A stretch of 64,000 nucleotides of DNA from Dehalococcoidia bacterium (lineage in GTDB: Bacteria; Chloroflexota; Dehalococcoidia; Bin125), in contig JAJDYG010000033.1 of the NCBI GenBank assembly GCA_022822855.1, positions 1-64,000 on the forward strand, in the 5' to 3' direction. Numbering within the stretch: position 1 is the stretch's first letter; each line of letters starts with the position of its first letter. This document shows, one piece after another, positions 1 to 64,000 of the stretch. Both the position numbers and the translations under genes were made by a program. Below the pieces are notes generated by a model, which made no database searches, was not told the DNA's origin, and saw only the letters and a program-made list of their open reading frames with translations.

Positions 1-232
1 GGCGAAATCCACGTCCTTACCTTAATTGGCCCAATCCTCATGCTGGTCCGGGAGTTGCGATTGACACCCATATCGCGGCCCCCCCCCCCCCCCCCGTCCC
101 CGACTTGTTCGGGGACCCGCTCCCGCGCCCCCGCTGTTCCCCGCTTCCAGAGCGAGAGCGAACATCCTCTCACATAGCCGATCCGACTGACGCGCCGGCA
201 TCCAGCAAGTAAGGATCAGAGGCTAAATCGGG
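1..232. other. Gene-free left edge with poly-C tract
   Basis: No supported coding region is seen here. It contains a 17-nt run of C (79-95), which is prone to sequencing or assembly error, directly followed by one copy of the GC-rich 5-nt-loop hairpin family (96-116). The rest is unremarkable GC-rich sequence. Confidence 0.6.
96..116. repeat. Interspersed hairpin, 8-bp stem and CTTGT loop
   Basis: Stem GTCCCCGA (96-103) pairs perfectly with TCGGGGAC (109-116) around a 5-nt loop CTTGT. The same design recurs at 642-662, 18241-18261 and 34303-34323 with covarying stems, so this is one copy of a dispersed palindromic repeat family. Confidence 0.75.
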
Positions 233-493
233 TCAGGCGACGATGGCCAGGATGGCGCTCAGCAAGGCGGTCACGACCCCGCCGAAGACCAGAAAAAGGA
301 AGCGCATCTCCCCGCGCAGGCCGTCAACCATCTCGCGCATCTCCCCACGCAGGTCGTCGCGCATCTCGCGCATCTCTTGCTGCAGCTCCGTCAGTCCGTC
401 CTTCAGTTCCTGCCTCGTCGCTGTCTGCGAGATGACCCGTGTCAGGCCCAATTCAAAGGCGAACCGATACGCGCGGGCCTGGTCCGTCTCCAT
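233..493 (-). CDS. Small coiled-coil protein with C-terminal membrane anchor
   Basis: 86 aa hypothetical protein. The central third is a charged, repetitive helix in which a unit like GEMREMVDGLR recurs, strongly predicted coiled coil. The last about 20 residues (FLFLVFGGVVTALLSAILAI) form one transmembrane segment, so it is probably a tail-anchored coiled-coil protein. ATG at 493 is chosen over a GTG at 505 because GGAGG lies five bases upstream of the ATG. The overall plan resembles DUF1640/haemolysin-XhlA-type small proteins, but no specific family can be claimed. Function unknown. Confidence 0.6.
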   Translation of the reverse strand: METDQARAYRFAFELGLTRVISQTATRQELKDGLTELQQEMREMRDDLRGEMREMVDGLRGEMRFLFLVFGGVVTALLSAILAIVA

Positions 494-514
494 ACCGGCC
501 TCCACCAGATCCTC

Positions 515-844
515 TTATAGCCGGTCCGACCAGGCTTCCGTAATCGGGTCGACCGGAGGGGTCTCGGTGGTCATGGGACCAATGATAACGGGGGGCGCTC
601 CTGTGTCCCGGATGGCAGCTGTGCCTATTCGCCAAGTCCCAGTCCCCGACTCGTTCGGGGACCCGATCCCCTCCGTCATCCACGCGACAAACACAGAACT
701 CCCGTCCGTATACCATCGATCCCAAACCAAAGAGGCCGCCCGAGGCAAAGAATCAGCCATGCCCGCTCTCAGCATCCCCAACCCCGTGAATCCCGCCCCC
801 ACGGCGTCCGCGACGCTCGAACGTATCCGAACACGCCCGAACAC
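515..844 (-). CDS. Hypothetical short reading frame crossing repeats
   Basis: 109 codons, or 81 if it starts at the internal ATG at 760. It ends 20 nt before the coiled-coil gene on the same strand. Its middle (GSPNESGTGT) is encoded by the hairpin repeat at 642-662 and its N-terminus by the decamer repeat, so part or all may be chance reading of repeat DNA. No domain recognised. Weak call. Confidence 0.25.
   Translation of the reverse strand: MFGRVRIRSSVADAVGAGFTGLGMLRAGMADSLPRAASLVWDRWYTDGSSVFVAWMTEGIGSPNESGTGTWRIGTAAIRDTGAPPVIIGPMTTETPPVDPITEAWSDRL
642..662. repeat. Interspersed hairpin, 8-bp stem and CTCGT loop
   Basis: Stem GTCCCCGA (642-649) and TCGGGGAC (655-662) with loop CTCGT. The stem is identical to the copy at 96-116 and there is one loop difference. 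Confidence 0.75.
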
Positions 845-990
845 GTCGAACGCCGCGAGACCTGAAGAGCCCCGAAAAAACCTGAAAGAACCTGAAAGCC
901 CGAAACGCGCGATCCTCAGCTATACATTGAAGATCGTTCGCGGATTTCCTGTTTTCGGCCCCGAAAAAAAGTTGCCCGAAAACCTGAAAC
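818..990. repeat. Decamer-phased repeat array (CCxGAA type)
   Basis: GAAC or CTGAA cores recur about every 10 bp from 818 to 908 (for example ACGTATCCGA, ACACGCCCGA, CCTGAAAGAA, CCTGAAAGCC), with a looser continuation at 950-990. The orientation matches the array at 35741-35800 and is the reverse complement of those at 17.7 and 17.9 kb. It lies directly upstream of the selenoprotein gene. Confidence 0.6.
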
Positions 991-1051
991 CGACGATCGC
1001 CGCCCGCATCCGGGCAGGCCCTAGCCTGAGACCATACGAAACGAGATTCGC

Positions 1052-2560
1052 ATGACCACTTCACGCGCATTTGGCAAGACACCCGCGCCCGCCGTGCCCG
1101 ACGGCATGACCTGGCTCAACACCGGTCGCGAAATGTCGATGGACGACTTCCGCGGCCGCCTGCTGATCCTGCATTTCTGGACCTACGCTTGAATCAACTG
1201 CCTCCATGTCCTTCCGCAGTTGCGGAAGCTCGAACGACGCTACGCCGACACCCTGCAGATCGTCTCCGTCCACTCGCCCAAGTTCCCCACCGAGCGCGAG
1301 ACCGAGAACCTGCGCCAGGCCATCCTCCGCCTGCGGATTGAGCACCCCGTCCTCAACGACGCCGACTTCAAGTACTGGCAGACCTTCGGCGCGCGCGCCT
1401 GGCCGACGCTCTGCTTCATCGACCCGCGCGGCAACGTGATCGGCATCCACGAGGGCGAGCTAACGGAGGACATGGCTGCGCCCTTGATCGACGGCTGGCT
1501 GGCCGAATACGAAGCCGAGCAGATTCTCAGTCGACAGAATCTCGGCCTGGTCCGCGAGACCGGCCGCGACAGCGCGCTCTCATTCCCGGGAAAGGTCGCC
1601 TGGGACGACGACTCCGGCCGCCTCGTCGTTTCCGACAGCAACAACGACCGGATCATCGTCGCCGACATCGATGGCAACGTCTCCCAGGTGATCGGCGGTT
1701 CGGAGGCAGGCTTCCAGGACGGCCCCGCATCGGAAGCCAAGTTCAATCAGCCGCAGGGCGTCGAGATCCACGGCGACTACGTATTCGTCGCCGACAACGA
1801 GAACCACGCCCTGCGTCGGATCGACCTCAACGACGGCAGCGTGACCACGATCGCCGGCACCGGCGAGCAGGCGCGGATGATGCCCTCCGGCGAGCCGGCC
1901 ATTCGGACCGCGCTCAGCTCGCCCTGGGATGTCGCCCTGCATGACGACGACCTCTACATCGCGATGGCCGGCATCCACCAGATCTGGCGGATGCCGCTCG
2001 GAGATCACGCCGGCGAGGGCTCCTACGTCGGACCCTGGGGCGGCTCCGGCCGCGAGGGCATTATCGATGGCCCGCGGATGCAGTCGGAGCTGGCCCAGGT
2101 CTCGGGCTTGGCCCCGGGTCCGAGCGGCCTCGCTTTCGCCGACTCCGAATCCAGCGGCGTCCGCGAAATCAGCTGGGACCCCGACGGCCGGACGACCACC
2201 TTCATCGGCAAGACCGGCCAGGGCGGACTCTTCCATTTCGGCGACGAGGACGGAGGCCGAGCGGTGGCGAAGCTGCAGCATCCGCTCGACGTCGCCCGCG
2301 TCGGCGACGAGCTCTACGTCGCCGACACCTTCAACCACAAGATCAAGCAGGTCTACCCGCTGACCGAGAACGTCAACACGCTCGTTGGAGGCCACGGAGA
2401 CGCGCTCGGCACCTTCGGCGAACTCCAGCTCGACGAACCCGGAGGCCTCACCAACGGCCCCGGCCGCTCCCTCCTCGTCGCCGACACCAACAACCACCGC
2501 ATCGTCCACGTCGATCTCGAGACGCGACAGGGCAAGGAGATCGTGCTGAAGTTTCCCTGA
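1052..2560 (+). CDS. Selenoprotein: thioredoxin-like, NHL-repeat thiol oxidoreductase (UGA = Sec47)
   Basis: 502 aa with readthrough of the in-frame UGA at 1190-1192. Residues about 15-150 are a thioredoxin-like fold with HFWTYA-U-INC around the active site. NHLRC2-like thioredoxin/NHL proteins carry WTYCCINC here, so Sec47 replaces the first cysteine of CxxC and Cys50 is the resolving residue. The WPT at 117-119 supplies the cis-proline (Pro118) of thioredoxin folds. Residues about 170-500 form NHL/beta-propeller repeats (VSDSNNDRI, VADNENHALRR, VADTFNHKI, VADTNNHRI). The reading frame is continuous on both sides of the UGA and both halves belong to one family. A hairpin fitting a bacterial SECIS follows at 1211-1228, and a tRNA-Sec gene lies in the same window. 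No strong Shine-Dalgarno precedes the ATG. Conventional annotation would start at about 1220 and lose the catalytic motif. The substrate is unknown; a redox role in the cytosol is inferred, since no signal peptide is seen. Confidence 0.9.
1190..1228 (+). promoter_or_regulatory. UGA Sec codon and candidate bacterial SECIS element
   Basis: UGA at 1190-1192 is followed by a perfect 7-bp stem CTTCCGC (1211-1217) / GCGGAAG (1222-1228) closing the tetraloop AGTT. There are 25 nt between the UGA and the loop, and a G is in the second loop position, as expected for SelB-binding bacterial SECIS hairpins. A competing stem CAACTGC (1195-1201) / GCAGTTG (1216-1222) also exists. Confidence 0.75.
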
Positions 2561-2567
2561 GCCGACT

Positions 2568-2638
2568 CTGATCCCCTCTCCCTCTGGGAGAAGCCTGCCC
2601 CGTGCTTGACACGGGGGGTTAGGGTGAGGGTCCCCCGA
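2568..2638. repeat. Composite palindromic element between convergent genes
   Basis: The outer parts resemble the dispersed element containing CTCTCCCTCTGGGAGA and GGTTAGGGTGAGGGTCC. Inserted in the middle is a 7-bp hairpin CCCCGTG (2598-2604) / CACGGGG (2610-2616) with loop CTTGA. It sits between two convergent stop codons and may also serve as a bidirectional terminator. Confidence 0.6.
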
Positions 2639-3860
2639 CGATAACCTCGCCGGCCTGCATCACAAAGACCGGCCGGTCGAGGTCGCGGATGTCAGTCGCG
2701 GGGTCACCGCGAAACGCCACCAGATCGGCGTCGAATCCCGCCTGCAGGCGGCCAACCTGATCGCCCACGCCGATCGCCCCGGCGGTGTCGCAGGTCATGA
2801 TCCGCAGGGCATGCCACTCGGTGAGGCCGACATCCTCAACGAACGCCCACGCCTCCGCCGGCGCCCGGTTGAAATCGGCGTAAGCCATGCCCATGTCGAG
2901 ACCTGAGGTGAAGCGCACACCTTGATCCCGCATGTCGCGCAGGATCTCAAGCCCCTGCTCTCGCGGCGACGGCCCTTGCAGATTGGGATTGCGGCGCGGA
3001 GCGGCGTCGCCGCGCTCCCGTGCCTCCGACGCCAGCAGCCCCAGCCCAATCGTCGGATTCACCCAGATGCCTTCGTCGGCGATCCGCTGGGCAAGTTCAG
3101 GGTCGTACTTGAACCCCTCTTCCGGATTCGCCGACAGCCAGCGGCAATGAATCAGGTGACGGACGCCGCCCTCGACCGCGGCCCGGATGCCTTCGGCCGC
3201 ATGGGTATGCGCGGCAACCTCGATGCCTGTCGACTTACCCGCCTCGACAATCTCGCGAATCGTCTCCGGCGGATACTGGCGGTCGCGAGGATTCGACGTC
3301 GGCGTGAAGTTCCCGCCCGATGCCATCACCTTGAGCACGTCCGCGCCCTGATCGACGTGGGCCTGAGCCATCGCCCGAACAGCCTCGGGCGAGTCGGCCT
3401 CGCCGCCCCAGAACCAGCAGTGATCCATCGTCCGCGTGATCGGCGCGCCCGCGGCCAGCAGCCGCGGTCCGGGAATCACGCCCGACGCGATCGCCTCGCG
3501 CACGGCGAAAACGACCTCGTTCTTCGATCCCAGGTCGCGCATCGTCGTGATCCCGCTGCGCAGCGCCAGTCCCACTGCATGGGCAGCGCGCATCAGCGCA
3601 GGCTCATTCAGCTCCTCCGAGATGATGTCGAAAGCGTCGACCCGAGGCGGACAAGGAATATGTGTGTGACCCTCGACGAGGCCGGGAAGAAGCGAGACAT
3701 CACCAAGGTCGACCGTCTCTTCGATCGGTGCGTCGGCGGCAGGCCGGACATCGATGATCTTGCCGTTAGCGACGCCGACTGAGTGGTCGGCAAGCCAGCC
3801 GTCCATCGCCTCGTTCGCAACGCGCGCCGCTCGGTAGAAGCGACGCTCCGCCTCCGGCAT
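2619..3860 (-). CDS. Metal-dependent amidohydrolase (imidazolonepropionase/prolidase-like)
   Basis: 413 aa amidohydrolase-superfamily TIM barrel flanked by a beta-sandwich. GHTH near the N-terminus gives the first two metal histidines, VLKVM the likely carboxylated lysine, AAHTH and IHCRW the third and fourth histidines, and SGLD the catalytic aspartate. The C-terminal GFDADLVAF block is typical of the group that hydrolyses cyclic amides and dipeptide-like substrates; the actual substrate cannot be read from sequence. Its ATG overlaps the stop of the upstream enoyl-CoA hydratase gene by one base (TAATG), so the two are translationally coupled. Confidence 0.85.
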   Translation of the reverse strand: MPEAERRFYRAARVANEAMDGWLADHSVGVANGKIIDVRPAADAPIEETVDLGDVSLLPGLVEGHTHIPCPPRVDAFDIISEELNEPALMRAAHAVGLALRSGITTMRDLGSKNEVVFAVREAIASGVIPGPRLLAAGAPITRTMDHCWFWGGEADSPEAVRAMAQAHVDQGADVLKVMASGGNFTPTSNPRDRQYPPETIREIVEAGKSTGIEVAAHTHAAEGIRAAVEGGVRHLIHCRWLSANPEEGFKYDPELAQRIADEGIWVNPTIGLGLLASEARERGDAAPRRNPNLQGPSPREQGLEILRDMRDQGVRFTSGLDMGMAYADFNRAPAEAWAFVEDVGLTEWHALRIMTCDTAGAIGVGDQVGRLQAGFDADLVAFRGDPATDIRDLDRPVFVMQAGEVIVGGPSP

Positions 3861-4627
3861 TACCGCGCGCCCCAGCTCGGCGGACGCTTCTCGCGGAAGG
3901 CCTGCGGACCCTCCTTGGCGTCGGCGGTCTCGCGGGCGACGCGGCGCATGGTCTCACCGAAGCGGATCGCCTGGACGAAAGGCAGTTCCTGCCCTCGGTG
4001 GGCGACTTCCTTCGTCGCCCGGACCGCCAGCGGCGCGCCTTTGCACAGTCGCTGCGCCAGGTTGTTCGCCGCCTGCATCAGGTCGTCGTGCGGCACGATC
4101 TCCCAGACCAGCCCCATCTCCTTCGCCCGCCAGGCGTCGACCCGGTCGCCGATCAACAGCAGTTCCATCGCGTAGTGCCAGGCGATCCGCTTGGGCATGC
4201 GAATCGCCCCCTGGATCGTGGGCACGCCGATCTGGACTTCGGGGAAGCCGAACTGGGCCCGGTCGGATGCGATGACGAAGTCGCAGGCGGCGACCATCGT
4301 CAGGCCGAAGCCGAGCGCGTAGCCGTTGACGGCGGCGATCGTCGGCTTCCAGACCTCCATGCCCGACTCGAGCGACGTCAGCGACGGCACTTCCCAGAAG
4401 GTGTGCTCCTCGGGCGGTGCCGGCGAACGCAGGTCGGCGCCGGCGGAGAAGGCGCGGCCCGCGCCCGTGACGATCCCGACCCAGGCGTCGTCATCGTTCC
4501 GAAACGCTTCCCAGGCCGCATTGAGGTCGCTGCGAAGCTCATGGTTGATCGCATTCAGCGCCTCGGGCCGGTTGTACGTAATCGTGCCAACGCGCCCACT
4601 GCGCTCATACGTGACGGTATCGCCCAT
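3860..4627 (-). CDS. Enoyl-CoA hydratase/isomerase family protein
   Basis: 255 aa crotonase fold. The oxyanion-hole segments are AFSAGADL and GYALGFGLTMVAACDF, followed by FGFPEVQIGVP, which supplies one of the two glutamates used by classical hydratases. The other, normally in a GGGxE motif, is replaced (GFGLT), so the chemistry may differ from simple hydration. A strong Shine-Dalgarno (GGGGAGG) lies six bases before the ATG. It forms a two-gene unit with the amidohydrolase, suggesting joint catabolism of an amide or lactam whose product is CoA-activated; that is inference. Confidence 0.85.
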   Translation of the reverse strand: MGDTVTYERSGRVGTITYNRPEALNAINHELRSDLNAAWEAFRNDDDAWVGIVTGAGRAFSAGADLRSPAPPEEHTFWEVPSLTSLESGMEVWKPTIAAVNGYALGFGLTMVAACDFVIASDRAQFGFPEVQIGVPTIQGAIRMPKRIAWHYAMELLLIGDRVDAWRAKEMGLVWEIVPHDDLMQAANNLAQRLCKGAPLAVRATKEVAHRGQELPFVQAIRFGETMRRVARETADAKEGPQAFREKRPPSWGAR

Positions 4628-4673
4628 GGATTCCTCCCCTTCAATGCACGAGTCAGGTTACTCGCGGTCAGGA

Positions 4674-5870
4674 CTAGAACGGTTGCCCACCTCGGCTGAG
4701 GATGCTGATGTAGGCGTCGTAGGCGAAGATGCGATTGCGTCGCTGGCCAGTCCGCTCAGCGACAATACCAAGCTCGATGAGCGTGTCCGTCGCCGAGGCT
4801 GCCGCATTCAGCGAGAGGCCCGTCTCATTCGACAACTCTCGCAGGTTGAGCATCGGCCGCCTGGCAAACGCCTCGTGGGCACTCACCACTGACGTCGCGC
4901 GGCGACCGAGTTGGCGTAGCTGTTGTTGATCGACGTCGAAACGCGCGCTCAGTTCTTCTGTCACGGCGATGCAATCCTCAGCCGTCCAGAGCACACCGTC
5001 GACGAAGTAGCGCAGCCAGAGTTCCCAATCTCCGTTGTCGCGAAGCTGCCCGAGCAGCGAGTAGTACTCGGGTCGGCGCTGCTTGAAGTACAGGCTGAGA
5101 TACAGCGCTGGCTCGCTGAGAACCTCCGACGCCTCCAACATCAGCGCGATCAGCAACCGCCCTGCACGGCCATTGCCGTCCAGAAAGGGGTGGATTGACT
5201 CGAACTGAGCGTGGGCCAGCCCCGCCTTGATCACGATTGGCAAGGTCGAGCGTTCATCATGGATGAACTGCTCCAGTTGCGACATGCAATCGAGGACATC
5301 GTCTGGCGGCGGCGGCACATACATCGCGGTGGCTGGCGACGATCCTCCGATCCAGTTCTGGGAACGACGATACTCGCCAGGCATGAGGTGTCGGCGCGCC
5401 TCTCCCTGCATGAGAGTCTCGTGAACCTCTCGAATCAGCCTGCTGCTTATCGGGAATCCGTCGCGTAGGCGGCTGATGCCATGCTGCAGCGCCGAGACGT
5501 AGTTCGAGACCTCAGCAGCGTCATCGAGTGAGGTCGAAGGCGCGCCGCCCAACTCAAAGGTCAACAGGTCCTCGAAGGTCGATTGCGTCCCCTCGATCTG
5601 GGACGATGCAATCGCCTCGCGGCGGACGTAGGAGAACAGCACCGGCTCGATCGACGGCAGGCGCACGATCATTGCGTCGAGGTAGCCGAGTGCCAGGTGC
5701 GCGGCCTCGAGACCCTGGTGGAACTGATCCATATCAAGAGGTGGGATCGGCGGGAGTGGATTGGGGATGAAGGCGCTGAAGTCTACGCCTTCCGTTTGTG
5801 ATCGCTCATAGACCCCGTTGCGTGATCGGAACATGGAGCATCCGTGAACTAGGCGCTGTTGCGTCATCAT
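4674..5870 (-). CDS. Fic/DOC family protein (class II-type AMPylase)
   Basis: 398 aa. The Fic core HPFLDGNGRAGR is at residues 227-238, with all catalytic and anion-binding positions intact. An N-terminal helix carries an inhibitory-type motif SxxxEG (S89, E93, G94), as in self-inhibited class II Fic proteins. A Fic_N/DUF4172-like region precedes the core and a winged-helix-like C-terminus follows (LRELSNETGLSLNAAASATDT), suggesting DNA binding and autoregulation. It probably transfers AMP or another nucleotide to a protein target, not identifiable here. The start codon sits on the edge of an inverted repeat (5870-5898). Codons 1 and 2 are both ATG and a later ATG at 5834 is an alternative start. 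Confidence 0.88.
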   Translation of the reverse strand: MMTQQRLVHGCSMFRSRNGVYERSQTEGVDFSAFIPNPLPPIPPLDMDQFHQGLEAAHLALGYLDAMIVRLPSIEPVLFSYVRREAIASSQIEGTQSTFEDLLTFELGGAPSTSLDDAAEVSNYVSALQHGISRLRDGFPISSRLIREVHETLMQGEARRHLMPGEYRRSQNWIGGSSPATAMYVPPPPDDVLDCMSQLEQFIHDERSTLPIVIKAGLAHAQFESIHPFLDGNGRAGRLLIALMLEASEVLSEPALYLSLYFKQRRPEYYSLLGQLRDNGDWELWLRYFVDGVLWTAEDCIAVTEELSARFDVDQQQLRQLGRRATSVVSAHEAFARRPMLNLRELSNETGLSLNAAASATDTLIELGIVAERTGQRRNRIFAYDAYISILSRGGQPF

Positions 5871-5898
5871 ATCTCAAGTTGGAGACTAACGTGAGATA
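5870..5898. promoter_or_regulatory. Dyad operator overlapping the fic start
   Basis: TATCTCA (5870-5876) and TGAGATA (5892-5898) form a perfect 7-bp inverted repeat, with inner GTT/AAC also symmetric. It overlaps the first base of the fic start codon, a position suited to a repressor or to the Fic protein's own winged helix. Confidence 0.5.
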
Positions 5899-5955
5899 AC
5901 GGACGTTCAACGATGTGGATCAAGGACCGATGTGGGCGAGTTTGACATTAGAAGA

Positions 5956-5994
5956 CCATTTGTCGCAAGTTGTTCGATAACTTGCGACAAATGG
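5956..5994 (-). terminator. Long perfect hairpin downstream of LLM gene
   Basis: Arms 5956-5971 and 5979-5994 are perfectly complementary over 16 bp (CCATTTGTCGCAAGTT and its complement), extendable to 18 with a G-T and a T-A pair. The hairpin lies 7 nt beyond the stop codon of the LLM oxidoreductase and is followed on the minus strand by a moderately T-rich TCTTCTAATG. It is a terminator or a large dyad operator for the adjacent fic gene. Confidence 0.5.
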
Positions 5995-6001
5995 TTTCGA
6001 G

Positions 6002-6886
6002 CTATCCAGCCTGCAGACCCTGCAGATGCCTCCCCGAGAACTCAGCCAGGACCTCCTCAGCGTCCGATCCCGGATGCAGATTCGCGATCGCCTGATCAAA
6101 GCCCCGCGACTTCATCTCGTTCAGCGTCTCGGCCGCCTCGTCGATCGTGTCCTCCGACAGCACCGTGATCCGATTGATCATCAGCTCCAGCGCCGACGAA
6201 TCCCGGCCATGCGACTCGGCCTCCGACCTGACCAGTGCCCAGTCCTCGTCCAGCGTGTCGAGCATCGCTGGATTGGCCAGGTAGCCGTCGGCGAAGCGCC
6301 CGGCCCGGCGCAGCTGTCGCGGGTTGTTGCCGCCCAGCAGGATCGGCACCCGGCGCGGCGGTTGCGGCCGGCAGTACCAACCCTTGGTGTTGTAGAACTC
6401 GCCCTCGAACGATCCGATCTCGTTCTCCCAGAGGTCGCGCAGGACCTGCAGGTACTCGTCCATCCGAGCGCCGCGCCGGTCGAACGGCATCGAGAGCGCC
6501 TCGAACTCTTCCTTCCACCAGCCGACGCCGGCGCCCAGGATCAGCCGGCCGCCGGCCAGGTGGTCGAGCGTCGCCATCATCTTCGCATGCAACACCGGAG
6601 CGCGCATCGGCGCGACCAGCACCGCGGTCCCCAGCTCAACCCGCTCGGTCACGGCCGCGGCGTAGGTCATCAGCGTCAACGGCTCCAGGAACGGCGCCTC
6701 CGCCGGGACGAGGAATCGGCCATCCTCGGAGTACGGATAGTCCGAACCCTGGTCGGGTCGCAAGACCACATGATCAAACGTCCAGAGCGAGTCGTATCCG
6801 TTCGACTCGACGGCTCTCGCGACGCGCGTGATGTTCTCCGGACTCGCCACACCACCAACCTGTGGCAGATAGATGCCGACCTTCAT
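6002..6886 (-). CDS. LLM class F420-dependent-type oxidoreductase
   Basis: 294 aa luciferase-like monooxygenase barrel. It starts MKVGIYLPQVGG, contains the conserved VLVAPMRAPVLHAKMMATLDHLAGGRL region in pieces, GAGVGWWKEEFEA, and the RRVPILLGGNNPRQLRRAGRFADG block, all typical of F420-dependent LLM proteins. The start at 6886 is preferred over upstream in-frame codons because GGGAGGT lies five bases before it. It probably reduces or oxidises a small hydrophobic molecule using F420H2; cofactor (F420 versus FMN) and substrate are inferred from family only. Confidence 0.85.
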   Translation of the reverse strand: MKVGIYLPQVGGVASPENITRVARAVESNGYDSLWTFDHVVLRPDQGSDYPYSEDGRFLVPAEAPFLEPLTLMTYAAAVTERVELGTAVLVAPMRAPVLHAKMMATLDHLAGGRLILGAGVGWWKEEFEALSMPFDRRGARMDEYLQVLRDLWENEIGSFEGEFYNTKGWYCRPQPPRRVPILLGGNNPRQLRRAGRFADGYLANPAMLDTLDEDWALVRSEAESHGRDSSALELMINRITVLSEDTIDEAAETLNEMKSRGFDQAIANLHPGSDAEEVLAEFSGRHLQGLQAG

Positions 6887-7005
6887 GCTGACCTCCCGTT
6901 GACCTCTCGATGGGCGATACCCTCGGCAGATATGCCCCGACCGATTTCGTGTTCGCCGAATAGTATGACCGACCAGGCGTCTCAAGCACCAAAGCGGCTT
7001 GGGTC

Positions 7006-8271
7006 GTGAGTCAGCGACCGGCCTTCTCCCGGCCGCCGCTGCGCAGCCTGTTCGGAATCCGCGACTACCGCGTGCTCTGGGTCGCGGCGCTCTGCATGAT
7101 CATCGCTCAGCAGATTCGCTTCATTGCCATCCCGCAGTGGTTCCTCGATCAGACCGGAGCCGAATCGTTCACCGAGGTGGCCATCATCGGCGCCGTGCAA
7201 CTGCCGATCCAGGCATTCGGCGTGCTCTATGGAGGCGTCCTGGCCGACCGTTTCGACCGCCGCTGGCTGATGGCCGGTGCAAATGCCAGTGTCCTCGCGA
7301 TCCTTGTCGCTGTCGCGACCGCGGCAACGCTCGACCTGCTCGAGTTCTGGATGGCCTGGGTCGCGCTGGGAGCGCTCGGCGGTCTGGCGACCTTTGTCGC
7401 TCCGGCCCGAGCAACGATCACCCCTCGCGTCGTGCCTCAGCGTTACTTGAGCGCCGCGGTCACGTTGGACACCAGCACGCAGATGACCGGCTGGATTCTC
7501 GGCGGATTGATCGTGACTGCCCTCGCCGTCGGACTCGACGCCGTCGGCATGCTCTGGGTCGCGGCCGGATTTGCCGTCGTCTCCGCCATCATGCCGGCAT
7601 TGATCAAGACCTCGGCCCGCGCCGTTTCCGAACGCCAGTCGACCATCCGCATGGTGATCGAAGGAACCCGCTACGTCGTCCGACACCCGATTCTGCCGGG
7701 CCTGTTCATACTGGACTGGGGCATCACCGTGATCTCCTACTACCGAGAGATCCTGCCGCTACTCGCGACCGGGCTGTTCATGGCCGGCGTGGGGGCGGCC
7801 GGTGCGCTGGGTACGGTCAATGCGGTCGGCTCGGCCTGCGGGATGTTGCTCGCGCTCTTCCTCGTCAACTACCGAGCCAAGGGGATCATGGTGTTGGCAG
7901 CCTCGGCCGCCTACGCCGCGCTGCTGTTCGCCCTGGGCGCCGCGCCCTGGCTCTGGGTCGGGATGATCGTGATCGCCATGCTCGGCGCCGCCGACGCGGT
8001 CACGGTCGCCGTCCGACAGGTCACCGTCCACCTGACCACGCCCGACGAAATGCGCGGCCGCGCCTTCTCGGTGATGGTGCTGATGGCCCAGACCGCCAAC
8101 AACCTGGGCATCATCTGGGTCGGATTCTGGGGCGACGAGATCGGCGTCGACAAGACCTACTTCCTCGGCGGCGCGATCGGACTCGGCGCGACCCTCATGA
8201 TCGGCCTGCTCTGGCGCTCGATCAGCCGCTACCGAGCTCCCGATCACGCGCCCGATACGCTCGTCAACTGA
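7006..8271 (+). CDS. MFS transporter (MFS_3/EntS-like exporter)
   Basis: 421 aa with about twelve hydrophobic helices. The start is GTG. The motif GVLADRFDRRWLM between helices 2 and 3 is the MFS signature, and the second-half counterpart (LTTPDEMRGRAFSVMVLMAQ) matches the enterobactin-exporter-like MFS_3 group. It is divergent from the LLM gene and about 25 nt upstream of a DUF2461 gene. Likely an inner-membrane proton-coupled exporter of a small molecule; substrate unknown. Confidence 0.85.
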   Translation: MSQRPAFSRPPLRSLFGIRDYRVLWVAALCMIIAQQIRFIAIPQWFLDQTGAESFTEVAIIGAVQLPIQAFGVLYGGVLADRFDRRWLMAGANASVLAILVAVATAATLDLLEFWMAWVALGALGGLATFVAPARATITPRVVPQRYLSAAVTLDTSTQMTGWILGGLIVTALAVGLDAVGMLWVAAGFAVVSAIMPALIKTSARAVSERQSTIRMVIEGTRYVVRHPILPGLFILDWGITVISYYREILPLLATGLFMAGVGAAGALGTVNAVGSACGMLLALFLVNYRAKGIMVLAASAAYAALLFALGAAPWLWVGMIVIAMLGAADAVTVAVRQVTVHLTTPDEMRGRAFSVMVLMAQTANNLGIIWVGFWGDEIGVDKTYFLGGAIGLGATLMIGLLWRSISRYRAPDHAPDTLVN

Positions 8272-8296
8272 GACGCGTCACGGAAGAGAGACAGTC

Positions 8297-8977
8297 ATGG
8301 TCTTCAGCGAGCAATTGTTCGAGTTCCTCGTCGAACTCGCGACCCACAACGACCGCGAATGGTTCAACGCGCGCAAGGACATGTACGAGTCGGTCCTGCG
8401 CGAGCCCGCGCTCGAGTACATCCGGCAGATCTCCGGACCTCTGGCTGATATCTCGCCGCACATGACGGCGTCCGACCGCAAGCAAGGCGGATCGCTGATG
8501 CGCATCTACCGCGATGTCCGCTTCTCCAAGGACAAGTCGCCCTACAAGACCAACGTCGGCATCCAGTTCCGGCACGAGTCCGGCAAAGACGTCCACGCCC
8601 CCGGCTACTACCTCCATATCGCGGCCGACGACTGCTTCATCGGCGTCGGCAGCTATATGCCCGACCGCGACGCCCTTGCCGCCTACCGCCGCGCCATCGA
8701 TGAGCGCCCCCGCGAGTGGCTGGAACTGAAGAAACTCACCGAGTCCGACGACTGGGAGCTGGGCGGGCACGGAGACAGCCTCAAACGCCCGCCCCGCGGC
8801 TACACCGCCGATCATCCCCTGATCGAAGATATCAAGCGCAAGCACTTCATCATCACTCACTACCTCGACATCGAGGACATCACCGCCCCCGACTTCGTCG
8901 ACTACTCAATCAACCGCTTCAAGGAATCCAGAGAATGGATGGCCTTCCTGACCAAGGCAATCGGCCTCCCGTTCTAG
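8297..8977 (+). CDS. DUF2461 (TIGR02453) family protein
   Basis: 226 aa. The N-terminus with NDREWFNARKDMYE and the core RIYRDVRFSKDKSPYKTNVG plus GYYLHIAADDCFIGVG are the hallmark blocks of DUF2461. Length is normal for the family, whose biochemical function is not established. The Shine-Dalgarno GGAAGAGAGA precedes ATG 8297. Likely co-transcribed with the MFS gene. Confidence 0.88.
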   Translation: MVFSEQLFEFLVELATHNDREWFNARKDMYESVLREPALEYIRQISGPLADISPHMTASDRKQGGSLMRIYRDVRFSKDKSPYKTNVGIQFRHESGKDVHAPGYYLHIAADDCFIGVGSYMPDRDALAAYRRAIDERPREWLELKKLTESDDWELGGHGDSLKRPPRGYTADHPLIEDIKRKHFIITHYLDIEDITAPDFVDYSINRFKESREWMAFLTKAIGLPF

Positions 8978-9047
8978 GCTCGGCCCAGATGTTGACTGAT
9001 CTCCTTTGGGTTGTCCCCCAAGAGCGCGGCGCTCGGGCCCGCGTAGA

Positions 9048-9108
9048 GAGAATCTCAGTTGATTCGGCCAACACCGCGCGAATTCCGCGCTGTGAACTGC
9101 AGATTCTC
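9048..9108 (+). terminator. Structured inverted repeat / possible terminator
   Basis: Outer arms GAGAATCT (9048-9055) and AGATTCTC (9101-9108), then AGTT/AACT, then a GCGCG-CGCGC inner stem around an AATTC loop, giving a long interrupted hairpin followed by GTTTTGG. It lies 70 nt after the DUF2461 stop. A terminator is most likely; a small structured RNA is possible. Confidence 0.4.
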
Positions 9109-9109
9109 G

Positions 9110-9235
9110 TTTTGGCATGTCAGATTTGGTCAGGTCCGGTCAGGTTTTGTCTGGATTTGGGCAGGTCTCGCCAGGCAATGTCAGCGAATGTCATGCATTG
9201 TCGGATAACGTCGGATGGATCGGTCGAGGCCATGT
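9110..9235. repeat. Decamer-phased repeat array (GTCAGG type)
   Basis: A core like GGTCAGG/TGTCAG recurs at exact 10-bp spacing about eleven times (for example CAGATTTGGT, CAGGTCCGGT, CAGGTTTTGT, then ATGTCAG, ATGTCAT, TTGTCGG, ACGTCGG). It fills most of the 450-bp gene-free interval 8978-9427, where no other gene is seen. Confidence 0.65.
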
Positions 9236-9370
9236 CGCTCTCTTGGGTTGCCGGCCGCTGTTGCCTGCCGTCCAATATATCGCACTATAGTTCTCTGGAG
9301 TTGACCGCGATGCGCCGGAGACGGCGGTGGCCCGTCGCGTGTGTCGGGAGCATCAGGATCGACTGAAGTT

Positions 9371-9410
9371 CGATCTCATCCGTATCCTGCACTCCACGCG
9401 CATGAGATCG
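9371..9410. promoter_or_regulatory. Inverted repeat upstream of cupin gene
   Basis: CGATCTCAT (9371-9379) and ATGAGATCG (9402-9410) are perfect 9-bp arms with a 22-nt spacer, ending 18 nt before the cupin start. Candidate operator for the cupin/dehydrogenase pair. Confidence 0.4.
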
Positions 9411-9427
9411 GCGAACCGGAGGCCCCG

Positions 9428-9913
9428 ATGACCCAACAGACGCCCGAACGGAATATGCCCCCCGTAGCCCCCGCCCTTGAGGGGGATCCGGTCGCCCCTC
9501 CCGATGACGCCCGCTTCGTGATCAAGCCGACCTCCGATACGCCCGTCAGCGTCGGACGCAACATCCATTCCCGCCGCATGTTCACCACCGCCGAGGGCCG
9601 TTTCGAGAGCTCGTTCCAGTTCGTGCTCTACAACGTCCTGCCGGTCGGTGAGACCAACGTCCGCCACATCCACGAGGACATCGAGAAGGTCTACTACTTC
9701 GTCAAGGGCAACGCCGAGATCGACTGCGGCCCCTGGCGCACCTCGGCCACCGCCGGAGACTTCCTCTTCTTCCCCGCCGACATCGCCCATCAGATCTACA
9801 GCCAGGGTCCCGATGACCTGGAGTTCATCGTCTGCGCCGCACAGACCACCGGCGAAGCGCGGGGGATGTCGGACGGCGGACTGCTGGAGTCCGACGGCGG
9901 GAGCGACGACTGA
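9428..9913 (+). CDS. Cupin domain protein
   Basis: 161 aa. A single cupin barrel: motif 1 includes RHIHEDIEKVYYFVKG (histidines and glutamate for metal binding), and motif 2 is GDFLFFPADIAHQIYS. ATG 9428 is chosen because CCGGAGG lies five bases upstream; longer in-frame readings lack a site. It overlaps the next gene by one base (TGATG), so it is probably a partner or accessory enzyme of the dehydrogenase. The reaction cannot be assigned. Confidence 0.8.
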   Translation: MTQQTPERNMPPVAPALEGDPVAPPDDARFVIKPTSDTPVSVGRNIHSRRMFTTAEGRFESSFQFVLYNVLPVGETNVRHIHEDIEKVYYFVKGNAEIDCGPWRTSATAGDFLFFPADIAHQIYSQGPDDLEFIVCAAQTTGEARGMSDGGLLESDGGSDD

Positions 9914-10965
9914 TGGCCGACCAGGATGCCACCGAGGTCGTTCCGCTCGCACCGCTTCGCGTGTTCGGCAAGGCCGTCTACGAGGCATGCGGAGTACCCT
10001 CCGACGACGCCGAGTTCACGGTTGAGATCCAGCTCACCGCCGATCTGCGCGGAGTCGACACCCACGGCTTCCAGCGTCTCGGCTGGTACGCGGGACATCT
10101 ACAGGCCGGCCGCTACAATCCGACGCCGAGTCTTGAGGTGCTCAAGGAAACTCCCGTCTCGCACGTCGTCGACGGCGACGGCGGGATCGGCCAGTTGATC
10201 GTCGCGCGAACAATGCAGCGCACGATCGCCAAGGCGAAAGAGACCGGTCTCGCGCTCGGCACCCTGCGCAACAGCAACGACTGGGGCATGGGCGCCTTTT
10301 TTCCGATGATGGCCGCCGCCGAGGGCTTCGTCTCGTTCTGCACGACCACGAGCGTGCCGAATATCGCGCCGTTCGGCTCGCGGACCCGCATGAGCGGCAA
10401 CAATCCGATGGCGTTCGCCGCGCCGCGAGCGTCGGGACCGCCGGTAGTGCTCGACATGGCCCTGACGCCGGTCGCGCTGGGCAAAGTCATGCGGGCCAGA
10501 GCGGAGGGCCGGGATATCCCCGAGGATTGGGGTTTCCTCGACATTGAAGGTTTGCCGACAACCGATCCGGAAACGGCAATGTCGGGCATCATCCCCGCGT
10601 TGGGCGCGGTCGCGGCCTACAAGGGCGTGGGTCTGAGCCTGTTCATGAACCTGCTCGCCGGCGCGCTGCCGGGCGGCTATCACTCCAAGAACGTCAGCAT
10701 CGGCAAGCGGGGCCAGTTCCTGCTGGTCATCGACCCCGAAATCTTCGGCGACGCCAACGTTTTCGCCGAGGCCGTCGACGCAATGGTCGAACAGGTCAAG
10801 TCAGCCGATCCGCTCCCCGGAGTGGCCGAGGTCTTCGCCCCCGGAGAGATCGAACAGAGAGCCTACGACGAGCGAATCGCCGCCGGTCACGTCGTCTACC
10901 CGGCGTCGACTCTGCAGGATCTGCGGGAACTGTCGTCGGAGATGGGCATTCCGCTGGAGGTCTAG
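9913..10965 (+). CDS. Ldh2-family (malate/L-lactate/ureidoglycolate) dehydrogenase
   Basis: 350 aa NAD(P)-dependent 2-hydroxyacid dehydrogenase of the Ldh2/MDH2 superfamily, unrelated to Rossmann-fold lactate dehydrogenase. Typical blocks are DLRGVDTHGFQRL near residue 40, GGIGQLIVARTMQRTIAKAK, SNDWGMGAFFPMMAAAEG, and SGNNPMAFAAPR. Length fits the family. Translationally coupled to the cupin gene. Substrate preference is uncertain. Confidence 0.85.
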   Translation: MADQDATEVVPLAPLRVFGKAVYEACGVPSDDAEFTVEIQLTADLRGVDTHGFQRLGWYAGHLQAGRYNPTPSLEVLKETPVSHVVDGDGGIGQLIVARTMQRTIAKAKETGLALGTLRNSNDWGMGAFFPMMAAAEGFVSFCTTTSVPNIAPFGSRTRMSGNNPMAFAAPRASGPPVVLDMALTPVALGKVMRARAEGRDIPEDWGFLDIEGLPTTDPETAMSGIIPALGAVAAYKGVGLSLFMNLLAGALPGGYHSKNVSIGKRGQFLLVIDPEIFGDANVFAEAVDAMVEQVKSADPLPGVAEVFAPGEIEQRAYDERIAAGHVVYPASTLQDLRELSSEMGIPLEV

Positions 10966-10971
10966 CAGCGT

Positions 10972-11991
10972 TCACTGCTCGCAGACGACGCCGTCGTTGT
11001 CGCCATCCCTTGCTGACGGCACGGTCTCCTTCGGAAACCCTCGACCGTCTCCCCTTGAGCCCACCTGCCGGTTGAGCCCGGCGGCTTCGGCCTCGTCGCA
11101 GGACGCGTACGCGCCCTCGGGCAACTCTTGAGCCTCGGAGCGATCATCGGCCGGCTCTACTTGCTCCTGCACGTGAACGACGGTCGGCGTCCGATCCGGA
11201 TACTCGGTTGGCCGCACATAGTTCGCCGGACACGTCCCGAGCATCACGCGCAAGGCCTCAACCTCGTCCCGATCCGCGGTCAGCGACCACTTCACCTTGA
11301 CCGCGATCCAGTCGTGGGCATATTGACACCACGCGCTTCTCAGCGGCGGCTTCCACTCGGCCGGGTCATTGGCGCTCTTGGTCCGGTTGCTCGACGCCGA
11401 CACAGCAGTTAGCGCTGCGGACAGATCGAGGTCGTTCGCATACGCCGACTTTCGTTCGGCCGGCCAGGTCGCCGCTCCCGAGTTGTGCGCCTCCGCCAGC
11501 GGCACCATGTGATCGATGTCAACAGCGGAAGGGTTCCTAAACTCCTCGCCGTCGTACCACGAGAGCCAGACGCCATCCAGTGGTCGGCAGTCTTGATCGA
11601 CCTCCGAGATCGATGTCGCCTCGGCGAGCAGCACCAGCTCTCGCACGTTGCAGCGAGAACCCTCGCTGATCTGCCAGTGCGGATAGTCGTCGCGGTCGTA
11701 GTCGACCCCTGCGTCGGACTCCGGTGCGACCGTTAGCTGAGCGAGTAGTTCTGCGTGTGGATCCTCGACGATCGCAGGTTGGACCTCGGGCTGCTCGTCT
11801 GCCTGGTCCGTTTGGTCTCGCTGCGGCTGCTCATCCTCTCCGGGCGACGGCTGCGACTGCTGTGTGTCCGCCGGTTGGCCGATGGACTGTTGCTGCTGCG
11901 GAGCCTCGGAGTCCGGGTTGCCGAAGATGCCAGCCAGGACTGCGATCAGAATGATCGCGGCCGCACCGATCCCGATCGTGCGCCGGCTCAT
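10972..11991 (-). CDS. Secreted/anchored HNH (DUF1524) nuclease with Excalibur domain
   Basis: 339 aa. Residues 1-25 are a signal anchor ([19 protein letters not shown]), followed by a Gln/Pro/Asp-rich linker to about residue 90. The DUF1524-type HNH core has [16 protein letters not shown] and [12 protein letters not shown], with paired cysteines suited to an extracytoplasmic protein. The C-terminus is an Excalibur calcium-binding module ([11 protein letters not shown] and [10 protein letters not shown]). It probably degrades extracellular DNA for nutrient scavenging or competition. Convergent with the Ldh2 gene, 6 nt apart. Confidence 0.85.
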
Positions 11992-12081
11992 CCACTTCGC
12001 CTCTCATCTCCGGCACCGCCAGTCGGACACCAGCCTGAGGCGCGCTCTATCCTGATCCCGAAGCCGAGAGGAAGTTCTGTC

Positions 12082-13218
12082 ATGGTCAGCGAGATTGTCT
12101 ATTCCTGCGATTCCCACGTCGTCGAGGGCCCGGAAGTGTTCGACGGGTTGGTCGAGAAGTACGGCGACCGCGCCCCGCGCGTGGTCGACGGCTGGAAGGG
12201 CCGCGAGGGCGTCTACCTCGCGTGGCCCTCGATCGATTTTGCCATGCTCGTTGGGCGCCTCGGGATCGCCGGGGCGAACCTCAACCTGCCCGAGACCAAG
12301 GAAAAGATGCAGCGCGGTTGGGATCTGATCAATCCCGGCGTCAAGGATCCGGTCGCGCGCCTGACCGAGCAGGACCAGGACGGCGTCGTTGGCGAGGTCA
12401 TGTACCCCTCGATCAACATGCTCACCTACATGGTCGACGACACCGAGGTCGTCAACGCCGTCTTCCAACGTCATAACGACTGGATCCGCGACTACTGCTC
12501 GCACGCCCCCGAGCGGCTGATCGGCGTCGGCTGCCTCACCCTGCGCGATGTCGAGACCGGCATTGCCGAGCTCGAGCGCTGTGCGCGCATGGGCATCAAG
12601 GGACTCGCAATTCCCTGCACCGCGCCCAAGGACCTGCCCTACTCCGACTCCTACTACGAACCCTTCTGGACCGCCGCCGAAGAGGTCGGCCTGCCGCTGA
12701 CGATGCACATTTTCTGCGGCGCAGAGCCGGGCATGGGCCTGCCCAAGGAGTGGGACGAAGTCGTCAGCTACACCCTCGCCCACGCGGCCGCCTGGAACAC
12801 GATCTCCAACCTCGTCACCTCGGGCGTCTGCGAGCGCCACCCCAGCCTCAAGTTCGTCATGGCCGAGTGGGAGACAGGCTGGATCGCCCACACGCTCGAG
12901 CGCTGGGACCACGCCTACTACCGAGCCCGCGCCGTCGACCGCACCCCCGAACTGCAGATGCTGCCCTCCGAGTACTTCCACCGCAACTTCAACGTCACCT
13001 TCGAGGACGACGCCATCGGAGTCCAGACTCGTGACGGCATCGGTGTCGACAACCTGCTCTGGGGCAACGACTACCCCCACCATGACGCCATCTGGCCGAA
13101 CTCCCACCGAATCCTCGACGAGATCATGGAAGGCGTCCCCCAGGAGGACGTCGACAAGATGGTCTGGGGAAACGTCCAGAAGCTCTACAACATCGACGTC
13201 AACGCCCTGCCGGTGTAG
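12082..13218 (+). CDS. Amidohydrolase family 2 protein (ACMSD-like barrel)
   Basis: 378 aa. It begins with the metal motif CDSHVVEGP and continues with LTMHIFCG, FVMAEWETGWIAHTLERW and LLWGNDYPHHDAIW, the spacing seen in amidohydrolase-2 enzymes that decarboxylate or hydrolyse aromatic or lactone substrates. The GAGAGGAAG site fits ATG 12082. The substrate is unknown. A hairpin at 13221-13256 ends the transcription unit. Confidence 0.85.
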   Translation: MVSEIVYSCDSHVVEGPEVFDGLVEKYGDRAPRVVDGWKGREGVYLAWPSIDFAMLVGRLGIAGANLNLPETKEKMQRGWDLINPGVKDPVARLTEQDQDGVVGEVMYPSINMLTYMVDDTEVVNAVFQRHNDWIRDYCSHAPERLIGVGCLTLRDVETGIAELERCARMGIKGLAIPCTAPKDLPYSDSYYEPFWTAAEEVGLPLTMHIFCGAEPGMGLPKEWDEVVSYTLAHAAAWNTISNLVTSGVCERHPSLKFVMAEWETGWIAHTLERWDHAYYRARAVDRTPELQMLPSEYFHRNFNVTFEDDAIGVQTRDGIGVDNLLWGNDYPHHDAIWPNSHRILDEIMEGVPQEDVDKMVWGNVQKLYNIDVNALPV

Positions 13219-13220
13219 AG

Positions 13221-13256
13221 GTGTCAAAGTCAACGAAATTGACTTCAAACTGACAC
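13221..13256 (+). terminator. Hairpin terminator after amidohydrolase gene
   Basis: Outer GTGTCA (13221-13226) pairs with TGACAC (13251-13256) and inner AAGTCAA (13227-13233) with TTGACTT (13239-13245), loop CGAAA, 3 nt beyond the stop codon. A short TTGCCCTT follows. Confidence 0.55.
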
Positions 13257-13296
13257 TTGCCCTTCGGCCGCAGGGCGATTCGGAGCAATCCTGTTT

Positions 13297-13410
13297 GCTA
13301 TCGGACCAATAGAAACCGATAGCAGGCCGATAGTTTCCGACATTCAGTCGCCATCCGTGCATGGACCTCCGTTACTATTGGTTTCACAGAAACCGTGAGC
13401 AAGCCGATAG
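13297..13410. promoter_or_regulatory. Multi-site operator region upstream of second fic
   Basis: A dyad GCTATCGG (13297-13304) / CCGATAGC (13316-13323), two further CCGATAG half-sites (13327-13333, 13404-13410), and a second dyad GGTTTC-ACA-GAAACC (13380-13394). The GAAACC element also occurs at 13312-13317. Such a reiterated site array suggests cooperative repressor binding and probably autoregulation of the fic operon. Confidence 0.5.
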
Positions 13411-13428
13411 TTGGCGGAAGGCCGTCGC

Positions 13429-14766
13429 ATGCCGCTTCCTCAGACCGCGCCGACGCAAGCCGCGCTGACATCCGAATTTGCCGCGCTCGACGCTGAGCGG
13501 CAAATCGCCCTGATCACCGATGCCGATTCGCTTGACGACCAGGGCCGCTACCTCGCCTGGGACCAGATCCGTCACCGAGAGCCGCCGGCTGGACTGACTG
13601 TCCGTCAATACTGGTTTGGCACGGCCATGGCCCGCCGCGCCTCGGCTCGCACGCTGCCCTTGCTCGGACGCGGTGGTCAGCCGTTCTGGTACTCCAACAC
13701 GCCTCCGCTGCTCGAGGCCCTTGATCGCCTGGAGCGGGCGCAACGCGACCACGTGCTGGGCAATGAGACCTTGATGACCAACGCCGCTCGGAAGCGCTGG
13801 CTGCAACAGGGATTGATGGAGGAGTCGATTCAGTCGAGTCGGCTGGAAGGGGCCAACACCAGCCGCCAGTTGGCCCGCGAGATGCTGCGCGACGGCCGCC
13901 CGCCGCGCGACAAGAGCGAGCGCATGATCGCCAACAACTACGCCGCCATGCAGACGGTCGAGCAGTGGGCGGCGAATGACGAGCCGGTCGATCTCGATCA
14001 CATCCTGCGCCTGCATCAGATCGTGACCGCCGGGACGATGCACGATGAGCGCGATGCGGGGCGGTTGCAGCAACCCGGCGAGGCTCGCGTCTATGTGGTA
14101 TCCGGCAGCAACGAAATCGTTCATCGGCCGCCGCCCGCCGACGAGCTGCCCGAGCGCATGGTGCGGTTGTGCGAATTCGCCGCCGACAGGCCTGCGACCG
14201 AGTTCATTCCGCCGATCATTCGCGCGATCCTGCTGCACTTCATGATCGGCTACGACCACCCGTTCGTGGACGGCAACGGTCGCACGGCGCGCGCGCTCTA
14301 CTACTGGTCGCTGCTCCGATCCGGTTGGTGGCTGGGGCCTTATCTGCCGATCTCCCACTTCCTCCTGCGCGCGCCGGCCCAGTATTCGCGCGCTTACCAG
14401 TATGTGACCGCCGACGACAACGACGTCACTCACTTCCTGCTGCATCAGCTCGACGTCGTGCAGCAGGCCGTCGCGCTGCTCGATGATGATCTGCAGAACC
14501 AGGCGGCGGCAATGCGCGATCTGGTCGAGCGGCTCGGCGAGAGCGGCTTCAGCGAGCGACAGCTCGCCATCCTCAACGCTGGCCTCGAACAGCCCAACCG
14601 CGTCTTCACCATCGCCCAACAGCAGAACGAGCACCGCGTCTCGTATTGGGCCGCGCGCGCGGATCTGCAGGACCTCACCGAACGCGGCTATCTCCACCGC
14701 GAGCGCTCCGGCAAGAAGTTCGTCTTCCGACCGGCCCCCGATCTTCAGGATCGGTTGGGCGGGTAG
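13429..14766 (+). CDS. Fic family protein, first gene of Fic-Mrr operon
   Basis: 445 aa. Fic core HPFVDGNGRTAR at about residues 277-288, complete. A SxxxEG inhibitory-type motif (S136, E140, G141) is on an N-terminal helix. A C-terminal winged-helix-like region (SGFSERQLAILNAGLEQ onward) follows. ATG 13429 follows GGAAGG by seven bases; an upstream TTG at 13411 is less likely. Predicted nucleotidyl transferase acting on a cytosolic protein, held inactive by its own helix. The short 22-nt gap to mrr and the large operator upstream suggest a regulated stress or defence unit. Confidence 0.85.
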   Translation: MPLPQTAPTQAALTSEFAALDAERQIALITDADSLDDQGRYLAWDQIRHREPPAGLTVRQYWFGTAMARRASARTLPLLGRGGQPFWYSNTPPLLEALDRLERAQRDHVLGNETLMTNAARKRWLQQGLMEESIQSSRLEGANTSRQLAREMLRDGRPPRDKSERMIANNYAAMQTVEQWAANDEPVDLDHILRLHQIVTAGTMHDERDAGRLQQPGEARVYVVSGSNEIVHRPPPADELPERMVRLCEFAADRPATEFIPPIIRAILLHFMIGYDHPFVDGNGRTARALYYWSLLRSGWWLGPYLPISHFLLRAPAQYSRAYQYVTADDNDVTHFLLHQLDVVQQAVALLDDDLQNQAAAMRDLVERLGESGFSERQLAILNAGLEQPNRVFTIAQQQNEHRVSYWAARADLQDLTERGYLHRERSGKKFVFRPAPDLQDRLGG

Positions 14767-14788
14767 TCTGCGGTGGAGGGAGTGAGCC

Positions 14789-15685
14789 ATGGCGTCTCGA
14801 CGCGAACAGGCCGGTCTGCCCACGCGGTCGGAGATGCTGCCGTTGGTGCTCGAGCTGCTTCGCTCTATGCCGATGCCTGTGCACCGCCTGGAGATCGGTG
14901 AAGCGGTCGTTGAGCGGCTCGAGTTGACGCCGGAGCAGGTCGCGGTGACTGAACCAGGCAGCAGAGGTCGGTCATTCGTCTCGTGGCAATCCGAGTACGC
15001 CTGCAACGACCTGAAGTGGATCGGCGTGTGCGAGCAACCGGGCAAGGCGTTGTACCAACTCACTGAACTCGGCCGGACCATCTCTGACGAGGAAGTCGCG
15101 CAACGGCATCGTGAGCGTGGACGTCGGTATCGCAAGCGGCAGCAGGAGAGGAAGGTCCTTGGCGCGGCCATCAGCGACAGCGGAGGCGTCGATGATGACG
15201 ATGTGCAGCCTTGGGAAGATGAACTGCTGGATCGGCTAATGAGTGCTTCACCCAAGGCGTTTGAACATCTCGCTGGAGCTCTGTTGCGTGCTGCAGGGTT
15301 CGACGACGTTGAAGTGACCGGTCGGGGCGGCGATGGAGGAATCGACGGCATTGGAACGTACCGGCCCTCGGGCCTGATTTCGTTCCACACGGCGTTCCAA
15401 TGCAAGCGATACAAGGGGTCGGTGGGATCATCGACGGTCAGGGACTTCCGAGGGTCGTTCATCGGCCGCTCGGACCGTGGAATCATCATTACGACGGGTT
15501 CCTTCACCCGCGATGCCAGGGATGAGGCTGCGAGACCAGGCGCGAATCCAGTTGACCTTGTTGACGGTGAGGCACTGTGCCAGCTACTGAAGGAGCACTC
15601 GCTCGGCGTCCGGACGATGCAACGAGTCGTTGAGGACATCACCATCGACGACGCCTATTTCGACCAGTTTGAGGACTCCCGATGA
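14789..15685 (+). CDS. mrr: Mrr-like restriction endonuclease
   Basis: 298 aa. Residues about 10-97 form an Mrr_N-like winged helix (PTRSEMLPLVLELL to YQLTELGR). A basic linker follows, then the Mrr catalytic domain: FEHLAGALLRAAGF, GGDGGIDG (Asp186) and the AFQCKRY motif (Gln204, Lys206) of PD-(D/E)xK nucleases, ending GIIITTGSFT and VDLVDGEALCQLL. Active-site residues are present, so type IV-style cleavage of modified DNA is likely. The Shine-Dalgarno GGAGGGAG is before ATG. Its end overlaps the next gene (ATGA). Confidence 0.85.
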   Translation: MASRREQAGLPTRSEMLPLVLELLRSMPMPVHRLEIGEAVVERLELTPEQVAVTEPGSRGRSFVSWQSEYACNDLKWIGVCEQPGKALYQLTELGRTISDEEVAQRHRERGRRYRKRQQERKVLGAAISDSGGVDDDDVQPWEDELLDRLMSASPKAFEHLAGALLRAAGFDDVEVTGRGGDGGIDGIGTYRPSGLISFHTAFQCKRYKGSVGSSTVRDFRGSFIGRSDRGIIITTGSFTRDARDEAARPGANPVDLVDGEALCQLLKEHSLGVRTMQRVVEDITIDDAYFDQFEDSR

Positions 15686-16458
15686 ACAACATGCGCGCTG
15701 TCCTCCTTGATGTCCTCGTCGCTCTGATCATCCTGATTGCTGGTGGGGCGATCTTCGCTCGCATCGCGGGGGTGCAAGAAGGCGAGGCCGCTCCGACCTG
15801 GGTCTCGATTGCGCCTCTGGTCCTGGCGATGATCTATCTCGGCTGGCGGACTCTGCGGCGGGGCCGGCAGCGGCGCGAGCAGGAGGCCCAACAGGCGGAA
15901 GGCGGCGAAACGCCCCGGGAACGCGACGGTTGGGGCGACGTTCAGCGCGCCGACGACCCGCCGATGGACGACTACCAGTGGCGATCACGGCTGGAGTCCT
16001 CGATCCGCAACCTCGGCCGCGACGCGTTTGAGCAGTTCACGATCCGCATCCTCGCAGCCCTCGCGATCGCCGATGTCAAGGTGGTTCGGATCGCCTTCGA
16101 CGGCGCGGTCGAATGCACCGGAGTGCGGGACGACGCCGAGCGGGCCAGCGTGTACGCCATCTGCCGGCGCTCCTTCGGTTCGCTGGGCGCGAACCAGGTC
16201 CGCGACCTGCGCGCCCTCATGGAGGGGCACGCGGATGAGGGCTTGTTCATCTCCAACGGCGAGTTCTCTTCCTCCGCTATCGACGAAGCCGACGGCGGCG
16301 AGCAGCCGATCGAGCTCGTCGACGGCGAAGATCTGCTCGACCTGATGCACACCAACCGGCTGGGCCTGCTGTTCGATGAGATCGGTCGCGTGACCGCAAT
16401 CGACGAGGCCTGGTTCCGCAGCCTGGACGGCGATTTCCTGACTCGGGAGGATGACTGA
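15682..16458 (+). CDS. Membrane-anchored Mrr-like pseudo-nuclease
   Basis: 258 aa. Two N-terminal transmembrane helices (about 6-28 and 40-56), a charged linker, then a domain aligning with the C-terminal half of the preceding Mrr: AFEQFTIRILAALAI, FDGAVECTG, VRDLRALM, GLFISNGEFSS, IELVDGEDLLDLM. The catalytic QxK becomes Ile-Cys-Arg (160-162) and the GIDG aspartate becomes Glu144, so nuclease activity is probably lost. It may tether or sense for Mrr at the membrane; that role is inference. Overlaps mrr by four bases. Confidence 0.75.
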   Translation: MNNMRAVLLDVLVALIILIAGGAIFARIAGVQEGEAAPTWVSIAPLVLAMIYLGWRTLRRGRQRREQEAQQAEGGETPRERDGWGDVQRADDPPMDDYQWRSRLESSIRNLGRDAFEQFTIRILAALAIADVKVVRIAFDGAVECTGVRDDAERASVYAICRRSFGSLGANQVRDLRALMEGHADEGLFISNGEFSSSAIDEADGGEQPIELVDGEDLLDLMHTNRLGLLFDEIGRVTAIDEAWFRSLDGDFLTREDD

Positions 16459-16460
16459 CC

Positions 16461-17564
16461 ATGGCCGACGAGCGAACCGTTGGAGTCCTGCCCGGAGACG
16501 ACGCCGCGCCGGAAGCCGTCCACGCCTCGATGGCCGCGCTGCAGGCGATGGAGCTGCCGATCTCGTTTGAAGTCCTGCCCGACGGAGCGGAGTTGGCTCG
16601 CGAGATGTCCCGCGAGGAGGGTGAGCAGCTCGTCATCGACACGGCCGAGCGCTGCGACACTGTGCTCTTCGGCTCGACCAACGGCCAGACGCCCGGCGTC
16701 GGCTACTTCCGCTGGGGCAAGCAGACCTTTGCCAACGTCCGCCCGATCAAGTGGCGTCCCGGCTTCCGCTCGCCGATGGCCCAGCCCGAGGGCATCGACT
16801 ACGTCATCGTTCGAGAGAACCTCGAAGACCTCTACGCCGGGATCGAGGGCGACCTCTCGGAAGTCGCCGCCTCCGGCCTCGCCGACCGCCCGCGCTTCGG
16901 CGGCGTCTCTCGGACGCAGGTGCCGGGCGGCTTCAGCCACTTCGCCGAGGCAGAGGGCCGCTACGCGATCAAGTACTTCACGCGAGCCAACGTCGAGCGC
17001 GTCGCGCACTTCGCCTGCCGGCTGGCGCAGCAGCGCAAGGCCGAGGGCCACCCGGGCAAGCTGACCTGCTCGGCCAAGACCAACGTCCTCTCGCGCACCG
17101 ACGGCTGGTTCGTCGAAATCGCCGCCGAGGTCGCCTCGGGTTACTCCGACATCGAATTCGAGAGCTTCATCGCCGACGACTTCGCTCGGCGCATCGTCGC
17201 CTCGCCCCACGACCTCGACGTCGTGCTCCTGCCCAACCTCTACGGAGACATCTTCTCCGACGAAGGCGCCGGCACCATCGGCGGCCTGGGCCTCGCCCCC
17301 TCCGGCTGCTTCGGCGACGACTGGGCCTACTTCGAGTCCGTCCACGGAACCGCCCCCGACATCGCCGGCATGCACCGGATCAACCCCACCGCCACCATGC
17401 TCTCCGCCGTGATGATGCTCCACCACCTCGACCAGCATGAGCAGGCCGCCGCCCTCGAGAACGCCATCGACGCGGTCTACGAAGCGGGCGAGAGCTTGAC
17501 GCCGGACCAGGGCGGCTCGGCGAGCACCGAGGAGTTTGCCCAGGCAGTGATCGACGCGCTGTAG
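16461..17564 (+). CDS. Isocitrate/isopropylmalate dehydrogenase family protein
   Basis: 367 aa beta-decarboxylating dehydrogenase. Landmarks: GVLPGDDAAPEAV at the start, RPIKWRPG, IVRENLEDLYAGIEG (substrate-binding arginine and tyrosine region), KTNVLSRTDGWF, the metal-binding DVVLLPNLYGDIFSDEGAG, and VHGTAPDIAG for NAD. The family includes isopropylmalate, homoisocitrate and tartrate dehydrogenases; this divergent member cannot be placed with confidence. It starts only two bases after the pseudo-nuclease stop, so it may share that transcript although functionally distinct. Confidence 0.8.
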   Translation: MADERTVGVLPGDDAAPEAVHASMAALQAMELPISFEVLPDGAELAREMSREEGEQLVIDTAERCDTVLFGSTNGQTPGVGYFRWGKQTFANVRPIKWRPGFRSPMAQPEGIDYVIVRENLEDLYAGIEGDLSEVAASGLADRPRFGGVSRTQVPGGFSHFAEAEGRYAIKYFTRANVERVAHFACRLAQQRKAEGHPGKLTCSAKTNVLSRTDGWFVEIAAEVASGYSDIEFESFIADDFARRIVASPHDLDVVLLPNLYGDIFSDEGAGTIGGLGLAPSGCFGDDWAYFESVHGTAPDIAGMHRINPTATMLSAVMMLHHLDQHEQAAALENAIDAVYEAGESLTPDQGGSASTEEFAQAVIDAL

Positions 17565-17630
17565 GGTTTCTCGACTCCTGGCGAACGATTGCGGCCTGAT
17601 CCCGTGTTCAGGTGTTCGGCGGGATTTTTC

Positions 17631-17735
17631 CTTCACGGTCGTTTGAGGCACGATCTCCAGTGTTTTGCGGGGTTGCGCGTGTTCAGGTTGTTCAGGTTCG
17701 TTCAGTATGGTCCAGCCCTGTTCAGCCTGGTCCAG
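17631..17735. repeat. Direct repeat copy A (with decamer array)
   Basis: CGATCTCCAGTGTTTTGCGG at 17651-17670 and the following TTCAGGTTG/TTCAGGTTCG decamers match copy B at 17861-17945 with few substitutions. The decamer phase continues to about 17795: TTCAGTATGG, TCCAGCCCTG, TTCAGCCTGG, TCCAGGTTGG, each exactly 10 bp. Confidence 0.65.
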
Positions 17736-17840
17736 GTTGGTTTGTTCGGTCCTGTTCGATTCTGGTTGGAACTGGACGACCAGAGATGAGGATCGGCCGG
17801 ACAGTTTGGGGGTCGGAGTCGCGTGTTCAGGAGAATTCTG

Positions 17841-17980
17841 TTCACCGTCGAATGATGGCGCGATCTCCAGTGTTTTACGGGGTTTCGCGTGTTCAGGTTG
17901 TTCAGGTTTGTTCGGTCTGGTCCAGCCACGTTCAGTCTTGTTGAGACGGGCCTGGACAGATGCCGAGGCGCAGGAGTGCT
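17841..17980. repeat. Direct repeat copy B (with decamer array)
   Basis: Starts CGATCTCCAGTGTTTTACGG at 17861, 210 bp from copy A. The decamers TTCAGGTTTG, TTCGGTCTGG, TCCAGCCACG and TTCAGTCTTG follow. Copies A and B diverge mainly inside the decamers. Confidence 0.65.
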
Positions 17981-18240
17981 CAGAAAAAACAGAGTGGTGC
18001 AGGGGCGTGACTGGTCAGAGCGGTCGGAGGGGGTCTCCGGGCGAGGCCGGCGTCGAGGTTGGGACAGCGTGGAGGCGGCAACGACTGGGATAGCAGCGCT
18101 CGTTTCGCAGTTAGACAATAGTTCGCACAATAGTGCGGTGACAGGCCTAGGAAGTCAAGCGGCTCTGCTCTGGTTGTTTGTTGCGTAGGCGACGGGGTTC
18201 TCAGGGTGATCGTGGCGTTGCGGTCGGCGGTCTGATTCCA

Positions 18241-18261
18241 GTCCCCGACTCGGTTGGGGAC
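18241..18261. repeat. Interspersed hairpin, degenerate copy
   Basis: GTCCCC (18241-18246) and GGGGAC (18256-18261) with central GACTCGGTT. A decayed member of the family at 96-116 and 642-662. Confidence 0.55.
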
Positions 18262-18361
18262 CCGCCGGGGGCTGCGGCCGGCTCGACGAGGGAGGCGGGG
18301 GGCTGACCCCTGAACAAGTCGGGGGATGGGAAATGGGAGTCGGGGGATGGGACTTCGGAAG

Positions 18362-18459
18362 TGGCGGGAGCGCATGGGAGTCGAACCCACCCGAGACGGC
18401 GCGGACCGCCCCGCATCAGTTTTGAAGACTGTGGAGGACACCGGTCCCCTTCCGCTCCC
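18362..18459 (-). tRNA. selC: tRNA-Sec (anticodon UCA), CCA encoded
   Basis: On the minus strand the molecule begins GGGAGCGG and ends CGCTCCC-G-CCA. The D arm has the diagnostic 6-bp stem (GGGGAC/GTCCTC) with loop CGGT, as in known bacterial tRNA-Sec. The anticodon loop is CTTCAAA, giving UCA. The variable arm is long and GC-rich. The T arm is GTGGG-TTCGACT-CCCAT, and acceptor plus T stem approach the 8/5 arrangement, the eighth acceptor pair being a G-G mismatch. It decodes UGA as selenocysteine with SelA, SelB and SelD, none of which is in this window. It sits 22 nt downstream of the DUF4956 gene on the same strand. Confidence 0.93.
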
Positions 18460-18481
18460 GTGCAAGAGAGGGTAGCCGAGG

Positions 18482-19171
18482 TTAGCCGACGTAGAGGTCG
18501 ACCGAGGCCGGGGCCACCGCTGCCTCGAGCGCCGTGCGGAACTCGCCCCAGCGATCGTCGTAGCGAGAGCGGCGGAAGTTGGCGTGCAGGCTGGCGGTTC
18601 CGGCGTTCTGCGTCGTCGAGGCGATCTTGAAACCGCGCAGGTTGGACTGAAGGAAGCCCAGCAGGGCCGCCTCGTGCTCGGTGTAGTCGGCGGACGGCAT
18701 CGTAATGATCAGGTCGCGGCTGCCGGCCGTCAGGCCTCGCAGCCCGGTCGATCCGAAGACGCGCTGGCCAATCAGCACCAGCGCAACGGCGGCGAAGAGA
18801 ATCCCGATCAGCTCATAGTTGTACGTCGCCGCGCCGATCGACGACGCAATCACGACCAGCAGATAGCCAATCTCGGCCGGATCCTTGATCGGAGTGCGGA
18901 AACGCACGAACGACAACGCGCCCAACAATCCCAGCGAGAGCGGCAGCGACCACTGGATCGCGATGAACAGCAGCGTGATCGCCGGTCCGGCCAGCAGGAA
19001 GACCCGGTGGATGCCCGCGCCGCGCTGCCAGTCGCGATAGAAGAGGAGATAGAGGACGTATGTCGCAATCGACGCCGCCAGCGACACGGCCATCGCCAGC
19101 AGGTACTCCTCAAGCGCGATCTCAGAGGTCGGGCCGAGGATGTCGGGCCACTCGATCAGGACGAAGGGCAT
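18482..19171 (-). CDS. DUF4956 membrane protein
   Basis: 229 aa with about four transmembrane helices in the first 150 residues and a soluble C-terminal domain. The block SLGLLGALSFVRFRTPIKDPAEIGYL is the DUF4956 signature (shown here in part). The family is commonly adjacent to VTC-domain and CotH genes, as here; its function is unknown. The Shine-Dalgarno GGAGGAG is close to ATG 19171. It lies 26 nt after the VTC gene, hence the same operon. Confidence 0.88.
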   Translation of the reverse strand: MPFVLIEWPDILGPTSEIALEEYLLAMAVSLAASIATYVLYLLFYRDWQRGAGIHRVFLLAGPAITLLFIAIQWSLPLSLGLLGALSFVRFRTPIKDPAEIGYLLVVIASSIGAATYNYELIGILFAAVALVLIGQRVFGSTGLRGLTAGSRDLIITMPSADYTEHEAALLGFLQSNLRGFKIASTTQNAGTASLHANFRRSRYDDRWGEFRTALEAAVAPASVDLYVG

Positions 19172-19197
19172 CGGCTCCTCCAGATGTAAGGTGCGGG

Positions 19198-19932
19198 CTA
19201 GCCGGCGCGGGCGGACTCGCCGCCGTAGAGCGTCTCAACGGCAAGCGCGTACTTCGAGTGGGCGGTCCGGCGCAAACCCAGATGTGCGAGATGGGCCAGT
19301 TGCGGCGGCAGCTCGCCTCGCGACTTCAGCTCCAGCACAGCGCCATCGGGGACCGGCAGCCAGATCGGCGCGCCTCGCGGGTTGGACGTCTGCACGTTGG
19401 TGTCCAGCGAAGCGCGCACAGCGCGGTCCGCCGACTGCCAGCGGATTCGCTGGTAGCGGATCAGAGCCGTGGGTTGGAGCGTCGGCCCGACCGGCTGTGC
19501 CGCCACACCGGCCAGATCGCGCAGCCGCTGCGTAAGCTCCTCGCGTCCGGGAATGATCAGACCGAGCTGGTTCGGGACGCCGATCGATGGATAGCGAAAG
19601 CGCTGCTTGACCGAGCGCGCCCCATCCCGCGACTTGAGCTCCAGCCAGACCCCCGCATACGGGTCGACCGGGTCGCCGTACCAGCGCAAGCGCAGCTTCT
19701 GCTTGGCAAACTCGCCGTCGGCGGACTCTTGATAGGAGTCGAGCTGCGGCGTGTCGTAGTAGCAACTCGTGACCACGCCTTCGGAGTACTGAGTATCCCG
19801 CGGCAGGCGAGCGTCGAGCCAGGCGGTCAGCAGTCCGGCGCGCGCAGCGGGCAGCGGATACTTGCGCTCCTCGCGCGAACCGGCGTCTTCGGGTCGGTCT
19901 GTCAACTGGTTGCGGCGCAGCGTCAGAGCCAT
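19198..19932 (-). CDS. VTC-domain (polyphosphate polymerase-like) protein
   Basis: 244 aa CYTH/VTC triphosphate tunnel domain: EERKYPLP at the N-terminus, SCYYDTPQLDSYQE, KQKLRLRWYGD, WLELKSRDGARSVKQRF, IRYQRIRW and VLELKSRGELP. The alternating basic and acidic strands match the tunnel that binds polyphosphate or nucleoside triphosphate. Bacterial members beside DUF4956 are annotated as polyphosphate polymerases, but this is not proven. Divergent from the CotH gene. Confidence 0.88.
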   Translation of the reverse strand: MALTLRRNQLTDRPEDAGSREERKYPLPAARAGLLTAWLDARLPRDTQYSEGVVTSCYYDTPQLDSYQESADGEFAKQKLRLRWYGDPVDPYAGVWLELKSRDGARSVKQRFRYPSIGVPNQLGLIIPGREELTQRLRDLAGVAAQPVGPTLQPTALIRYQRIRWQSADRAVRASLDTNVQTSNPRGAPIWLPVPDGAVLELKSRGELPPQLAHLAHLGLRRTAHSKYALAVETLYGGESARAG

Positions 19933-19982
19933 GCCGCAAGCCTAACCGCTTGTTAACTTGATCCCGGAGGGTGACGCCACTG

Positions 19983-21392
19983 ATGCCACTGATGAACCTG
20001 CGAATTGGCGCTGGACTGGTCCTGGCCACGGCCTTGATCGTCGCCGCGGTCGTCTTCGCGACCGCAGCCGACTCGCCCGCTCCGCGAGTCCCGTCCGAGG
20101 CGGCCCAGTCCACGATCGGCGTCGATCAGCAGCGCAGCGATCCGTTCGATGTCGTCTTCGATCAGGCCAGCGTGCGGACCTACAACATCGTGATCAGCGA
20201 CGAGGAGTTGGCCAAGCTCAAGGCCAACCCGACGGCGGAGGTCTACGTGCAAGCGGCGGTCGAAATCTACGGGCATCGCTACGAGCCGGTCGGCATCCGC
20301 TACAAGGGCTTCTTCGGCATGCTCCGCTTCTGCTTCCAGAACGGACAGCAGACCTGCGACAAGTTGTCCTGGAAGCTCAAGTTCAATCACTACGATCCGG
20401 CGTTGCGCTTCCACGGCCTGAAGCGGCTCAACTTCCACTCGATGAACAGCGACGAGACGCAGATGCGCGAAGTGTTGAGCTACGAAGTCTTCCGCGACGC
20501 CGGCGTGGTTGCCCCGCGGGCTGTTCACGCCCTGCTCGAACTGAACGGCGAGCCTTTGGGACTGTTCGCGCTGGTCGAGGACATCGACGACCGCTTCATC
20601 GCCGACCGCTTCCGCGAGGGCGGTCGCGGCGTGCTCTACAAGGAGATCTGGCCCGGCAACATCGAATCGCTCTGGGTCTTCCAGGAGAACCTCGAGGACG
20701 CGATTGCTCGCGGCCCGCTCGACGCTTCGGCGATGCAAGCGTTCTCCGAGACCTTCGCTGCCGCCGAGACGAGTGATCAGCGCTACGAAGTGCTGATCGA
20801 CCACCTGCAGGACTCGGACGACTTGTTCAACTACCTGGCAGCCGACCGTCTGTCGGACAACTGGGACGGGATCGTCGCGTGGTACTGCGTGCCCGACTGC
20901 GGCAATCACAACTATTTCTGGTACCAGGACGCGATCTCCGGCCGCTACACGCTGATCCCCTGGGATCTGGAGAACACCTGGCGCTCGCCCAGTCCAATCC
21001 GTCGCTACTTCCAGATGCCCGACTGGGATGAGGTCGACCGGTCATGCCGCCGCCGAGCGGTGTTCCTTGACATTCCGGCGCTGGCCCCGCATTGCGATCC
21101 GTTGATCCACTCGATGGCCACCCTGGGCTGGGAACGCTATATCGAGGCGTCGCGCAGGCTGATGCGCGAGACGATCTCTCGAGAGCTGATGCACGAGCGG
21201 GTGAATCGGCTGACCAAGTTGCTCGACCAACATGTCGAGGCCGATCCGTACGGTCCGGGCTACTCGGAGTGGAAGGAAAACGTCGGCCGTCTGTACGAGG
21301 AGATCGACGAACGCTGGGCGTATATTGACGCGAAAATCGAGGCCTGGGACGCGACCGGCGAGGCTCCCGGAGAAGGCAGAGGAGGAAGCTGA
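19983..21392 (+). CDS. CotH kinase family protein, exported
   Basis: 469 aa. A signal-anchor helix (IGAGLVLATALIVAAVVFATAA) leads to a CotH atypical protein-kinase domain: VGIRYKGFFG, LKFNHYDPALRFHGLKRLNFHS, MREVLSYEVFRDAGVVAPRA, GLFALVEDIDDRF, and the catalytic-loop-like LSDNWDG with IPWDLENTW. ATG 19983 is preferred; GGAGGGTGA begins 17 bases before it, and a GTG at 19971 is the alternative. Spore-coat CotH phosphorylates secreted proteins; here the VTC/DUF4956 neighbours suggest a cell-surface phosphate or polyphosphate role, by inference. Confidence 0.85.
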   Translation: MPLMNLRIGAGLVLATALIVAAVVFATAADSPAPRVPSEAAQSTIGVDQQRSDPFDVVFDQASVRTYNIVISDEELAKLKANPTAEVYVQAAVEIYGHRYEPVGIRYKGFFGMLRFCFQNGQQTCDKLSWKLKFNHYDPALRFHGLKRLNFHSMNSDETQMREVLSYEVFRDAGVVAPRAVHALLELNGEPLGLFALVEDIDDRFIADRFREGGRGVLYKEIWPGNIESLWVFQENLEDAIARGPLDASAMQAFSETFAAAETSDQRYEVLIDHLQDSDDLFNYLAADRLSDNWDGIVAWYCVPDCGNHNYFWYQDAISGRYTLIPWDLENTWRSPSPIRRYFQMPDWDEVDRSCRRRAVFLDIPALAPHCDPLIHSMATLGWERYIEASRRLMRETISRELMHERVNRLTKLLDQHVEADPYGPGYSEWKENVGRLYEEIDERWAYIDAKIEAWDATGEAPGEGRGGS

Positions 21393-21396
21393 AGCG

Positions 21397-22980
21397 ATGG
21401 CTGATCTGATCTTGCGCGGCGGCACGGTGATCGACGGAACCGGAACGCCGGGGTTCGCGGCCGATGTGGCGGTTGATGGTGATCGAATCAGCGCGGTCGG
21501 CGACCTGTCGGGGATGTCTGCGGAGCGGGAGATCGATGCTTCGGGGCTCACGGTCGCGCCTGGATTCATCGATACGCATGCGCACTCGGACGGAGTGTTG
21601 CTGCGCGACCCGGTTCACGCCCATGGACTGGTGCAAGGGGTGACGACTGAGTTCATCACGCAGGACGGCCTCTCCTACGCGCTGCTCTCGGAGGAGAACC
21701 TGGACTCGTACGGGCGCTACATCGCCGGGCTGTACGGTCCGCCGCCGGTTGGACTGGACATGTCGACGATGGCGGCGTTCCGATCGCACTACGACGGCAA
21801 GGGATGCAACGTCGCCGTGCAGGCGCCGCACGGCCCGGTGCGGTTGGAGAGCGTCGGCTTCGAGGATGTGCCGCTCGAAGGCGAGGGTCTGGCCAGGGCG
21901 GGACGGATGGTCGCGGAGGCGATGGAGCAGGGCGCGACCGGATTCTCCACCGGACTCTCCTACTATCCCAACTCCTACTCCAACACCGACGAGCTCGTGG
22001 CCCTGAACAGGGTCGTCGCCTCCTACGACGGCGTTTACGTCACCCATATCCGCAACCACAACGACGATCGCGCACCCGAGGGTTCGGGCATCGTCGAGGC
22101 GATGAACATTGGCCGGCGCAGCGGGGTCAAGGTGCATATCTCGCACTACCGGACGTTCCCCAGCAACGCCGGCGACATCGACTCGATCATGTCTGAGGTT
22201 GACCGGGCCAAGGCCGAGGGCGTCGACGTGACGCTCGAGTGCTACCCCTACGCCGCCGCCGCGACGGTGCCCGGCTACTTCCTGCGCGGCGAGTGTCATA
22301 TCGGCGGGATCGACCGGCTGCTGGAGCGTCTCGGCGATCCCGCCTGGCGTGATCGGTTGATCGACTCATTGGAGAACCTGTTCCCGGGCCGCAGCGACGC
22401 AGCGACGTTTACCTGGATCGGTGCGGAGCATCTGAAGCACCTCGAGGGACTGTCCTTCGCCGACGCTGGCGAGCGCATGGACATGTCGGTCTCCGAGGTG
22501 ACGTTGATGGTGATGCGGGAGTCCGGTCTGCAGTGCGGCTTCCGCGATGCGATGCCGTCCAGCCCGGCAGTGGCGCGCCAGGTCGAGGCGGATGTGATCG
22601 CCTTGCTCTCGCGCGACGACTACATGGTCGGCTCGGACGGGATTCCCTTCGACGAGGGCATCCCGCATCCCCGCGCCTACGGCACGTTCCCCAGGATCGT
22701 CGGTCGGCTGCGCCGGCGGACCGGCGTGTCGTTGGAGCATCTGGTGCGCGGGATGACATCGCTGCCGGCGAGCCGATTCGGTCTCGCCGATCGAGGCGTG
22801 GTGGCCGAGGGGAAGTTCGCCGACCTCACGGTGTTCAATGCAGACACGGTGATCGATACCGCGGACTTCAACGATCCCCGCACTCCACCGGCCGGGATCC
22901 CCTACGTGATCGTGAACGGGCAGGTCGCGGTTGACGGCGGTCGGCCGACCGGTGTGTTGGCGGGTCGCTCGGTTCCCTGA
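21397..22980 (+). CDS. N-acyl-D-amino-acid deacylase family amidohydrolase
   Basis: 527 aa. Opens LILRGGTVIDGTGTPGF and carries the metal motif GFIDTHAHSDG, VTEFITQDG, FSTGLSYYPNSYS, THIRNHNDD and a C-terminal FADLTVFNADTVIDTADF, the D-aminoacylase/dihydroorotase-like plan. Likely hydrolyses N-acyl-D-amino acids from cell walls or peptides. GAGGAGGAAG precedes ATG 21397, four bases after cotH. It ends one base short of the convergent CaiB stop. Confidence 0.85.
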   Translation: MADLILRGGTVIDGTGTPGFAADVAVDGDRISAVGDLSGMSAEREIDASGLTVAPGFIDTHAHSDGVLLRDPVHAHGLVQGVTTEFITQDGLSYALLSEENLDSYGRYIAGLYGPPPVGLDMSTMAAFRSHYDGKGCNVAVQAPHGPVRLESVGFEDVPLEGEGLARAGRMVAEAMEQGATGFSTGLSYYPNSYSNTDELVALNRVVASYDGVYVTHIRNHNDDRAPEGSGIVEAMNIGRRSGVKVHISHYRTFPSNAGDIDSIMSEVDRAKAEGVDVTLECYPYAAAATVPGYFLRGECHIGGIDRLLERLGDPAWRDRLIDSLENLFPGRSDAATFTWIGAEHLKHLEGLSFADAGERMDMSVSEVTLMVMRESGLQCGFRDAMPSSPAVARQVEADVIALLSRDDYMVGSDGIPFDEGIPHPRAYGTFPRIVGRLRRRTGVSLEHLVRGMTSLPASRFGLADRGVVAEGKFADLTVFNADTVIDTADFNDPRTPPAGIPYVIVNGQVAVDGGRPTGVLAGRSVP

Positions 22981-22981
22981 G

Positions 22982-24226
22982 CTACTCGACCACGCCCTCG
23001 ACCATGAGCTGCTGGAACTCCTCCTGGCTGTAGCCGCAGAGTTCTCGGTTGACGTATTCGGAGTCCTCGCCCAGCAAGGGCGAGCGGCGCGGCATCGGGG
23101 GCGGCGTGTCGCTGAGACGCCAGGGCGGGCTCTCGTAGGACAGCTCACCGATCACGGGATGGTCGCTGGTCCACCAGTGATTCCGATGTGCGAGCTGGGG
23201 ATCTTCGTGCGCGTCGCGGACGTTCGATGCTCGGTGGGCGGGCACGCCGACCGCTTGCAGCGTTCGCTCGACCTCATCAACCGTCTGCTGCGAGGTCCAG
23301 GCGGTGATGCCCTCGTCGAGCGCGTCCTGCGCGGCCAGGCGTCCGGCTGCGTCACAGAGTGCGTCCGATTCGAGCCAATCCTGCCGATCCATGATCTGGG
23401 CCAGGCAGCGCCACTGGTCGTCGTTGGTGACGGCGATGGCAATCCAGCGGTCGCCGCCGGTGTGGTCGTCGGCGCAGGGATAGACGCCGTGCGGAGCGTA
23501 ACGGAGGTCTCGGTTGCCCAGCGGTCCGGCGACTCGTCCGGTGTTGGCGGCGTCGATCACGCCAGCGTCGAGGACGAGGGTTGATGCTTCGAACTGGGAG
23601 AGGTCAATGTACTGACCTTCTCCCGTGCGGCGGCGGTGATCGAGCGCGGACAGGATGCCGATGATGCCGATGTGGGTCGCGACCCAATCGGTGTAGGCGA
23701 CGCCGGTGCCGACAGGCGGTCGGTCGGGCCAACCGGTCACGCCGGTCACGCCGGCGGTGGCTTGCAGCGTGAGTCCGAAGCCGCGGAATCCGGCATGCGG
23801 GCCGGTCTGACCCTCCATCGACATCGAGCACATGATCACGTCCGGCTTGATCCTGCGGACTTCCTCGTAGCTGAGTCCGATGCGCTCCATGAAGCCCGGC
23901 GCGAACGATTCGGTGACGATGTCGGCCGTGGCGATCAGCCGCTTCGCCACCTCAGCGCCTCGAGGATGGGCGAGGTTGATCGCGACCGAGCGCTTGCCGC
24001 GGTTGAACTTGGCGAAATAGGCGGAGGCATCGAGCGAGCCGTCGCCGGCCGGTCGCGGGCCGCCGGAGCGGAAGGTATCGGGCCGGTGCGAAGACTCGAC
24101 GCGGATGACCTCCGCGCCGTGAAAGGCCATCTGCATCGTGGCGTTGGGACCGACGCCAACCCAGGCGAAGTCGGCGATCCGAATGCCGTCGAAGACGTGT
24201 GCGCCGGGGGATTCGCTGCTGCTCAT
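22982..24226 (-). CDS. CaiB/BaiF-type (family III) CoA transferase
   Basis: 414 aa. FDGIRIADFAWVGVGPNATMQMAF, GAEVIRVES, RGKRSVAINL, GFMERIGLSYEEV, and GRLAAQDALDEGITAWTSQQTVDEVERTL are family blocks. Moves CoA between an acyl-CoA donor and a free acid. Lies 14 nt downstream of an enoyl-CoA hydratase gene and with a second CaiB gene forms a three-gene minus-strand operon. The acid is unknown. No good ribosome site is seen, consistent with translational coupling. Confidence 0.88.
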   Translation of the reverse strand: MSSSESPGAHVFDGIRIADFAWVGVGPNATMQMAFHGAEVIRVESSHRPDTFRSGGPRPAGDGSLDASAYFAKFNRGKRSVAINLAHPRGAEVAKRLIATADIVTESFAPGFMERIGLSYEEVRRIKPDVIMCSMSMEGQTGPHAGFRGFGLTLQATAGVTGVTGWPDRPPVGTGVAYTDWVATHIGIIGILSALDHRRRTGEGQYIDLSQFEASTLVLDAGVIDAANTGRVAGPLGNRDLRYAPHGVYPCADDHTGGDRWIAIAVTNDDQWRCLAQIMDRQDWLESDALCDAAGRLAAQDALDEGITAWTSQQTVDEVERTLQAVGVPAHRASNVRDAHEDPQLAHRNHWWTSDHPVIGELSYESPPWRLSDTPPPMPRRSPLLGEDSEYVNRELCGYSQEEFQQLMVEGVVE

Positions 24227-24240
24227 TTGAGGTAAAGGAC

Positions 24241-25032
24241 CTAGCGCCGCTGGAAGCTTGGGTCGCGCCGCTCTCTGAAAGCGCGAGCGCCTTCGCCGGC
24301 GTCGAGCGAGTTGCGCAGCCAGGCCTGGTTCAGTTCCTCGAGTTGGGCTTGCTCTGTGGCGTCGTTGTTGAGCGCGGCGTAGATCGCCCGCTTGGTCAGC
24401 GCCATCGCCCAGGGCGCGTTGCGGGCCAGCCGATCGGCGAGCGCCAGCGCCTCGGGCATCAGGTCGTCGTGGGCGACGACGCGGTTGGCGATGCCGAGCT
24501 CCAGGGCGCGGTCGGCGTCGATCGGGTCGGAGGTCCAGAACGTCTCCAGTGCTCGGGAGTGGCCGACGAGCCGGGTCAGTGTCCACGATGCGGCCCAGTC
24601 GGGGCCGAGACCGATCTTCATGAATCCGGGATGGAATCGCGCGTTCTCGGACATCAGGCGGATATCGGCGGCCAAGGCGATGGCGAAGCCCGCGCCCGCG
24701 GCTGCGCCGTTGACGGCGGCGATGACCGGGATCTCGAGTTGCTGCAGCTCGGCGGCGAAGCCGTAGCGGAGCTCGGTTGTGGTGAGGCCGGGCTGACTCT
24801 CTGCGGCGACGCGCTCGTCGCGGTTGGAGAGGTCCGCGCCGGAGCAGAACCCGCGCCCCGCGCCTGTGATCACGAGGGCTCGCGCATCGGGATCGCCGCG
24901 CAGGTCGGCGGTCATCTCGCGCAGGCCGCTGCGGATCCGGGGCGAGAGCGCATTGAGCACCTCGGGCCGATTCAGCGTGGCTAGGACGACGCCGTTGTCG
25001 CGCCGTTCAATCAGCAGATGGTCATCACTCAT
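24241..25032 (-). CDS. Enoyl-CoA hydratase/isomerase family protein
   Basis: 263 aa crotonase. GAGRGFCSGADL and GAAAGAGFAIALAADIR form the oxyanion hole. The catalytic segment is FHPGFMKIGLGPDWAASW: it has no PE glutamate but carries the Asp of PaaG/PaaB-like isomerases, so isomerisation or ring-type chemistry is as likely as hydration. Between two CoA transferase genes, consistent with processing of an activated acid. Confidence 0.85.
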   Translation of the reverse strand: MSDDHLLIERRDNGVVLATLNRPEVLNALSPRIRSGLREMTADLRGDPDARALVITGAGRGFCSGADLSNRDERVAAESQPGLTTTELRYGFAAELQQLEIPVIAAVNGAAAGAGFAIALAADIRLMSENARFHPGFMKIGLGPDWAASWTLTRLVGHSRALETFWTSDPIDADRALELGIANRVVAHDDLMPEALALADRLARNAPWAMALTKRAIYAALNNDATEQAQLEELNQAWLRNSLDAGEGARAFRERRDPSFQRR

Positions 25033-25050
25033 GGGTCATCTCCGTGTGTG

Positions 25051-26292
25051 TTACGTGGGTGCGAGGCCTGTGTCGGGAAGGACCCTCTCAGCCTTCGGCA
25101 GCTCCCTCTGCGAGGGGGAGCGGGATAGGTATTCGTCGTTGTGCTGTCCTGGCATCGGCGCGGGACGGGTCCGCCAGGGCGTGGCCGACATCTTGAGCGG
25201 GGCGCCCGGCACCTTGAGTAGTCCCAACGCCGGGTCATCCACTTCCTCGAAGAAACTTCGGGCGTTGAGCTGCGGGCTGTCGACGATGTCCTGCATCGTG
25301 TTGACCGGGCAGATCATCACGTTGAAGTGCTGCCCCGACTCGTACAGCGCCTGCGCTCCGTGGGCGGCGAAGAACCCCTCGATCTCAGACTCCAGCTTTG
25401 CGATTTCGTCGTCCGAGGGCAGATTGTCGCCAGCGATGGCGATGCCGGCCCAGCGCTCCGCGTCGAACTGCGGGTCTGCGCCTTCGGCCGTCATCCACTT
25501 GTGCAGGCGGATCATCGAGGCCGGGACGCGGACGAAGGCGACGTAGCCGTCGGAGCAGGGATAGATGATCCGCGTAGCGCGGTTGGCGAAGGCTCGCGCG
25601 CCGCCGGCGCGTTCGGTGATGATGCCGTCCATCTCGTAGTACAGCCGAGCGTTGCCGAGCGTGTTGGCCATTGCGGCCTGCATCGAGACATCGACGTGCT
25701 GGCCGCGACCGGTCAGGTGTCGCGCGTGGAGGGCGATCATCGCGGCTGAGCCGGCGTTCAAAGCTGTGATGTTGTAGGCCTGCTCGACAGAGGGACGCAA
25801 GGGCGCGCGGTCCGGGTCGCCGACGAGTGAACTGAGGCCGCCGGAGACATGGCCGATCAGGTCGGAGGCGGCCCACATCGATTTGGGTCCGGTCTGACCG
25901 AACGGCGTGATTGAGACGTAGATCAGTTGCGGCGCTCGCTCGCGGAGGTCGCCATAGCCGAGGCCGCGTGAAGCCATGGCCCCGGGAGCATCCGATTCAA
26001 AGAGGAAGTCGGCGGACTCGCACAGCGCGCCGAGACGCTCACGGTCGATGTCATCGTCGAGATCGAGGGTGATCGACCGCTTGCCAGCGTTCATCTGGGC
26101 CCAGTACAACGAGGAGTCGTTGTCTTCTCGCACCATGGGTCCGCGCTTGCGCGTCGGATGACCGCCGGGCCGCTCGACCCGGACCACGTCGGCTCCGAGT
26201 CCGGCCAGAACCATGGTCGAGAGACCGCCGATTTCGGCGGTCAGATCGATGACCTGGTAGGGACTTAACGCACCATTCGTTTCCTGAGACAT
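25051..26292 (-). CDS. CaiB/BaiF-type CoA transferase with repeat-encoded tail
   Basis: 413 aa from ATG 26292. Family III CoA transferase: YQVIDLTAEIGGLSTMVLAGLGADVVRVE at the start (given here in part), RGPMVREDNDSSLYWAQMNAGKRSITLDL region, and GRGQHVDVSMQ. The final about 30 residues (SPSQRELPKAERVLP) are encoded by a palindromic dispersed repeat at 25085-25125, so the original stop was probably lost by repeat insertion. No Shine-Dalgarno at 26292; it may be leaderless. First gene of the CaiB-ECH-CaiB operon. Confidence 0.85.
   Translation of the reverse strand: MSQETNGALSPYQVIDLTAEIGGLSTMVLAGLGADVVRVERPGGHPTRKRGPMVREDNDSSLYWAQMNAGKRSITLDLDDDIDRERLGALCESADFLFESDAPGAMASRGLGYGDLRERAPQLIYVSITPFGQTGPKSMWAASDLIGHVSGGLSSLVGDPDRAPLRPSVEQAYNITALNAGSAAMIALHARHLTGRGQHVDVSMQAAMANTLGNARLYYEMDGIITERAGGARAFANRATRIIYPCSDGYVAFVRVPASMIRLHKWMTAEGADPQFDAERWAGIAIAGDNLPSDDEIAKLESEIEGFFAAHGAQALYESGQHFNVMICPVNTMQDIVDSPQLNARSFFEEVDDPALGLLKVPGAPLKMSATPWRTRPAPMPGQHNDEYLSRSPSQRELPKAERVLPDTGLAPT
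25085..25125. repeat. Dispersed palindromic repeat inside coding tail
   Basis: GCTCCCTCTGCGAGGGGGAGC-like hairpin (about 25102-25121) preceded by GACCCTCTCAGCCTTCGGCA. The same word set (CCCTCT, GGGAG, CTCAGCCTTCGGCAG) characterises dispersed elements in related genomes. It is read as the C-terminus of the CoA transferase. Confidence 0.5.
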
Positions 26293-26317
26293 AGTCAATA
26301 CAGTACGACAGGTGGTG

Positions 26318-26377
26318 TACACGGCAGTCCGTGTATCTTCACTCTTTCCGACCTACGTGATCCGACGTAGATGTCGG
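26318..26377. promoter_or_regulatory. Two operator-like dyads between caiB and argC
   Basis: A perfect dyad TACACGG-CAGT-CCGTGTA (26318-26335) lies just upstream of the CaiB start. A second dyad (26348-26377), with CCGAC and CTACGT paired to ACGTAG and GTCGG, lies 19 nt before argC. Neither matches a classical ARG box. They probably control the divergent promoters. Confidence 0.5.
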
Positions 26378-26395
26378 CAGGTGAGCCGCAGTTGA

Positions 26396-27481
26396 ATGGA
26401 AACGGTTGTGAGCACCTCGGCCTCCGGATCGCCGATCCGGGCAGCGATCATCAACGTGACGGGTTACGTCGGAGCGGAGTTGGCGCGTCTGCTCGCGCAA
26501 CACCCGCGTGTCGAGATCGTCTGCGTGACTGGCCGCTCCGAGGTGGGCAAGCGCCTGCCCGAGGTGTTTCCGCACCTGTGGTCGCTCGACCTGCCGATCG
26601 TGGCTGAGGTCGATGACGACGTTGACGTGATCTTCTCGGGCCTGCCGCACGCGGCTGCGGCCGAGCGGCTGACGCCATTCATCGAGCGCGGGACGCCGGT
26701 GATCGATGCATCGGCCGATTTCCGGCTCTATGACGAGGAAACCTATGAGCAGTGGTACGGCGAGCATCCCTCGCCGCATCTGCTGCCGGAGTCGGTCTAC
26801 GGATTGCCAGAGCTGCACCGCGACGCGATCGCCGAATCGCGGCTGGTCGGCGTGCCGGGCTGTTATCCGACCTCCGCCATCCTGGCCCTGGCGCCGCTGG
26901 CATCGAAGGGCTGGCTGGACGGTCGCACGGTGGTCGACGCCAAGTCGGGCGTGTCTGGCGCGGGTCGCGGGTTGAAGATCACTTCTCACTTCTCGGAGGT
27001 CGATTCCAACTTCTCCGCATACGGACTCTCGGGACATCGACACCAGCCGGAGATGGTGCAGGAGCTGTCGACGCTGCAGGAGGGCGCGGACGGCGACGGT
27101 GAGTTGAGCGTCACCTTCGTGCCTCACCTGGTGCCGATGACTCGCGGCATCCTGGCGACCTGTTATCCGTCGATTGCCGACGGAGTGCTGCCGGAGAATG
27201 CCGACGAACGCGCAGCAGCGTTGCGCGACGTGTATGAGTCCTACTACGAAGACGAGCCGTTCGTGCATGTTGCGCCGAACGCCCCCTCGACCAAGCAGAC
27301 GCTTGGGTCGAACGCCTGCATCGTCTATCCGATGGTTGATCCGATGACCAATGAGGTGATGGTGATCAGCGCGATCGACAACCTGGTCAAGGGCACGGCC
27401 GGGGCGGCGTTGCAGTGCTTCAACCTGATGTTCGGCCTGCCCGAGGAACTGGGTCTGAGCAAGATCGGCGTCTACCCATGA
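26396..27481 (+). CDS. argC: N-acetyl-gamma-glutamyl-phosphate reductase
   Basis: 361 aa. Third step of ornithine synthesis, NADPH-dependent reduction of N-acetylglutamyl phosphate. Nucleotide fold INVTGYVGAELARLLAQHP, the active cysteine in VGVPGCYPTSAILAL, and the C-terminal histidine motif YGLSGHRHQPE. Length normal. First gene of the arginine cluster; its stop overlaps argJ (ATGA). Confidence 0.95.
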   Translation: METVVSTSASGSPIRAAIINVTGYVGAELARLLAQHPRVEIVCVTGRSEVGKRLPEVFPHLWSLDLPIVAEVDDDVDVIFSGLPHAAAAERLTPFIERGTPVIDASADFRLYDEETYEQWYGEHPSPHLLPESVYGLPELHRDAIAESRLVGVPGCYPTSAILALAPLASKGWLDGRTVVDAKSGVSGAGRGLKITSHFSEVDSNFSAYGLSGHRHQPEMVQELSTLQEGADGDGELSVTFVPHLVPMTRGILATCYPSIADGVLPENADERAAALRDVYESYYEDEPFVHVAPNAPSTKQTLGSNACIVYPMVDPMTNEVMVISAIDNLVKGTAGAALQCFNLMFGLPEELGLSKIGVYP

Positions 27482-28695
27482 ACAGCAAGCATGATGCCCT
27501 GGGCGCGAACCCCAGCGCCGAAGGGGCCGTGACGAGGGCTCAGGGATTTTCGGCCTGCGGTTTTACGGCGGGAATCAAGGAATCGGGTCTTCCCGACCTG
27601 GCGATGCTGGTCTCCGACCGGCCGGCGACGGCGGCGGCGGTCTACACGCAGAACCAGAGCACGGCCGCGCCCGTACACATCAGCAAGGCGCACACGGCGA
27701 ACGGCTCGCTGCGCGCGGCGGTCGTCAACTCCGGCAACGCCAATTGCGCCACGGGTGAGCAGGGTCTCGCCGACGCTCGGGAGATGACGCAGCTCGCCGC
27801 TTCGCGGATCGGCTGCGAGGCCGGGGATGTATTCGTCAACTCGACCGGGATCATCGGTCATTACCTTCCGATGGATCTGTTGCGGTCGGCGATTCTGCAG
27901 CTCGAGCCGCAGGCAGACGGCGGCGCGGACTTCGCCCGTTCGATCATGACGACGGACACGTTTCAGAAGGAAGCAGTAGCGACATTCACGGCGAACGGCG
28001 TCAACTACACGATTGGCGGCTGCGCCAAGGGCGCGGGGATGATCCATCCTGACATGGCGACGATGCTCGCTTTTTTCACCAGCGACGCGCCGGTGACCGC
28101 CGGCGATCTGGATTCCTGTTTCCGATACGCGATGGATCGCTCATTCAATATGGTCACGGTCGACGGCGACACTTCGACCAATGATTCGTCGGTGATCCTG
28201 GCGAACGGCGCCGCTGGTGGGGAAACGCTGACAGGGGAAGCTCTGGAGACATTTGGATCAGTGCTGCTGGAGGTGTCGACGGCGCTGGCCAAGATGATGG
28301 CTCGCGACGGCGAGGGCGCGACCAAGCGGATCTCGATCACGGTCTCGGGCACGAAGTCGTGGGAAGACGCCCGCGACGTCGCGCGGACGATCGCGGTGTC
28401 GCCGTTGCTCAAGGCGGCGCTGAGCAAGTACGACCCGAACTGGGGCCGGATCCTGATGGCGGCCGGTCGCGCGGGGGTGCCGTACGACCTCGATCGGGTG
28501 AAGATCTGGATCTCCGACCTGTGCGTCTTCGACGGCACGGCGACCGGAGTGCCGGAGGAGGAGGCCTCGGCCAAGACGCAGGGTGAGGAGGTCTTCCTGC
28601 GCATGGACCTCGGCCAGGGCGACGCTGAGGCGACAGCCTGGGGCTGTGATCTGACAGAGGAGTACGTCCGCTTCAACGCGGACTACGTGACGTAG
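27478..28695 (+). CDS. argJ: Bifunctional ornithine acetyltransferase/N-acetylglutamate synthase
   Basis: 405 aa. Recycles the acetyl group from N-acetylornithine to glutamate and can also make N-acetylglutamate. The self-cleavage site is in CAKGAGMIHPDMATMLAFF, with Thr195 as the new N-terminal nucleophile of the beta chain. N-terminal GFSACGFTAGIK and the PNWGRILMAAGRAG block are typical. Presence of argJ explains why no argE-like gene is here. Confidence 0.95.
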   Translation: MNSKHDALGANPSAEGAVTRAQGFSACGFTAGIKESGLPDLAMLVSDRPATAAAVYTQNQSTAAPVHISKAHTANGSLRAAVVNSGNANCATGEQGLADAREMTQLAASRIGCEAGDVFVNSTGIIGHYLPMDLLRSAILQLEPQADGGADFARSIMTTDTFQKEAVATFTANGVNYTIGGCAKGAGMIHPDMATMLAFFTSDAPVTAGDLDSCFRYAMDRSFNMVTVDGDTSTNDSSVILANGAAGGETLTGEALETFGSVLLEVSTALAKMMARDGEGATKRISITVSGTKSWEDARDVARTIAVSPLLKAALSKYDPNWGRILMAAGRAGVPYDLDRVKIWISDLCVFDGTATGVPEEEASAKTQGEEVFLRMDLGQGDAEATAWGCDLTEEYVRFNADYVT

Positions 28696-28753
28696 CAAGC
28701 AACAGTGAGCGCCGTCTCTGGTACCTTGAGAGCGCAAGGAGTTGGAGTGGGCT

Positions 28754-28984
28754 GTGGTGAAGACGCTGATTGAGCTGTCGCAACGTCCACCCAGTGATCA
28801 TGGCTTCGCGGATGATGAGATATCGCCCGAGGCTATGGCTGAGATCATCCGGCGGGCGAAGAAGTACGGGCGCGGGGAGGGCAAGGTGTTTACCAACGAA
28901 GAGGTGGTGGAAGAACTGGGTTTGGATGTTGATAGAGTGTTGGAGTTGCTGGAATTGTTGGGTATCTCAGACGACTCCTCGTAG
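28754..28984 (+). CDS. Putative antitoxin of a RelE/ParE-type module
   Basis: 76 aa acidic, helical protein; GTG 28754 has GGAG six bases upstream (a TTG at 28742 is possible). Middle SPEAMAEIIRRAKKYGRGEG and acidic C-terminus DVDRVLELLELLG suggest a partner-binding antitoxin tail. Its stop overlaps the start of the next gene (TAGTG), the arrangement of toxin-antitoxin pairs. Family not identified with certainty. Confidence 0.6.
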   Translation: MVKTLIELSQRPPSDHGFADDEISPEAMAEIIRRAKKYGRGEGKVFTNEEVVEELGLDVDRVLELLELLGISDDSS

Positions 28985-29265
28985 TGCCGTTCCTGGTCGA
29001 ATGGGCGGAAGAGGCCAAACTCGAGCTTGCTGTGTTGCACGAGTTGGCGAGTCGTGGGGCGAGCCTCGACTTTCTTGATGTGGTTCAGGCAGCGATGGGC
29101 AGGCAGCACAACTACTGGCTCAGAGGTCTGCCGTTTCGCGATCTGGAGAGAACCGGCCACGACATCCGAATGCTGAACAACGGCAATATCTCCTTGGTGT
29201 ATGAGCTGTTTGAAGCACAACAGCGCGTGAGAGTTTTGAACATCCTCCGCAACTCTCGAGGCTAA
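28984..29265 (+). CDS. Putative RelE/ParE-like toxin
   Basis: 93 aa. VEWAEEAKLELAVL at the start, LPFRDLERTGHDIRMLNNGNISLVYELF in the middle (here split), and the final strand RVRVLNILRNSRG resemble the RelE/ParE fold, in which a late strand ends in basic residues. Paired with the upstream acidic protein by a one-base overlap. An mRNA interferase or gyrase inhibitor is possible. Identity from architecture rather than a clear motif. Confidence 0.6.
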   Translation: MPFLVEWAEEAKLELAVLHELASRGASLDFLDVVQAAMGRQHNYWLRGLPFRDLERTGHDIRMLNNGNISLVYELFEAQQRVRVLNILRNSRG

Positions 29266-29274
29266 GATCGCTCC

Positions 29275-30360
29275 TTACTGCAGCGGCAGCGGCGACTGCC
29301 ACCATGAGGGCTTGTTGCTGACTTCGATTGACGTGACCCACTTGACCCAGTTGTAGCCGCGATGGCCTGGGGCGACGAGCCTGAGCGGATAGCCGTGTCC
29401 TGACGAGAGCGGCTCGCCGGAGATGTGGGTGGCCAGGAGAAGCTGGCTCGCTTCTCCAATCGCGAAGCGACGATTGAATCCGGTCGCGGACTCAATCACG
29501 ACGCTCTCCGCTTCTTCGCCGATCTGTACGTGTTGCAGTAGATCCGACAGCCTGACGCCGCTCCAGTCCTGGACCGTGTACCAGCCGCCGGTGCAGTCGA
29601 GCGTGGCCGTGGCTCCATGATTGGCGATCGCCTGCAACTCCGAGTATGTGAGCCTGATTGGCCGTGCCACTTCGCCGGCGATTATCAGTCGCCAGTCGTC
29701 TGCGTCGATTCTCTGCCGGCTGTCGAAGAGCCATTGAGTCACCGGGTGCGCGTTGCCCTGACCGCTGGCTTCCTCTCGGGAGCCGGTGAACCGCGGGCGC
29801 TTCCCGGCGACGGGCGCTGCCGCCGACGCGCTCTGCCAGAGGACCAGGCCTCCGAGGCCGACGGCGATCAGCCGGAGGGCGGCGCGGCGATTGGTGAAGT
29901 CGGTGCGCTTGACTCTTCTCGGCCAGCGCATCGCGGCGTGGACGATCAGCGGGAGCGTCAGGGCCAGTCCCAGCGTGGTGTGGATGACCAGCAGGCGCAT
30001 GTTCCCGTAGAGGGGAATGTCGATGCCGCCTCGACCGATGATCGCCCAGAGCGTGCCCGTGGTCAGCACGCCGACGAAGAGCAGGACGAGGATGATCGAG
30101 CCGACGGTCTCCGAGGCGACGCCTCGGCGGTGGAATGAGCGCAGGACGATGCGGTACTTCCAGATCACGAGGCCGACCAGGGAGAAACCGCCGACGCCGT
30201 GCAGCCAGAAGATCCACTCACCGCTCGGTCGTCCGATGGTAAAGGAGATCAGGCCGGAGAGCAGTTCGAGGCTGAGCAGGAAGAGGATCGCGTGGTTGGT
30301 CGCCCGAGCGCTCATACGGCGACGGTATCGGGTTGCGGATGTCGCCTGTTGCAGACTCAC
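29275..30360 (-). CDS. Cytochrome b / sulfite-oxidase-type molybdopterin oxidoreductase fusion
   Basis: 361 aa from GTG 30360 (or 346 from ATG 30315). Residues about 20-180 hold four to five membrane helices with histidines in WLHGVGGFSL, LLVIHTTLGLALTLPLIVHAAM, suited to b-haem ligation. The C-terminal domain has LDCTGGWYTVQDWSGV, where the cysteine ligates Mo, and SGEPLSSGHGYPLRLVAPG of the SUOX family. It is like MsrPQ (YedYZ) fused in one chain with reversed order, probably passing membrane electrons to an extracytoplasmic substrate such as methionine sulfoxide. The Mo domain is short, lacking the dimerisation domain. Confidence 0.8.
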   Translation of the reverse strand: MSLQQATSATRYRRRMSARATNHAILFLLSLELLSGLISFTIGRPSGEWIFWLHGVGGFSLVGLVIWKYRIVLRSFHRRGVASETVGSIILVLLFVGVLTTGTLWAIIGRGGIDIPLYGNMRLLVIHTTLGLALTLPLIVHAAMRWPRRVKRTDFTNRRAALRLIAVGLGGLVLWQSASAAAPVAGKRPRFTGSREEASGQGNAHPVTQWLFDSRQRIDADDWRLIIAGEVARPIRLTYSELQAIANHGATATLDCTGGWYTVQDWSGVRLSDLLQHVQIGEEAESVVIESATGFNRRFAIGEASQLLLATHISGEPLSSGHGYPLRLVAPGHRGYNWVKWVTSIEVSNKPSWWQSPLPLQ

Positions 30361-30389
30361 TGGAGCAGGTGTCGGCTAGGCTGGCATCC

Positions 30390-31169
30390 ATGAGTTCAGC
30401 GAGCCCCGACAGTGGAGTGTTTGTGATTAAGATCGGGGGCTCGACCCTCGGTGAGCATGACACGTCCCTGGCCGACTGCGCGGCACTCCATCGCGAAGGG
30501 CGGCGCGTGGTGGTCGTGCATGGCGGCGGCGCAGCCGTCACCGACTGGCAGAAGCGGCTGGGAGCCGAGGCCGCCTGGGTCGACGGACTGCGATCGACGA
30601 CCCCGGAGTCACTGGAAGTCGTCGTGGCGGTGCTGGCCGGATTGATCAACAAGGAACTGACCCGTCGATTGCAGCAACTCGGCGCGCCGGCCGTCGGACT
30701 CAGCGGCGTAGACGGCGGCACGCTCTGCTCGCCAATCTCAGCGCGGATCGGCCTGGTCGGCGAGACGCCGCGTTGCAATCCGCAGACATTGAACCGAGTG
30801 CTCGATGCCGGACTACTGCCCGTGTTGGCCCCGGTCGGCCTGGCCGACGACCTGTCAACGACGCTGAACATCAACGCGGATGCGGCGGCGGGCGCCGTTG
30901 CGGCGTCGCTCGGCGCATCGTCGTTGGTCTTTCTGACTGATGTCCCCCAGGTGTTGGACGGCAACGGAACGGGCATCGATTGCCTGTCCGAAGCTCAGCA
31001 GCGAGCCTTGACGGACGACGGAGTGATCGCCGGCGGCATGCTGCCCAAGCTGCGGGCCGGCCGAGCCGCGTTCGGGTTGGGGTCGGAAGTGCGTATCGTG
31101 GACGGCAGACAGCCGCATATCGTCCGCCGAGCGGTCGACGGCGCGGCGGTGGGGACGGCGCTCTCGTGA
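30390..31169 (+). CDS. argB: Acetylglutamate kinase
   Basis: 259 aa. Phosphorylates N-acetylglutamate in step two of the pathway. VIKIGGSTLGEHD, VVVHGGGAAVTDWQKRLG, VAVLAGLINKELTRRLQQLG, LNINADAAAGAVAASLGA, and GMLPKLRAGRAAFGLG are amino-acid-kinase landmarks. ATG 30390 chosen on homology to the usual N-terminus; no clear Shine-Dalgarno. Stop overlaps the next gene (GTGA). Confidence 0.93.
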   Translation: MSSASPDSGVFVIKIGGSTLGEHDTSLADCAALHREGRRVVVVHGGGAAVTDWQKRLGAEAAWVDGLRSTTPESLEVVVAVLAGLINKELTRRLQQLGAPAVGLSGVDGGTLCSPISARIGLVGETPRCNPQTLNRVLDAGLLPVLAPVGLADDLSTTLNINADAAAGAVAASLGASSLVFLTDVPQVLDGNGTGIDCLSEAQQRALTDDGVIAGGMLPKLRAGRAAFGLGSEVRIVDGRQPHIVRRAVDGAAVGTALS

Positions 31170-34100
31170 GTGGTCTGAGCATCAAATGGTCGACCTGGAT
31201 TCAGCGCACGCAGGGCGGTTGGCGCAACGGCAACGACGGCCCGCAGGACGTACCGCCGTCCGATGAGGGCCGCTCGGGGCAGCTCGGACCGCCGCCTCCG
31301 GTGTTCCGCGAAGGGCTCGGCGGCGGAGGCGGCATCGGCGACGACGAACCACCCCCATACACGGCCGCCGAAGGTCAGCCGCCGCAGGGCGGACGGACCT
31401 GGCCGAGGGTCGTGGTCGCCGGCGTGGCGCTGTTGGTTCTGCTGATTCTGCTCAACATCGGCATCGACATCTACGTCGATCGGCTCTGGTTCGGCAACAT
31501 CGGCTACCAGGGCGTGTTCGATCTGCGGATCGTGACCCAGGTCTGGCTGTTTGCCGCCGGAGCGCTGATCGCCTTGGTCATTCTCGGGGCCAGCTATGCC
31601 GTCGCCTGGCGCATGCCGGTCGAGGCTCTCGGTCCTCCTGTTGACGATCCCCGTCTCAACCGCGTGATTCACATCATCGCCGCCGTGGCGATGATCCTGC
31701 TGGCGATCATCTTCGGCTCCGTGGCCGCCGGACAGTGGGATTTGATCCTGCAGTATCTGAACGCCAAGCCGTTCGGGACCACGGACCCGCAGTTCGGACG
31801 CGACCTGGGATTCTACGTCTTCGAGCTTGAGGCGCTGCAGTTCATGAAGGGCTGGGCAACGGGCCTGGCGATCATGACGATGCTCACCACCGCCGCTACC
31901 TACGGCGTGCGGTTGATGATCTATCGCGGCAACGCTCGCTCCAGTCTGGGGGTTCGGATTCACCTCGCCGTCACGATCGCGGCGGTCATGGCGCTGTTCG
32001 TCTGGAGTTACTGGCTGGCCCGCTTCGAGCTGGCGCTCAACCCGGGCGGCTTCGTCTTCGGCGCGACCTTTACCGACGACAACATTCGCTCGCCGGTCCA
32101 GATCGTGAAGATGGTCGCCGCCGTCCTGGTCATCCTCGGCGTGCTCTCCTGGCCGTTCCACGAGCGTCTGCGCTTCCCGCTGACATCGATTGCGCTGTTG
32201 ATCCTGGTCTCGATCGTCGGCGGAGCGATCCTGCCGGCGGCGATCCAGCGGTTCACCGTCGAGCCCAACGAGCTCCAGCGCGAGACGCCGTACATCGAGC
32301 GCAACATCGCCGCGACCCGATCGGCGTTCGCGCTGGACACGATCGAGGAGCGCGAGTTTGCTGCAGACGATGTCGTCGGCGAGTCCGATCTCGCTCAAAA
32401 TCCCGAGGCGTTGCAGAACGTTCGCCTCTGGGATCACCGGCCGCTCAACGACACGCTGAACACGATCCAGACGATCCGTCCGCTCTATGTCTATCCCGAC
32501 GTAGATGTCGACCGCTACAAGGTCGGCGGCGAGGACCACCAGGTCTTCCTCGCGGCTCGTGAGTTGTCGCAGGCGAACCTGCAGTCGACCCAGCAGGGTT
32601 GGGTCAACCGCCGGTTGCAGTTCACCCACGGTTTCGGCGTCGTGATGACGCCGGTCGACGAAGTCTCCCCCTCCGGCGAGCCGGTCTTCTGGGTCTCGAA
32701 CATTCCGCCAGAAGTGATCGAGGAGACATCGTCGGGTCCGCTCGATATTGAAATCGTCGAGCCTCGGATCTACTACGGCGAAGTGACCGACGCGTACATC
32801 ATCGCCAACAGCGAGACCGAAGAGTTCGACTATCCGCTCAGCGGCGAAGAATCCTCGGGCGAGGCCGACCAGGCCACCACTCGCTACTCCGGCGACGGCG
32901 GCATCGAACTCGGAAACTTCTTCCGCCGACTCGCCTTCGCCTGGTCGTTTGGCGACGCCAACATCCTGATCTCCGGCTCGGTCGACGGCGACAGCCGGAT
33001 TCTGTTCCGCCGATTGATCCAGGAACGCGTCAACGAGTTGGCGCCGTTCCTGCAGCTCGACGCCGACCCCTACATCGTGGTCGGCGAGGACGGCAGGCTC
33101 TACTGGATCCAGGATGCCTACACGGTCACCGACCGTTATCCATACTCTCAGCCACACGGCGTGGGCTACAACTACGTTCGCAACTCGGTCAAGGCTGTGA
33201 TCGACGCCTACCACGGGTCGGTCGACCTCTACATCGTCGACGACTCGGACCCGATCATCCAGGTCTGGGAGGACATCTTCCCCGACCTGTTCAAAGCGGC
33301 GGACGAGTTCCCCGTCGACTTGCAACAGCACTGGCGCTACCCGCAGGACTACTTCCAGGTCCAGGCCGACCAATACCTGACCTATCACATCGAGTCGGCG
33401 CGCGGTCTGTTCAACCGTGAGGACCTGTGGGCGATCCCACAGGAGCTCTTGCGCCAACAAGAAATCGCGGTCGAGCCTTACTACGTCACGCTGCGCCTGC
33501 CCGACCAGGCGGAGCCGGAGTTCCTGCTGATCCTGCCCTTCACGCCTCGCAACCGGCTCAACTCGATCGCCTGGATGGCCGGCCGCTCCGACGGCGAAAA
33601 CTACGGCAAGCTGTTCGCCTTCCGTTTCCCGGCGAACAAGAACGTGGATGGCCCCAAACAGATTGAGAACCGGATCGACCAGGATGTCGCGGTATCGCGG
33701 CAGTTCACGCTGTTGGGACAGCAGGGTTCGGAGGTGATCCGCGGCAACCTGCTCTTCATCCCGGTCGGTGATTCATACGTCTACGTCGAGCCGATCTACC
33801 TGCAGGCCGAAACCGGCCGGTTCCCACAGCTCAAGGGGGTGATCGTCGTCAACGGCGACCGGATTGCCTTTGAGGACACCTTCGTCAACGCGGTCGATGT
33901 CGCACTGGGCAACCGCGCGGCCCAGGGCCTTTCGTTCCTCGGCGACGTGCCTGGTGAAGCAACGACAGAGGAGGCCGCCGCCGAGCCTGATCCGCAGCAG
34001 GCTGATCAGGAACAGCAGGACGCTCCGCCGATTGAGCTGTCGGACGACGCAGCCGAACTGGCCGCACAGGCCCAGGAAGCCTTCGAGGACGCCCTCGAAA

Positions 34101-34186
34101 AGCAGCGAGAGGGCGACTGGGCCGGTTACGGCGAAGCGATCGAGCGCCTCGGCCTCATCCTGGAACGCCTGGCGGCGTCGGAGTAA
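31166..34186 (+). CDS. UPF0182 large membrane protein
   Basis: 1006 aa. A Pro/Gly/Asp-rich N-terminus (about 1-75), seven hydrophobic helices up to about residue 370, then a large extracytoplasmic domain with EPNELQRETPYIERNIAATRSAF, LQFTHGFGVVMTPV, RLAFAWSFGDANILIS, DPYIVVGEDGRLYWIQDAYT, LLILPFTPRNRLNSIAWM, and an acidic coiled-coil tail. This is the COG1615 family of Actinobacteria, Cyanobacteria and Chloroflexi. Function unknown. Overlaps argB, so it is coexpressed with the arginine genes. Confidence 0.93.
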   Translation: MSGLSIKWSTWIQRTQGGWRNGNDGPQDVPPSDEGRSGQLGPPPPVFREGLGGGGGIGDDEPPPYTAAEGQPPQGGRTWPRVVVAGVALLVLLILLNIGIDIYVDRLWFGNIGYQGVFDLRIVTQVWLFAAGALIALVILGASYAVAWRMPVEALGPPVDDPRLNRVIHIIAAVAMILLAIIFGSVAAGQWDLILQYLNAKPFGTTDPQFGRDLGFYVFELEALQFMKGWATGLAIMTMLTTAATYGVRLMIYRGNARSSLGVRIHLAVTIAAVMALFVWSYWLARFELALNPGGFVFGATFTDDNIRSPVQIVKMVAAVLVILGVLSWPFHERLRFPLTSIALLILVSIVGGAILPAAIQRFTVEPNELQRETPYIERNIAATRSAFALDTIEEREFAADDVVGESDLAQNPEALQNVRLWDHRPLNDTLNTIQTIRPLYVYPDVDVDRYKVGGEDHQVFLAARELSQANLQSTQQGWVNRRLQFTHGFGVVMTPVDEVSPSGEPVFWVSNIPPEVIEETSSGPLDIEIVEPRIYYGEVTDAYIIANSETEEFDYPLSGEESSGEADQATTRYSGDGGIELGNFFRRLAFAWSFGDANILISGSVDGDSRILFRRLIQERVNELAPFLQLDADPYIVVGEDGRLYWIQDAYTVTDRYPYSQPHGVGYNYVRNSVKAVIDAYHGSVDLYIVDDSDPIIQVWEDIFPDLFKAADEFPVDLQQHWRYPQDYFQVQADQYLTYHIESARGLFNREDLWAIPQELLRQQEIAVEPYYVTLRLPDQAEPEFLLILPFTPRNRLNSIAWMAGRSDGENYGKLFAFRFPANKNVDGPKQIENRIDQDVAVSRQFTLLGQQGSEVIRGNLLFIPVGDSYVYVEPIYLQAETGRFPQLKGVIVVNGDRIAFEDTFVNAVDVALGNRAAQGLSFLGDVPGEATTEEAAAEPDPQQADQEQQDAPPIELSDDAAELAAQAQEAFEDALEKQREGDWAGYGEAIERLGLILERLAASE

Positions 34187-34549
34187 CCCCGATCAGGACC
34201 TCCCCCTCGTGAGCGCGGTGCGTCAATCGATTTGGCGCATGAGCGCGGCCTTGTTGGGGGCGACCCTTGCGGTCGCCCTGCACGCTCCCTCGAACAGGTC
34301 CAGCCCCTGACTCGTTCAGGGGCCGCTCCCTCTCCAGGCGATGTGCCGCACGCAAACGCGATGGAGAGACCGAGCCGGACCCCGAATGAATCGGGGACTG
34401 CGACGCTGCATGGGCCTGAGCGTCCCTTGACCTGACCGGTGTAGCGCGACCTTCAATCGGTGCGCTATCGGCTGCATAGACGCGCACCAAAGGCTCGCCT
34501 AATCTGAGTCGGACTGATCCTGCCTGTGCCGGTGACCGGAGTGACCACC
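34187..34549. repeat. Gene-free interval with three hairpin repeats
   Basis: Contains hairpins GGGCGACC-CTTGC-GGTCGCCC (34258-34278), GCCCCTGA-CTCGT-TCAGGGGC (34303-34323) and a CCCCGA/TCGGGG hairpin with loop ATGAA (34380-34396). No gene in the remainder apart from the argD leader. Confidence 0.65.
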
Positions 34550-35734
34550 ATGCCCACCACTGCTGAGCGCGAGTCCGCTGTCTTCATGATGTCGGCGGGC
34601 CGTTTGCCCGTCACCCTGGTGCGCGGTGAGGGATCCAAGGTCTGGGACGACGAGGGCAACGAGTACCTCGACTTCGTCGCCGGGATCGCCGCCGACAACC
34701 TCGGCCACTGCCACCCTCGCATCGTCGAAGCGATCAAGCAGCAGGCCGAGACCCTGCTGCACGTTTCCAACTACTTCTACACGATTCCCCAGCTCGACCT
34801 GGCCGATGTGATCCTCGAACAGTCGGGCATGACCCGGATTTTTTTCTGCAACAGCGGCGCCGAGGCGACCGAGGGCGCGATCAAGATCGGCCGCAAGTGG
34901 GGCCAGACCCGGCGCGACGGCGCGACCGAGATCATTGTCATGGACCAGGCCTTCCACGGCCGCACCCTGGCCTCCGTCAATGCGTCCGGCAATCCGGCCT
35001 ACCGCGAGCCGTTCGGTCCGCTCGACGGGTTCCGCCACGTCCCCTTCAACGACATTGACGCGGTGCGCGCCGCAGTCGGTCCGCAGACCGCTGCCATCCT
35101 GGTCGAGCCGCTGCAGGGCGAGGGCGGCGTGAACATCGCCGATGACGGATACCTCGTCGCGCTGCGCCAGATCTGCGATGAGCACAACCTGCTGCTCATG
35201 CTGGACGAGGTCCAGACTGGGATCGGCCGGACCGGCAAGCTCTTCGCCTGGCAGCACGAGAACGTGCAGCCGGATGTGATGGCCCTGGCCAAGGGGCTCG
35301 GGAGCGGCGTGCCGATCGGGGCGATCGTCGCCAACGAGCGCGGCGACATCCTGGAACCGGGCGACCACGGCACCACCTTCGGCGGTCAGCCGTTCACTAC
35401 CTCGGTCGCGCTCGAGACGCTTCGAGTGATCATCGAGGAAGACATCCCGGCGCAAGCCGAAGCCCGTGGCGGGCAGCTTGTCTCGGGCCTCCGCGCGCTC
35501 GAGGATCGGCATCCGCTGATCGATCACGTGCGCGGCAAGGGACTGCTGGTCGCGCTCCAACTCAGCGAGGACGTCGGGCCGGCGCTGGTCACGGCGATCC
35601 GCGATCGCGGGTTGATCTGCAACGTGGTCAAGCCCAACGTGCTGCGCCTGGTTCCGCCGCTGACCATTTCCGAGGACGAGATCGATCAGGCGGTTGCGAT
35701 CATCGACGACGCCCTCGCGTCGATCGCCGAATAG
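34550..35734 (+). CDS. argD: Acetylornithine aminotransferase
   Basis: 394 aa PLP class III transaminase. YLDFVAGIAADNLGHCHP, FFCNSGAEATEGAIKIGRKW, FHGRTLASVNASG, EPLQGEGGV, LMLDEVQTGIGRTG, and the Schiff-base lysine in DVMALAKGLGSGVPIGA. Makes N-acetylornithine from the ArgC product. GGAGTGA lies upstream of ATG 34550; a GTG at 34526 is possible. Ornithine- or GABA-type substrates cannot be excluded, but context favours ArgD. Confidence 0.92.
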   Translation: MPTTAERESAVFMMSAGRLPVTLVRGEGSKVWDDEGNEYLDFVAGIAADNLGHCHPRIVEAIKQQAETLLHVSNYFYTIPQLDLADVILEQSGMTRIFFCNSGAEATEGAIKIGRKWGQTRRDGATEIIVMDQAFHGRTLASVNASGNPAYREPFGPLDGFRHVPFNDIDAVRAAVGPQTAAILVEPLQGEGGVNIADDGYLVALRQICDEHNLLLMLDEVQTGIGRTGKLFAWQHENVQPDVMALAKGLGSGVPIGAIVANERGDILEPGDHGTTFGGQPFTTSVALETLRVIIEEDIPAQAEARGGQLVSGLRALEDRHPLIDHVRGKGLLVALQLSEDVGPALVTAIRDRGLICNVVKPNVLRLVPPLTISEDEIDQAVAIIDDALASIAE

Positions 35735-35740
35735 GGCCGT

Positions 35741-35800
35741 TCAGGATCGAACGGATCCGAACAGAACCGAACACATCTGAACAGGGCCGAACACAGTAGG
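35741..35800. repeat. Decamer-phased array between argD and argG
   Basis: Six exact 10-bp steps: TCAGGATCGA, ACGGATCCGA, ACAGAACCGA, ACACATCTGA, ACAGGGCCGA, ACACAGTAGG. Orientation as at 818-990, ending directly at the argG ribosome site. Confidence 0.75.
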
Positions 35801-35810
35801 GAGCACTGGG

Positions 35811-37064
35811 GTGGCAAGACGAACTGAAGACAAGCGGGTCGTACTGGCCTACTCGGGCGGCCTGGACACGTCGGTGGTGACCCGATGGCTCACCGAACGC
35901 GGGTGGGAAGTCATCTGCATGACCGCCGACATGGGCTACCTCGAGGCGGACGAAGAGCTGGAATCGCGCGCCTACGCGGCCGGCGCGATCGGCTTCGAGA
36001 TGCTGGACCTGCGCGACGACTTCGCCCGCGCATTCTGCTTCCCCGCGCTGATGGCCGGCGCCCTCTACGAGGGTCGCTATCCACTGGCGACCGCGCTCGC
36101 CCGGCCGCTGATCGCCAAGGCGCTGGTCGACGTCGCCCGCCGCCACAACGCGACCGCTGTCGCCCACGGCTGCACCGGCAAAGGCAACGACCAGGTGCGG
36201 TTCGATGTCTCGGTCCAGGCGCTCGCGCCCGACCTGCGCATCCTCGCACCGGTCCGCGAATGGGAGTTGACGACACGCGAGTCGGAGATCGTCTACGCCC
36301 AGGCGCACAGCATTCCGATCACGGTGAGCGTGGACAAGCAGTACTCGACCGACGAAAACCTCTGGGGCCGCTCGATTGAGGCCGGCCCGCTCGAGGATCC
36401 GTGGACCGAACCGCCGGACAACGTCTGGGAATGGACCGTCAACCCGGAGGACGCCCCCGACGAGCCGACTTACGTCGAGATCGGCTTCGAGCGGGGTCGG
36501 CCGGTCTCGCTGGACGGCGAGGAGCTTGATCCGGTCACCCTCGTCAGCAGGGTCCACGACATCGCCGGCGCGAACGGCGTCGGACGGATCGACATGGTCG
36601 AAGACCGACTGGTCGGGATCAAGTCGCGTGAGGTCTACGAGGCTCCGGCCGCGACCACGCTGCGCATCGCTCACCAGGCCCTGGAGACCCTGACCCTGTC
36701 CAAGTCCCAGATTCGGCTCAAGCACCGGCTGATGCAGGACTACGCCGATCTGATCTACGACGGTCTCTGGTTCACCGGGACGCATCAAGACCTAGCGGCC
36801 TTCACCGCTTCGATGCAGCGCCACGTGAGCGGCACCTCGCGGGTCAAGCTGTACAAGGGACAGGCGGTCACCGTCGGCGTCGAGAGTCCCAACAGTCTCT
36901 ACCAGTACTCGCTCGCGACCTACGACGAGGGCGACGTCTTCGACCAGTCCTCGGCGGTCGGTTTCATCGACATCTTCGGTCTGCCCGTCCGCGTCCAGGC
37001 GGAAAAGCAATTGCTGCGCCAACCGGGCGGCGTTCTGGACGTATCATCGGGTGGTACGACGTAA
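35811..37064 (+). CDS. argG: Argininosuccinate synthase
   Basis: 417 aa. Condenses citrulline and aspartate with ATP. The N-terminal ATP-binding PP-motif is LAYSGGLDTSVV; CTGKGNDQVRFDVSVQALAP, SVDKQYSTDENLWGRSIE and IGFERGRPVSLDG are conserved. GTG start eight bases after AGGGAG. Length close to the 400-450 of the family. Confidence 0.95.
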   Translation: MARRTEDKRVVLAYSGGLDTSVVTRWLTERGWEVICMTADMGYLEADEELESRAYAAGAIGFEMLDLRDDFARAFCFPALMAGALYEGRYPLATALARPLIAKALVDVARRHNATAVAHGCTGKGNDQVRFDVSVQALAPDLRILAPVREWELTTRESEIVYAQAHSIPITVSVDKQYSTDENLWGRSIEAGPLEDPWTEPPDNVWEWTVNPEDAPDEPTYVEIGFERGRPVSLDGEELDPVTLVSRVHDIAGANGVGRIDMVEDRLVGIKSREVYEAPAATTLRIAHQALETLTLSKSQIRLKHRLMQDYADLIYDGLWFTGTHQDLAAFTASMQRHVSGTSRVKLYKGQAVTVGVESPNSLYQYSLATYDEGDVFDQSSAVGFIDIFGLPVRVQAEKQLLRQPGGVLDVSSGGTT

Positions 37065-37112
37065 TCGAGCCGCCGGTTCGCCTGCGAGGGCGGCCAGATA
37101 GGACAGCGTGCG

Positions 37113-37472
37113 ATGACGACGAACGCCTCCGACATCGAGATTGACATCGAATACGAAGCGGCCGTGCCCACGGCCGGCGGCCCCGACGCAGCGGACTTCG
37201 AGATTCGCCGTCCGGGCCATGCGACGCTCGAATGCGCGCTCTACCTGGCCTTGGACGCCAAACAGGCCTTCGAAGCGCTCTGCGGCCCGCTGTCCGACGC
37301 CGAGGTTCAGGCCGTGATTCGCGCATTGGGCGACGGATTGTACCGCTCACAGATCGCCTCCGGCATGGAACCGCCGGCGATTCAGACCGTCCGCGCCCGC
37401 GACCTCCAGGCCGACCAGATCGACAGCGCAATCAGCGCGGCCGGGCTGACGAAACTGCCCTCGGACGAATAG
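37113..37472 (+). CDS. Hypothetical protein between argG and argH
   Basis: 119 aa, acidic N-terminus (DIEIDIEYEA), then a likely alpha-beta fold with the stretch ATLECALYLALDAKQAFEALCGPLSDAEVQAVIRALGDGLY (here abbreviated as ATLECALYLALDAKQ) and amphipathic helices. No family recognised. 48 nt after argG and 30 nt before argH on the same strand, so it is expressed with arginine genes. Confidence 0.65.
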   Translation: MTTNASDIEIDIEYEAAVPTAGGPDAADFEIRRPGHATLECALYLALDAKQAFEALCGPLSDAEVQAVIRALGDGLYRSQIASGMEPPAIQTVRARDLQADQIDSAISAAGLTKLPSDE

Positions 37473-37502
37473 TGCTCAACCAGCACGGCGAGCAGGCGGC
37501 GC

Positions 37503-39065
37503 ATGGCTGACGCCGACAACACCGACGCAGACCCGCAGCGGCTCTGGGGCGGACGCTTCGAGGAAGCGCCCGACGCCCTCGTCCAGGCCTACACCTCCTC
37601 GATCCAGACTGATCTGCTCCTCTTCCGCCACGATATCGCCGGCTCACGCGCGCACGCGCGGATGCTGGCGGCCCAGGGAATCATCGACGCCGATGATGCG
37701 GCGAAGATCCTGCAGGGACTCGACCAGGTCGAGTCGGAGATCGAATCCGGCGGCTTCGAGATCAACCACGAACTCGAAGACATCCACACCCACGTCGAAG
37801 CGCGGCTCAGCCAGATCATCGGCGCCGACGCGGCCGGTCGGTTGCACACGGCGCGCTCCCGCAACGACCAGGTCGCCCTCGACACGCGGATGTTCGTTCG
37901 CGACGCCATCGTCCAGGCGGTCGGCGCGGTGCGCGGCTTGCAGGCTTCGCTGATTGAACTGGCCGAGCGCTCGCTCGATGTCTACCTGCCCGGTTACACG
38001 CATCTCCAGCGAGCGCAGCCGGTGCTGCTCTCACACCACCTGTTGGCCTACCTGGAGATGCTGGACCGCGACGCCGAGCGTCTCGTCGATTCCTTCGCCC
38101 GGGCCGACATCATGCCGCTCGGCAGCGCGGCGCTCGCAGGCGCGGCGTATCCGCTCGACCGTCAGGCGGTCGCCGACGAACTGGGCTTCGAAGCGATCTC
38201 TCGTAACAGCATGGACGCCGTCTCGTCGCGCGATTACATCGTCGAGTTCCTCTCCAACGCGTCGATCTGCATGGTCAATATCTCGCGCCTCTGCGAGGAC
38301 GTGATTCTCTGGAGTTCCGCCGAGTTCGGCCTGCTCCAGTTCGGCGATGCCTTCACGACCGGCTCGTCGATTATGCCGCAGAAGCGCAATCCCGACATCG
38401 CCGAGCTCGCCCGCGGGCGCAGCGGCAAGGTGCTCGGACATCTCACCGGTCTGTTGACAACGCTCAAAGGGCTGCCGCTCGCCTACAACCGGGATTTGCA
38501 GGAAGACAAGTCGGGACTGTTCGACACGGCCGAGACCTTGATCGGCACGTTGCACGTCCTCGCGAGGGCGCTGCTCACCGCCTCGGTCGACGGTCAACGG
38601 GCCCGAGCAATGGTCGACCGCGACCCATTCATCCTGGCCACCGACTACGCCGACTACATCACCCGCAAGGGCGTCCCCTTCCGCGAGGCTCACGGCGTCG
38701 TCGGACGCCTCGTCAGGCTGTGCGAACAGCGCGGTTGCGGCCTCTCTGACCTCTCGCTGACAGACTTGCAGTCGCAACATCCGTCGTTCGACGCAGACGC
38801 CGTCGGCATGACGGTCCAGTTCGCCCTGGAGTCGCGCGACATCCCCGGCGGCACGGCCCCGAACCAGGTTCGAGCGGCGCTCGATGAGGCGAAGGATCGA
38901 TTGCAGCTCAAGCCAGCCGGGCAGCCCGCCGCTCCGCAAGCGGCCCAGGCTCCGGAGCCGACCCTCGAGACCGGTCTCAACCGGGCCCAGCGCCGCGCGG
39001 CCGAACGCGCCGCGGCCAAACAGCAAAGTCAGCAGGGGCAGCAACGGCAGCAGGGCCGGAGATGA
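37503..39065 (+). CDS. argH: Argininosuccinate lyase with C-terminal extension
   Basis: 520 aa. Splits argininosuccinate into arginine and fumarate. LWGGRFEEAPDALVQAYTSS, HTARSRNDQVALDTRMF, GYTHLQRAQPVLLSHHLLAY, and the catalytic-loop signature GSSIMPQKRNPDIAEL. The core ends near residue 465; the last about 50 residues are Ala/Gln/Pro-rich with LNRAQRRAAERAAAK, absent from usual ArgH proteins (about 460 aa). ATGA overlap with rpe. Confidence 0.95.
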   Translation: MADADNTDADPQRLWGGRFEEAPDALVQAYTSSIQTDLLLFRHDIAGSRAHARMLAAQGIIDADDAAKILQGLDQVESEIESGGFEINHELEDIHTHVEARLSQIIGADAAGRLHTARSRNDQVALDTRMFVRDAIVQAVGAVRGLQASLIELAERSLDVYLPGYTHLQRAQPVLLSHHLLAYLEMLDRDAERLVDSFARADIMPLGSAALAGAAYPLDRQAVADELGFEAISRNSMDAVSSRDYIVEFLSNASICMVNISRLCEDVILWSSAEFGLLQFGDAFTTGSSIMPQKRNPDIAELARGRSGKVLGHLTGLLTTLKGLPLAYNRDLQEDKSGLFDTAETLIGTLHVLARALLTASVDGQRARAMVDRDPFILATDYADYITRKGVPFREAHGVVGRLVRLCEQRGCGLSDLSLTDLQSQHPSFDADAVGMTVQFALESRDIPGGTAPNQVRAALDEAKDRLQLKPAGQPAAPQAAQAPEPTLETGLNRAQRRAAERAAAKQQSQQGQQRQQGRR

Positions 39066-39757
39066 CCTCGTCCAAGAGCAGGCCCGTTCAGATCGCGCCC
39101 TCAATCCTCAGCGCCGACTGGACGCGGTTGGATGAACAGATCTCCGACGCTGAGCAGGCAGGCGCCGACTGGATCACGCTCGACGTGATGGACGGCAACT
39201 TCGTCCCGCCGATCACGTTCGGCGCGCAGATGGCCGCGGCCGTGCGCTCGTTGACCGAACTGCCGATTGAAGCGCACCTGATGGTCGAACACCCCGAGGA
39301 TCACATCGAAGACTTCATCAACGCAGGCGTGAACTGCCTCACGATTCATATCGAGTCGACTCGGCACCCGCACCGGTTGCTGCAACAGATCAGCGAACGC
39401 AGCGTCGAAGCCGGGATCACGCTCAATCCCGGAACGCCGCTGAGCGAGATAGAAGCCGTCGCGCCAATCTGCGATCGCATCCAGATCATGAGTGTGAACC
39501 CGGGCTGGGGCGGACAGCAGTTCATCCCCCAGTCGCTGTCGCGGATCCGCCAGGCTCGAACGATGCTGGACGCGTGCGGCCGCGAGGACGCCGACGTAGC
39601 CGTCGATGGCGGAGTGAACGAATCGACGATCGCCTCAATTGTCGAGGCAGGCGCGAACTGGCTGGTCGCAGGTTCGGCCGTCTACAACAAGCGCGAGTCG
39701 GTCGCGGACGCATTGGCGCGACTGCGCCGGGCGCTGCCAGACGCCCGGCGCGGCTAG
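39062..39757 (+). CDS. rpe: Ribulose-phosphate 3-epimerase
   Basis: 231 aa TIM barrel of the pentose phosphate pathway. IAPSILSADWTRL, DVMDGNFVPPITFG, EAHLMVEHPEDHI, VNPGWGGQQFIPQSL, and VAVDGGVNESTI cover the metal ligands and phosphate loop. Overlaps argH by four bases; its stop overlaps the convergent gene's stop by two bases. Confidence 0.95.
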   Translation: MTSSKSRPVQIAPSILSADWTRLDEQISDAEQAGADWITLDVMDGNFVPPITFGAQMAAAVRSLTELPIEAHLMVEHPEDHIEDFINAGVNCLTIHIESTRHPHRLLQQISERSVEAGITLNPGTPLSEIEAVAPICDRIQIMSVNPGWGGQQFIPQSLSRIRQARTMLDACGREDADVAVDGGVNESTIASIVEAGANWLVAGSAVYNKRESVADALARLRRALPDARRG

Positions 39758-40887
39758 AGCGCCTTCTCGTAGATTCGATAGACCTTGTACACCTCCGCGT
39801 CGGTGCGACGCAGGGCATGGTTGAGCAGGTGGTTGTCTTCGAGCACCCAGCCGAGCTCGGCCCACTGGTAACCCTTGGCTGCGCCCCGGACATGGACTTC
39901 GGCGGTCAGCATCAGACCGAGCTGCGCAAACTCGCGCACGCGCCACTTCTGGCGCACGCCGAGCAGCATCACCCGGCCGCTCTGCGGCCCTCGTTTCAGC
40001 CGCCAGAGCAACTTGGCCCAGCCGAAGGGGAAGAGCCGCCCGTCGATATCACGAGCGCACTCGTTCAGATTCGGGATCGAGATCACCATCGCCGCCGGGT
40101 CGCCGTCGATCTCGACGATCGCGGTCAGACTCGGGTCAGCGAACTGGACCAGGTCGGCGGCCAGGCGGTCGGCCTCCTCCGGCGTAATCGGCACCGAGCC
40201 CCAGTTGTCGATCCAGGCCTCATTGAAGATCTCGGCCGCGATCCGGACATCACGCCGCAGATGGCGCTTGTCGAACGGCCGCACGCTGACACGCGGATGA
40301 TCGTGAATCCGCCGCCAGGCGCGCTCCCGTCGATCCCCAAGCGGAGCCGCAACTGGATAGCGATAGGCCCACAGGTCCTTCGCTTTCTCGTAGCCGTTGG
40401 CCTCGATCAGTTCCGGAAACCATGTCCGCCCGTGCGGCATCGCGATCATCGGCGGCGTATCGAAGCCCTCGACCAGGCAGCCGGACTCGTCGTTGATCGT
40501 GAAACTGAACGGCCCGCGCGAGAACGCGCCCCCCCGCGCCCTCAGCCAGGCTTCGGCCGCCTCGAACAGGGCCGCAGCCGCTTCAGGGTCGTTGAGGCAG
40601 TCGAAGTGACCGAAGAACCCGGCCGACTCGCCCCACTTCTCGTCATGCAACGGATTGATCTGCGCCGAGATCCGGCCGATGTCTCGACCGTCGCGTTCGG
40701 CGACGAACAGTTGCGCCTCTCCGTAGCGCAGAAACGGCGTCTTCTCGGGATCGAGCCGCTCCATCTGGGCACGCCGCAGCATTGGGATCCAATTCGGATC
40801 GCCGTCGTACACCGTCCAGAGGACGTCGATGAAGGGGACTGCCGGGCGTCCGAATCCGAGAGATCGGACTCGGACGCCGGATGTCAT
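39754..40887 (-). CDS. GNAT-like acyltransferase family protein (YghO-like)
   Basis: 377 aa. N-terminal FIDVLWTVYDGDPNWIPML and PFLRYGEAQLFVAERDGRDIGRISAQINP, then FFGHFDCLNDPEAAAALFEAAEAWL, all GNAT-like, with a second half holding SLTAIVEIDGDPAAMVISIPNLNE. Large two-domain GNAT-like protein resembling E. coli YghO, whose substrate is unknown. Convergent with rpe. Confidence 0.75.
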   Translation of the reverse strand: MTSGVRVRSLGFGRPAVPFIDVLWTVYDGDPNWIPMLRRAQMERLDPEKTPFLRYGEAQLFVAERDGRDIGRISAQINPLHDEKWGESAGFFGHFDCLNDPEAAAALFEAAEAWLRARGGAFSRGPFSFTINDESGCLVEGFDTPPMIAMPHGRTWFPELIEANGYEKAKDLWAYRYPVAAPLGDRRERAWRRIHDHPRVSVRPFDKRHLRRDVRIAAEIFNEAWIDNWGSVPITPEEADRLAADLVQFADPSLTAIVEIDGDPAAMVISIPNLNECARDIDGRLFPFGWAKLLWRLKRGPQSGRVMLLGVRQKWRVREFAQLGLMLTAEVHVRGAAKGYQWAELGWVLEDNHLLNHALRRTDAEVYKVYRIYEKAL

Positions 40888-40922
40888 CTCAGTGGTCGTA
40901 TGCGGGCCGTGCCGGTGATGAG

Positions 40923-41384
40923 CTACCAGCGGCGTCCGCGGTCGGCGTAGTTGTCGCGCGAGCCACGGTCGTCGTAGCGCGGTTCACGGTAGCCGCCGCC
41001 ACCGCCGCCGCCTCCGCGACTCTCGCGGTAGCCGCCGTCACGGTAGCCGCCATCGCGATAGCCGCCGCCACCGCCGCCGCCGCGCTCTTCACGGTAGCCG
41101 CCGCCACCGCCACCGCGGTACCCACCGCCGCCGCCACCGCCACCCCCGCGCGGTCGCGCCTCGTTGACGCGCAGCTGGCGACCGTCAAGGTCGTAGCCAT
41201 CGAGCGCGGTGATCGCGTTGCGCGCCTCTTCGTCGTCCATGTCGACGAAGCCGAAGCCGCGTGAGCGACCGCTGTCGCGGTCGACTGGGATCACGCAATC
41301 CTGGACTTCGCCGTGCTCGGCGAACAGGTCGCGCAGTTCTTCGGAGTTCGTGCGGAAGGGCAGGTTTCCAACGTAGATTCGCAT
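40923..41384 (-). CDS. Glycine-rich RRM RNA-binding protein
   Basis: 153 aa. Single RRM: RNP2 is RIYVGNLPF and RNP1 is RGFGFVDM, both intact, residues 1-80. The tail is almost entirely Gly/Tyr/Arg repeats (GGYRDGGYRE type), resembling cyanobacterial Rbp and plant glycine-rich proteins; probably a cold- or stress-related RNA chaperone. GAGGA three bases before ATG. The repeats may be hypervariable. Confidence 0.9.
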   Translation of the reverse strand: MRIYVGNLPFRTNSEELRDLFAEHGEVQDCVIPVDRDSGRSRGFGFVDMDDEEARNAITALDGYDLDGRQLRVNEARPRGGGGGGGGGYRGGGGGGYREERGGGGGGGYRDGGYRDGGYRESRGGGGGGGGYREPRYDDRGSRDNYADRGRRW

Positions 41385-41452
41385 ATTCCTCGGTCTCGGT
41401 TTGTCTGCTCTGTCTCGGTCAATCGGAGTCAGGCTCGGGCGTTTCGTCAGGT

Positions 41453-41469
41453 GCGGACGCTTCGTCCGC
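41453..41469 (-). terminator. Small hairpin between rpmB and RRM gene
   Basis: GCGGACG and CGTCCGC pair around CTT in the 167-nt interval downstream of rpmB. No strong T-run follows, so attenuation or termination is only possible. Confidence 0.3.
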
Positions 41470-41551
41470 GGCTCTGGCTTGGGGGCGGTGGACTGTTCCG
41501 ATCGCGGTCTAGATCACGGTCACTGGGGCGCGGCCGGCGCTTCGAACCCTG

Positions 41552-41767
41552 CTAAGCGGCGAGCCGCTTCATCATGGTTCGCAGGCAGGCGGTGCATACG
41601 TTAAGCCGTTGGGTTTTACCGTCAACGGTTACTTTGTGTCGGTGAACATTCGGCTTGAAGGTGCGCGACGTGCGAGGCGCCTTGCGCTTCCAGCGTCCCG
41701 AGTGCTTGTGGCGGATGTTGCGGCCGAACGTGGTCCGCTTGTCACAGAGGTCACACTTGCCGGCCAT
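41552..41767 (-). CDS. rpmB: 50S ribosomal protein L28
   Basis: 71 aa. MAGKCDLCDKRTTFGRNIRH and the second pair CTACLR give the four-cysteine (zinc-binding, C+) form of L28; the rest FKPNVHRHKVTVDGKTQRL is standard. Divergent from fakA, as in several other phyla. Confidence 0.96.
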   Translation of the reverse strand: MAGKCDLCDKRTTFGRNIRHKHSGRWKRKAPRTSRTFKPNVHRHKVTVDGKTQRLNVCTACLRTMMKRLAA

Positions 41768-41966
41768 CGATCCGTCCTCAAATCCTTCGGTTCAGCGCAC
41801 GGCAGGCGCGCCTGAGACGTGGTCTCTGCGACGGGTGCGCCCGGCGCAAGTCACGCGCACGCCGATGACGGCTGTCGCCGGCGCGTGGCAGGTATCATAC
41901 CAGCACCTGACCCGGTTCCGGGCAGACGCCTCTGGCGACGTTGGCACTCTATACGGGAGGCTACAG

Positions 41967-43583
41967 ATGGTCGAACGGGAAGGACCCGTGGCCGTCGCGC
42001 ACGGCCTGAGCGGCGCCGACGTCAAGCGCATGATCCGCGGCGCTGCCGGCTGGGTCGCGCTGCATCGTGAGGCTTTGAATCTGATCAACGTGTTCCCGGT
42101 CCCGGACGGAGACACCGGCGCAAACCTGGGGCGCACCCTGGCGGCGGCAAGCGAGGCCCTGGAGGACGTCTCCGAAGACGCCTCCGCGGACGAAATCGCC
42201 GCCGCAGCCGCCTCGGCGGCACTGCTCGGCGGCCGTGGAAGTTCGGGCGTCATCGGAGCCCAATGGCTGCGTGGCTTTGCGGCTGGCCTCGCTCACGAAG
42301 ATCAGGCATCTCTGTCGTCGGCGTTCGCTAGCGCCGCCGACGCCGCTCGCAACGCCGTCGCCGAGCCGCGCGACGGCACGATGATCTCCGTTGCCGCCGA
42401 CACGGCCGCGGCAGTCGAATCCACCGGAGGCGATCCGCTGACCCAGATGCAGCGGGCCGTCGAGGCCGCCTATGAATCGGTCGAGTACACGCCGGAACAG
42501 AATCCTGTCCTCAAGGACGCCGGTGTCGTCGACGCAGGCGCTCGCGGTCTGGAGTTCATGCTGCGCGGCATGGCCGGAGCGCTCGCCGGCGAGCCGATTC
42601 CCGACGTGCCGGCGGAACTGGGCGCAATCGACCCCGGCTGGCTCGCCCGCCGCCTGGACTCCGACGGCGAGTTCGATGGCTTCTGCACGGAGCTCGTCGT
42701 CGCCAACGTCAACGACATTGAGAGCCTGCGCGAAGTGCTCTCGGGCGAGGATGAGACCGTCATGCTCGCCCCCGACGGAGATGACCTGCGCATCCACTTG
42801 CACACGACCGAGCCTGCCGACGCCTACTCGGCCGCCAACGAAGCAGGTCGAATTCGCGTCTTCCGCGCCGTCGACATGCGCATGCAGGCCGCGCGGACTC
42901 ATGAGTCCGAGTCGGACGCCGCCGTTGTCGCCGTCGCTCAGGGCAGCGGTTTCGTGCGCGTCTTCACCGAGCTCGGCGCAGCCGCGATCGTCTCCGGCGG
43001 CGCGGCCGACAACCCCTCGGTCGAGATGCTCTTCTCGGCCGCAGAGTCCGTCAAGGGCGAGGACGTGATCATCCTGCCCAACAACCACAACGTCACCCCC
43101 GCCGCCCAACGCGCCGGCGAACTGGCCGCCGAAGCCGATGAGCCGCAGCGAATCCATGTGATCCACAACGACAGCCAGGCCGAGGGCGTCGCCGCGCTCG
43201 CCGCTGTGATCGGCGGCGTGCCCGCCGAGGACGTCGTCGCCGAAATGGTCGAGGCGCTCGATGCGGTACGGATCGGCCGTGTCACCCTGGCCGCGCGGAC
43301 CCTGGATGGCGATGTGCCGATCAGCGAGGGGCAGCCCTTCGCCATGCTCGACGGCGAGATCGTCGGCGCCGGCGAGTCGATCGACGAGGTAGCGCTCACG
43401 CTCGCCGCCCAGATGGCCGAGTCACTGTCCGGCGCGTCGTTGTTCACCGCCTACATCGGCGAGGACGTCTCCGAGGACCGCGCCGATGCCCTGGCCGAGG
43501 CGATTGAGGAATCGACCGGTCTCGAAGTCGATCTGATCGAAGGCGGCCAGCCACACTATCCATGGCTGCTCGCGCTGGAGTAG
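41967..43583 (+). CDS. fakA: DAK2-domain fatty acid kinase subunit
   Basis: 538 aa. The N-terminal DhaL domain is NLINVFPVPDGDTGANLG with the Mg-binding aspartates, LLGGRGSSGVIGAQWLRGF; a middle region (FCTELVVAN) and the C-terminal FakA domain (ILPNNHNV, GGQPHYPWLLALE) follow. Phosphorylates fatty acids bound by FakB-type DegV proteins, the next gene. GGGAGG is six bases before ATG 41967; longer frames are not supported. Confidence 0.9.
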   Translation: MVEREGPVAVAHGLSGADVKRMIRGAAGWVALHREALNLINVFPVPDGDTGANLGRTLAAASEALEDVSEDASADEIAAAAASAALLGGRGSSGVIGAQWLRGFAAGLAHEDQASLSSAFASAADAARNAVAEPRDGTMISVAADTAAAVESTGGDPLTQMQRAVEAAYESVEYTPEQNPVLKDAGVVDAGARGLEFMLRGMAGALAGEPIPDVPAELGAIDPGWLARRLDSDGEFDGFCTELVVANVNDIESLREVLSGEDETVMLAPDGDDLRIHLHTTEPADAYSAANEAGRIRVFRAVDMRMQAARTHESESDAAVVAVAQGSGFVRVFTELGAAAIVSGGAADNPSVEMLFSAAESVKGEDVIILPNNHNVTPAAQRAGELAAEADEPQRIHVIHNDSQAEGVAALAAVIGGVPAEDVVAEMVEALDAVRIGRVTLAARTLDGDVPISEGQPFAMLDGEIVGAGESIDEVALTLAAQMAESLSGASLFTAYIGEDVSEDRADALAEAIEESTGLEVDLIEGGQPHYPWLLALE

Positions 43584-43661
43584 CCGTCTGAAACAGCAGG
43601 CGGGACCACCACTGGGCCTAAGGGTCGAACGCGACCTGGCAGATGAAGTAGGATAGAACAT

Positions 43662-44510
43662 ATGTCTATCGCAGTCGTCACCGACTCAGCCTCCGACCTC
43701 GAGCAGGGTCAGATCGAGGGCATCACCGTCGTGCCCCTGCATCTCCACTTTGGCGACGAGGTGTTTGAGGACGGCGTCACGCTGACCAAGCATGACTTCT
43801 GGCAGCGCCTTGACCGAGTCCTCGAGCAGGACGGCGTGCTGCCTACCACCTCCCAGCCGTCTCCCGGAGCATTCCGCGATGTCTACCAACAGTTGATCGA
43901 CGACGGCGCTGACGGCGTGATCTCGATCCACATCAGCGGCAAACTCTCAGGCACCCTCAACTCCGCCCGCCAGGGCGCTTCTCTGCTCGAGAACGCGCCT
44001 CCCTTCGCCTTTGTCGACACCGAGTCCGCTTCGATGTCGGTCGCCTGGGCCGCCCAGGCCGCCCTCGACGCCGCCAGCGGCGGCGCGAGCGTCGATCAGG
44101 CCGCCGACGCCGCGCGAGCGGTCGCCGACCGCTCACGGGCCATCCTGTTCGTCGAGACGCTCGACTACCTCCAGCGAGGTGGACGCATCGGACGCGCCCG
44201 GCACCTCGCGGGACGCCTGCTGCGCATGCGGCCCCTGTTGGAAGTCATTGACGGTGAGATCGTCGATGTCGAGAAGCCGCGCACGCGCAAGAAGGCGCTC
44301 GATCGACTCTACGCGCAGATCATGTCTCCGAGCGCGCCGGAGCGCGTCGCGATCATGCACGGCGGCGCTGAGGCCGACGCCCGCGAACTCGCCGACCGCG
44401 TCTCCGCTGCATGCGACGGCATGACAGTGCCCGTTATCCTCTCCGCCCCCGTGATCGGCGCCCATGTCGGACCGGGCACAGTTGGAGCCTCGGTACTGCG
44501 ACCAGCCTGA
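43662..44510 (+). CDS. DegV family fatty-acid-binding protein (FakB-like)
   Basis: 282 aa. IAVVTDSASDLEQ, VPLHLHFGDEVFEDGVTL, TSQPSPGAF, ISIHISGKLSGTLNSA, VDTESASMSVAWAA, and LDYLQRGGRIGRA are DegV motifs. Presents fatty acid to FakA for phosphorylation. Its TGA overlaps the recG ATG. Confidence 0.9.
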   Translation: MSIAVVTDSASDLEQGQIEGITVVPLHLHFGDEVFEDGVTLTKHDFWQRLDRVLEQDGVLPTTSQPSPGAFRDVYQQLIDDGADGVISIHISGKLSGTLNSARQGASLLENAPPFAFVDTESASMSVAWAAQAALDAASGGASVDQAADAARAVADRSRAILFVETLDYLQRGGRIGRARHLAGRLLRMRPLLEVIDGEIVDVEKPRTRKKALDRLYAQIMSPSAPERVAIMHGGAEADARELADRVSAACDGMTVPVILSAPVIGAHVGPGTVGASVLRPA

Positions 44511-47107
44511 TGACGACCGAGCGCCGGCCCACGCAAACGCTCCAGTCCATGCTGGCCCTGGAAGAGAAGCTCGGCTACGAGGACCGCGCCGTCGCCGGCG
44601 GCCTCGACACATACCTGCGCAACGTGCTCAAGGACGGCGATCAGGCCCACTTCTTCAAGCGAATCGTCGCCGACCTGCCCCAGCGCGGATACGCCTCGCT
44701 CACCCCGCAGCAGCGGGAGCGCTGGGCCTCGAGCGTTCGCGCCAGGTTGCGCCCCGGCGCGTCACCCAGACAGCCGAACCAGCCGACCAGGTCCAAACAG
44801 GCCCGACCAGGCTCGAGTGACGAAACCTGGACGCACGAGGACGAACCTCCCCCAGCACCCGCGAAATCGTCTCGAGATCCCGGCGAATCATCCCGAAGTC
44901 TGGACAGATCTGGACAGATCCGAACACCAAAACGCACGAAGTCCAGTCGTAGACGCCCCGCCGCCACATTCGACGACGAAAACCCCCTCGCCCGAGACGT
45001 CGCCGTCCTCGGCCGCATCCCACCGATCTCTCGCAAGGCCCTGACCTCCCTTGGAATCAAGACGATCTACGACCTGCTCTGGCATCTGCCCAGACGTTAC
45101 GAGGACTGGCGCAACGTCCGCACCATCGCCGAAGCCCTCGAAGGCGTCGAACTCACCATCGTCGCCGAGATCGCCAGCATCGGCGTCAAGCACCTGCGCG
45201 GCGGACGCAAAGCAACCGAAGCCATCGTCCGCGACGGCACCGGCAGCCTGCGCGTCTGGTGGTGGTCCCAGCCCTATCTCGCTCGTACCTTGCAGCCCGG
45301 AATGCGTGTCGGACTCTCGGGCAAGATCGAGATTCGCGGGCGCCAACTCCGGATGGCTTCGCCCGAGTGGGAACGCCTCGACGATCCCGACGACGACACG
45401 GTGCACGTGGGCAGGCTCTCGCCGGTCTATCCGCGGACGAGGGGGTTGCCGAACCGAACGATCCGCCGGCTAGCCCACGCAGCCGTACGCGACTATCTGC
45501 CGCTCCTCGCCGAGTCGCTCCCTCCGCGGATCGTCTCGGAGCAGGGCTTCCCCTCCGAGGCCGAGGCACTGCGGATCATCCACTTTCCCGACCGGCTCGA
45601 GGATGTCGATCTCGCAAAACAGCGGATCGCCTTCCAGGAGCTGCTCTCGATCCAGCTCGCCGTCCTCGCGCGCAAGCGCGAGGCGAGGCTCAGGGCCGAT
45701 GCCCCGCCGATCCCGATGCCCGGCGACTTCCTCGATACCTTCATCGGCGCGCTGCCCTTCGAGTTGACGACGGCCCAGCAGCGAGTCCTGACCGAGATCC
45801 GCAATGACATGTTCCGCCGCGAGCCCATGGCCCGTCTGCTCCAGGGCGATGTTGGCTCCGGCAAGACGGTCGTCGCAGCAGCGGCAATGTTGGCCGCCGT
45901 GCGAGCGAAACACCAGACCGTCCTGATGGCGCCGACCGAGGTGTTGGCCTCCCAGCACTACGAGACCTTTCAGCGCCTCTTCGCCGGCAAGGAGCATTCA
46001 GGCGGCGACCAGCTCTGGTACGACTTCAGTCTCGCCCCCGCCTTGGGCCGTCCGGTCCGGATGGCCCTCTTGACCGGCAGCGTGCGGGCCGCGCGCAAGC
46101 GGCAGATTCATCAGGAGATGGCAAGCGGAACGCTCGACCTCGTGGTCGGCACCCACGCCCTGATCCAGGAGAGCGCCAACTTCAACGACCTCGGCCTCGC
46201 GGTCGTCGACGAGCAGCACCGCTTCGGCGTACTCCAGCGCGACGCGCTGCGCAGCAAGGGCCGCAGCCCGCACCTGCTCGTCATGACTGCGACCCCGATC
46301 CCGCGCACCCTGGCGCTCACCGTTTATGGCGAGCTCGATTCCTCCGTCATCGACGAGCTGCCCCCGGGCAGGCAGCGCGTCCGGACCCAGGTCGTCGAGC
46401 CGTCCCAACGAGAGCTGGTCTACCAACGAATCCGCGAAGAGGCGGCTCAAGGTCGTCAGACGTTCGTCATTTGTCCGCTGGTCGAGGAGTCGGACAAGCT
46501 CGAAGCTGAAGCGGCGACCGAGCAATTTGAGTTCCTGCGCACCGGGCCGCTGCGCGATCTGGCGCCAAGAATCCGGCTCCTTCACGGGCGGATGTCATCC
46601 GACGAGAAACGGGCGATGATGGCGGATCTCACCAATGGCGAGGCGGACGTCCTCGTGTCGACTATCGTCGTCGAGGTCGGCGTCGACCTCCCCAAGGCAA
46701 CGGTCATGGTGGTCGAAGGCGCCGAACGATTCGGGCTCGCCCAACTGCACCAGCTCCGCGGCCGCGTCGGCCGGAGCAATCTGCCCTCGGTCTGTTATCT
46801 GGTTTCTGATACGGACCTCGAGCAGAGCCAGCGCCGTCTCGACCTCATGGTTCAAACCGGAAACGGGTTCGAACTCGCCGAAGCCGACCTCGAAATGCGC
46901 GGCCCGGGAGAGTACTTCGGCACGAGGCAGTCCGGCCTTCCTGAATTGCGCGTCGCCAAACTGACCGATCATCACACCCTCAGCCTGGCCCGAAACTGGG
47001 CCAACCGAATCCTTGATGACGATCCGCATCTGCGAGCGCCGGAGCATCGTCTGCTACGGGCGCGAGCCCAGAGCCTGAACGTCTCCGGCGCGACGGCGGT
47101 CCACTAG
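44510..47107 (+). CDS. recG: ATP-dependent DNA helicase RecG with repeat-expanded linker
   Basis: 865 aa. Residues 1-80: helical N-terminal domain (LGYEDRAVAGGLDTYLRN). Residues about 84-160: a disordered Pro/Ser/Arg/Gln linker whose DNA carries decamer repeats. Then OB/wedge domain (ALEGVELTIVAEIASIG) and the helicase core: GDVGSGKTVVAAAA, DEQHRFGVLQR, TATPIPRTLAL, and HQLRGRVGRSNLPSVCYL. Unwinds stalled replication forks. The N-terminal domain and a linker are known in Chloroflexi-type RecG; the linker here is longer than standard. Confidence 0.93.
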   Translation: MTTERRPTQTLQSMLALEEKLGYEDRAVAGGLDTYLRNVLKDGDQAHFFKRIVADLPQRGYASLTPQQRERWASSVRARLRPGASPRQPNQPTRSKQARPGSSDETWTHEDEPPPAPAKSSRDPGESSRSLDRSGQIRTPKRTKSSRRRPAATFDDENPLARDVAVLGRIPPISRKALTSLGIKTIYDLLWHLPRRYEDWRNVRTIAEALEGVELTIVAEIASIGVKHLRGGRKATEAIVRDGTGSLRVWWWSQPYLARTLQPGMRVGLSGKIEIRGRQLRMASPEWERLDDPDDDTVHVGRLSPVYPRTRGLPNRTIRRLAHAAVRDYLPLLAESLPPRIVSEQGFPSEAEALRIIHFPDRLEDVDLAKQRIAFQELLSIQLAVLARKREARLRADAPPIPMPGDFLDTFIGALPFELTTAQQRVLTEIRNDMFRREPMARLLQGDVGSGKTVVAAAAMLAAVRAKHQTVLMAPTEVLASQHYETFQRLFAGKEHSGGDQLWYDFSLAPALGRPVRMALLTGSVRAARKRQIHQEMASGTLDLVVGTHALIQESANFNDLGLAVVDEQHRFGVLQRDALRSKGRSPHLLVMTATPIPRTLALTVYGELDSSVIDELPPGRQRVRTQVVEPSQRELVYQRIREEAAQGRQTFVICPLVEESDKLEAEAATEQFEFLRTGPLRDLAPRIRLLHGRMSSDEKRAMMADLTNGEADVLVSTIVVEVGVDLPKATVMVVEGAERFGLAQLHQLRGRVGRSNLPSVCYLVSDTDLEQSQRRLDLMVQTGNGFELAEADLEMRGPGEYFGTRQSGLPELRVAKLTDHHTLSLARNWANRILDDDPHLRAPEHRLLRARAQSLNVSGATAVH
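44766..44946. repeat. Decamer-phased array inside recG
   Basis: AGCCGACCAG, GTCCAAACAG, GCCCGACCAG, GCTCGAGTGA, CGAAACCTGG run in exact 10-bp steps. A second block is TGGACAGATC, TGGACAGATC, CGAACACCAA, AACGCACGAA. Frame is retained through the linker. Confidence 0.65.
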
Positions 47108-47114
47108 CACGCCC

Positions 47115-47225
47115 TGTTCTTCCCCCGCTTCGCGGGAGGAGAAGGCACCTTCTGCTTCCCATCGCCCCCCGCGAAGCGGGGGGAAGCCTGCCCCGCACTT
47201 GATGCGGGGATGTCACGGAGTGACA
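47115..47225. repeat. Cluster of four hairpins between recG and argS
   Basis: Hairpins: CCCGC-TTC-GCGGG (47124-47136), CCCCCCGC-GAA-GCGGGGGG (47165-47183), CCCCGCA-CTTGA-TGCGGGG (47191-47209) and TGTCAC-GGA-GTGACA (47211-47225). The third shares GAAGCCTGCCCCG and the CTTGA loop with the element at 2590-2616, but with covarying stem pairs. Confidence 0.65.
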
Positions 47226-47325
47226 GAGCGGGGCTCTCCCTGCTACCCAACTGCCCGATATCCTGATGGTTCGGTCGATGGCCCCGTAGAGTGACGATCG
47301 ATTGACTGGGGAAAGCAACAGAGAC

Positions 47326-49017
47326 ATGGCGCGCGCGACTCGGGATCTGGTTGGCGAACTGGTTCGCAATGCTCTGGAGTTGGCCCAGGCCGACAGGGCG
47401 CTGCCTCCAATTCCTCCGATCGAGCTACGAATCGAACGACCCAAGGAGCGCGAGCACGGAGACTACTCGTGCAACGTGGCCCTCAGGCTGGCCAGCGCCG
47501 TCCGCATGCCGCCGATGGAGGTCGCCTCCGCCATCGCCCAGCGAATCATGCGCACCGAACCGGTCGCCGACGTCGATGTCGCCCGTCCCGGGTTCATCAA
47601 CATCAAGCTCGATGCCGACTGGCAACGCGGACAGTTGCTGTCCGTGATCGAGGCGGGCGATGCCTGGGGCCGGATTGACATCGGCTCGGGCCACCGCGTC
47701 CAGGTCGAGTTCGTTTCCGCAAACCCAACCGGACCGTTGCAGGTCGGCAACGGACGCGGGGCCGTCCTCGGCGACGCGCTCGCCTCCGTGCTCGATGCGG
47801 CCGGATTCGAGGTCGAGCGCGAGTACTACGTCAACGACGCCGGAGCGCAGATTCGGCTTTTCGGCCGAACCCTGTTCGCCCGTTACCAGCAACAGTTCGG
47901 ACGTGAGGTTCCGCTGCCCGACGGCGGCTACCAGGGCGCATACATGGTGGACGTGGCTCGGCGGCTCAAAGAGGAATCGGGCGACCGCTGGCTGGAGAAC
48001 AGTGAGGATCCGCCCAGCGAGCTGTCCGAGCGCGGACTGCAACTGATGGTCGAGCAGATTCGCAGCGACCTCGCGCTGCTCCGCGTCGAATTCGACAATT
48101 GGCAGCGAGAGTCGGCCCTCTACGACCAGGCCAACGGCTCCGACGGCCAGTCCACCTATGACGTCGCAATGGGCCGACTGCGCGACGGCGCGTTTGTCAT
48201 CGAGAAGGAAGGCGCGGTCTGGTTCCGCTCGGAAGATCTGGGCGACGACAAAGACAACGTCCTGATCCGATCATCCGGCGAACCGACCTACTTCGCCTCG
48301 GATGTCGCTTACCACTACGACAAGTTCCTGACTCGGAGCTTCGACACCGTCATCGACGTCTGGGGCGCCGATCATCAGGGCCACGTCGCGCGCACCAAGG
48401 CTGCGGTCTCGGCCGTCGGCGGCGACGGCGAGGCGCTCGAAGTCCTGCTCTACCAGCTCGTTCACTTGCGACGCGGCGAAGAGCGCGTACGGATGTCCAA
48501 GCGAACCGGCGAGATTGTCACGCTGCGCGAACTGATCGAGGAAGTAGGCTCCGACGCCGCCCGATTTTTCATGCTCCAACGCTCGGCCGACGCGCAGATG
48601 GACTTCGACCTCGCGGCGGCCGCTTCCGCTGACCCCCGCCAGAATCCTGCCTCATACGTGAAGTACGCGCACGCGCGCTGCGCCAGCGTCCTGCGCAACG
48701 CCGAGGAAGCGGGACTCTCCCCCTCTTCGGATCATCTGGAAGTGCTGAGCGAAGAGCAGGAAACCGCGTTGATCGGTGAGATCCTGCGCCTGCCCGAGCT
48801 GGTCGCGGATATGGCGACCAAGCGCGAGCCGCATCATCTCACCTACTACGCGCAGGGTCTGGCCCAGGCGTTCACCCAGTTCTACGACGCGCATCGAATC
48901 GTCGTGCCGGACGAGCCGGAACGATCTGGCGCTCGATTGACCCTGACTCAGGCCTCGCAGGCGGCGCTCGCCGCAGCGCTGCGCTTGATCGGTGTCGAGG
49001 CGCCCGACGAGATGTAA
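47326..49017 (+). CDS. argS: Arginyl-tRNA synthetase
   Basis: 563 aa class I synthetase. N-terminal Add-1 domain, HIGH-like PTGPLQVGNGRG (HVGN variant QVGN), KMS-like RMSKRTGEIVTLRELIEEVG, and the C-terminal anticodon-binding DALR domain (SYVKYAHARCASVLRNA). ATG 47326 chosen over TTG 47302, with GGGGAAAG about ten bases upstream. Follows the repeat cluster. The HIGH motif has Gln for the first His, so recheck function. Confidence 0.93.
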   Translation: MARATRDLVGELVRNALELAQADRALPPIPPIELRIERPKEREHGDYSCNVALRLASAVRMPPMEVASAIAQRIMRTEPVADVDVARPGFINIKLDADWQRGQLLSVIEAGDAWGRIDIGSGHRVQVEFVSANPTGPLQVGNGRGAVLGDALASVLDAAGFEVEREYYVNDAGAQIRLFGRTLFARYQQQFGREVPLPDGGYQGAYMVDVARRLKEESGDRWLENSEDPPSELSERGLQLMVEQIRSDLALLRVEFDNWQRESALYDQANGSDGQSTYDVAMGRLRDGAFVIEKEGAVWFRSEDLGDDKDNVLIRSSGEPTYFASDVAYHYDKFLTRSFDTVIDVWGADHQGHVARTKAAVSAVGGDGEALEVLLYQLVHLRRGEERVRMSKRTGEIVTLRELIEEVGSDAARFFMLQRSADAQMDFDLAAAASADPRQNPASYVKYAHARCASVLRNAEEAGLSPSSDHLEVLSEEQETALIGEILRLPELVADMATKREPHHLTYYAQGLAQAFTQFYDAHRIVVPDEPERSGARLTLTQASQAALAAALRLIGVEAPDEM

Positions 49018-49056
49018 TGATTGAGTAGAGACGGCCAGCCAGAGCAGGAGACGATC

Positions 49057-50070
49057 ATGCAAGAGCGGCAGGATCGCGTGTTCGCGGGGATCCGCGCCAC
49101 GGGACGGCAGCACATCGGCAACTACCTGGGCGCGATCCAGAACTTCGTCGCGCTGCAGGACAAGTACGAGTGCATCTACTCAATCGTCGATCTGCATTCG
49201 CTGACGACGCTGACCGACACCGAGCAACTCCGCGATCACGTGCGCGAGACCGCGCTCGACCTGCTCGCGGCCGGGATTCGCCCCGAAGAGACGATCCTCT
49301 ACGCGCAGAGTCATGTGCCGGAGATTTCAGAGCTGCATCTCTTGCTCTCGATGGTCACGCCGATCGGCCGGCTGATGAATGTGCCCACCTTCAAGGAGAA
49401 GGCCAAGTCGCAGCCCGAGAACGTCAACTACGGGTTGGTCGGATATCCGGTGCTGCAAACCGCAGACATCGTGCTCTACCGAGCCAGCAAGGTGCCGGTC
49501 GGCGAGGATCAGTTGCCCCATCTGGAGCTGGCCCGCGAGATTGTGCGCCGCTTCAACAACATCTTCGGCGACACCTTCCCCGAGCCCGAGGCCGAACTGA
49601 CCAGCGCGCCGATGGTGCTGGGCTTCGACAACCGCAAGATGTCCAAGTCCTACGGCAACGCGGTCGACATGGCCGCCTCCCCAGACGAGACCTTCCAGGC
49701 GATCCGCACCGCGATCACCGACCCGCAGCGTGTGCGCCGAACCGATCCCGGCCGGCCCGAAGTCTGCAACGTCTACTCACTGCACGGGTTCTTCGGCCCC
49801 GAGAAGCAGCCGGAGATCGCCTCAGCCTGCCGCAGCGCCGAGATCGGTTGCGTCGACTGCAAGAAGCAGTTGTCGGACTCTGTCAACGACTACTTCGCGC
49901 CGATCCGCGCGCGCCGCGAAGAGCTTGCGGCCGATCCGGACGCCGTCGACGAGATCCTGATCGACGGAGCCCGTCGCGCCCGCGTCATCGCCGCTGAAGT
50001 CCTGGCCGACGTCAAAGAGGCAATCGGCCTGCCGGCGTCCCTCCCCGAGGTGGCCAGAGCTGTCCGCTAA
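49057..50070 (+). CDS. trpS: Tryptophanyl-tRNA synthetase
   Basis: 337 aa class I synthetase. HIGH-like GRQHIGNYLGAI, KMSKS-type FDNRKMSKSYGNAVDM, and PEICNVY-like segment PEVCNVYSLHGFF. Residue length fits bacterial TrpRS (330-350). AGGAGA seven bases before ATG 49057; the TTG at 49021 is not supported. Confidence 0.95.
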   Translation: MQERQDRVFAGIRATGRQHIGNYLGAIQNFVALQDKYECIYSIVDLHSLTTLTDTEQLRDHVRETALDLLAAGIRPEETILYAQSHVPEISELHLLLSMVTPIGRLMNVPTFKEKAKSQPENVNYGLVGYPVLQTADIVLYRASKVPVGEDQLPHLELAREIVRRFNNIFGDTFPEPEAELTSAPMVLGFDNRKMSKSYGNAVDMAASPDETFQAIRTAITDPQRVRRTDPGRPEVCNVYSLHGFFGPEKQPEIASACRSAEIGCVDCKKQLSDSVNDYFAPIRARREELAADPDAVDEILIDGARRARVIAAEVLADVKEAIGLPASLPEVARAVR

Positions 50071-50072
50071 CT

Positions 50073-50193
50073 CAGACCTCCCCCTCTGGGGGAGGTGGCA
50101 CGAAGTGCCTGAGGGGGCCCTCCGTCCGCTGGGGCTAGACCCTGCTGGCCCCCTCTGCCGCTACGCGGCATCTCCCCCAAAGGGGGAAATCTG
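50073..50193. repeat. MITE-like palindromic element
   Basis: 121 bp with imperfect terminal inverted repeats CAGACCTCCCCCT (50073) and the complement of AGGGGGAAATCTG (end 50193), two mismatches. Internal hairpins GGCAC-GAA-GTGCC and TGCCGC-TAC-GCGGCA. Lies exactly between the convergent trpS and F420-reductase stops, so could act as a two-way terminator. Confidence 0.65.
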
Positions 50194-50198
50194 AAGCC

Positions 50199-50660
50199 TT
50201 ACTTGCGCTCCAACACCACGATCGGAATCTGCCGGCCGGCCCCTCCGGCGCGGACGGCATAGTCCAGGTAGGGCGAGAAGTCCTTGGCCATCAGCGCGAA
50301 GAGCTTGTCCCGCTCGGCGCCCTCGGCGGTCCGCGCGGTGGCCTCGAACTGCTCGGTGCCGACCATCAACTGGACATCCGGGTTGGCGTCGAGGTTCAGG
50401 TACCAGGCCGGGTGACTCCTCGCGCCGCCCTTGCTTGCCACGATCACGTAGGCGTCTTCGGACTCGCCGTAGATCAGCGGCAGCGTGCGCCATTCACCTG
50501 ATTTGCGGCCCTTGGCTGCCAACAGCAGACAGGGGATCGGGCCCGAGCCGTCGGGGCGGTCCCACATGTGTCCCTCTGCGCCGCCCGAGCCGAGGTACTG
50601 CTCGGTGTGCTCGCGGATCCAGTCTGGGAGGTTGGGGTCGACGCTGAAGATGTCGGACAT
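50199..50660 (-). CDS. Nitroreductase/F420-dependent (DDN-type) oxidoreductase
   Basis: 153 aa flavin-reductase-like split barrel. Strands PCLLLAAKGRKSGEWRTLPLIY, YVIVASKGGARSHPAWYLNLDANPDVQLMVG and the C-terminal RQIPIVVLER are diagnostic of the DDN/F420H2-dependent family. Together with the LLM gene at 6 kb this suggests F420 use. Cofactor assignment is by family only. Confidence 0.88.
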   Translation of the reverse strand: MSDIFSVDPNLPDWIREHTEQYLGSGGAEGHMWDRPDGSGPIPCLLLAAKGRKSGEWRTLPLIYGESEDAYVIVASKGGARSHPAWYLNLDANPDVQLMVGTEQFEATARTAEGAERDKLFALMAKDFSPYLDYAVRAGGAGRQIPIVVLERK

Positions 50661-50704
50661 GCTGGTTCTCTCTTCTTGTGCGGTGTTCTCGATCGCGGTT
50701 GAGT

Positions 50705-52273
50705 CTAAGGCCGGACGCCGGCTTTGCCCTTGACGCCGAGGTCGGCCGAGATGGTGTCGTAGGCATGCTCGAGGAAGCGGTGGATGTAGGAGCGGGTCTG
50801 ACGCGGATCGATGATGTCTTCGATGCCGAAGGCCTCGGCGGTGCGGAAGGGGTTGCGGAACTGGAGCAGGTGATCCTCGAGCTCGCGGCGACGCTTGTCT
50901 GGGTCGGGGGCGCTCTCGATCTCGCGGCGGTAGGCGGCGGCGACGCCGCCCTCGATCGGGATTGATCCCCAGTCGCCGGAGGGCCAGCCGACGCGGTAGT
51001 TGATCGTGCCCACGTTGGCGGTCGCCTGCCCGGCCATGCCGTAGTTCTTGCGCGTGATCACGGTGAAGACCGGGACGGTGGCGAGATAGGTCGCCCAGTA
51101 GGCGCGCATGCCGTGACGCAGCGTGCCGGTTGCTTCGGCTTGCGGTCCGAGCATGAAGCCGGGCACGTCGGCGATGAAGACGATGGGGATGTGGAAGTGG
51201 TCGCAAAGTTCGACGAAGTGGCCCTGTTTGTCGGCCGAGTCGGCCGTCATCGCGCCGGCCAGCATGCTCGGGTTGTTGGCGACGATGCCGACGACATAAC
51301 CGCCGACGCGGGCGAGGAGCGTATGCACGGTGGTGCCGAACTCGGGCTTGATCTCGAAGAACTCGCCGTCGTCGACCAGCATCTTGACCAGCTTGAGCAT
51401 GTTGTAGGGACGGGTCCGCTTGCGCGGGATGACGCTGAGCAGCGCTTCCTCCTCGCGGTCGGGCGGGTCGTCGGTGGGCTTGAATGGCGGCTGCTGGTAG
51501 ACGTTCTGGGGCATGTAGCTGAGGAACGCCTTCATCTGCTCGATCGCGTCGTGCTCGTCCAGGGCGCGGTTGTCGATTGCGCCCGATTGGGCGACGTGAA
51601 TGTTTGGTCCGCCGAGTTCGTCCTTGGTGATGTCCTGGCCGAGGGCTCGCTTCACCAGCGGTGGGCCGCCGGCGAAGAGCGCGCCCTGGGGCGTCATCAC
51701 GGTGAAGTGCCCGAGCATCGCTCGTGCTGCCACGCCGCCGGCGGTGGCTCCGGCGACGCCGAACACCAGCGGCACTTCCTGGCCGGCGCGGATGTCCGGT
51801 CCGAAGACGTCGAAGCTGCTGGGCAGGTGGCCGTGACCGTCGCCTTCGGCCGCGACGTTGGCGCCGGCGCCCTCGTGGAAGACGAACAGCGGGACGCGGT
51901 ACTCGCGGGCCATGTCGGCGAGGAAGAGGCTCTTGAAGCGTTCCTGGGTGCTGATGTCGGCTGCGCCTCCGCCGACCGTGAAGTCCTCGCCGCCGACGAC
52001 GACGGAGCGTCCGTCGATCTTGGCGAGGCCGCCGATGTAGGGCAGCGGTTTGAAGTCCTTGAACTCTCGATCCTCGTAGGCGCCGTAGCCGGCGAGGCCG
52101 CCGATTTCGTGGAAGCTGCCCGGGTCGACCAGCTCGTCGATCCGCTCCCTGATAGTCAGCTTGCCCAGCTCTCGCTGGCGGTTGACGCGTTCCTCGCCGC
52201 CCATCTTGAGCGCCAGTTCGCGGCGCAGATTGAGTTCATCGACTTCGGGCTGCCAGTTGGTCGGTTCGGGCAT
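50705..52273 (-). CDS. Acyl-CoA carboxylase beta (carboxyltransferase) subunit
   Basis: 522 aa of the PccB/methylmalonyl-CoA carboxyltransferase family. ERIDELVDPGSFHEIGGLAGYGAYED, GRSVVVGGEDFTVGGGAA, GAGANVAAEGDG, FLSYMPQNVYQQPPF, LLARVGGYVVGIVANNPSMLAGAMT, and GMRAYWATYLATVPVFTVITRKNYGMAGQA. Transfers carboxyl from biotin to an acyl-CoA, probably propionyl-, acetyl- or branched-chain. No biotin carboxylase/BCCP subunit in the window. GGAG six bases before ATG 52273. Confidence 0.9.
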   Translation of the reverse strand: MPEPTNWQPEVDELNLRRELALKMGGEERVNRQRELGKLTIRERIDELVDPGSFHEIGGLAGYGAYEDREFKDFKPLPYIGGLAKIDGRSVVVGGEDFTVGGGAADISTQERFKSLFLADMAREYRVPLFVFHEGAGANVAAEGDGHGHLPSSFDVFGPDIRAGQEVPLVFGVAGATAGGVAARAMLGHFTVMTPQGALFAGGPPLVKRALGQDITKDELGGPNIHVAQSGAIDNRALDEHDAIEQMKAFLSYMPQNVYQQPPFKPTDDPPDREEEALLSVIPRKRTRPYNMLKLVKMLVDDGEFFEIKPEFGTTVHTLLARVGGYVVGIVANNPSMLAGAMTADSADKQGHFVELCDHFHIPIVFIADVPGFMLGPQAEATGTLRHGMRAYWATYLATVPVFTVITRKNYGMAGQATANVGTINYRVGWPSGDWGSIPIEGGVAAAYRREIESAPDPDKRRRELEDHLLQFRNPFRTAEAFGIEDIIDPRQTRSYIHRFLEHAYDTISADLGVKGKAGVRP

Positions 52274-52339
52274 CTCGGGCTCCAGGATTCTGCCCAATCA
52301 ACCTAGCGGATCATCGAATCTGCCTTGCCTGGGGACAAC

Positions 52340-53278
52340 TCAAGCCGATGCTGCCGCGCCGAGCCAGCCGATCAGCATGACGGGCAGAAACGGCACAATC
52401 AACCAACGCTGGAGGATGAGACGTACCTCGGAGACTCGACGCATCAGCATCCAGATGCAGAACAGTCCGGCGATGATGAAGTAGAGCAGCGGCCCCAGCA
52501 GCCAGGCCAGGTTGCCGCCGGACAGGTTGATCGAAGCCGCCGCGAGGGCCAGCCCGGCGGCGAGCACAGCCCAGGACATCGAGATGGCCGTGTCGATCCC
52601 CAACCAGTGCAAGACCGATCGGGAACCGTCGACATCGTCCTTCTCGAAGTCGGGCAGCTTGTAGATCATGAACGTCGCCATCCCGGTCAGCGCGCCGATC
52701 GGGATGACCCAGAGCAGATGCGCATTGGGGAAGCCTTCGTCGACCGCCTGGATCGCGCCGACGGGCAGTAGAACGCCGATCAGCGCGAAGGCGAGGAAGC
52801 CGAGGACCGATCCTCGCCAGGCCACGTTGTAGAGCACGCTGGAGGCGAGCATCGCCAGACCGATCACGCCCACGCGCCAGTCCGTAGCGAAACCGACCGT
52901 CACGCCCAGCGCCGTCGGGAACGCGGCGCCCAGCAGCGCCGTCCGGGTGGAAATCTTGCCCGCAGGGATCGGACGCATCAGCCTGCTGGTCGAGTCGATT
53001 TCGCCGTCCAGCGCGTTGCCGATCAGTCCGGCCGCGTAGGCGAAGGCGACGATCATCGATCCGTACTGGAACGGCAGTCCCCAGAAGAGCGATCCTTCGG
53101 CCGCCGTCAGGACCATCAGGGCTGAGGAAAACAGCATCCAGGTACCGGTGTACGGCCGGCACATCTCGATCCAGGCCGCGGCGCGGCTGCGCGCAAACCT
53201 GATCTGCCAGGAGACCGGCGGCTCGGGTTGCTGGTCCGACTGTTGGTCTGCCTGATCGTCTGGCTCGAGTGCATTCAC
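52340..53278 (-). CDS. UbiA-family prenyltransferase
   Basis: 312 aa with about eight membrane helices. First aspartate-rich motif GNALDGEIDSTSR and second DFEKDDVDGSR are both present, so Mg-dependent prenyl transfer to an aromatic or other acceptor is likely. Hydrophilic N-terminal 20 residues are Gln/Asp-rich. Similar to the 4-hydroxybenzoate/chlorophyll-synthase-type group; precise product (quinone, haem or lipid) unknown. Confidence 0.88.
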   Translation of the reverse strand: MNALEPDDQADQQSDQQPEPPVSWQIRFARSRAAAWIEMCRPYTGTWMLFSSALMVLTAAEGSLFWGLPFQYGSMIVAFAYAAGLIGNALDGEIDSTSRLMRPIPAGKISTRTALLGAAFPTALGVTVGFATDWRVGVIGLAMLASSVLYNVAWRGSVLGFLAFALIGVLLPVGAIQAVDEGFPNAHLLWVIPIGALTGMATFMIYKLPDFEKDDVDGSRSVLHWLGIDTAISMSWAVLAAGLALAAASINLSGGNLAWLLGPLLYFIIAGLFCIWMLMRRVSEVRLILQRWLIVPFLPVMLIGWLGAAASA

Positions 53279-53356
53279 AACGGGCAGCTTATTCGCCCGT
53301 CACCCGTTCGCCTTGACCTTCACGCGCTGTGTACATTCAGCTTGAGAGTGAATCCA

Positions 53357-53371
53357 TATACTCGCTGCGAG
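53357..53371 (+). promoter_or_regulatory. Candidate -10 box and small dyad upstream of SPFH gene
   Basis: TATACT (53357-53362) is close to the sigma70 -10 consensus, 55 nt before the ATG; CTCGC-T-GCGAG (53361-53371) is a perfect dyad overlapping it. No good -35 at standard spacing. Confidence 0.3.
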
Positions 53372-53416
53372 CGAACCCCTGGCGGTCGACAACGATAGGC
53401 AATAGAGGAGTATCCG

Positions 53417-54292
53417 ATGGCAATCATCAACATGGTGCGTGACTACGAGCGGATCGCCAAGTTCCAGCTTGGCCGCTATGTCGGGATGAAGGGGCCGGGC
53501 CTGGTCTGGATCATCCCGATCATCCAGGCCGGGACCAAGGTCGATACGCGCGAGCAGTACTTCGACGTGCCGCCGCAGCGCAACATCACCAAGGACAACG
53601 CCGGCGTCGATGTCGACTTCGTGGTCTACCTGCGCGTGATGGAGCCGGAGCGCACCGTGCTCGAGGTCAGGGACTACCTCGGCGCGGCCCGACAGCTCGC
53701 GACCACGACCCTGCGCGCGGTCGTCGGCGAGATGGCGCTGGACGAGGTCCTCTCACGACGCGACGACATCAACGATCAGATGCAGGTCAAGCTGGACGAG
53801 GTGACCAACCGCTGGGGCGTCAAGGTCACGGCCGTCGAAATCCGCGAGATCGAGCCGCCGCCCGCGATCGCTGAGGCGATGACGCGGCAGATGTCGGCTG
53901 AGCGGACGCGGCGCGCGCAAATCACCGAGTCCGAAGGTTCGCGTGATGCGCAGATCAACGTGGCCGAGGGTGAGCGGCAGGCGGCCATCCTTGAGGCCGA
54001 GGGTGAAAAGCAAGCGCAGATCCTGCGGGCGGAGGGTCACCGCGAAGCCCAGATCCTCGAGGCGCAGGGCTACGCCGACGCGCTGAACTCGATCAACGGC
54101 GCTGCCCAGAATGCTCACGGCAACACGATGGGCCTGCAGTACCTCGAGGCGCTACGCACGCTGGCGAACAGCGAGAGCACGAAGTGGATCGTGCCGATGG
54201 AGTTGACCAACGCGGCCCGCTCGATTGCCGAGCGGCTGGGCGTCGGCGCAGGCAACTCCGGCGGCAACAACGCCGGGAGCAGCGGCGGCTAG
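53417..54292 (+). CDS. SPFH/Band 7 (slipin-like) protein
   Basis: 291 aa. Band 7 domain residues about 10-170: GRYVGMKGPGLVWIIPIIQ, DTREQYFDVPPQRNITKDN, RAVVGEMALDEVLS, and then a long Ala/Glu coiled coil with EAEGEKQAQILRAEGHREAQILEAQG in pieces. C-terminus Gly/Ser/Asn-rich. No N-terminal transmembrane helix is visible, unlike most slipins, so membrane association would be peripheral or through a partner. Confidence 0.9.
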   Translation: MAIINMVRDYERIAKFQLGRYVGMKGPGLVWIIPIIQAGTKVDTREQYFDVPPQRNITKDNAGVDVDFVVYLRVMEPERTVLEVRDYLGAARQLATTTLRAVVGEMALDEVLSRRDDINDQMQVKLDEVTNRWGVKVTAVEIREIEPPPAIAEAMTRQMSAERTRRAQITESEGSRDAQINVAEGERQAAILEAEGEKQAQILRAEGHREAQILEAQGYADALNSINGAAQNAHGNTMGLQYLEALRTLANSESTKWIVPMELTNAARSIAERLGVGAGNSGGNNAGSSGG

Positions 54293-54510
54293 GTTGTCTC
54301 GCAGCGTTTAGCATTTGCAGATTTGCTACCGTGGGAGGTGGAACCAGCGTCGATCAGAACATTGACGCTCGGAGCCGTGAGGCGGCCAGCCGGGGCATGA
54401 GAGGGTTCGCAGATGCTCCGACTGGCCTAGCGCGGGGCGCTACACCCGCGCTCGCCTCAACTTACTGTCCATCGATTTGCGCGCAAACCGTCCGCTTTGA
54501 GCGCCTACCG

Positions 54511-55233
54511 CTATTGCGGGCCGGCGTGCTCGTGGACGAACTGGTGCATTTCCGACATCACGGTCTCGGGGTCTTCCGCGAGGCCGTGACCTCCGTCTGG
54601 GATCAGAACCAGCTTCTTCGGATCATTTGCCCGTTCGTAGATGTCCTCCGAGGCCATGTGATGCAGGATCGCGTCGGCGGTGCCATGGATCAGCAGCAGG
54701 GGCTTCTGCATCTCTTCGACCTGGCGAGTGCCGAAGAGCTGTGGTGAGAGCGAGATCACTCCGGCCACCTGCGGCATGATCTGAGCCGTCTTGATCACGA
54801 CCGCGCCGCCGAATGAATGCCCGGCCAGAATGATCCGCTCCGCTCCGACGCCGCTCAGGAACGAGCACGCGCCCAGCAGATCGAGAACGCATTCCTCGAA
54901 CTCGCCGGCGATCCGATAGTGAATGCGCAGCACCGAGACTCCCTGTGCGGGGAGTTGTTCGGCGAGGCGCTGGTAGACGCTATCGGCCGGACCGCGGACC
55001 TCGTGTTCGCCGCCCATCGCGCCCGAGCAGGTGATCAGCGCGCCGGTCTGGCCCTCGCAGACGTCCAGCAGCGCTTTGATCTCGCCTCGGGTGGTGCCGA
55101 GACGGAGTTCGAGGCGTGAGGGATCGGGTTCGCCAGCCTCCACCTCGCGGGGACGCGCCTGGACGCCGGTGATGCTCAGCGTCAGGTCCTCGGGTTCGGG
55201 TTCGTCGGGCGGCGGCGTGAGACGAAACGTCAT
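54511..55233 (-). CDS. Alpha/beta hydrolase (dienelactone-hydrolase-like)
   Basis: 240 aa. Nucleophile elbow GHSFGG, acid in IHGTADAIL and histidine in DGGHGLAEDPE complete a Ser-Asp-His triad. N-terminus about 45 residues is acidic and unlike most hydrolases. Substrate unknown. Its 54293-54510 downstream interval is gene-free. Confidence 0.85.
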   Translation of the reverse strand: MTFRLTPPPDEPEPEDLTLSITGVQARPREVEAGEPDPSRLELRLGTTRGEIKALLDVCEGQTGALITCSGAMGGEHEVRGPADSVYQRLAEQLPAQGVSVLRIHYRIAGEFEECVLDLLGACSFLSGVGAERIILAGHSFGGAVVIKTAQIMPQVAGVISLSPQLFGTRQVEEMQKPLLLIHGTADAILHHMASEDIYERANDPKKLVLIPDGGHGLAEDPETVMSEMHQFVHEHAGPQ

Positions 55234-55284
55234 GGCCGCAGGCTAGCGCCTGAGCCATCGATCGCCGGCCGTGCTGTCTCCAAG

Positions 55285-56607
55285 CTATTTGGCCAAAGGA
55301 GCGTAGTGCAGAAGGCGGCCGATCCGCTCCAGCGCCTCTTCGATCTCCTCGTAGCTGGTCGCGTAGCAGGCCCGGACATGGCCCGATCCGGCTGCGCCGA
55401 ACGCGGAACCGGGGACGACGGCGACCTGCTCGCGCAGAAGTAGCTGCTCGGCGAAGGTCTCGTCGTCGTAGCCGGTCTGGGCGACCGAGGGGAAGGCGTA
55501 GAAGGCGCCGCGCGGCTCGGCGCAGGCCAGGCCGAGCTTGTTGAATCCGCGCCACATGAGCTGGCGGCGGCGGTCGTACTCCTCGCGCATCGCGACGACA
55601 TACTCTTCCCCGGCGCGGACAGCCTCCAGGGCTGCGTACTGGGCGACCGTGGGCGCGGACATCATTGCGTATTGGTGAATCTTGAGCATCCCGCCAAACA
55701 GATCGGAGGGCGCCGCCGCCCAGCCGACCCGCCAGCCGGTCATCGCGTGCGACTTGGAGAAGCCGCCCAGCGTGATCGTGCGCTCCTTCATCCCGGGCAG
55801 CGCCGCGATTGGCGTGTGCTCGAAACCGCCGTACACGAGCCGGTCGTAGATCTCGTCCGAGATCACGATCAGGTCGTGTCGGCGGGCGACATCGGCGAGC
55901 GCCTCCAACGCGGAGCGTTCCAGCACCGCCCCCGTGGGATTGGACGGATACGCGATCAGCAGCGCCCTGGTCTTCGGAGTCACGGCTGCTTCGACCACCC
56001 GAGGGTCGAGCGAGAATCCCTCCGAGGCGCGAGTCTCGACCGGAACCGCCACGCCGCCGGCCAGCATGATCGCGGGCGCGTGCGCGGCGTAGGACGGATC
56101 GGCGACGATTACTTCGTCCCCGGGGTTGATGATTGCTCGCGCTGCGAGATCCAGGCCTTCGGACACGCCGGTCGTGATCAACATCTCCTCGCGCGGGTCC
56201 CATTCGACGCCGTAGCGGCGTTCGAGGTCTCTGGCGATGGCTTCCCGCAGTTCGAGCAGGCCAAGGTTCGAGGTGTAATGCGTCCGGCCCTGCTCGATCG
56301 CGCGGATGCCGGCCTCGCTGATTGGCCAGGGCGTGACGAAGTCGGGCTCGCCCACGCCCAGCGAGATCACGTGGTCCATCGAGGCGATGATGTCGAAGAA
56401 GCGCCTGATCCCGGAGCCGGGTACCGCTTGCACCCGCTCGGCGACCCGAGTCGCTCTATCGGCTGCGTCTAATGCCGTACTCCCGGCCGATCCTGCGCCA
56501 GCCGATCCCGTCGTTTGCGCCGCAGCCGCCGATCCAGCACCCGCGGCGCCGGTACGCCTGGGATCGTCGTCGCTGGCAAATGGGCGGTCGTTGGACGCTA
56601 TCGGCAT
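55285..56607 (-). CDS. Class I/II PLP aminotransferase with Ala/Gly-rich N-terminal extension
   Basis: 440 aa. Core from about residue 55: ISLGVGEPDFVTPWPI, YPSNPTGAVLE, DEIYDRLVYGG, and the lysine in GGFSKSHAMTGWRVG. The first about 50 residues (TGAAGAGSAAAAQTTGSAGAG) are low complexity and probably disordered. Aspartate or alanine/aromatic transaminase. Divergence of substrate cannot be resolved. Adjacent Lrp/AsnC regulator gene suggests amino-acid-linked control. Confidence 0.88.
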   Translation of the reverse strand: MPIASNDRPFASDDDPRRTGAAGAGSAAAAQTTGSAGAGSAGSTALDAADRATRVAERVQAVPGSGIRRFFDIIASMDHVISLGVGEPDFVTPWPISEAGIRAIEQGRTHYTSNLGLLELREAIARDLERRYGVEWDPREEMLITTGVSEGLDLAARAIINPGDEVIVADPSYAAHAPAIMLAGGVAVPVETRASEGFSLDPRVVEAAVTPKTRALLIAYPSNPTGAVLERSALEALADVARRHDLIVISDEIYDRLVYGGFEHTPIAALPGMKERTITLGGFSKSHAMTGWRVGWAAAPSDLFGGMLKIHQYAMMSAPTVAQYAALEAVRAGEEYVVAMREEYDRRRQLMWRGFNKLGLACAEPRGAFYAFPSVAQTGYDDETFAEQLLLREQVAVVPGSAFGAAGSGHVRACYATSYEEIEEALERIGRLLHYAPLAK

Positions 56608-56649
56608 GGCTCTCTCGCTCTGGCCCGTTCCTACTGTTGCGGTTGGCGG

Positions 56650-57141
56650 TTAGAAGACGACCTTCTGGCGGTCGTTCTGCAAATCGGCGTCGATGTAGAC
56701 GCCGTCTTCCTTGTAGCGGCGCATCAGGACGCGGGTCGTGGTGCCTTTGACCCCGGACATCGTGGCCAGGCGCTCTCCCACGAAATCGGAAATCCCGCGC
56801 ATGTTGTCGGCGGCGATCATGACCAGCAGATCGTACGCGCCTGAGACGAAGTAGACCGTCTGCACCTCGTCGAAGCGGGCGATTCGGCGGGCGACGGCGT
56901 TGTAGCCCACGTTCGGCTGCGGCTCTACGGTCACCTCGACCACGGCGTAGACGGTCGACAGGCCGAGCGTTTCCCAGTTCACCTTGGCGCCGAAACCGAG
57001 CAGGATGTTGCGCTCTTCGGCCTCCCGCATTGCCTCGGCCACGTCGGCTTCATCTGCATCGATGCGCTCGGCGATCTGGGCCGGCGTCTGGCGGGCGTCG
57101 CGCGCGAGTTCGCGGAGCACGGATTCGAGGATTGCGTCCAT
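56650..57141 (-). CDS. Lrp/AsnC family transcriptional regulator
   Basis: 163 aa. N-terminal winged-helix, ESVLRELARDARQTPAQIAERI, and C-terminal RAM/ACT-like ligand domain VYAVVEVTVEP and YDLLVMIAADNMRGISDFV. Starts at ATG 57141. It lies 42 nt upstream of the aminotransferase on the same strand and probably regulates it in response to an amino acid. Confidence 0.88.
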   Translation of the reverse strand: MDAILESVLRELARDARQTPAQIAERIDADEADVAEAMREAEERNILLGFGAKVNWETLGLSTVYAVVEVTVEPQPNVGYNAVARRIARFDEVQTVYFVSGAYDLLVMIAADNMRGISDFVGERLATMSGVKGTTTRVLMRRYKEDGVYIDADLQNDRQKVVF

Positions 57142-57206
57142 CAAGATCGAACTTTACGTGAAGAACCTGGCGGTGTCAGTGGTGGTGAGGGTCCGTCGTG
57201 ATCTCG

Positions 57207-58697
57207 TTACGTTGAGCCAACACTCCCCGGTGGAGCCGTCGGCCATTGCGCGAGCTGTTCGTAGGCGTTGGCGACCTGCAGGAGGGTCGGTTCATCGAGT
57301 CGCTGGCCGACAAACTGCAGGCCGACCGGCATTCCGCCCTCGCCGAATCCGCCGGGAACGGAGATGGCCGGGAGGCCGGCGATGTTGGCCGGGATCGTGA
57401 AGATGTCGTTGAGATACATCTGATACGGGTCAGTGATCTCGCCCTGTTTGAAGGCCACGGTCGGTGCGGTGGGCGCGACGATCACGTCGTGCTCGGCGAA
57501 GACCCGGTCGAACTCGCGCCGGATAAGCGTGCGCACCTTCTGCGCCTGCAGGTAGTAGGCGTCGTAGTAGCCGGCCGAGAGCGCGTAAGCCCCGAGCAGG
57601 ATGCGTCGCTTGACCTCACGGCCGAATCCGTGCTGGCGCGTGGCCTCCATGTCGGCCCACATCGACTCGCCGCCGCGCGCGCCGTAGCCGTACTTGACGC
57701 CGTCAAAGCGGGCCAGGTTGGCGGAGCACTCGGACGGGGCCAGGATGTAGTAGACGGGCAGCGCCATCGGCACGGACGGCATCGAGGGAGTGCGGTCGAT
57801 GATCGCGCCGTTGGCGGCGAGCAGGTCCAGCGCCGTTTCTACCGTCGAGCCGACGTCCTCGTCCATGCCGTCGCCGAAAAACTCCTGCGGCGCAGCGACC
57901 CGCAGTCCGTCCAGTCCACGGTCCAGTTGCTCGCTGAAGTCGGGCACCGGCTCGTCGTAACAGGTGGAGTCGAGCGGATCGGGTCCGGCGATCGCCTGCA
58001 GCAGCAGGGCGGCGTCCTCGACGGTATGCGTGAATGGTCCGATCTGATCGAGCGAACTGGCGAACGCGATCAGTCCGTAGCGCGAAACTCGTCCGTAGGT
58101 TGGCTTCAGCCCGACGACGCCGCAGAACGATGCCGGTTGGCGGATCGAACCGCCGGTGTCGGAGCCGAGCGTCGCAATGCACTGCTGCGCGGCGACGGCG
58201 GCGGCCGAGCCGCCGGAGGAGCCTCCGGGGACGCGTTCGAGGTCCCAGGGATTTGCCGTCGGGAACCAGGCCGAGTGCTCGGTCGAGGATCCCATCGCGA
58301 ACTCGTCCATGTTGAGCTTGCCCAGCGAGATCGCGCCCGCATCGCGCAGGCGCGAGACGACGGTCGCGTCATAGGGCGGAATCAGGCTGTCGAGCATCCG
58401 CGAACCGGCGGTCGTGCGGACGCCCCGGGTCATCAGTACGTCTTTGAGGCCGATCGGCAGGCCCGTGAGTGGGGCGGTCGCGTCGCCGCTGGAGAGCAGG
58501 TTGTCGGCCTGTGTGGCCTGTTCGAGCGCCGCTTCCGCGGTGACGGTGACGAAGGCCTTGACCTGGTCGTCAGTGGCGGCGATTCGGTCGAGGAAGGTCT
58601 GGGTCAGTTGCTGCGAGCTGGTCTCACCGGAGAGCAGTTTGCGCCGGCCCTGGGCCAGCGTGATCGACAGCAGGTCGGAGTCGGTCGATGTGGTCAT
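57207..58697 (-). CDS. gatA: Aspartyl/glutamyl-tRNA amidotransferase subunit A
   Basis: 496 aa. Amidase signature GGSSGGSAAAVAAQ with the Ser-cisSer-Lys triad elements (LPIGLKDVLMTRG for Lys; TLGSDTGGSIRQPA), GVVGLKPTYGRVSRYGL, and GTFVLSAGYYDAYY-type segment (ILLGAYALSAGYYDAYYL). Converts Glu-tRNA-Gln/Asp-tRNA-Asn with GatB and GatC. gatB absent here. Overlaps gatC by four bases. Confidence 0.95.
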   Translation of the reverse strand: MTTSTDSDLLSITLAQGRRKLLSGETSSQQLTQTFLDRIAATDDQVKAFVTVTAEAALEQATQADNLLSSGDATAPLTGLPIGLKDVLMTRGVRTTAGSRMLDSLIPPYDATVVSRLRDAGAISLGKLNMDEFAMGSSTEHSAWFPTANPWDLERVPGGSSGGSAAAVAAQQCIATLGSDTGGSIRQPASFCGVVGLKPTYGRVSRYGLIAFASSLDQIGPFTHTVEDAALLLQAIAGPDPLDSTCYDEPVPDFSEQLDRGLDGLRVAAPQEFFGDGMDEDVGSTVETALDLLAANGAIIDRTPSMPSVPMALPVYYILAPSECSANLARFDGVKYGYGARGGESMWADMEATRQHGFGREVKRRILLGAYALSAGYYDAYYLQAQKVRTLIRREFDRVFAEHDVIVAPTAPTVAFKQGEITDPYQMYLNDIFTIPANIAGLPAISVPGGFGEGGMPVGLQFVGQRLDEPTLLQVANAYEQLAQWPTAPPGSVGST

Positions 58698-59005
58698 GAC
58701 TGGTCAAGCACCGCGTGGACGCGGAAGTACTCATCCTCACGCTGCGGCGCGTTGGCGAGAATCTGGTCTCGCGGCATCGCCGGGCGTGAGGCGTCGTCGT
58801 CCTTGATGTTGAGCAGGTCCGCGCCGTTGTTGGTCGGCGGCACGCCCGTCGTGTCGATCTCGGACAGCGCGTCGATGTGCGAGAGGATGCTGGCCAGTTC
58901 CGAGCGGAACTCTTCCACCTCGGAATCCGTCAATTCAATACGCACCAACGACGCCAGATGCCGCACCTGTTCGCTGCTGAACTGTGTGCTCTCGGCGTCG
59001 GACAT
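58694..59005 (-). CDS. gatC: Aspartyl/glutamyl-tRNA amidotransferase subunit C
   Basis: 103 aa. EQVRHLASLVRIELTDSEVEEFRSEL (in part), ILSHIDALSEIDTTGVPPT, and RDQILANAPQREDEYFRV are the GatC wraparound motifs. Length typical. It is first in the gatC-gatA operon. Confidence 0.95.
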   Translation of the reverse strand: MSDAESTQFSSEQVRHLASLVRIELTDSEVEEFRSELASILSHIDALSEIDTTGVPPTNNGADLLNIKDDDASRPAMPRDQILANAPQREDEYFRVHAVLDQS

Positions 59006-59133
59006 GCTGGAGGGCTCGATCTGGGCGTCAGGCGACGTAACTCGTGAATGAAATGCAGCCTATCGCGCATCCGCGTAGTGGTCAGGTCGCGGGGAACAAG
59101 ACGTAATGTGGAGACTGAGACGGAGTTCAGGCA

Positions 59134-61965
59134 TTGCCTAGCGAACCTAACCCGCAACGCCCGGAATGCAACCGGCGGCTGAGCCTGGCCACGCGGCTCG
59201 CGATCCGATCCCGGCGCCGCAAGCGCGGCGAGCGAGTCGAGCCGGTGCGGATGCGCGGCTGGATGATCGCGCTGGTGGTCGTGCTCGGCGTACCGTTCGT
59301 CATGCTCGGCGCAGCCGCCGGAACCGCCTATCTCATCTACTCCGACTTCGCCGACGAACTCGCGCCCCCCGATCAGATCGAAGAGACACAGCGCCTGCTC
59401 GGCAGCAGCCGGGTCTTCGACCGCCACGGCGAGGACGGCGTCCTGCTGTTCGAGTACGCCCGGCCGTACGACGGTCTGCGCGCGCCCGTCCGGCTGCACG
59501 GCGTTTCCCAGCACATCATCGACGCCACCGTCGCGACCGAAGACTCCACCTTCTGGACGAACCAGGGGATCAACTTCCGCGGGCTCTTGCGCGCGGCGTG
59601 GGAGAACTTCGGCGTCGGCAGTTCCGACTTTCTCGGCGGTTCGGGCGGTTCGTCGATCACGCAGCAACTCGTCAAGAACGTGCTGATCCCGCCCGAGGAA
59701 CGGACCGGACGCACCTGGAATCGCGTTCGAGGCAAACTCAAGGAGACGATCCTCGCGGTCGAACTGACCGACGAGTACAGCAAGGAGCAGATCCTCGAGT
59801 GGTATCTGAACTCGATCTACTACGGCAACTTCTCTTACGGCATCGGCGCCGCCAGCCAGCGCTACTTCGGCAAGCGGCCGTCGCAACTCACGCTGGCCGA
59901 GTCCGCTCTGCTCGCCGGACTGCCGCAGGCGCCGTCCCTCTACAACCCGCTCGTCAACCCCGAGGGCGCGAAGCGCCGTCAGGGTCAGGTGCTCGAGCTG
60001 ATGGTCCGCCACGGCTACATCACCAGGTCCGCGGCCGACGCCGCCTGGGAGCAGCCATTGGAATTCGACTCGGTCGAGTTCGACATCCTCGCGCCCCACT
60101 ACGTCATCTACGTCCGTGAGCAGGTCGAACAGCTCTGCCGACTCGAGCGCTTCGTCCCGCCTTCCGGAGCCGGCGGCTGTGAGAATCTGATGGACAACGG
60201 AGGCTTGCGGATCCGCACATCGCTCGACTTCGCACTGCAGGCGCGGGCCGAGGTCGAGCTGCGCTCCGCCATCGGCGATTTCGAAGCATCTACCGGCGCA
60301 CATAACGGAGCACTGATCGCGATCGACCCCTCAACCGGTCAGATCCTCGCAATGGTCGGCAGCCGCGACTTCTTCGACGAATCGATCGACGGCCAGGTCA
60401 ACCTCTCCACCGCGACCCACTCGCCCGGATCCGCGCTCAAACCGCTGACCTATCTCGCCGCCTTCCAGCTCGATCCGCGCACCTGGCATCCCGCGACCGT
60501 CCTCTGGGACGTGCCCACGACCTACGTCGAAGCGGATGGAACCGAGTTCCGTCCGGTCAACTTCGACGGCGTCTTCCGCGGTCCGGTCACGATCCGAAGC
60601 GCGCTGGCCAACTCGATGAACGTGCCCGCCTTCAAGGTCGCCGATCGCCTGGGCAGCGCAGCGCTGCTCGACACGATGCACCGGCTCGGGATCACGACCA
60701 TGCACCAACCCGAGTTCTACGGTCCGTCGCTCACCCTCGGCGGCGGAGAGGTCTCCCTGCTCGATATGACCTACGCCTACGCCACCCTCGCGAACCTCGG
60801 CGAGATGAAAGGCCAACCAACGCTACTCGCGCTCCCCGATGGCTTCCGCGAACTCGATCCCGTCGCCGTATTGGAAATCCGCGATGCCGAGGGTCGCCTG
60901 CTCTACGAGTGGTCCGCAACCGGCGAGCCGGAGCATCGCGCCGTCGCCAGGCCTGCGCAGGTCTACCAGATCACGCACATCCTGTCCGACAACAACGCGC
61001 GGGCGCTGCTTTACGGAACCAGCAGCCCGCTCATGCTCGATCGGCCCGCGGCGGCCAAGACCGGAACCGCCGGCGATCCGGGCAAGGACGACCTGCGCCG
61101 CGACTACTGGACGATGGGCTACACGCCCCAGCTCGCCGTCGGCGTCTGGGTCGGTAACGCCGACGAGTCGCCGATGACGGGCGGCTCATCCGCGCAGACG
61201 GCCGGCCTGATCTGGAATCGAGTCATGACCGCCGCGCACCAGGAGATCTCCCCGCAATCGTTCTCCGAACCCGACGGTATCCATCGCGCAGACGTCTACG
61301 CGCCCGCGGTGAATCCGTTCGTGGCGGCGGAACGGTCTGCAACGGAGCTGCAGAATCCCTGCAACTCGCCTCAACAGGAGCTGTTCGTCTCGATCAGGGT
61401 CGCTCCGCCGCTGGACAACTTCATCTGCTTCGAGGTCGACGTCGACCGCCGCACCCTGCAACGCGCCACGGTCGACACGCCGGAGCAGTTCCTGCTGCCG
61501 GGCGTCTGGCTGGAACCGCCGACCGTCGCGCGACGCGGCGCGACGGCGCTGGATCCGGTGGTCGTCGACTGGCTCCGCCGAAACCGCGTTGCCTACCTGC
61601 AGCCGGGCACCGTCGACGAAGCCGACGCGCCCGTCAGGCTCGATTCCCCAATCGACGCCGCTGTCATCCAACGCGGCAACCTGCTGATCACCGGTCGGGC
61701 ATTCAGCTCAGAGTTGATCTCGTGGACCCTGAGCGCCAGTCGCCTGGGCGCGGATGAGGTGATCACGATCGCCGCCGAGAGCACCAGAGTCGACGGCGGG
61801 CTGCTGGCCCGCTGGGACAGCTCCGAGGTCCCCGGAGGCGTCTACCACCTGCGCCTGGAAGTGGTCGACGCCTACCTCGGAGCAATCGCCGATCAAGTCA
61901 CGATCGCCATCCCCGACGACACAAGCGTCTCCGGCCTCGAGGTCGCCGAACCGGCGTCGAACTAG
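59134..61965 (+). CDS. Class A penicillin-binding protein (PBP1a-type)
   Basis: 943 aa from TTG 59134 (GGAG upstream). Short cytoplasmic part, transmembrane helix at about 45-70, GT51 transglycosylase with ATEDSTFWTNQGINFRGL and GGSSITQQLVKN, then transpeptidase with SPGSALKP (SxxK), NSMN (SxN) and KTGTAG (KTG). The C-terminal about 200 residues form an Ig-like/Big_9-type beta domain. Builds peptidoglycan, so the cell has a wall, unlike Dehalococcoides. Confidence 0.93.
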   Translation: MPSEPNPQRPECNRRLSLATRLAIRSRRRKRGERVEPVRMRGWMIALVVVLGVPFVMLGAAAGTAYLIYSDFADELAPPDQIEETQRLLGSSRVFDRHGEDGVLLFEYARPYDGLRAPVRLHGVSQHIIDATVATEDSTFWTNQGINFRGLLRAAWENFGVGSSDFLGGSGGSSITQQLVKNVLIPPEERTGRTWNRVRGKLKETILAVELTDEYSKEQILEWYLNSIYYGNFSYGIGAASQRYFGKRPSQLTLAESALLAGLPQAPSLYNPLVNPEGAKRRQGQVLELMVRHGYITRSAADAAWEQPLEFDSVEFDILAPHYVIYVREQVEQLCRLERFVPPSGAGGCENLMDNGGLRIRTSLDFALQARAEVELRSAIGDFEASTGAHNGALIAIDPSTGQILAMVGSRDFFDESIDGQVNLSTATHSPGSALKPLTYLAAFQLDPRTWHPATVLWDVPTTYVEADGTEFRPVNFDGVFRGPVTIRSALANSMNVPAFKVADRLGSAALLDTMHRLGITTMHQPEFYGPSLTLGGGEVSLLDMTYAYATLANLGEMKGQPTLLALPDGFRELDPVAVLEIRDAEGRLLYEWSATGEPEHRAVARPAQVYQITHILSDNNARALLYGTSSPLMLDRPAAAKTGTAGDPGKDDLRRDYWTMGYTPQLAVGVWVGNADESPMTGGSSAQTAGLIWNRVMTAAHQEISPQSFSEPDGIHRADVYAPAVNPFVAAERSATELQNPCNSPQQELFVSIRVAPPLDNFICFEVDVDRRTLQRATVDTPEQFLLPGVWLEPPTVARRGATALDPVVVDWLRRNRVAYLQPGTVDEADAPVRLDSPIDAAVIQRGNLLITGRAFSSELISWTLSASRLGADEVITIAAESTRVDGGLLARWDSSEVPGGVYHLRLEVVDAYLGAIADQVTIAIPDDTSVSGLEVAEPASN

Positions 61966-62017
61966 GATGTGTTCATCCACCCCCTCCAATGGACTCACGA
62001 TCCCGCCAGCGATCGTC

Positions 62018-62183
62018 GCCCCGTGCTTGACACGGGGCCTAGAGCAACCAGGTTCGCGCGCAGAATGACCTTGGCCTCAGCTCGACGTTCGTGCATGGGT
62101 CTGGCCTCCCCGCGTCTGAGCTGAGGAAGTCGTCGCCAGTCCGCCCGAAGGTCGAGGTCTGGGCCCCGTGTCAAGCACGGGGC
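62018..62183. repeat. Element bounded by inverted CTTGA hairpins
   Basis: GCCCCGTG-CTTGA-CACGGGGC (62018-62038) and its reverse orientation with loop TCAAG (62163-62183) flank 124 bp of GC-rich sequence without a gene. Confidence 0.65.
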
Positions 62184-62222
62184 AACGCGAGATGGGACCA
62201 CTGGAAGGCGCCCTACCCGGCG

Positions 62223-63380
62223 CTATCGAGACAGCAGCGCGTCCGCTTCCTCAGCCGATCCCACTTCTCGAACGGCATGCAGAAACTCCGCGAGTGATGC
62301 CGCATCTGAGCGAAACTCGAGCAGCCGCTCGCCCCACGGACTGGCCGACGCCGCACTCGCCCCATATCCGCCGCGAAAGGCGAGGAACGCCTGATTGATT
62401 CGCCGAAACGGACGGCCCAGCTCAATCAGTTGCAGACGCACCTCCTCCATCTCCCGTTCCGCCCGGACAACCTGGCCCTCGGCCAGCATCGCATCGACCG
62501 CAAGCCGGAGCTGGCGAAGGATCGGATCGGTCTCAGCCCGAATCGCGGCACGCTCCGTATCCGACTGAGCCTCTGCCGGCGCTTCGAATCCAGGCAGTTC
62601 GGCCGCGACCGCACCCAGCTGATCGCCGACGATGTCCGCGACCGTCTCGTTGATCGTGCGCATGTCCGATCCGCGCCCGTAGGCCAGACCCAGCGGATAG
62701 AAGCCCAGGTAGTGGTGGGTCCATTCATGCGCCATGATCTGCAGCGTGCTCAGATAGTCCCGCGACGAAACCACCGAGGCCGGATACAGCGCCACGCCTC
62801 CCACCCGCCCGACCCAGGCCGACCAGCGTCCGTCCGCCTCGACCTCCGCCTCGATCCGCTCGTAGTCGTCGCGCTCAACCTCCGCGGTCAGCAGCACCGA
62901 GCGAACCATCCGCACCTCGTCTCGACGAGACACCGCCACGACGTGCAGCGGTTCGCTTAGATCGACATCGATTGGCGGCCACACGACTCGGACCCGTCCG
63001 AACAGCGGCAAGGGCGTGTCCAGCTCCAGGTCGGAGACGGCCTGGCTCAAGCGCCGCTCAAGCAGGAGTTCGGCCCGTTTCCGCTCGGTCTCTTCGCCCC
63101 GCTCAAACCACCGTCCGAGGATCGCCTCCTCATCCAGTGGACGATCCTCCAACCAGCCGGCGACATTGGTCAGCCATCGATTCGGCAGGTGGGTCAACTC
63201 GTACTTGACGAACGAAAATCGATGCGTCTCAGTGGCCGTTCCGAGCACGTCATCCAGCTCAGCGCTGGACTGCGCCCTCAGCGTTGAGGCCGCGAAGAAC
63301 GCCACCGCGACCGTCATGCCTATCGCGAACACCGTGAACACGGCCAACAGGCCAGCGAGCCACACACGTCCATGCCTCAT
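62223..63380 (-). CDS. Membrane-anchored zinc metallopeptidase (HEWTHH)
   Basis: 385 aa. N-terminal helix WLAGLLAVFTVFAIGMTVAVAFFAA, extracytoplasmic region, then AHEWTHHYLGF (HExxH) with the third-ligand-type NETVADIVGDQLG, a gluzincin arrangement. ATG 63380 precedes the hydrophobic segment properly; longer starts up to 63527 cross the next gene. Substrate unknown. Confidence 0.8.
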   Translation of the reverse strand: MRHGRVWLAGLLAVFTVFAIGMTVAVAFFAASTLRAQSSAELDDVLGTATETHRFSFVKYELTHLPNRWLTNVAGWLEDRPLDEEAILGRWFERGEETERKRAELLLERRLSQAVSDLELDTPLPLFGRVRVVWPPIDVDLSEPLHVVAVSRRDEVRMVRSVLLTAEVERDDYERIEAEVEADGRWSAWVGRVGGVALYPASVVSSRDYLSTLQIMAHEWTHHYLGFYPLGLAYGRGSDMRTINETVADIVGDQLGAVAAELPGFEAPAEAQSDTERAAIRAETDPILRQLRLAVDAMLAEGQVVRAEREMEEVRLQLIELGRPFRRINQAFLAFRGGYGASAASASPWGERLLEFRSDAASLAEFLHAVREVGSAEEADALLSR

Positions 63381-63408
63381 GATTTCGATGCTACGCTCAA
63401 CCGCGTCG

Positions 63409-63855
63409 ATGCCCCCCGCTGAGTCCGAACCTCTATTCATCCCCATCGTGCGGCGCGAAGCGCGCGCATTGGCGGCAGCGATCGACTTCGTCGTGATCGG
63501 CCTGTTCAGCGGACTCTGCGCCGTCATGGCGACCGTCGCGATGCTGATCCAGGTCGATCCGCTGGAACGCGACCCGACCGCCGGCGAGTGGGCCGTGGGC
63601 TACGCGATCGCCCTGCTCTGGTTCCTGCTCTCGTCGCTGTACGCCGGGCTCGGGGCCCGAACCGTCGGCGCGCGGGCGCTCGGGCTGCAGGAGCTTCGCG
63701 GCGGCGCGCGGACATTCGTCATCCGCGGGCTGATCTGGTGGCCCTCGCTTCTCCTCTTCGGCATCGGCATGTGGTGGCCCTGGATCGATCCCCGAGGCCG
63801 CAGCCTGCCCGACATGTTCTCCGGGTCGCTGTTGATCGAGACCCGGCCAACGTGA
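63409..63855 (+). CDS. RDD-family membrane protein
   Basis: 148 aa. RREARALAAAIDFVVIGLFSG near the N-terminus supplies the Arg-Asp-Asp-like signature; GARTVGARALGLQ and DPRGRSLPDMFSGSLLIE are the other RDD blocks. Three or four membrane helices. Function of RDD proteins is poorly known. Overlaps the next gene by four bases and is divergent from the metallopeptidase. Confidence 0.8.
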   Translation: MPPAESEPLFIPIVRREARALAAAIDFVVIGLFSGLCAVMATVAMLIQVDPLERDPTAGEWAVGYAIALLWFLLSSLYAGLGARTVGARALGLQELRGGARTFVIRGLIWWPSLLLFGIGMWWPWIDPRGRSLPDMFSGSLLIETRPT

Positions 63856-64000
63856 GCGGTCGCACGGCGCCCTATCTGCCGCCGGCGGCGCGCGAGTCCG
63901 GCTGGCGGCGCTCGGCCCTGATCATCACGATGGCGCTCACGGCGCTCGTCGCCGCCGTCGCGGTGCTGGCCGTCAGCGCGACGCAGTTGACCGAACGCCG
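63852..64000 (+). CDS. Partial membrane protein, cut by window end
   Basis: GTG at 63852 overlaps the RDD stop. First 49 codons encode a basic start (SGRTAPYLPPAARESGWRR) and a hydrophobic helix (ALIITMALTALVAAVAVLAVS). Signal-anchor or one-pass protein; the rest is outside the window. Confidence 0.6.
   Translation, partial: MSGRTAPYLPPAARESGWRRSALIITMALTALVAAVAVLAVSATQLTER

Follow-up and report, generated by a model that had tools for sequence, protein, structure and literature searches.

The closest described relatives of the protein that we report here are human NHLRC2 and plant SOQ1. Human NHLRC2 is essential, mutation of it leads to FINCA disease, and its function is unknown; its CCINC motif sits in the cleft between two domains (PMC6107167). 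The human protein is inactive in an insulin reduction assay (PMC6107167), so it may not act as a classical thioredoxin. The same study describes NHLRC2-type genes as being without operon context, and it calls the C-terminal β domain of the human and plant proteins non-conserved. For plant SOQ1, whether the protein reduces or oxidizes was long unsettled; as a later structural study is cited in PMC10173003, SOQ1 supplies reducing power.

Among the known selenoproteins, the nearest in kind are predicted thioredoxin-like or peroxiredoxin-like proteins with a UxxC motif. Examples are the “Redoxin family protein” (PF08534), the “Prx-like thiol:disulfide oxidoreductase” (PF00578), and the “Thiol-disulfide isomerase-like” protein (cd02966), all from Table 1 of a 2026 inventory (PMC13188914). 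Like our protein, these have selenocysteine (Sec) at the first position of UxxC, a thioredoxin fold, and many cysteine homologs, but none is described as having an NHL propeller or as being NHLRC2-like. Another selenoprotein, the ResA-like WAxxUGC type (NCBIfam NF041054), likewise combines a TlpA/ResA-type thioredoxin domain with Sec. However, its motif differs, it has no NHL propeller, and our protein scores just 19.1 bits against this model, versus a curated cutoff of 300. Finally, the C-terminal domain of mycobacterial DipZ (2hyx, 5cyy) is a related thioredoxin domain with the motif SCINC, but DipZ is a cysteine protein whose second domain is different and which has no NHL propeller.

A UGA-containing gene of the NHLRC2/SOQ1 type

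We analyzed 64,000 nucleotides of a contig from a Dehalococcoidia bacterium (phylum Chloroflexota), which we call the window. An earlier note on this DNA had proposed that one gene encodes a selenoprotein with thioredoxin and NHL-repeat domains (Table 1). As that note stated, the reading frame continues across the in-frame UGA: the TGA at residue 47 is the sole internal stop in the frame, and another TGA at 2558–2560 terminates it. In the readthrough protein, the context is HFWTYA-U-INCLH. Standard ORF calling gives just a 446-residue downstream ORF, from TTG 1220, without the active site; the note had anticipated a shortened gene that lacks its catalytic motif.

We propose that SelB would deliver Sec-tRNA-Sec to this UGA, positioned by a downstream SECIS hairpin, and that the ribosome would then continue into the full 502-residue protein. 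On the sequence evidence given below, we are very confident in predicting that this is a true selenoprotein gene, with Sec at the UGA, although we have no evidence from the protein itself or from selenium.

Table 1. Positions of the features within the window
Feature	Position	Strand	Evidence
Selenoprotein gene (predicted), 502 residues, thioredoxin-like domain and NHL β-propeller, NHLRC2/SOQ1 type	1052..2560	+	ORF, phmmer, Pfam, AlphaFold2
Putative Sec codon (UGA) for residue 47, at the attacking position in U-I-N-C	1190..1192	+	Codon column in 160 homologs
Cys50, the resolving residue in UxxC	1199..1201	+	Conserved in 81/81 Sec members and in 78/79 of the others
Bacterial SECIS hairpin, CUUCCGC-AGUU-GCGGAAG	1211..1228	+	7/7 pairs; apical loop starts 25 nt downstream of the UGA
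Codon of cis-Pro118 in the WPT motif (117–119); the residue faces the active site	1403..1405	+	Invariant column
selC, tRNA-Sec, anticodon UCA	18366..18459	-	ARAGORN; Rfam RF01852, 70.2 bits, E = 2.6e-12

The regions on both sides of the UGA belong to the same family, as had been claimed. In phmmer, residues 10–498 align with plant SOQ1 (7djj; E = 3e-100) and residues 12–493 align with human NHLRC2 (6gc1; E = 2e-98), and both alignments run straight through the site. The best Pfam models are Thioredoxin_8 (44.1 bits, cutoff 27) and NHL (69.9 bits). We also used AlphaFold2, with a 29-sequence alignment as the input and with Sec modeled as Cys. The predicted structure (mean pLDDT of 94.5 and pTM of 0.92) has a thioredoxin domain and a six-bladed NHL propeller. 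Its best matches in the PDB, as found by Foldseek, are human NHLRC2 (6gc1, TM score 0.92) and SOQ1 (7djk, TM score 0.93), both normalized by the query, at 38–40% identity. The model superposes on 6gc1 across 513 columns with a TM score of 0.92.

The domain order, the full-length fold, the xINC site, and the cis-proline are the same as in human NHLRC2 and plant SOQ1. In contrast, those proteins have cysteine at the attacking position of CCINC where the bacterial protein is predicted to have Sec, and the neighboring first cysteine is missing from the window's clade, which has alanine instead. The bacterial protein also lacks the HAD domain and the membrane helix of SOQ1, as well as the C-terminal β domain of its human and plant relatives: the last propeller strand (493–497) is followed almost directly by the end of the chain, at residue 502. 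The earlier note was right that the UGA replaces an active-site cysteine of the family, but it called this the first cysteine, and it is actually the second cysteine of the CCINC pair (and the first of CxxC). The note's residue numbers for Cys50 and cis-Pro118 were correct, and both residues are kept. Pro118 is invariant in the 29-sequence alignment (A2) and is the equivalent of Pro163 of human NHLRC2 (PMC6107167).

Using 17 sequences (the window gene and 16 relatives), we obtained an omega of ~0.15 upstream of the UGA (45 codons) and 0.17 downstream of it. These similar values indicate that the two sides are translated into a single protein.

Sec and cysteine codons across the family

We collected homologs from 79 related loci, from a search of 400 genomes of the phylum Chloroflexota, and from a search of 200 genomes of Gemmatimonadota. 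After removing duplicates, 160 homologs, from about a dozen phyla, covered the site. The codon at the Sec position is TGA in 81 of these, TGC or TGT in 78, AGC (serine) in one, and never TAA or TAG. Judging from the codons, this pattern of TGA or cysteine at one position is far beyond chance. The homolog with serine is L070, from Candidatus Anammoxibacter, and its motif is CSVNC.

Two of the checks that had been suggested for this gene, a column of U and C in an alignment with cysteine homologs and the same UGA in related genomes, thus gave positive results, the latter in dozens of independently assembled genomes from two phyla; we let this recurrence take the place of a check for TGC or TGT in raw reads. 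TAA or TAG in close relatives had been named beforehand as a refutation, and we found none: all of the close relatives that cover the site (L001–L013, L015–L017, and L021) have TGA.

The family was present in 82 of the 400 Chloroflexota genomes, and 58 of these 82 have TGA. Among the Gemmatimonadota (the phylum of locus L036), it was present in 13 of the 200 genomes searched.

All 81 Sec members retain the resolving cysteine (U-x-x-C). The residue before U is cysteine, alanine, or glycine; for instance, 54 Sec members have C-U-xNC and 9 have G-U-INC. The position of the first cysteine of CCINC varies in the non-Sec members as well (53 with cysteine and 23 with glycine). The window protein does not match the CC(I/V)NC active site, as its clade has A-U-I-N-C. 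Because of this variation, we consider the window protein to be a Sec variant of the NHLRC2/SOQ1 type, rather than a standard member.

Possible chemistry of the active site

By analogy to thioredoxin-type UxxC proteins, our protein would be a selenol-disulfide oxidoreductase in which Sec47 attacks as the nucleophile and Cys50 then resolves the selenenyl-sulfide. The substrate, which would be reduced in the cytosol, would be selected by the cleft between the thioredoxin domain and the propeller. The electron donor would probably be the thioredoxin system. We saw by eye neither a signal peptide nor a membrane segment in the 502-residue protein, so our working model is a cytosolic, thioredoxin-fed reductase. 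We consider reductase chemistry at Sec47 and Cys50 to be fairly likely, but this is an inference from analogy, and we have low confidence in any particular substrate. Given the negative result for the human protein in the insulin assay, the protein may accept only a narrow range of substrates, or it may catalyze a different reaction.

It is possible, although we think it less likely, that the protein contains Sec but does something other than reduce disulfides. Its selenol could reduce peroxide or another oxidant, or the protein could be a redox sensor that relays a signal to a partner via the propeller. Sec often serves peroxidases, which would fit with this alternative. So would the lack of insulin reductase activity in human NHLRC2 (PMC6107167) and the statement that it was open whether the plant thioredoxin domain reduces or oxidizes its target, although the later structural study, in which SOQ1 supplies reducing power, is cited as well (PMC10173003). 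On the other hand, UxxC with an invariant resolving cysteine, together with a cis-proline, is a thioredoxin-type arrangement. Also, the nearest solved relatives by thioredoxin domain are thiol-disulfide exchange proteins. We therefore prefer the disulfide reductase.

Relationship to described selenoproteins

The earlier note knew of no description of an NHLRC2-like family as a selenoprotein. This fits with the 2026 inventory, whose 119 prokaryotic selenoprotein families and subfamilies include no NHL-repeat or NHLRC2-like entry (PMC13188914), and the other selenoproteome papers that we checked do not mention NHL or NHLRC2 either. Our literature search did not find any link between NHLRC2 and bacterial selenoproteins, but most subscription papers were outside of that search, so this absence is not proof. 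None of the NCBIfam selenoprotein models fits the window protein.

Unnamed thioredoxin-like or peroxiredoxin-like fragments from metagenomes may overlap with this family, so it could already be known under a generic label. Specifically, the “Redoxin family protein UxxC (PF08534)” or the “Prx-like 3” selenoproteins from the GOS ocean metagenome might be fragments of the same family. The listed UxxC motif is identical; metagenome reads were the basis for defining these families (PMC2398784); and the window protein has a sub-threshold match to Redoxin (PF08534; 23.9 bits, cutoff 26.6). We consider this explanation unlikely, as the best domain models for the window protein are NHL and Thioredoxin_8 instead, NHL and NHLRC2 are absent as terms from the inventory and from the selenoproteome papers that we checked, and no NCBIfam selenoprotein model fits. 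We rate as new the Sec form of the known NHLRC2/SOQ1 family, within the known kind of thioredoxin-fold UxxC selenoproteins, with the caveat that the generic entries might include fragments of it.

A conserved SECIS hairpin

Downstream of the UGA, the window gene has a hairpin (7 base pairs, loop AGUU, 25 nt from the UGA, and -10.4 kcal/mol) that meets the published constraints for a bacterial SECIS element (PMC13188914). These constraints are a loop of 3–9 nt, a stem of 4–16 bp, a G in the first two loop positions, a spacing of 16–37 nt, and a minimum free energy of at most -7.5. This model was passed by 68 of 76 TGA genes but by only 3 of 73 cysteine genes. The eight TGA genes that fail the strict rule (in an ungapped test) do so mostly because of mismatches or low stability.

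By itself, the hairpin in the window is not unusually stable (z = -0.77, single-sequence fold). A whole-window test of minimum free energy against synonymous shuffles was also weak, with a group difference between TGA and cysteine genes of p = 5e-4. Rather, the signal comes from conservation, and position-specific pairing and covariation are decisive. At the seven stem positions, 68 distinct Sec genes have an average of 6.6 pairs, versus 4.5 expected from shuffling synonymous codons; in 73 cysteine genes, the same positions have an average of 2.6 pairs, which is not above the 2.7 expected. In alignment A1, 95.2% of cells are paired (85.5% in shuffles), 23 cells have changes on both sides (5.0 in shuffles), and the covariation score is 0.327 (0.137 in shuffles). 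Sliding the pairing register destroys the covariation signal in this alignment, and RNAalifold predicts the same hairpin unaided. Also, the leucine codon in the SECIS loop is TTG in all 76 Sec genes, versus 9% of the leucine codons elsewhere in them; the hairpin imposes this rare codon. Relatedness among the genes inflates these counts, but the signal nonetheless spans two phyla.

Four cysteine members from family f44, with genomes of 9–14 Mb (L124, L146, L149, and L135), keep six of the seven SECIS pairs. Their hairpin is apparently a relic of a recent change from Sec to cysteine. Some Sec genes have variant hairpins: in L143, L141, L145, and L153, the SECIS has slipped by one base and has a 3-nt GUU loop (in L143, CTGCCCGC-GTT-GCGGGCGG), and in L184, from Gemmatimonadota, the loop is AGGU instead of AGUU.

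The covarying SECIS, the recurrence of TGA across independent assemblies from two phyla, and the purifying selection upstream of the UGA, which matches that downstream, lead us to reject, with very little room for doubt, a pseudogene or a sequencing or assembly error (a nonsense mutation or a miscalled TGC or TGT, with a product that is short or that starts downstream, such as at TTG 1220), even though standard ORF calling yields only the 446-residue ORF.

Sec machinery and the genetic code

The claim that the window encodes its own tRNA-Sec was correct (Table 1), and the genome also contains SelA, SelB, and a Sec-type SelD. This SelD (G000:C29:63104-64045, L116, reverse strand) is itself a predicted selenoprotein, with the motif CGG-U-GSK and, 32 nt downstream of its UGA, a hairpin that resembles a SECIS (TGGCTCA-CGTGC-TGAGCCA). 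We did not find any further selenoprotein genes in the window by scanning the likely coding strands for coding bias and SECIS elements.

UGA is still a normal stop codon in this genome. RF2 (prfB; G000:C29:86074-87120, L170, reverse strand) is present, with the classical CUU-UGA-C site for programmed frameshifting, and TGA terminates 12 of the 50 called genes of the window, so UGA is not reassigned. A genome-wide reassignment of UGA to tryptophan or glycine (codes 4 or 25), or nonspecific readthrough, has nothing in its favor beyond the UGA being in frame, and we reject it as having virtually no chance of being correct: the aligned residue in homologs is cysteine instead of tryptophan or glycine, UGA terminates the selenoprotein gene itself, RF2 has its autoregulatory frameshift site, and no other window gene on a likely coding strand has an internal UGA with a SECIS.

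Across the Chloroflexota, SelB was found in 55 of the 58 genomes with TGA, versus 256 of the 342 others (p = 3e-4). The three TGA genomes without a detected SelB are 77–83% complete. If the TGA genomes are compared only to the genomes with cysteine members (20/24 with SelB), the difference is not significant (p = 0.19). Among the Gemmatimonadota, SelB was found in 5 of 6 Sec genomes, so one TGA genome lacks a detected SelB, and in 3 of the 6 cysteine genomes tested.

Evolution and gene neighborhood

In a maximum-likelihood tree of 101 representatives, seven changes between Sec and cysteine are needed, and six of these are forced by well-supported branches. Supported sister pairs with opposite states include L109/L103, L158/L163, and L184/L183. 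TGA is found throughout the Chloroflexota and then again in Gemmatimonadota, where the Sec and cysteine forms of the family occur side by side (L036, L174, L179, L180, L181, and L184). We considered whether the Gemmatimonadota case could be due to mis-binning, but we rejected this: six genomes of this phylum carry TGA, and five of those have SelB. It is plausible that Sec is ancestral in much of Chloroflexota, but this is not shown, as the deep branches are unresolved.

We did not find a conserved operon or conserved gene neighbors outside of the closest clade, which agrees with the missing operon context described in PMC6107167, so the neighborhood gives no clue about the substrate. An anti-phage role was rejected, as there was no PADLOC match. 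Downstream of the selenoprotein gene, on the minus strand (window 4674–5870), there is a Fic-domain-like protein with the motif HPFLDGNGRAGR, and a related ORF lies at a similar distance in several close loci.

Implications for the family

Cells pay a high cost for Sec and generally retain it where redox catalysis takes place. The repeated presence of Sec at one cysteine of CCINC thus argues independently for redox activity in the family, and it would identify the attacking cysteine. We lean towards viewing the NHLRC2/SOQ1 type as a family of redox enzymes with repeated exchange of Sec and cysteine, with Sec probably ancestral through much of Chloroflexota, and with the catalytic nucleophile marked by Sec as the second cysteine of CCINC, which is Cys90 in human NHLRC2.

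Our results add a selenoprotein family that is widespread, given its occurrence in 58 of the 82 family-bearing genomes among the 400 Chloroflexota sampled and also in Gemmatimonadota. Ordinary ORF calling shortens these genes, and their catalytic motif is lost. The chemistry of this family is unknown; if our interpretation is true, then the Sec form could help to capture the family's natural substrate.

Follow-up and report, generated by a model that had tools for sequence, protein, structure and literature searches.

Ten-base-pair repeat arrays in Dehalococcoidia as candidate binding sites for a helix-turn-helix family that carries them in its own genes

Arrays of degenerate decamers recur throughout the genome of a Dehalococcoidia bacterium (the source genome, G000) and are widespread in its genus, an uncultured one within the Chloroflexota. 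In two genera, they are also found within the genes that encode a multicopy family of proteins with a helix-turn-helix (HTH) domain. The 10-bp period goes beyond what the encoded proteins need, the arrays and the HTH genes co-occur across genomes, and the HTH genes share a promoter motif. Because the same arrays are found inside the genes of this DNA-binding family, they look like its binding sites. We propose that the arrays may be high-avidity sites for autoregulated HTH proteins, with one such site in the protein's own gene and solo copies dispersed, a reading drawn from sequence comparison to which we assign a probability of about one half.

Arrays with a 10-bp period in the window

In the window, i.e. 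the whole 64-kb stretch of the source genome that was analyzed, 105 stretches of 60 bp contain at least 34 matches at lag 10 and 21 do so at lag 20 (2 x 10), as compared to none at lags 5, 7, 8, 11, 13, 14, 16, 17, 19, 22 and 23; lags divisible by 3 were set aside, as they reflect coding. The lag-10 peaks are located at 813-930, 9103-9231, 17652-17789, 17862-17968, 35710-35827 and 44871-44946, and they bear out the 10-bp-phased repeats that an earlier note on this DNA had claimed at these six places. An additional weak peak (31/60) is present at 18420-18493. The note gave the intervals as exactly 10 bp; in the B-type arrays that start at 17680 and 17890 the opening step measures 9 bp and the later ones 10 bp, and within the sixth place, given as 44766-44946, the segment 44766-44820 is weak. 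Its two orientations are not two kinds of repeat, as one motif family is read on opposite strands. It correctly set the arrays apart from microsatellites and from CRISPRs. In a CRISPR, near-identical repeats alternate with unique spacers of a constant length; the units here are contiguous, degenerate and 10 bp long.

Three of the six arrays belong to the composite elements described below. The first of these, a solo element of type A/B on the minus strand (816-1021; nhmmer 111 bits), contains a T-run and short TTTCAGG repeats, a hairpin at 911-935 and a decamer array at 818-908 that gives a lag-10 peak, and it has an orthologue in the sister species G006. The other two are tandem type B solo elements on the plus strand. 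Element 1 (17569-17769; 116 bits) is positioned 3' of an Iso_dh-family gene, with its hairpin at 17652-17676 and its array at 17680-17769, and element 2 (17818-17968; 99.7 bits) has its hairpin at 17862-17886 and its array at 17890-17957. A tRNA-Sec gene (18366-18459, minus strand) adjoins this pair, and the genes on its other side differ in several relatives. A hairpin head is missing from the other three arrays, at 9.1, 35.7 and 44.8 kb. Specifically, an array of the GTCAG type (9104-9231, plus strand; lag-10 37/60), which lacks the canonical hairpin head, separates a DUF2461 gene from a cupin gene; a solo CCGAACA array (35741-35795, minus strand, the plus strand reading CCGAAC; lag-10 38/60) fills the argD-argG spacer; and the third (44766-44946, minus strand) is located in the coding linker of RecG, which was called at 44510-47107 on the plus strand and whose sense strand carries CTGGACA/CCGAACA.

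Most arrays are the tail of a composite element

The genome was sampled by whole-genome pattern counts and by 448 kb of stretches that were picked around array hits, so that array densities in the latter are biased. The pattern TTCAGN5TTCAG matches the whole genome 74 times, as compared to 2 for its reversed control, and CGAWCAN4CGAWCA matches it 59 times, as compared to 1; the genome-wide excess of the 10-bp period, on which the earlier note depended, is upheld by these counts. The arrays are also not confined to one strain, as they recur across the genus and a second genus carries them within genes. Alignment of their neighborhoods placed most arrays at the tail of a larger unit formed by a hairpin (GATCTCCAGT-GTTTT-ACTGGAGATC), a T-run and the decamers. 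Read in the TTCAGG orientation, the element contains short TTTCAGG or TGTTCAGG repeats, then AAACTTTTTTTCTG, ~25 bp, a palindrome (CAC-GATCTCCAGT-GTTTT-ACTGGAGATC-GTG), ~10 bp and the decamers, which are TTTCAGGTTT in type A and GTTCAGGTTC or GTTCGG in type B, the tails of type C being less regular. The left and right repeats of an element agree in type, and GAACA is the core of most decamers, although this core was partly set by the search pattern. The decamers seen earlier are real, and most are one piece of a longer composite element that doubles as the coding linker of a gene family, which the earlier note could not have seen.

A covariance model detected at least 75 copies of the element in the source genome. 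Counts are 6-49 in ten further genomes of the genus and 0-1 in its last four; the 31 genomes examined from outside it gave none. Copies scoring at least 50 bits comprise 52 solo and 5 embedded ones, i.e. the element is present both in spacers and, in frame, in coding linkers. The solo elements have no fixed position relative to genes, being located 5' of some and 3' of others; one of them is adjoined on the opposite strand by a c-di-AMP riboswitch (L095 11215-11382). They do not appear to be plain decayed HTH genes, as among 61 sampled elements 6 are in intact HTH genes, 1 lies beside an HTH remnant and the others show no clear trace of an HTH domain or of the SEC-C motif that some HTH genes carry; one weak match near the window elements in this trace search lies in a DUF4956 gene. 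Hidden coding was likewise rejected, as the sense frame is open in 28 of the 52 solo elements, which is about the estimate for random DNA of like length and GC content.

The arrays reside in genes of an HTH family in two genera

The HTH family is known from sequence alone. Its members contain an N-terminal HTH domain, a helical stretch and a linker, to which the A/B type adds a SEC-C zinc motif such as LPRNTGRNKPCPCGSGRKRKHCHPQ; the HTH domain produces only sub-threshold HTH_11, HTH_23 and DeoR-like matches and none to MerR. Translation of the decamers and hairpin along the CCTGAA strand yields linkers such as DWTKLNKPEHPEQPKPSKTLEI, and the three linker types correspond to the three types of solo element. 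One insertion contained an ORF (L093 10185-10892) whose coding sequence includes the element. The type-C genes, which are without SEC-C, have multiplied as ~1.1-kb units, and in the source genus they are multicopy with only weakly phased linkers; an A-run accompanies the array in HTH genes of this genus. Contigs C4, C13, C15, C29, C33 and C38 of the source genome break off within a type-C HTH gene or where one starts, suggesting that the copies are nearly identical and multiplied recently.

Among the 245 genomes of the class that were searched, the family was found only in the source genus and in G017, a member of a different genus in the same taxonomic family. Nine HTH genes are present in the G017 sample and each has a decamer array in its own linker, reading GATCGAACAC AATCGAACAC AGTCGAACAG in six genes and built on CGATCA cores in three; all lag-10 arrays found in the ~270 kb sampled sit in HTH genes. 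These arrays come without the hairpin element and without an A/T-rich stretch after them, and the linker peptide has a period of 10 residues (DRTQSNTIEQ). Among the eight copies whose downstream frame is intact, six contain 9, 12 or 15 decamers, which preserves that frame; the other two were counted as 7 and 8 decamers, perhaps because imperfect units broke the count, and one copy (L254) is truncated. The pattern CGAWCAN4CGAWCA matches G017 142 times, as compared to 1-3 times in four other genomes of the taxonomic family (three genera); the HTH search listed three of these four, all but G015, and found no HTH gene in them (two at E 1e-8 or better, and G016). In G017 HTH genes (e.g. L246 9150-9195), a sigma-70-like promoter (TTGACA ... 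TAATAC) is located so near the ATG that the transcript would lack a leader, and GAACATG overlaps the start.

The period is a DNA-level feature

To gauge how much of the period the protein requires, the linkers were resampled synonymously. In eight G017 genes, 37-44 of 50 positions match at lag 10, as compared to means of 25-29 after resampling, and the observed values are reached in 0-1 of 1000 resamplings. The RecG linkers of G002, G005, G006 and G010 behave similarly (0/1000), the signal of the source genome's RecG linker is reached in 27/1000, and array-free RecG linkers exhibit no lag-10 signal beyond synonymous resampling. A stricter control, in which the codons actually present are permuted, gives weaker support in some cases, with 0-286/1000 across the array-bearing G017 genes together with L102, L105 and L174, and 0-256/1000 within G017; the SEC-C genes L178 and L206 of the source genus are not significant. 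As synonymous resampling destroys the 10-bp signal, the period is a feature of the DNA, either by origin or by selection.

Elements co-occur with HTH genes that share a promoter motif

Across 15 genomes, with the source genome capped at 75 elements and HTH genes counted at E at most 1e-20, the number of elements follows the number of HTH genes (rho 0.88). The five genomes that lack HTH genes contain 0-6 elements and form three groups in an ArgG tree with poorly supported inner branches; the upper value is that of G007, where no HTH gene was detected. Among 26 HTH genes, 24 have GAACA or TGTTC no more than ~60 bp from the start, as compared to 38/287 other genes with noncoding upstream DNA, and the inverted pair GTTC-N5/6-GAAC is present in 9/10 genes of the SEC-C-linker group, as compared to 4/287 other genes for GTTC-N4-7-GAAC; these counts are not independent, as the HTH genes are homologous. 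Visual inspection suggested no relationship between the upstream regions of one genus and those of the other. The promoters of the G017 paralogues with CGATCA arrays retain a GAACA site. Array and promoter thus do not change in step, which argues against a simple one-motif code.

The same loci differ between species

The argD-argG spacer carries an array in the source genome, G010 and G012, those of the latter two being longer (150-160 bp), and measures 38-53 bp without an array in nine relatives. Two B elements occupy the tRNA-Sec spacer in the source genome and a single one does so in its sister G006; G011 and G014 have C elements there. The 9.1-kb array is present only in the source genome among the relatives compared; the DUF2461-cupin spacer that holds it is 450 bp long, as compared to 61-184 bp without an array in ten relatives. 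The RecG linker array is common to several species and is poorest in the source genome (28/50, versus 32-37/50 in four relatives). Several elements lie within stretches of ~500-1300 bp that are absent from G006. In five pairs, orthologous solo elements are 68-96% identical, as compared to 43-67% for the spacer beyond the array, which suggests constraint, although turnover of the flank could also explain the difference. In one pair, the hairpin loop is inverted between sister species, reading TGTTTTG in one (L095 11017-11041) and TAAAACA in the other (L183, element 9881-10075), as after recombination or template switching at a palindrome. An HTH-SEC-C gene segment is also inverted relative to its flanks between G000 and G006 (L102 7669-8411 versus L174 9381-10103).

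A model in which HTH proteins recognize the arrays

On our preferred reading, the decamers would be head-to-tail half-sites, with the core C[T/C]GAACA or near variants, for the multicopy HTH family. Each HTH protein may repress its own promoter at a GAACA-containing operator, which in the SEC-C-linker type would be the inverted pair GTTC-N5/6-GAAC. The DNA that encodes the linker would repeat this core in an array, once per helical turn, and HTH subunits could bind there cooperatively along one face of the helix. In the source genus, copies of the linker DNA (array, hairpin and A/T run) may have dispersed as solo elements in spacers, and these, as well as the RecG linker array, could recruit the same HTH proteins and might thereby influence their neighbors. 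The homology of solo elements to gene linkers could in large part be due to shared descent alone.

The earlier note had suggested that one protein face reads the repeats, or that they form a curved structure. The former is the best surviving reading, in view of the HTH copy numbers and the promoter motif. The latter was abandoned as a common feature, as a wedge model predicts strong bends for some arrays and none for others, with bends exceeding those of shuffled sequences for only some arrays and not for those of G017. Binding to such direct repeats exists, as BldC binds 9-bp direct repeats head to tail (PMC5859096) and RdfS covers 10 bp per molecule (PMC11963761).

A more far-reaching version of the model, which we offer tentatively and think more doubtful than the binding itself, is that the HTH proteins are a self-addressed regulator family, whose linker would hold a phased array of its own operator that in one genus has been copied out as dozens of free operators to form a chromosome-wide network. 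If true, the coding DNA would be used doubly, with all three reading frames visited at the 10-bp period, and would seed solo copies across the genome, showing a way for operator networks to spread. Examples of binding sites within the binder's own gene come mainly from phage origins and packaging sites. The system offers a directly testable pair, a single small protein with a single array.

Alternative explanations

The element could instead be a selfish palindromic repeat, similar to the Rickettsia palindromic elements, that multiplies into spacers and in-frame linkers (HTH genes, RecG) and has no host binding function. We consider this unlikely, yet it deserves to be taken seriously, as the same element has intergenic and in-frame coding copies, its presence at a given spacer differs by species, copies occur in tandem and the hairpin sequence is conserved. 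The distribution of the coding copies fits it poorly: among 433 called genes, convincing coding arrays are found only in one HTH gene and RecG, with no sign of insertion into many unrelated genes, and in G017 the arrays are found only in HTH genes and without the hairpin element. Element numbers parallel those of the HTH genes, clear insertion ends were not seen, and no mobilizing enzyme was detected. A REP/REPIN-RAYT system was rejected, as PF01797 (Y1, IS200-like transposase) was found once, only in G009, and is absent from the array-rich genomes.

An initiator resembling phage lambda O, with its origin inside the gene, would bind iterons there, open the A/T-rich run and replicate a small element. 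The layout is the same, i.e. an N-terminal DNA-binding domain, a site array in the linker and a C-terminal domain; in lambda O the array sits in the linker after the DNA-binding domain. The A-run beside the array in the source genus and the ~1.1-kb units of the type-C genes also fit. Nevertheless, this explanation is improbable, as the HTH family has no match in phages, plasmids or viral contigs, which also led us to discard a phage or plasmid origin, the genes beside the HTH genes inspected are chromosomal and metabolic with no replication genes among them, and the G017 arrays lack the A/T-rich stretch.

We see equally little prospect for decamer minisatellites that arose by replication slippage in disordered linkers and spacers, with an incidental period. 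Slippage would account for the tandem nature of the arrays, their length differences between species and their location in disordered linkers; it does not account for a core that is kept while other positions vary (though the search pattern partly chose this core), for the same core at unrelated loci, for coding arrays mostly in multiples of three decamers, or for array-poor relatives that lack HTH genes.

Finally, an RNA element or terminator acting through the hairpin is very improbable: the palindrome is strong and codirectional flanking genes favor the CCTGAA strand 13 to 2 (home-made gene caller), but the stem does not covary (75.6% of cells paired, versus 76.9% in shuffles), no Rfam match falls at the elements, their side relative to genes varies and no T-run directly follows the hairpin.

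Comparison with known systems

No described equivalent of the array/HTH system was found in the open-licence literature, and BldC, RdfS, lambda O and the Rickettsia palindromic elements each resemble it only in part. The targets of BldC-type regulators (Streptomyces) and of RdfS are, like the arrays here, direct repeats about one helical turn apart whose number varies between targets. BldC and RdfS are small HTH proteins that multimerize head to tail, as we infer for the present family. However, the BldC period is 9 bp, as compared to 10 bp here in both solo and gene arrays; in the cited papers their sites are located in promoters or att sites rather than in the regulator's own coding linker; and both are winged-helix proteins, whereas the HTH domain here only weakly matches HTH_11/HTH_23.

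The location of the arrays is reminiscent of ori-lambda, as the gene of lambda O contains the site array of its binder (PMC5043065). The arrays here lie inside all nine G017 HTH genes sampled and inside HTH-SEC-C genes of the source genus, where the encoded protein may bind them. Lambda O differs in its 19-bp inverted-repeat iterons that are bound by dimers, its single copy and its adjoining phage replication genes, none of which is seen here. Plasmid iteron arrays are also helically phased direct repeats, bound by monomeric initiators; unlike them, the arrays here are chromosomal and dispersed, with no replicon and no initiator family detected. Rickettsia palindromic elements live both between and within genes (PMC10969869) and, together with MITE-like repeats, are like the element here short, hairpin-bearing and found in spacers as well as in frame in coding genes. 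The present element differs from them in its 10-bp array, in a copy number that follows the HTH genes and in coding copies that are almost confined to one HTH family and RecG.

Other repeats

GCC-rich tandem repeats with periods of 15-66 bp, unrelated to the decamers, lie in a coding region of the window at 40983-41151. Further palindromic repeats (CAGTCCCCGAC...GGGGACC; GATGCCCCGTGC...GACACGGGGCCC) are dispersed through the genus and occupy its spacers, e.g. at 18235-18262 of the window and 5' of HTH genes (L093 9640-10050).
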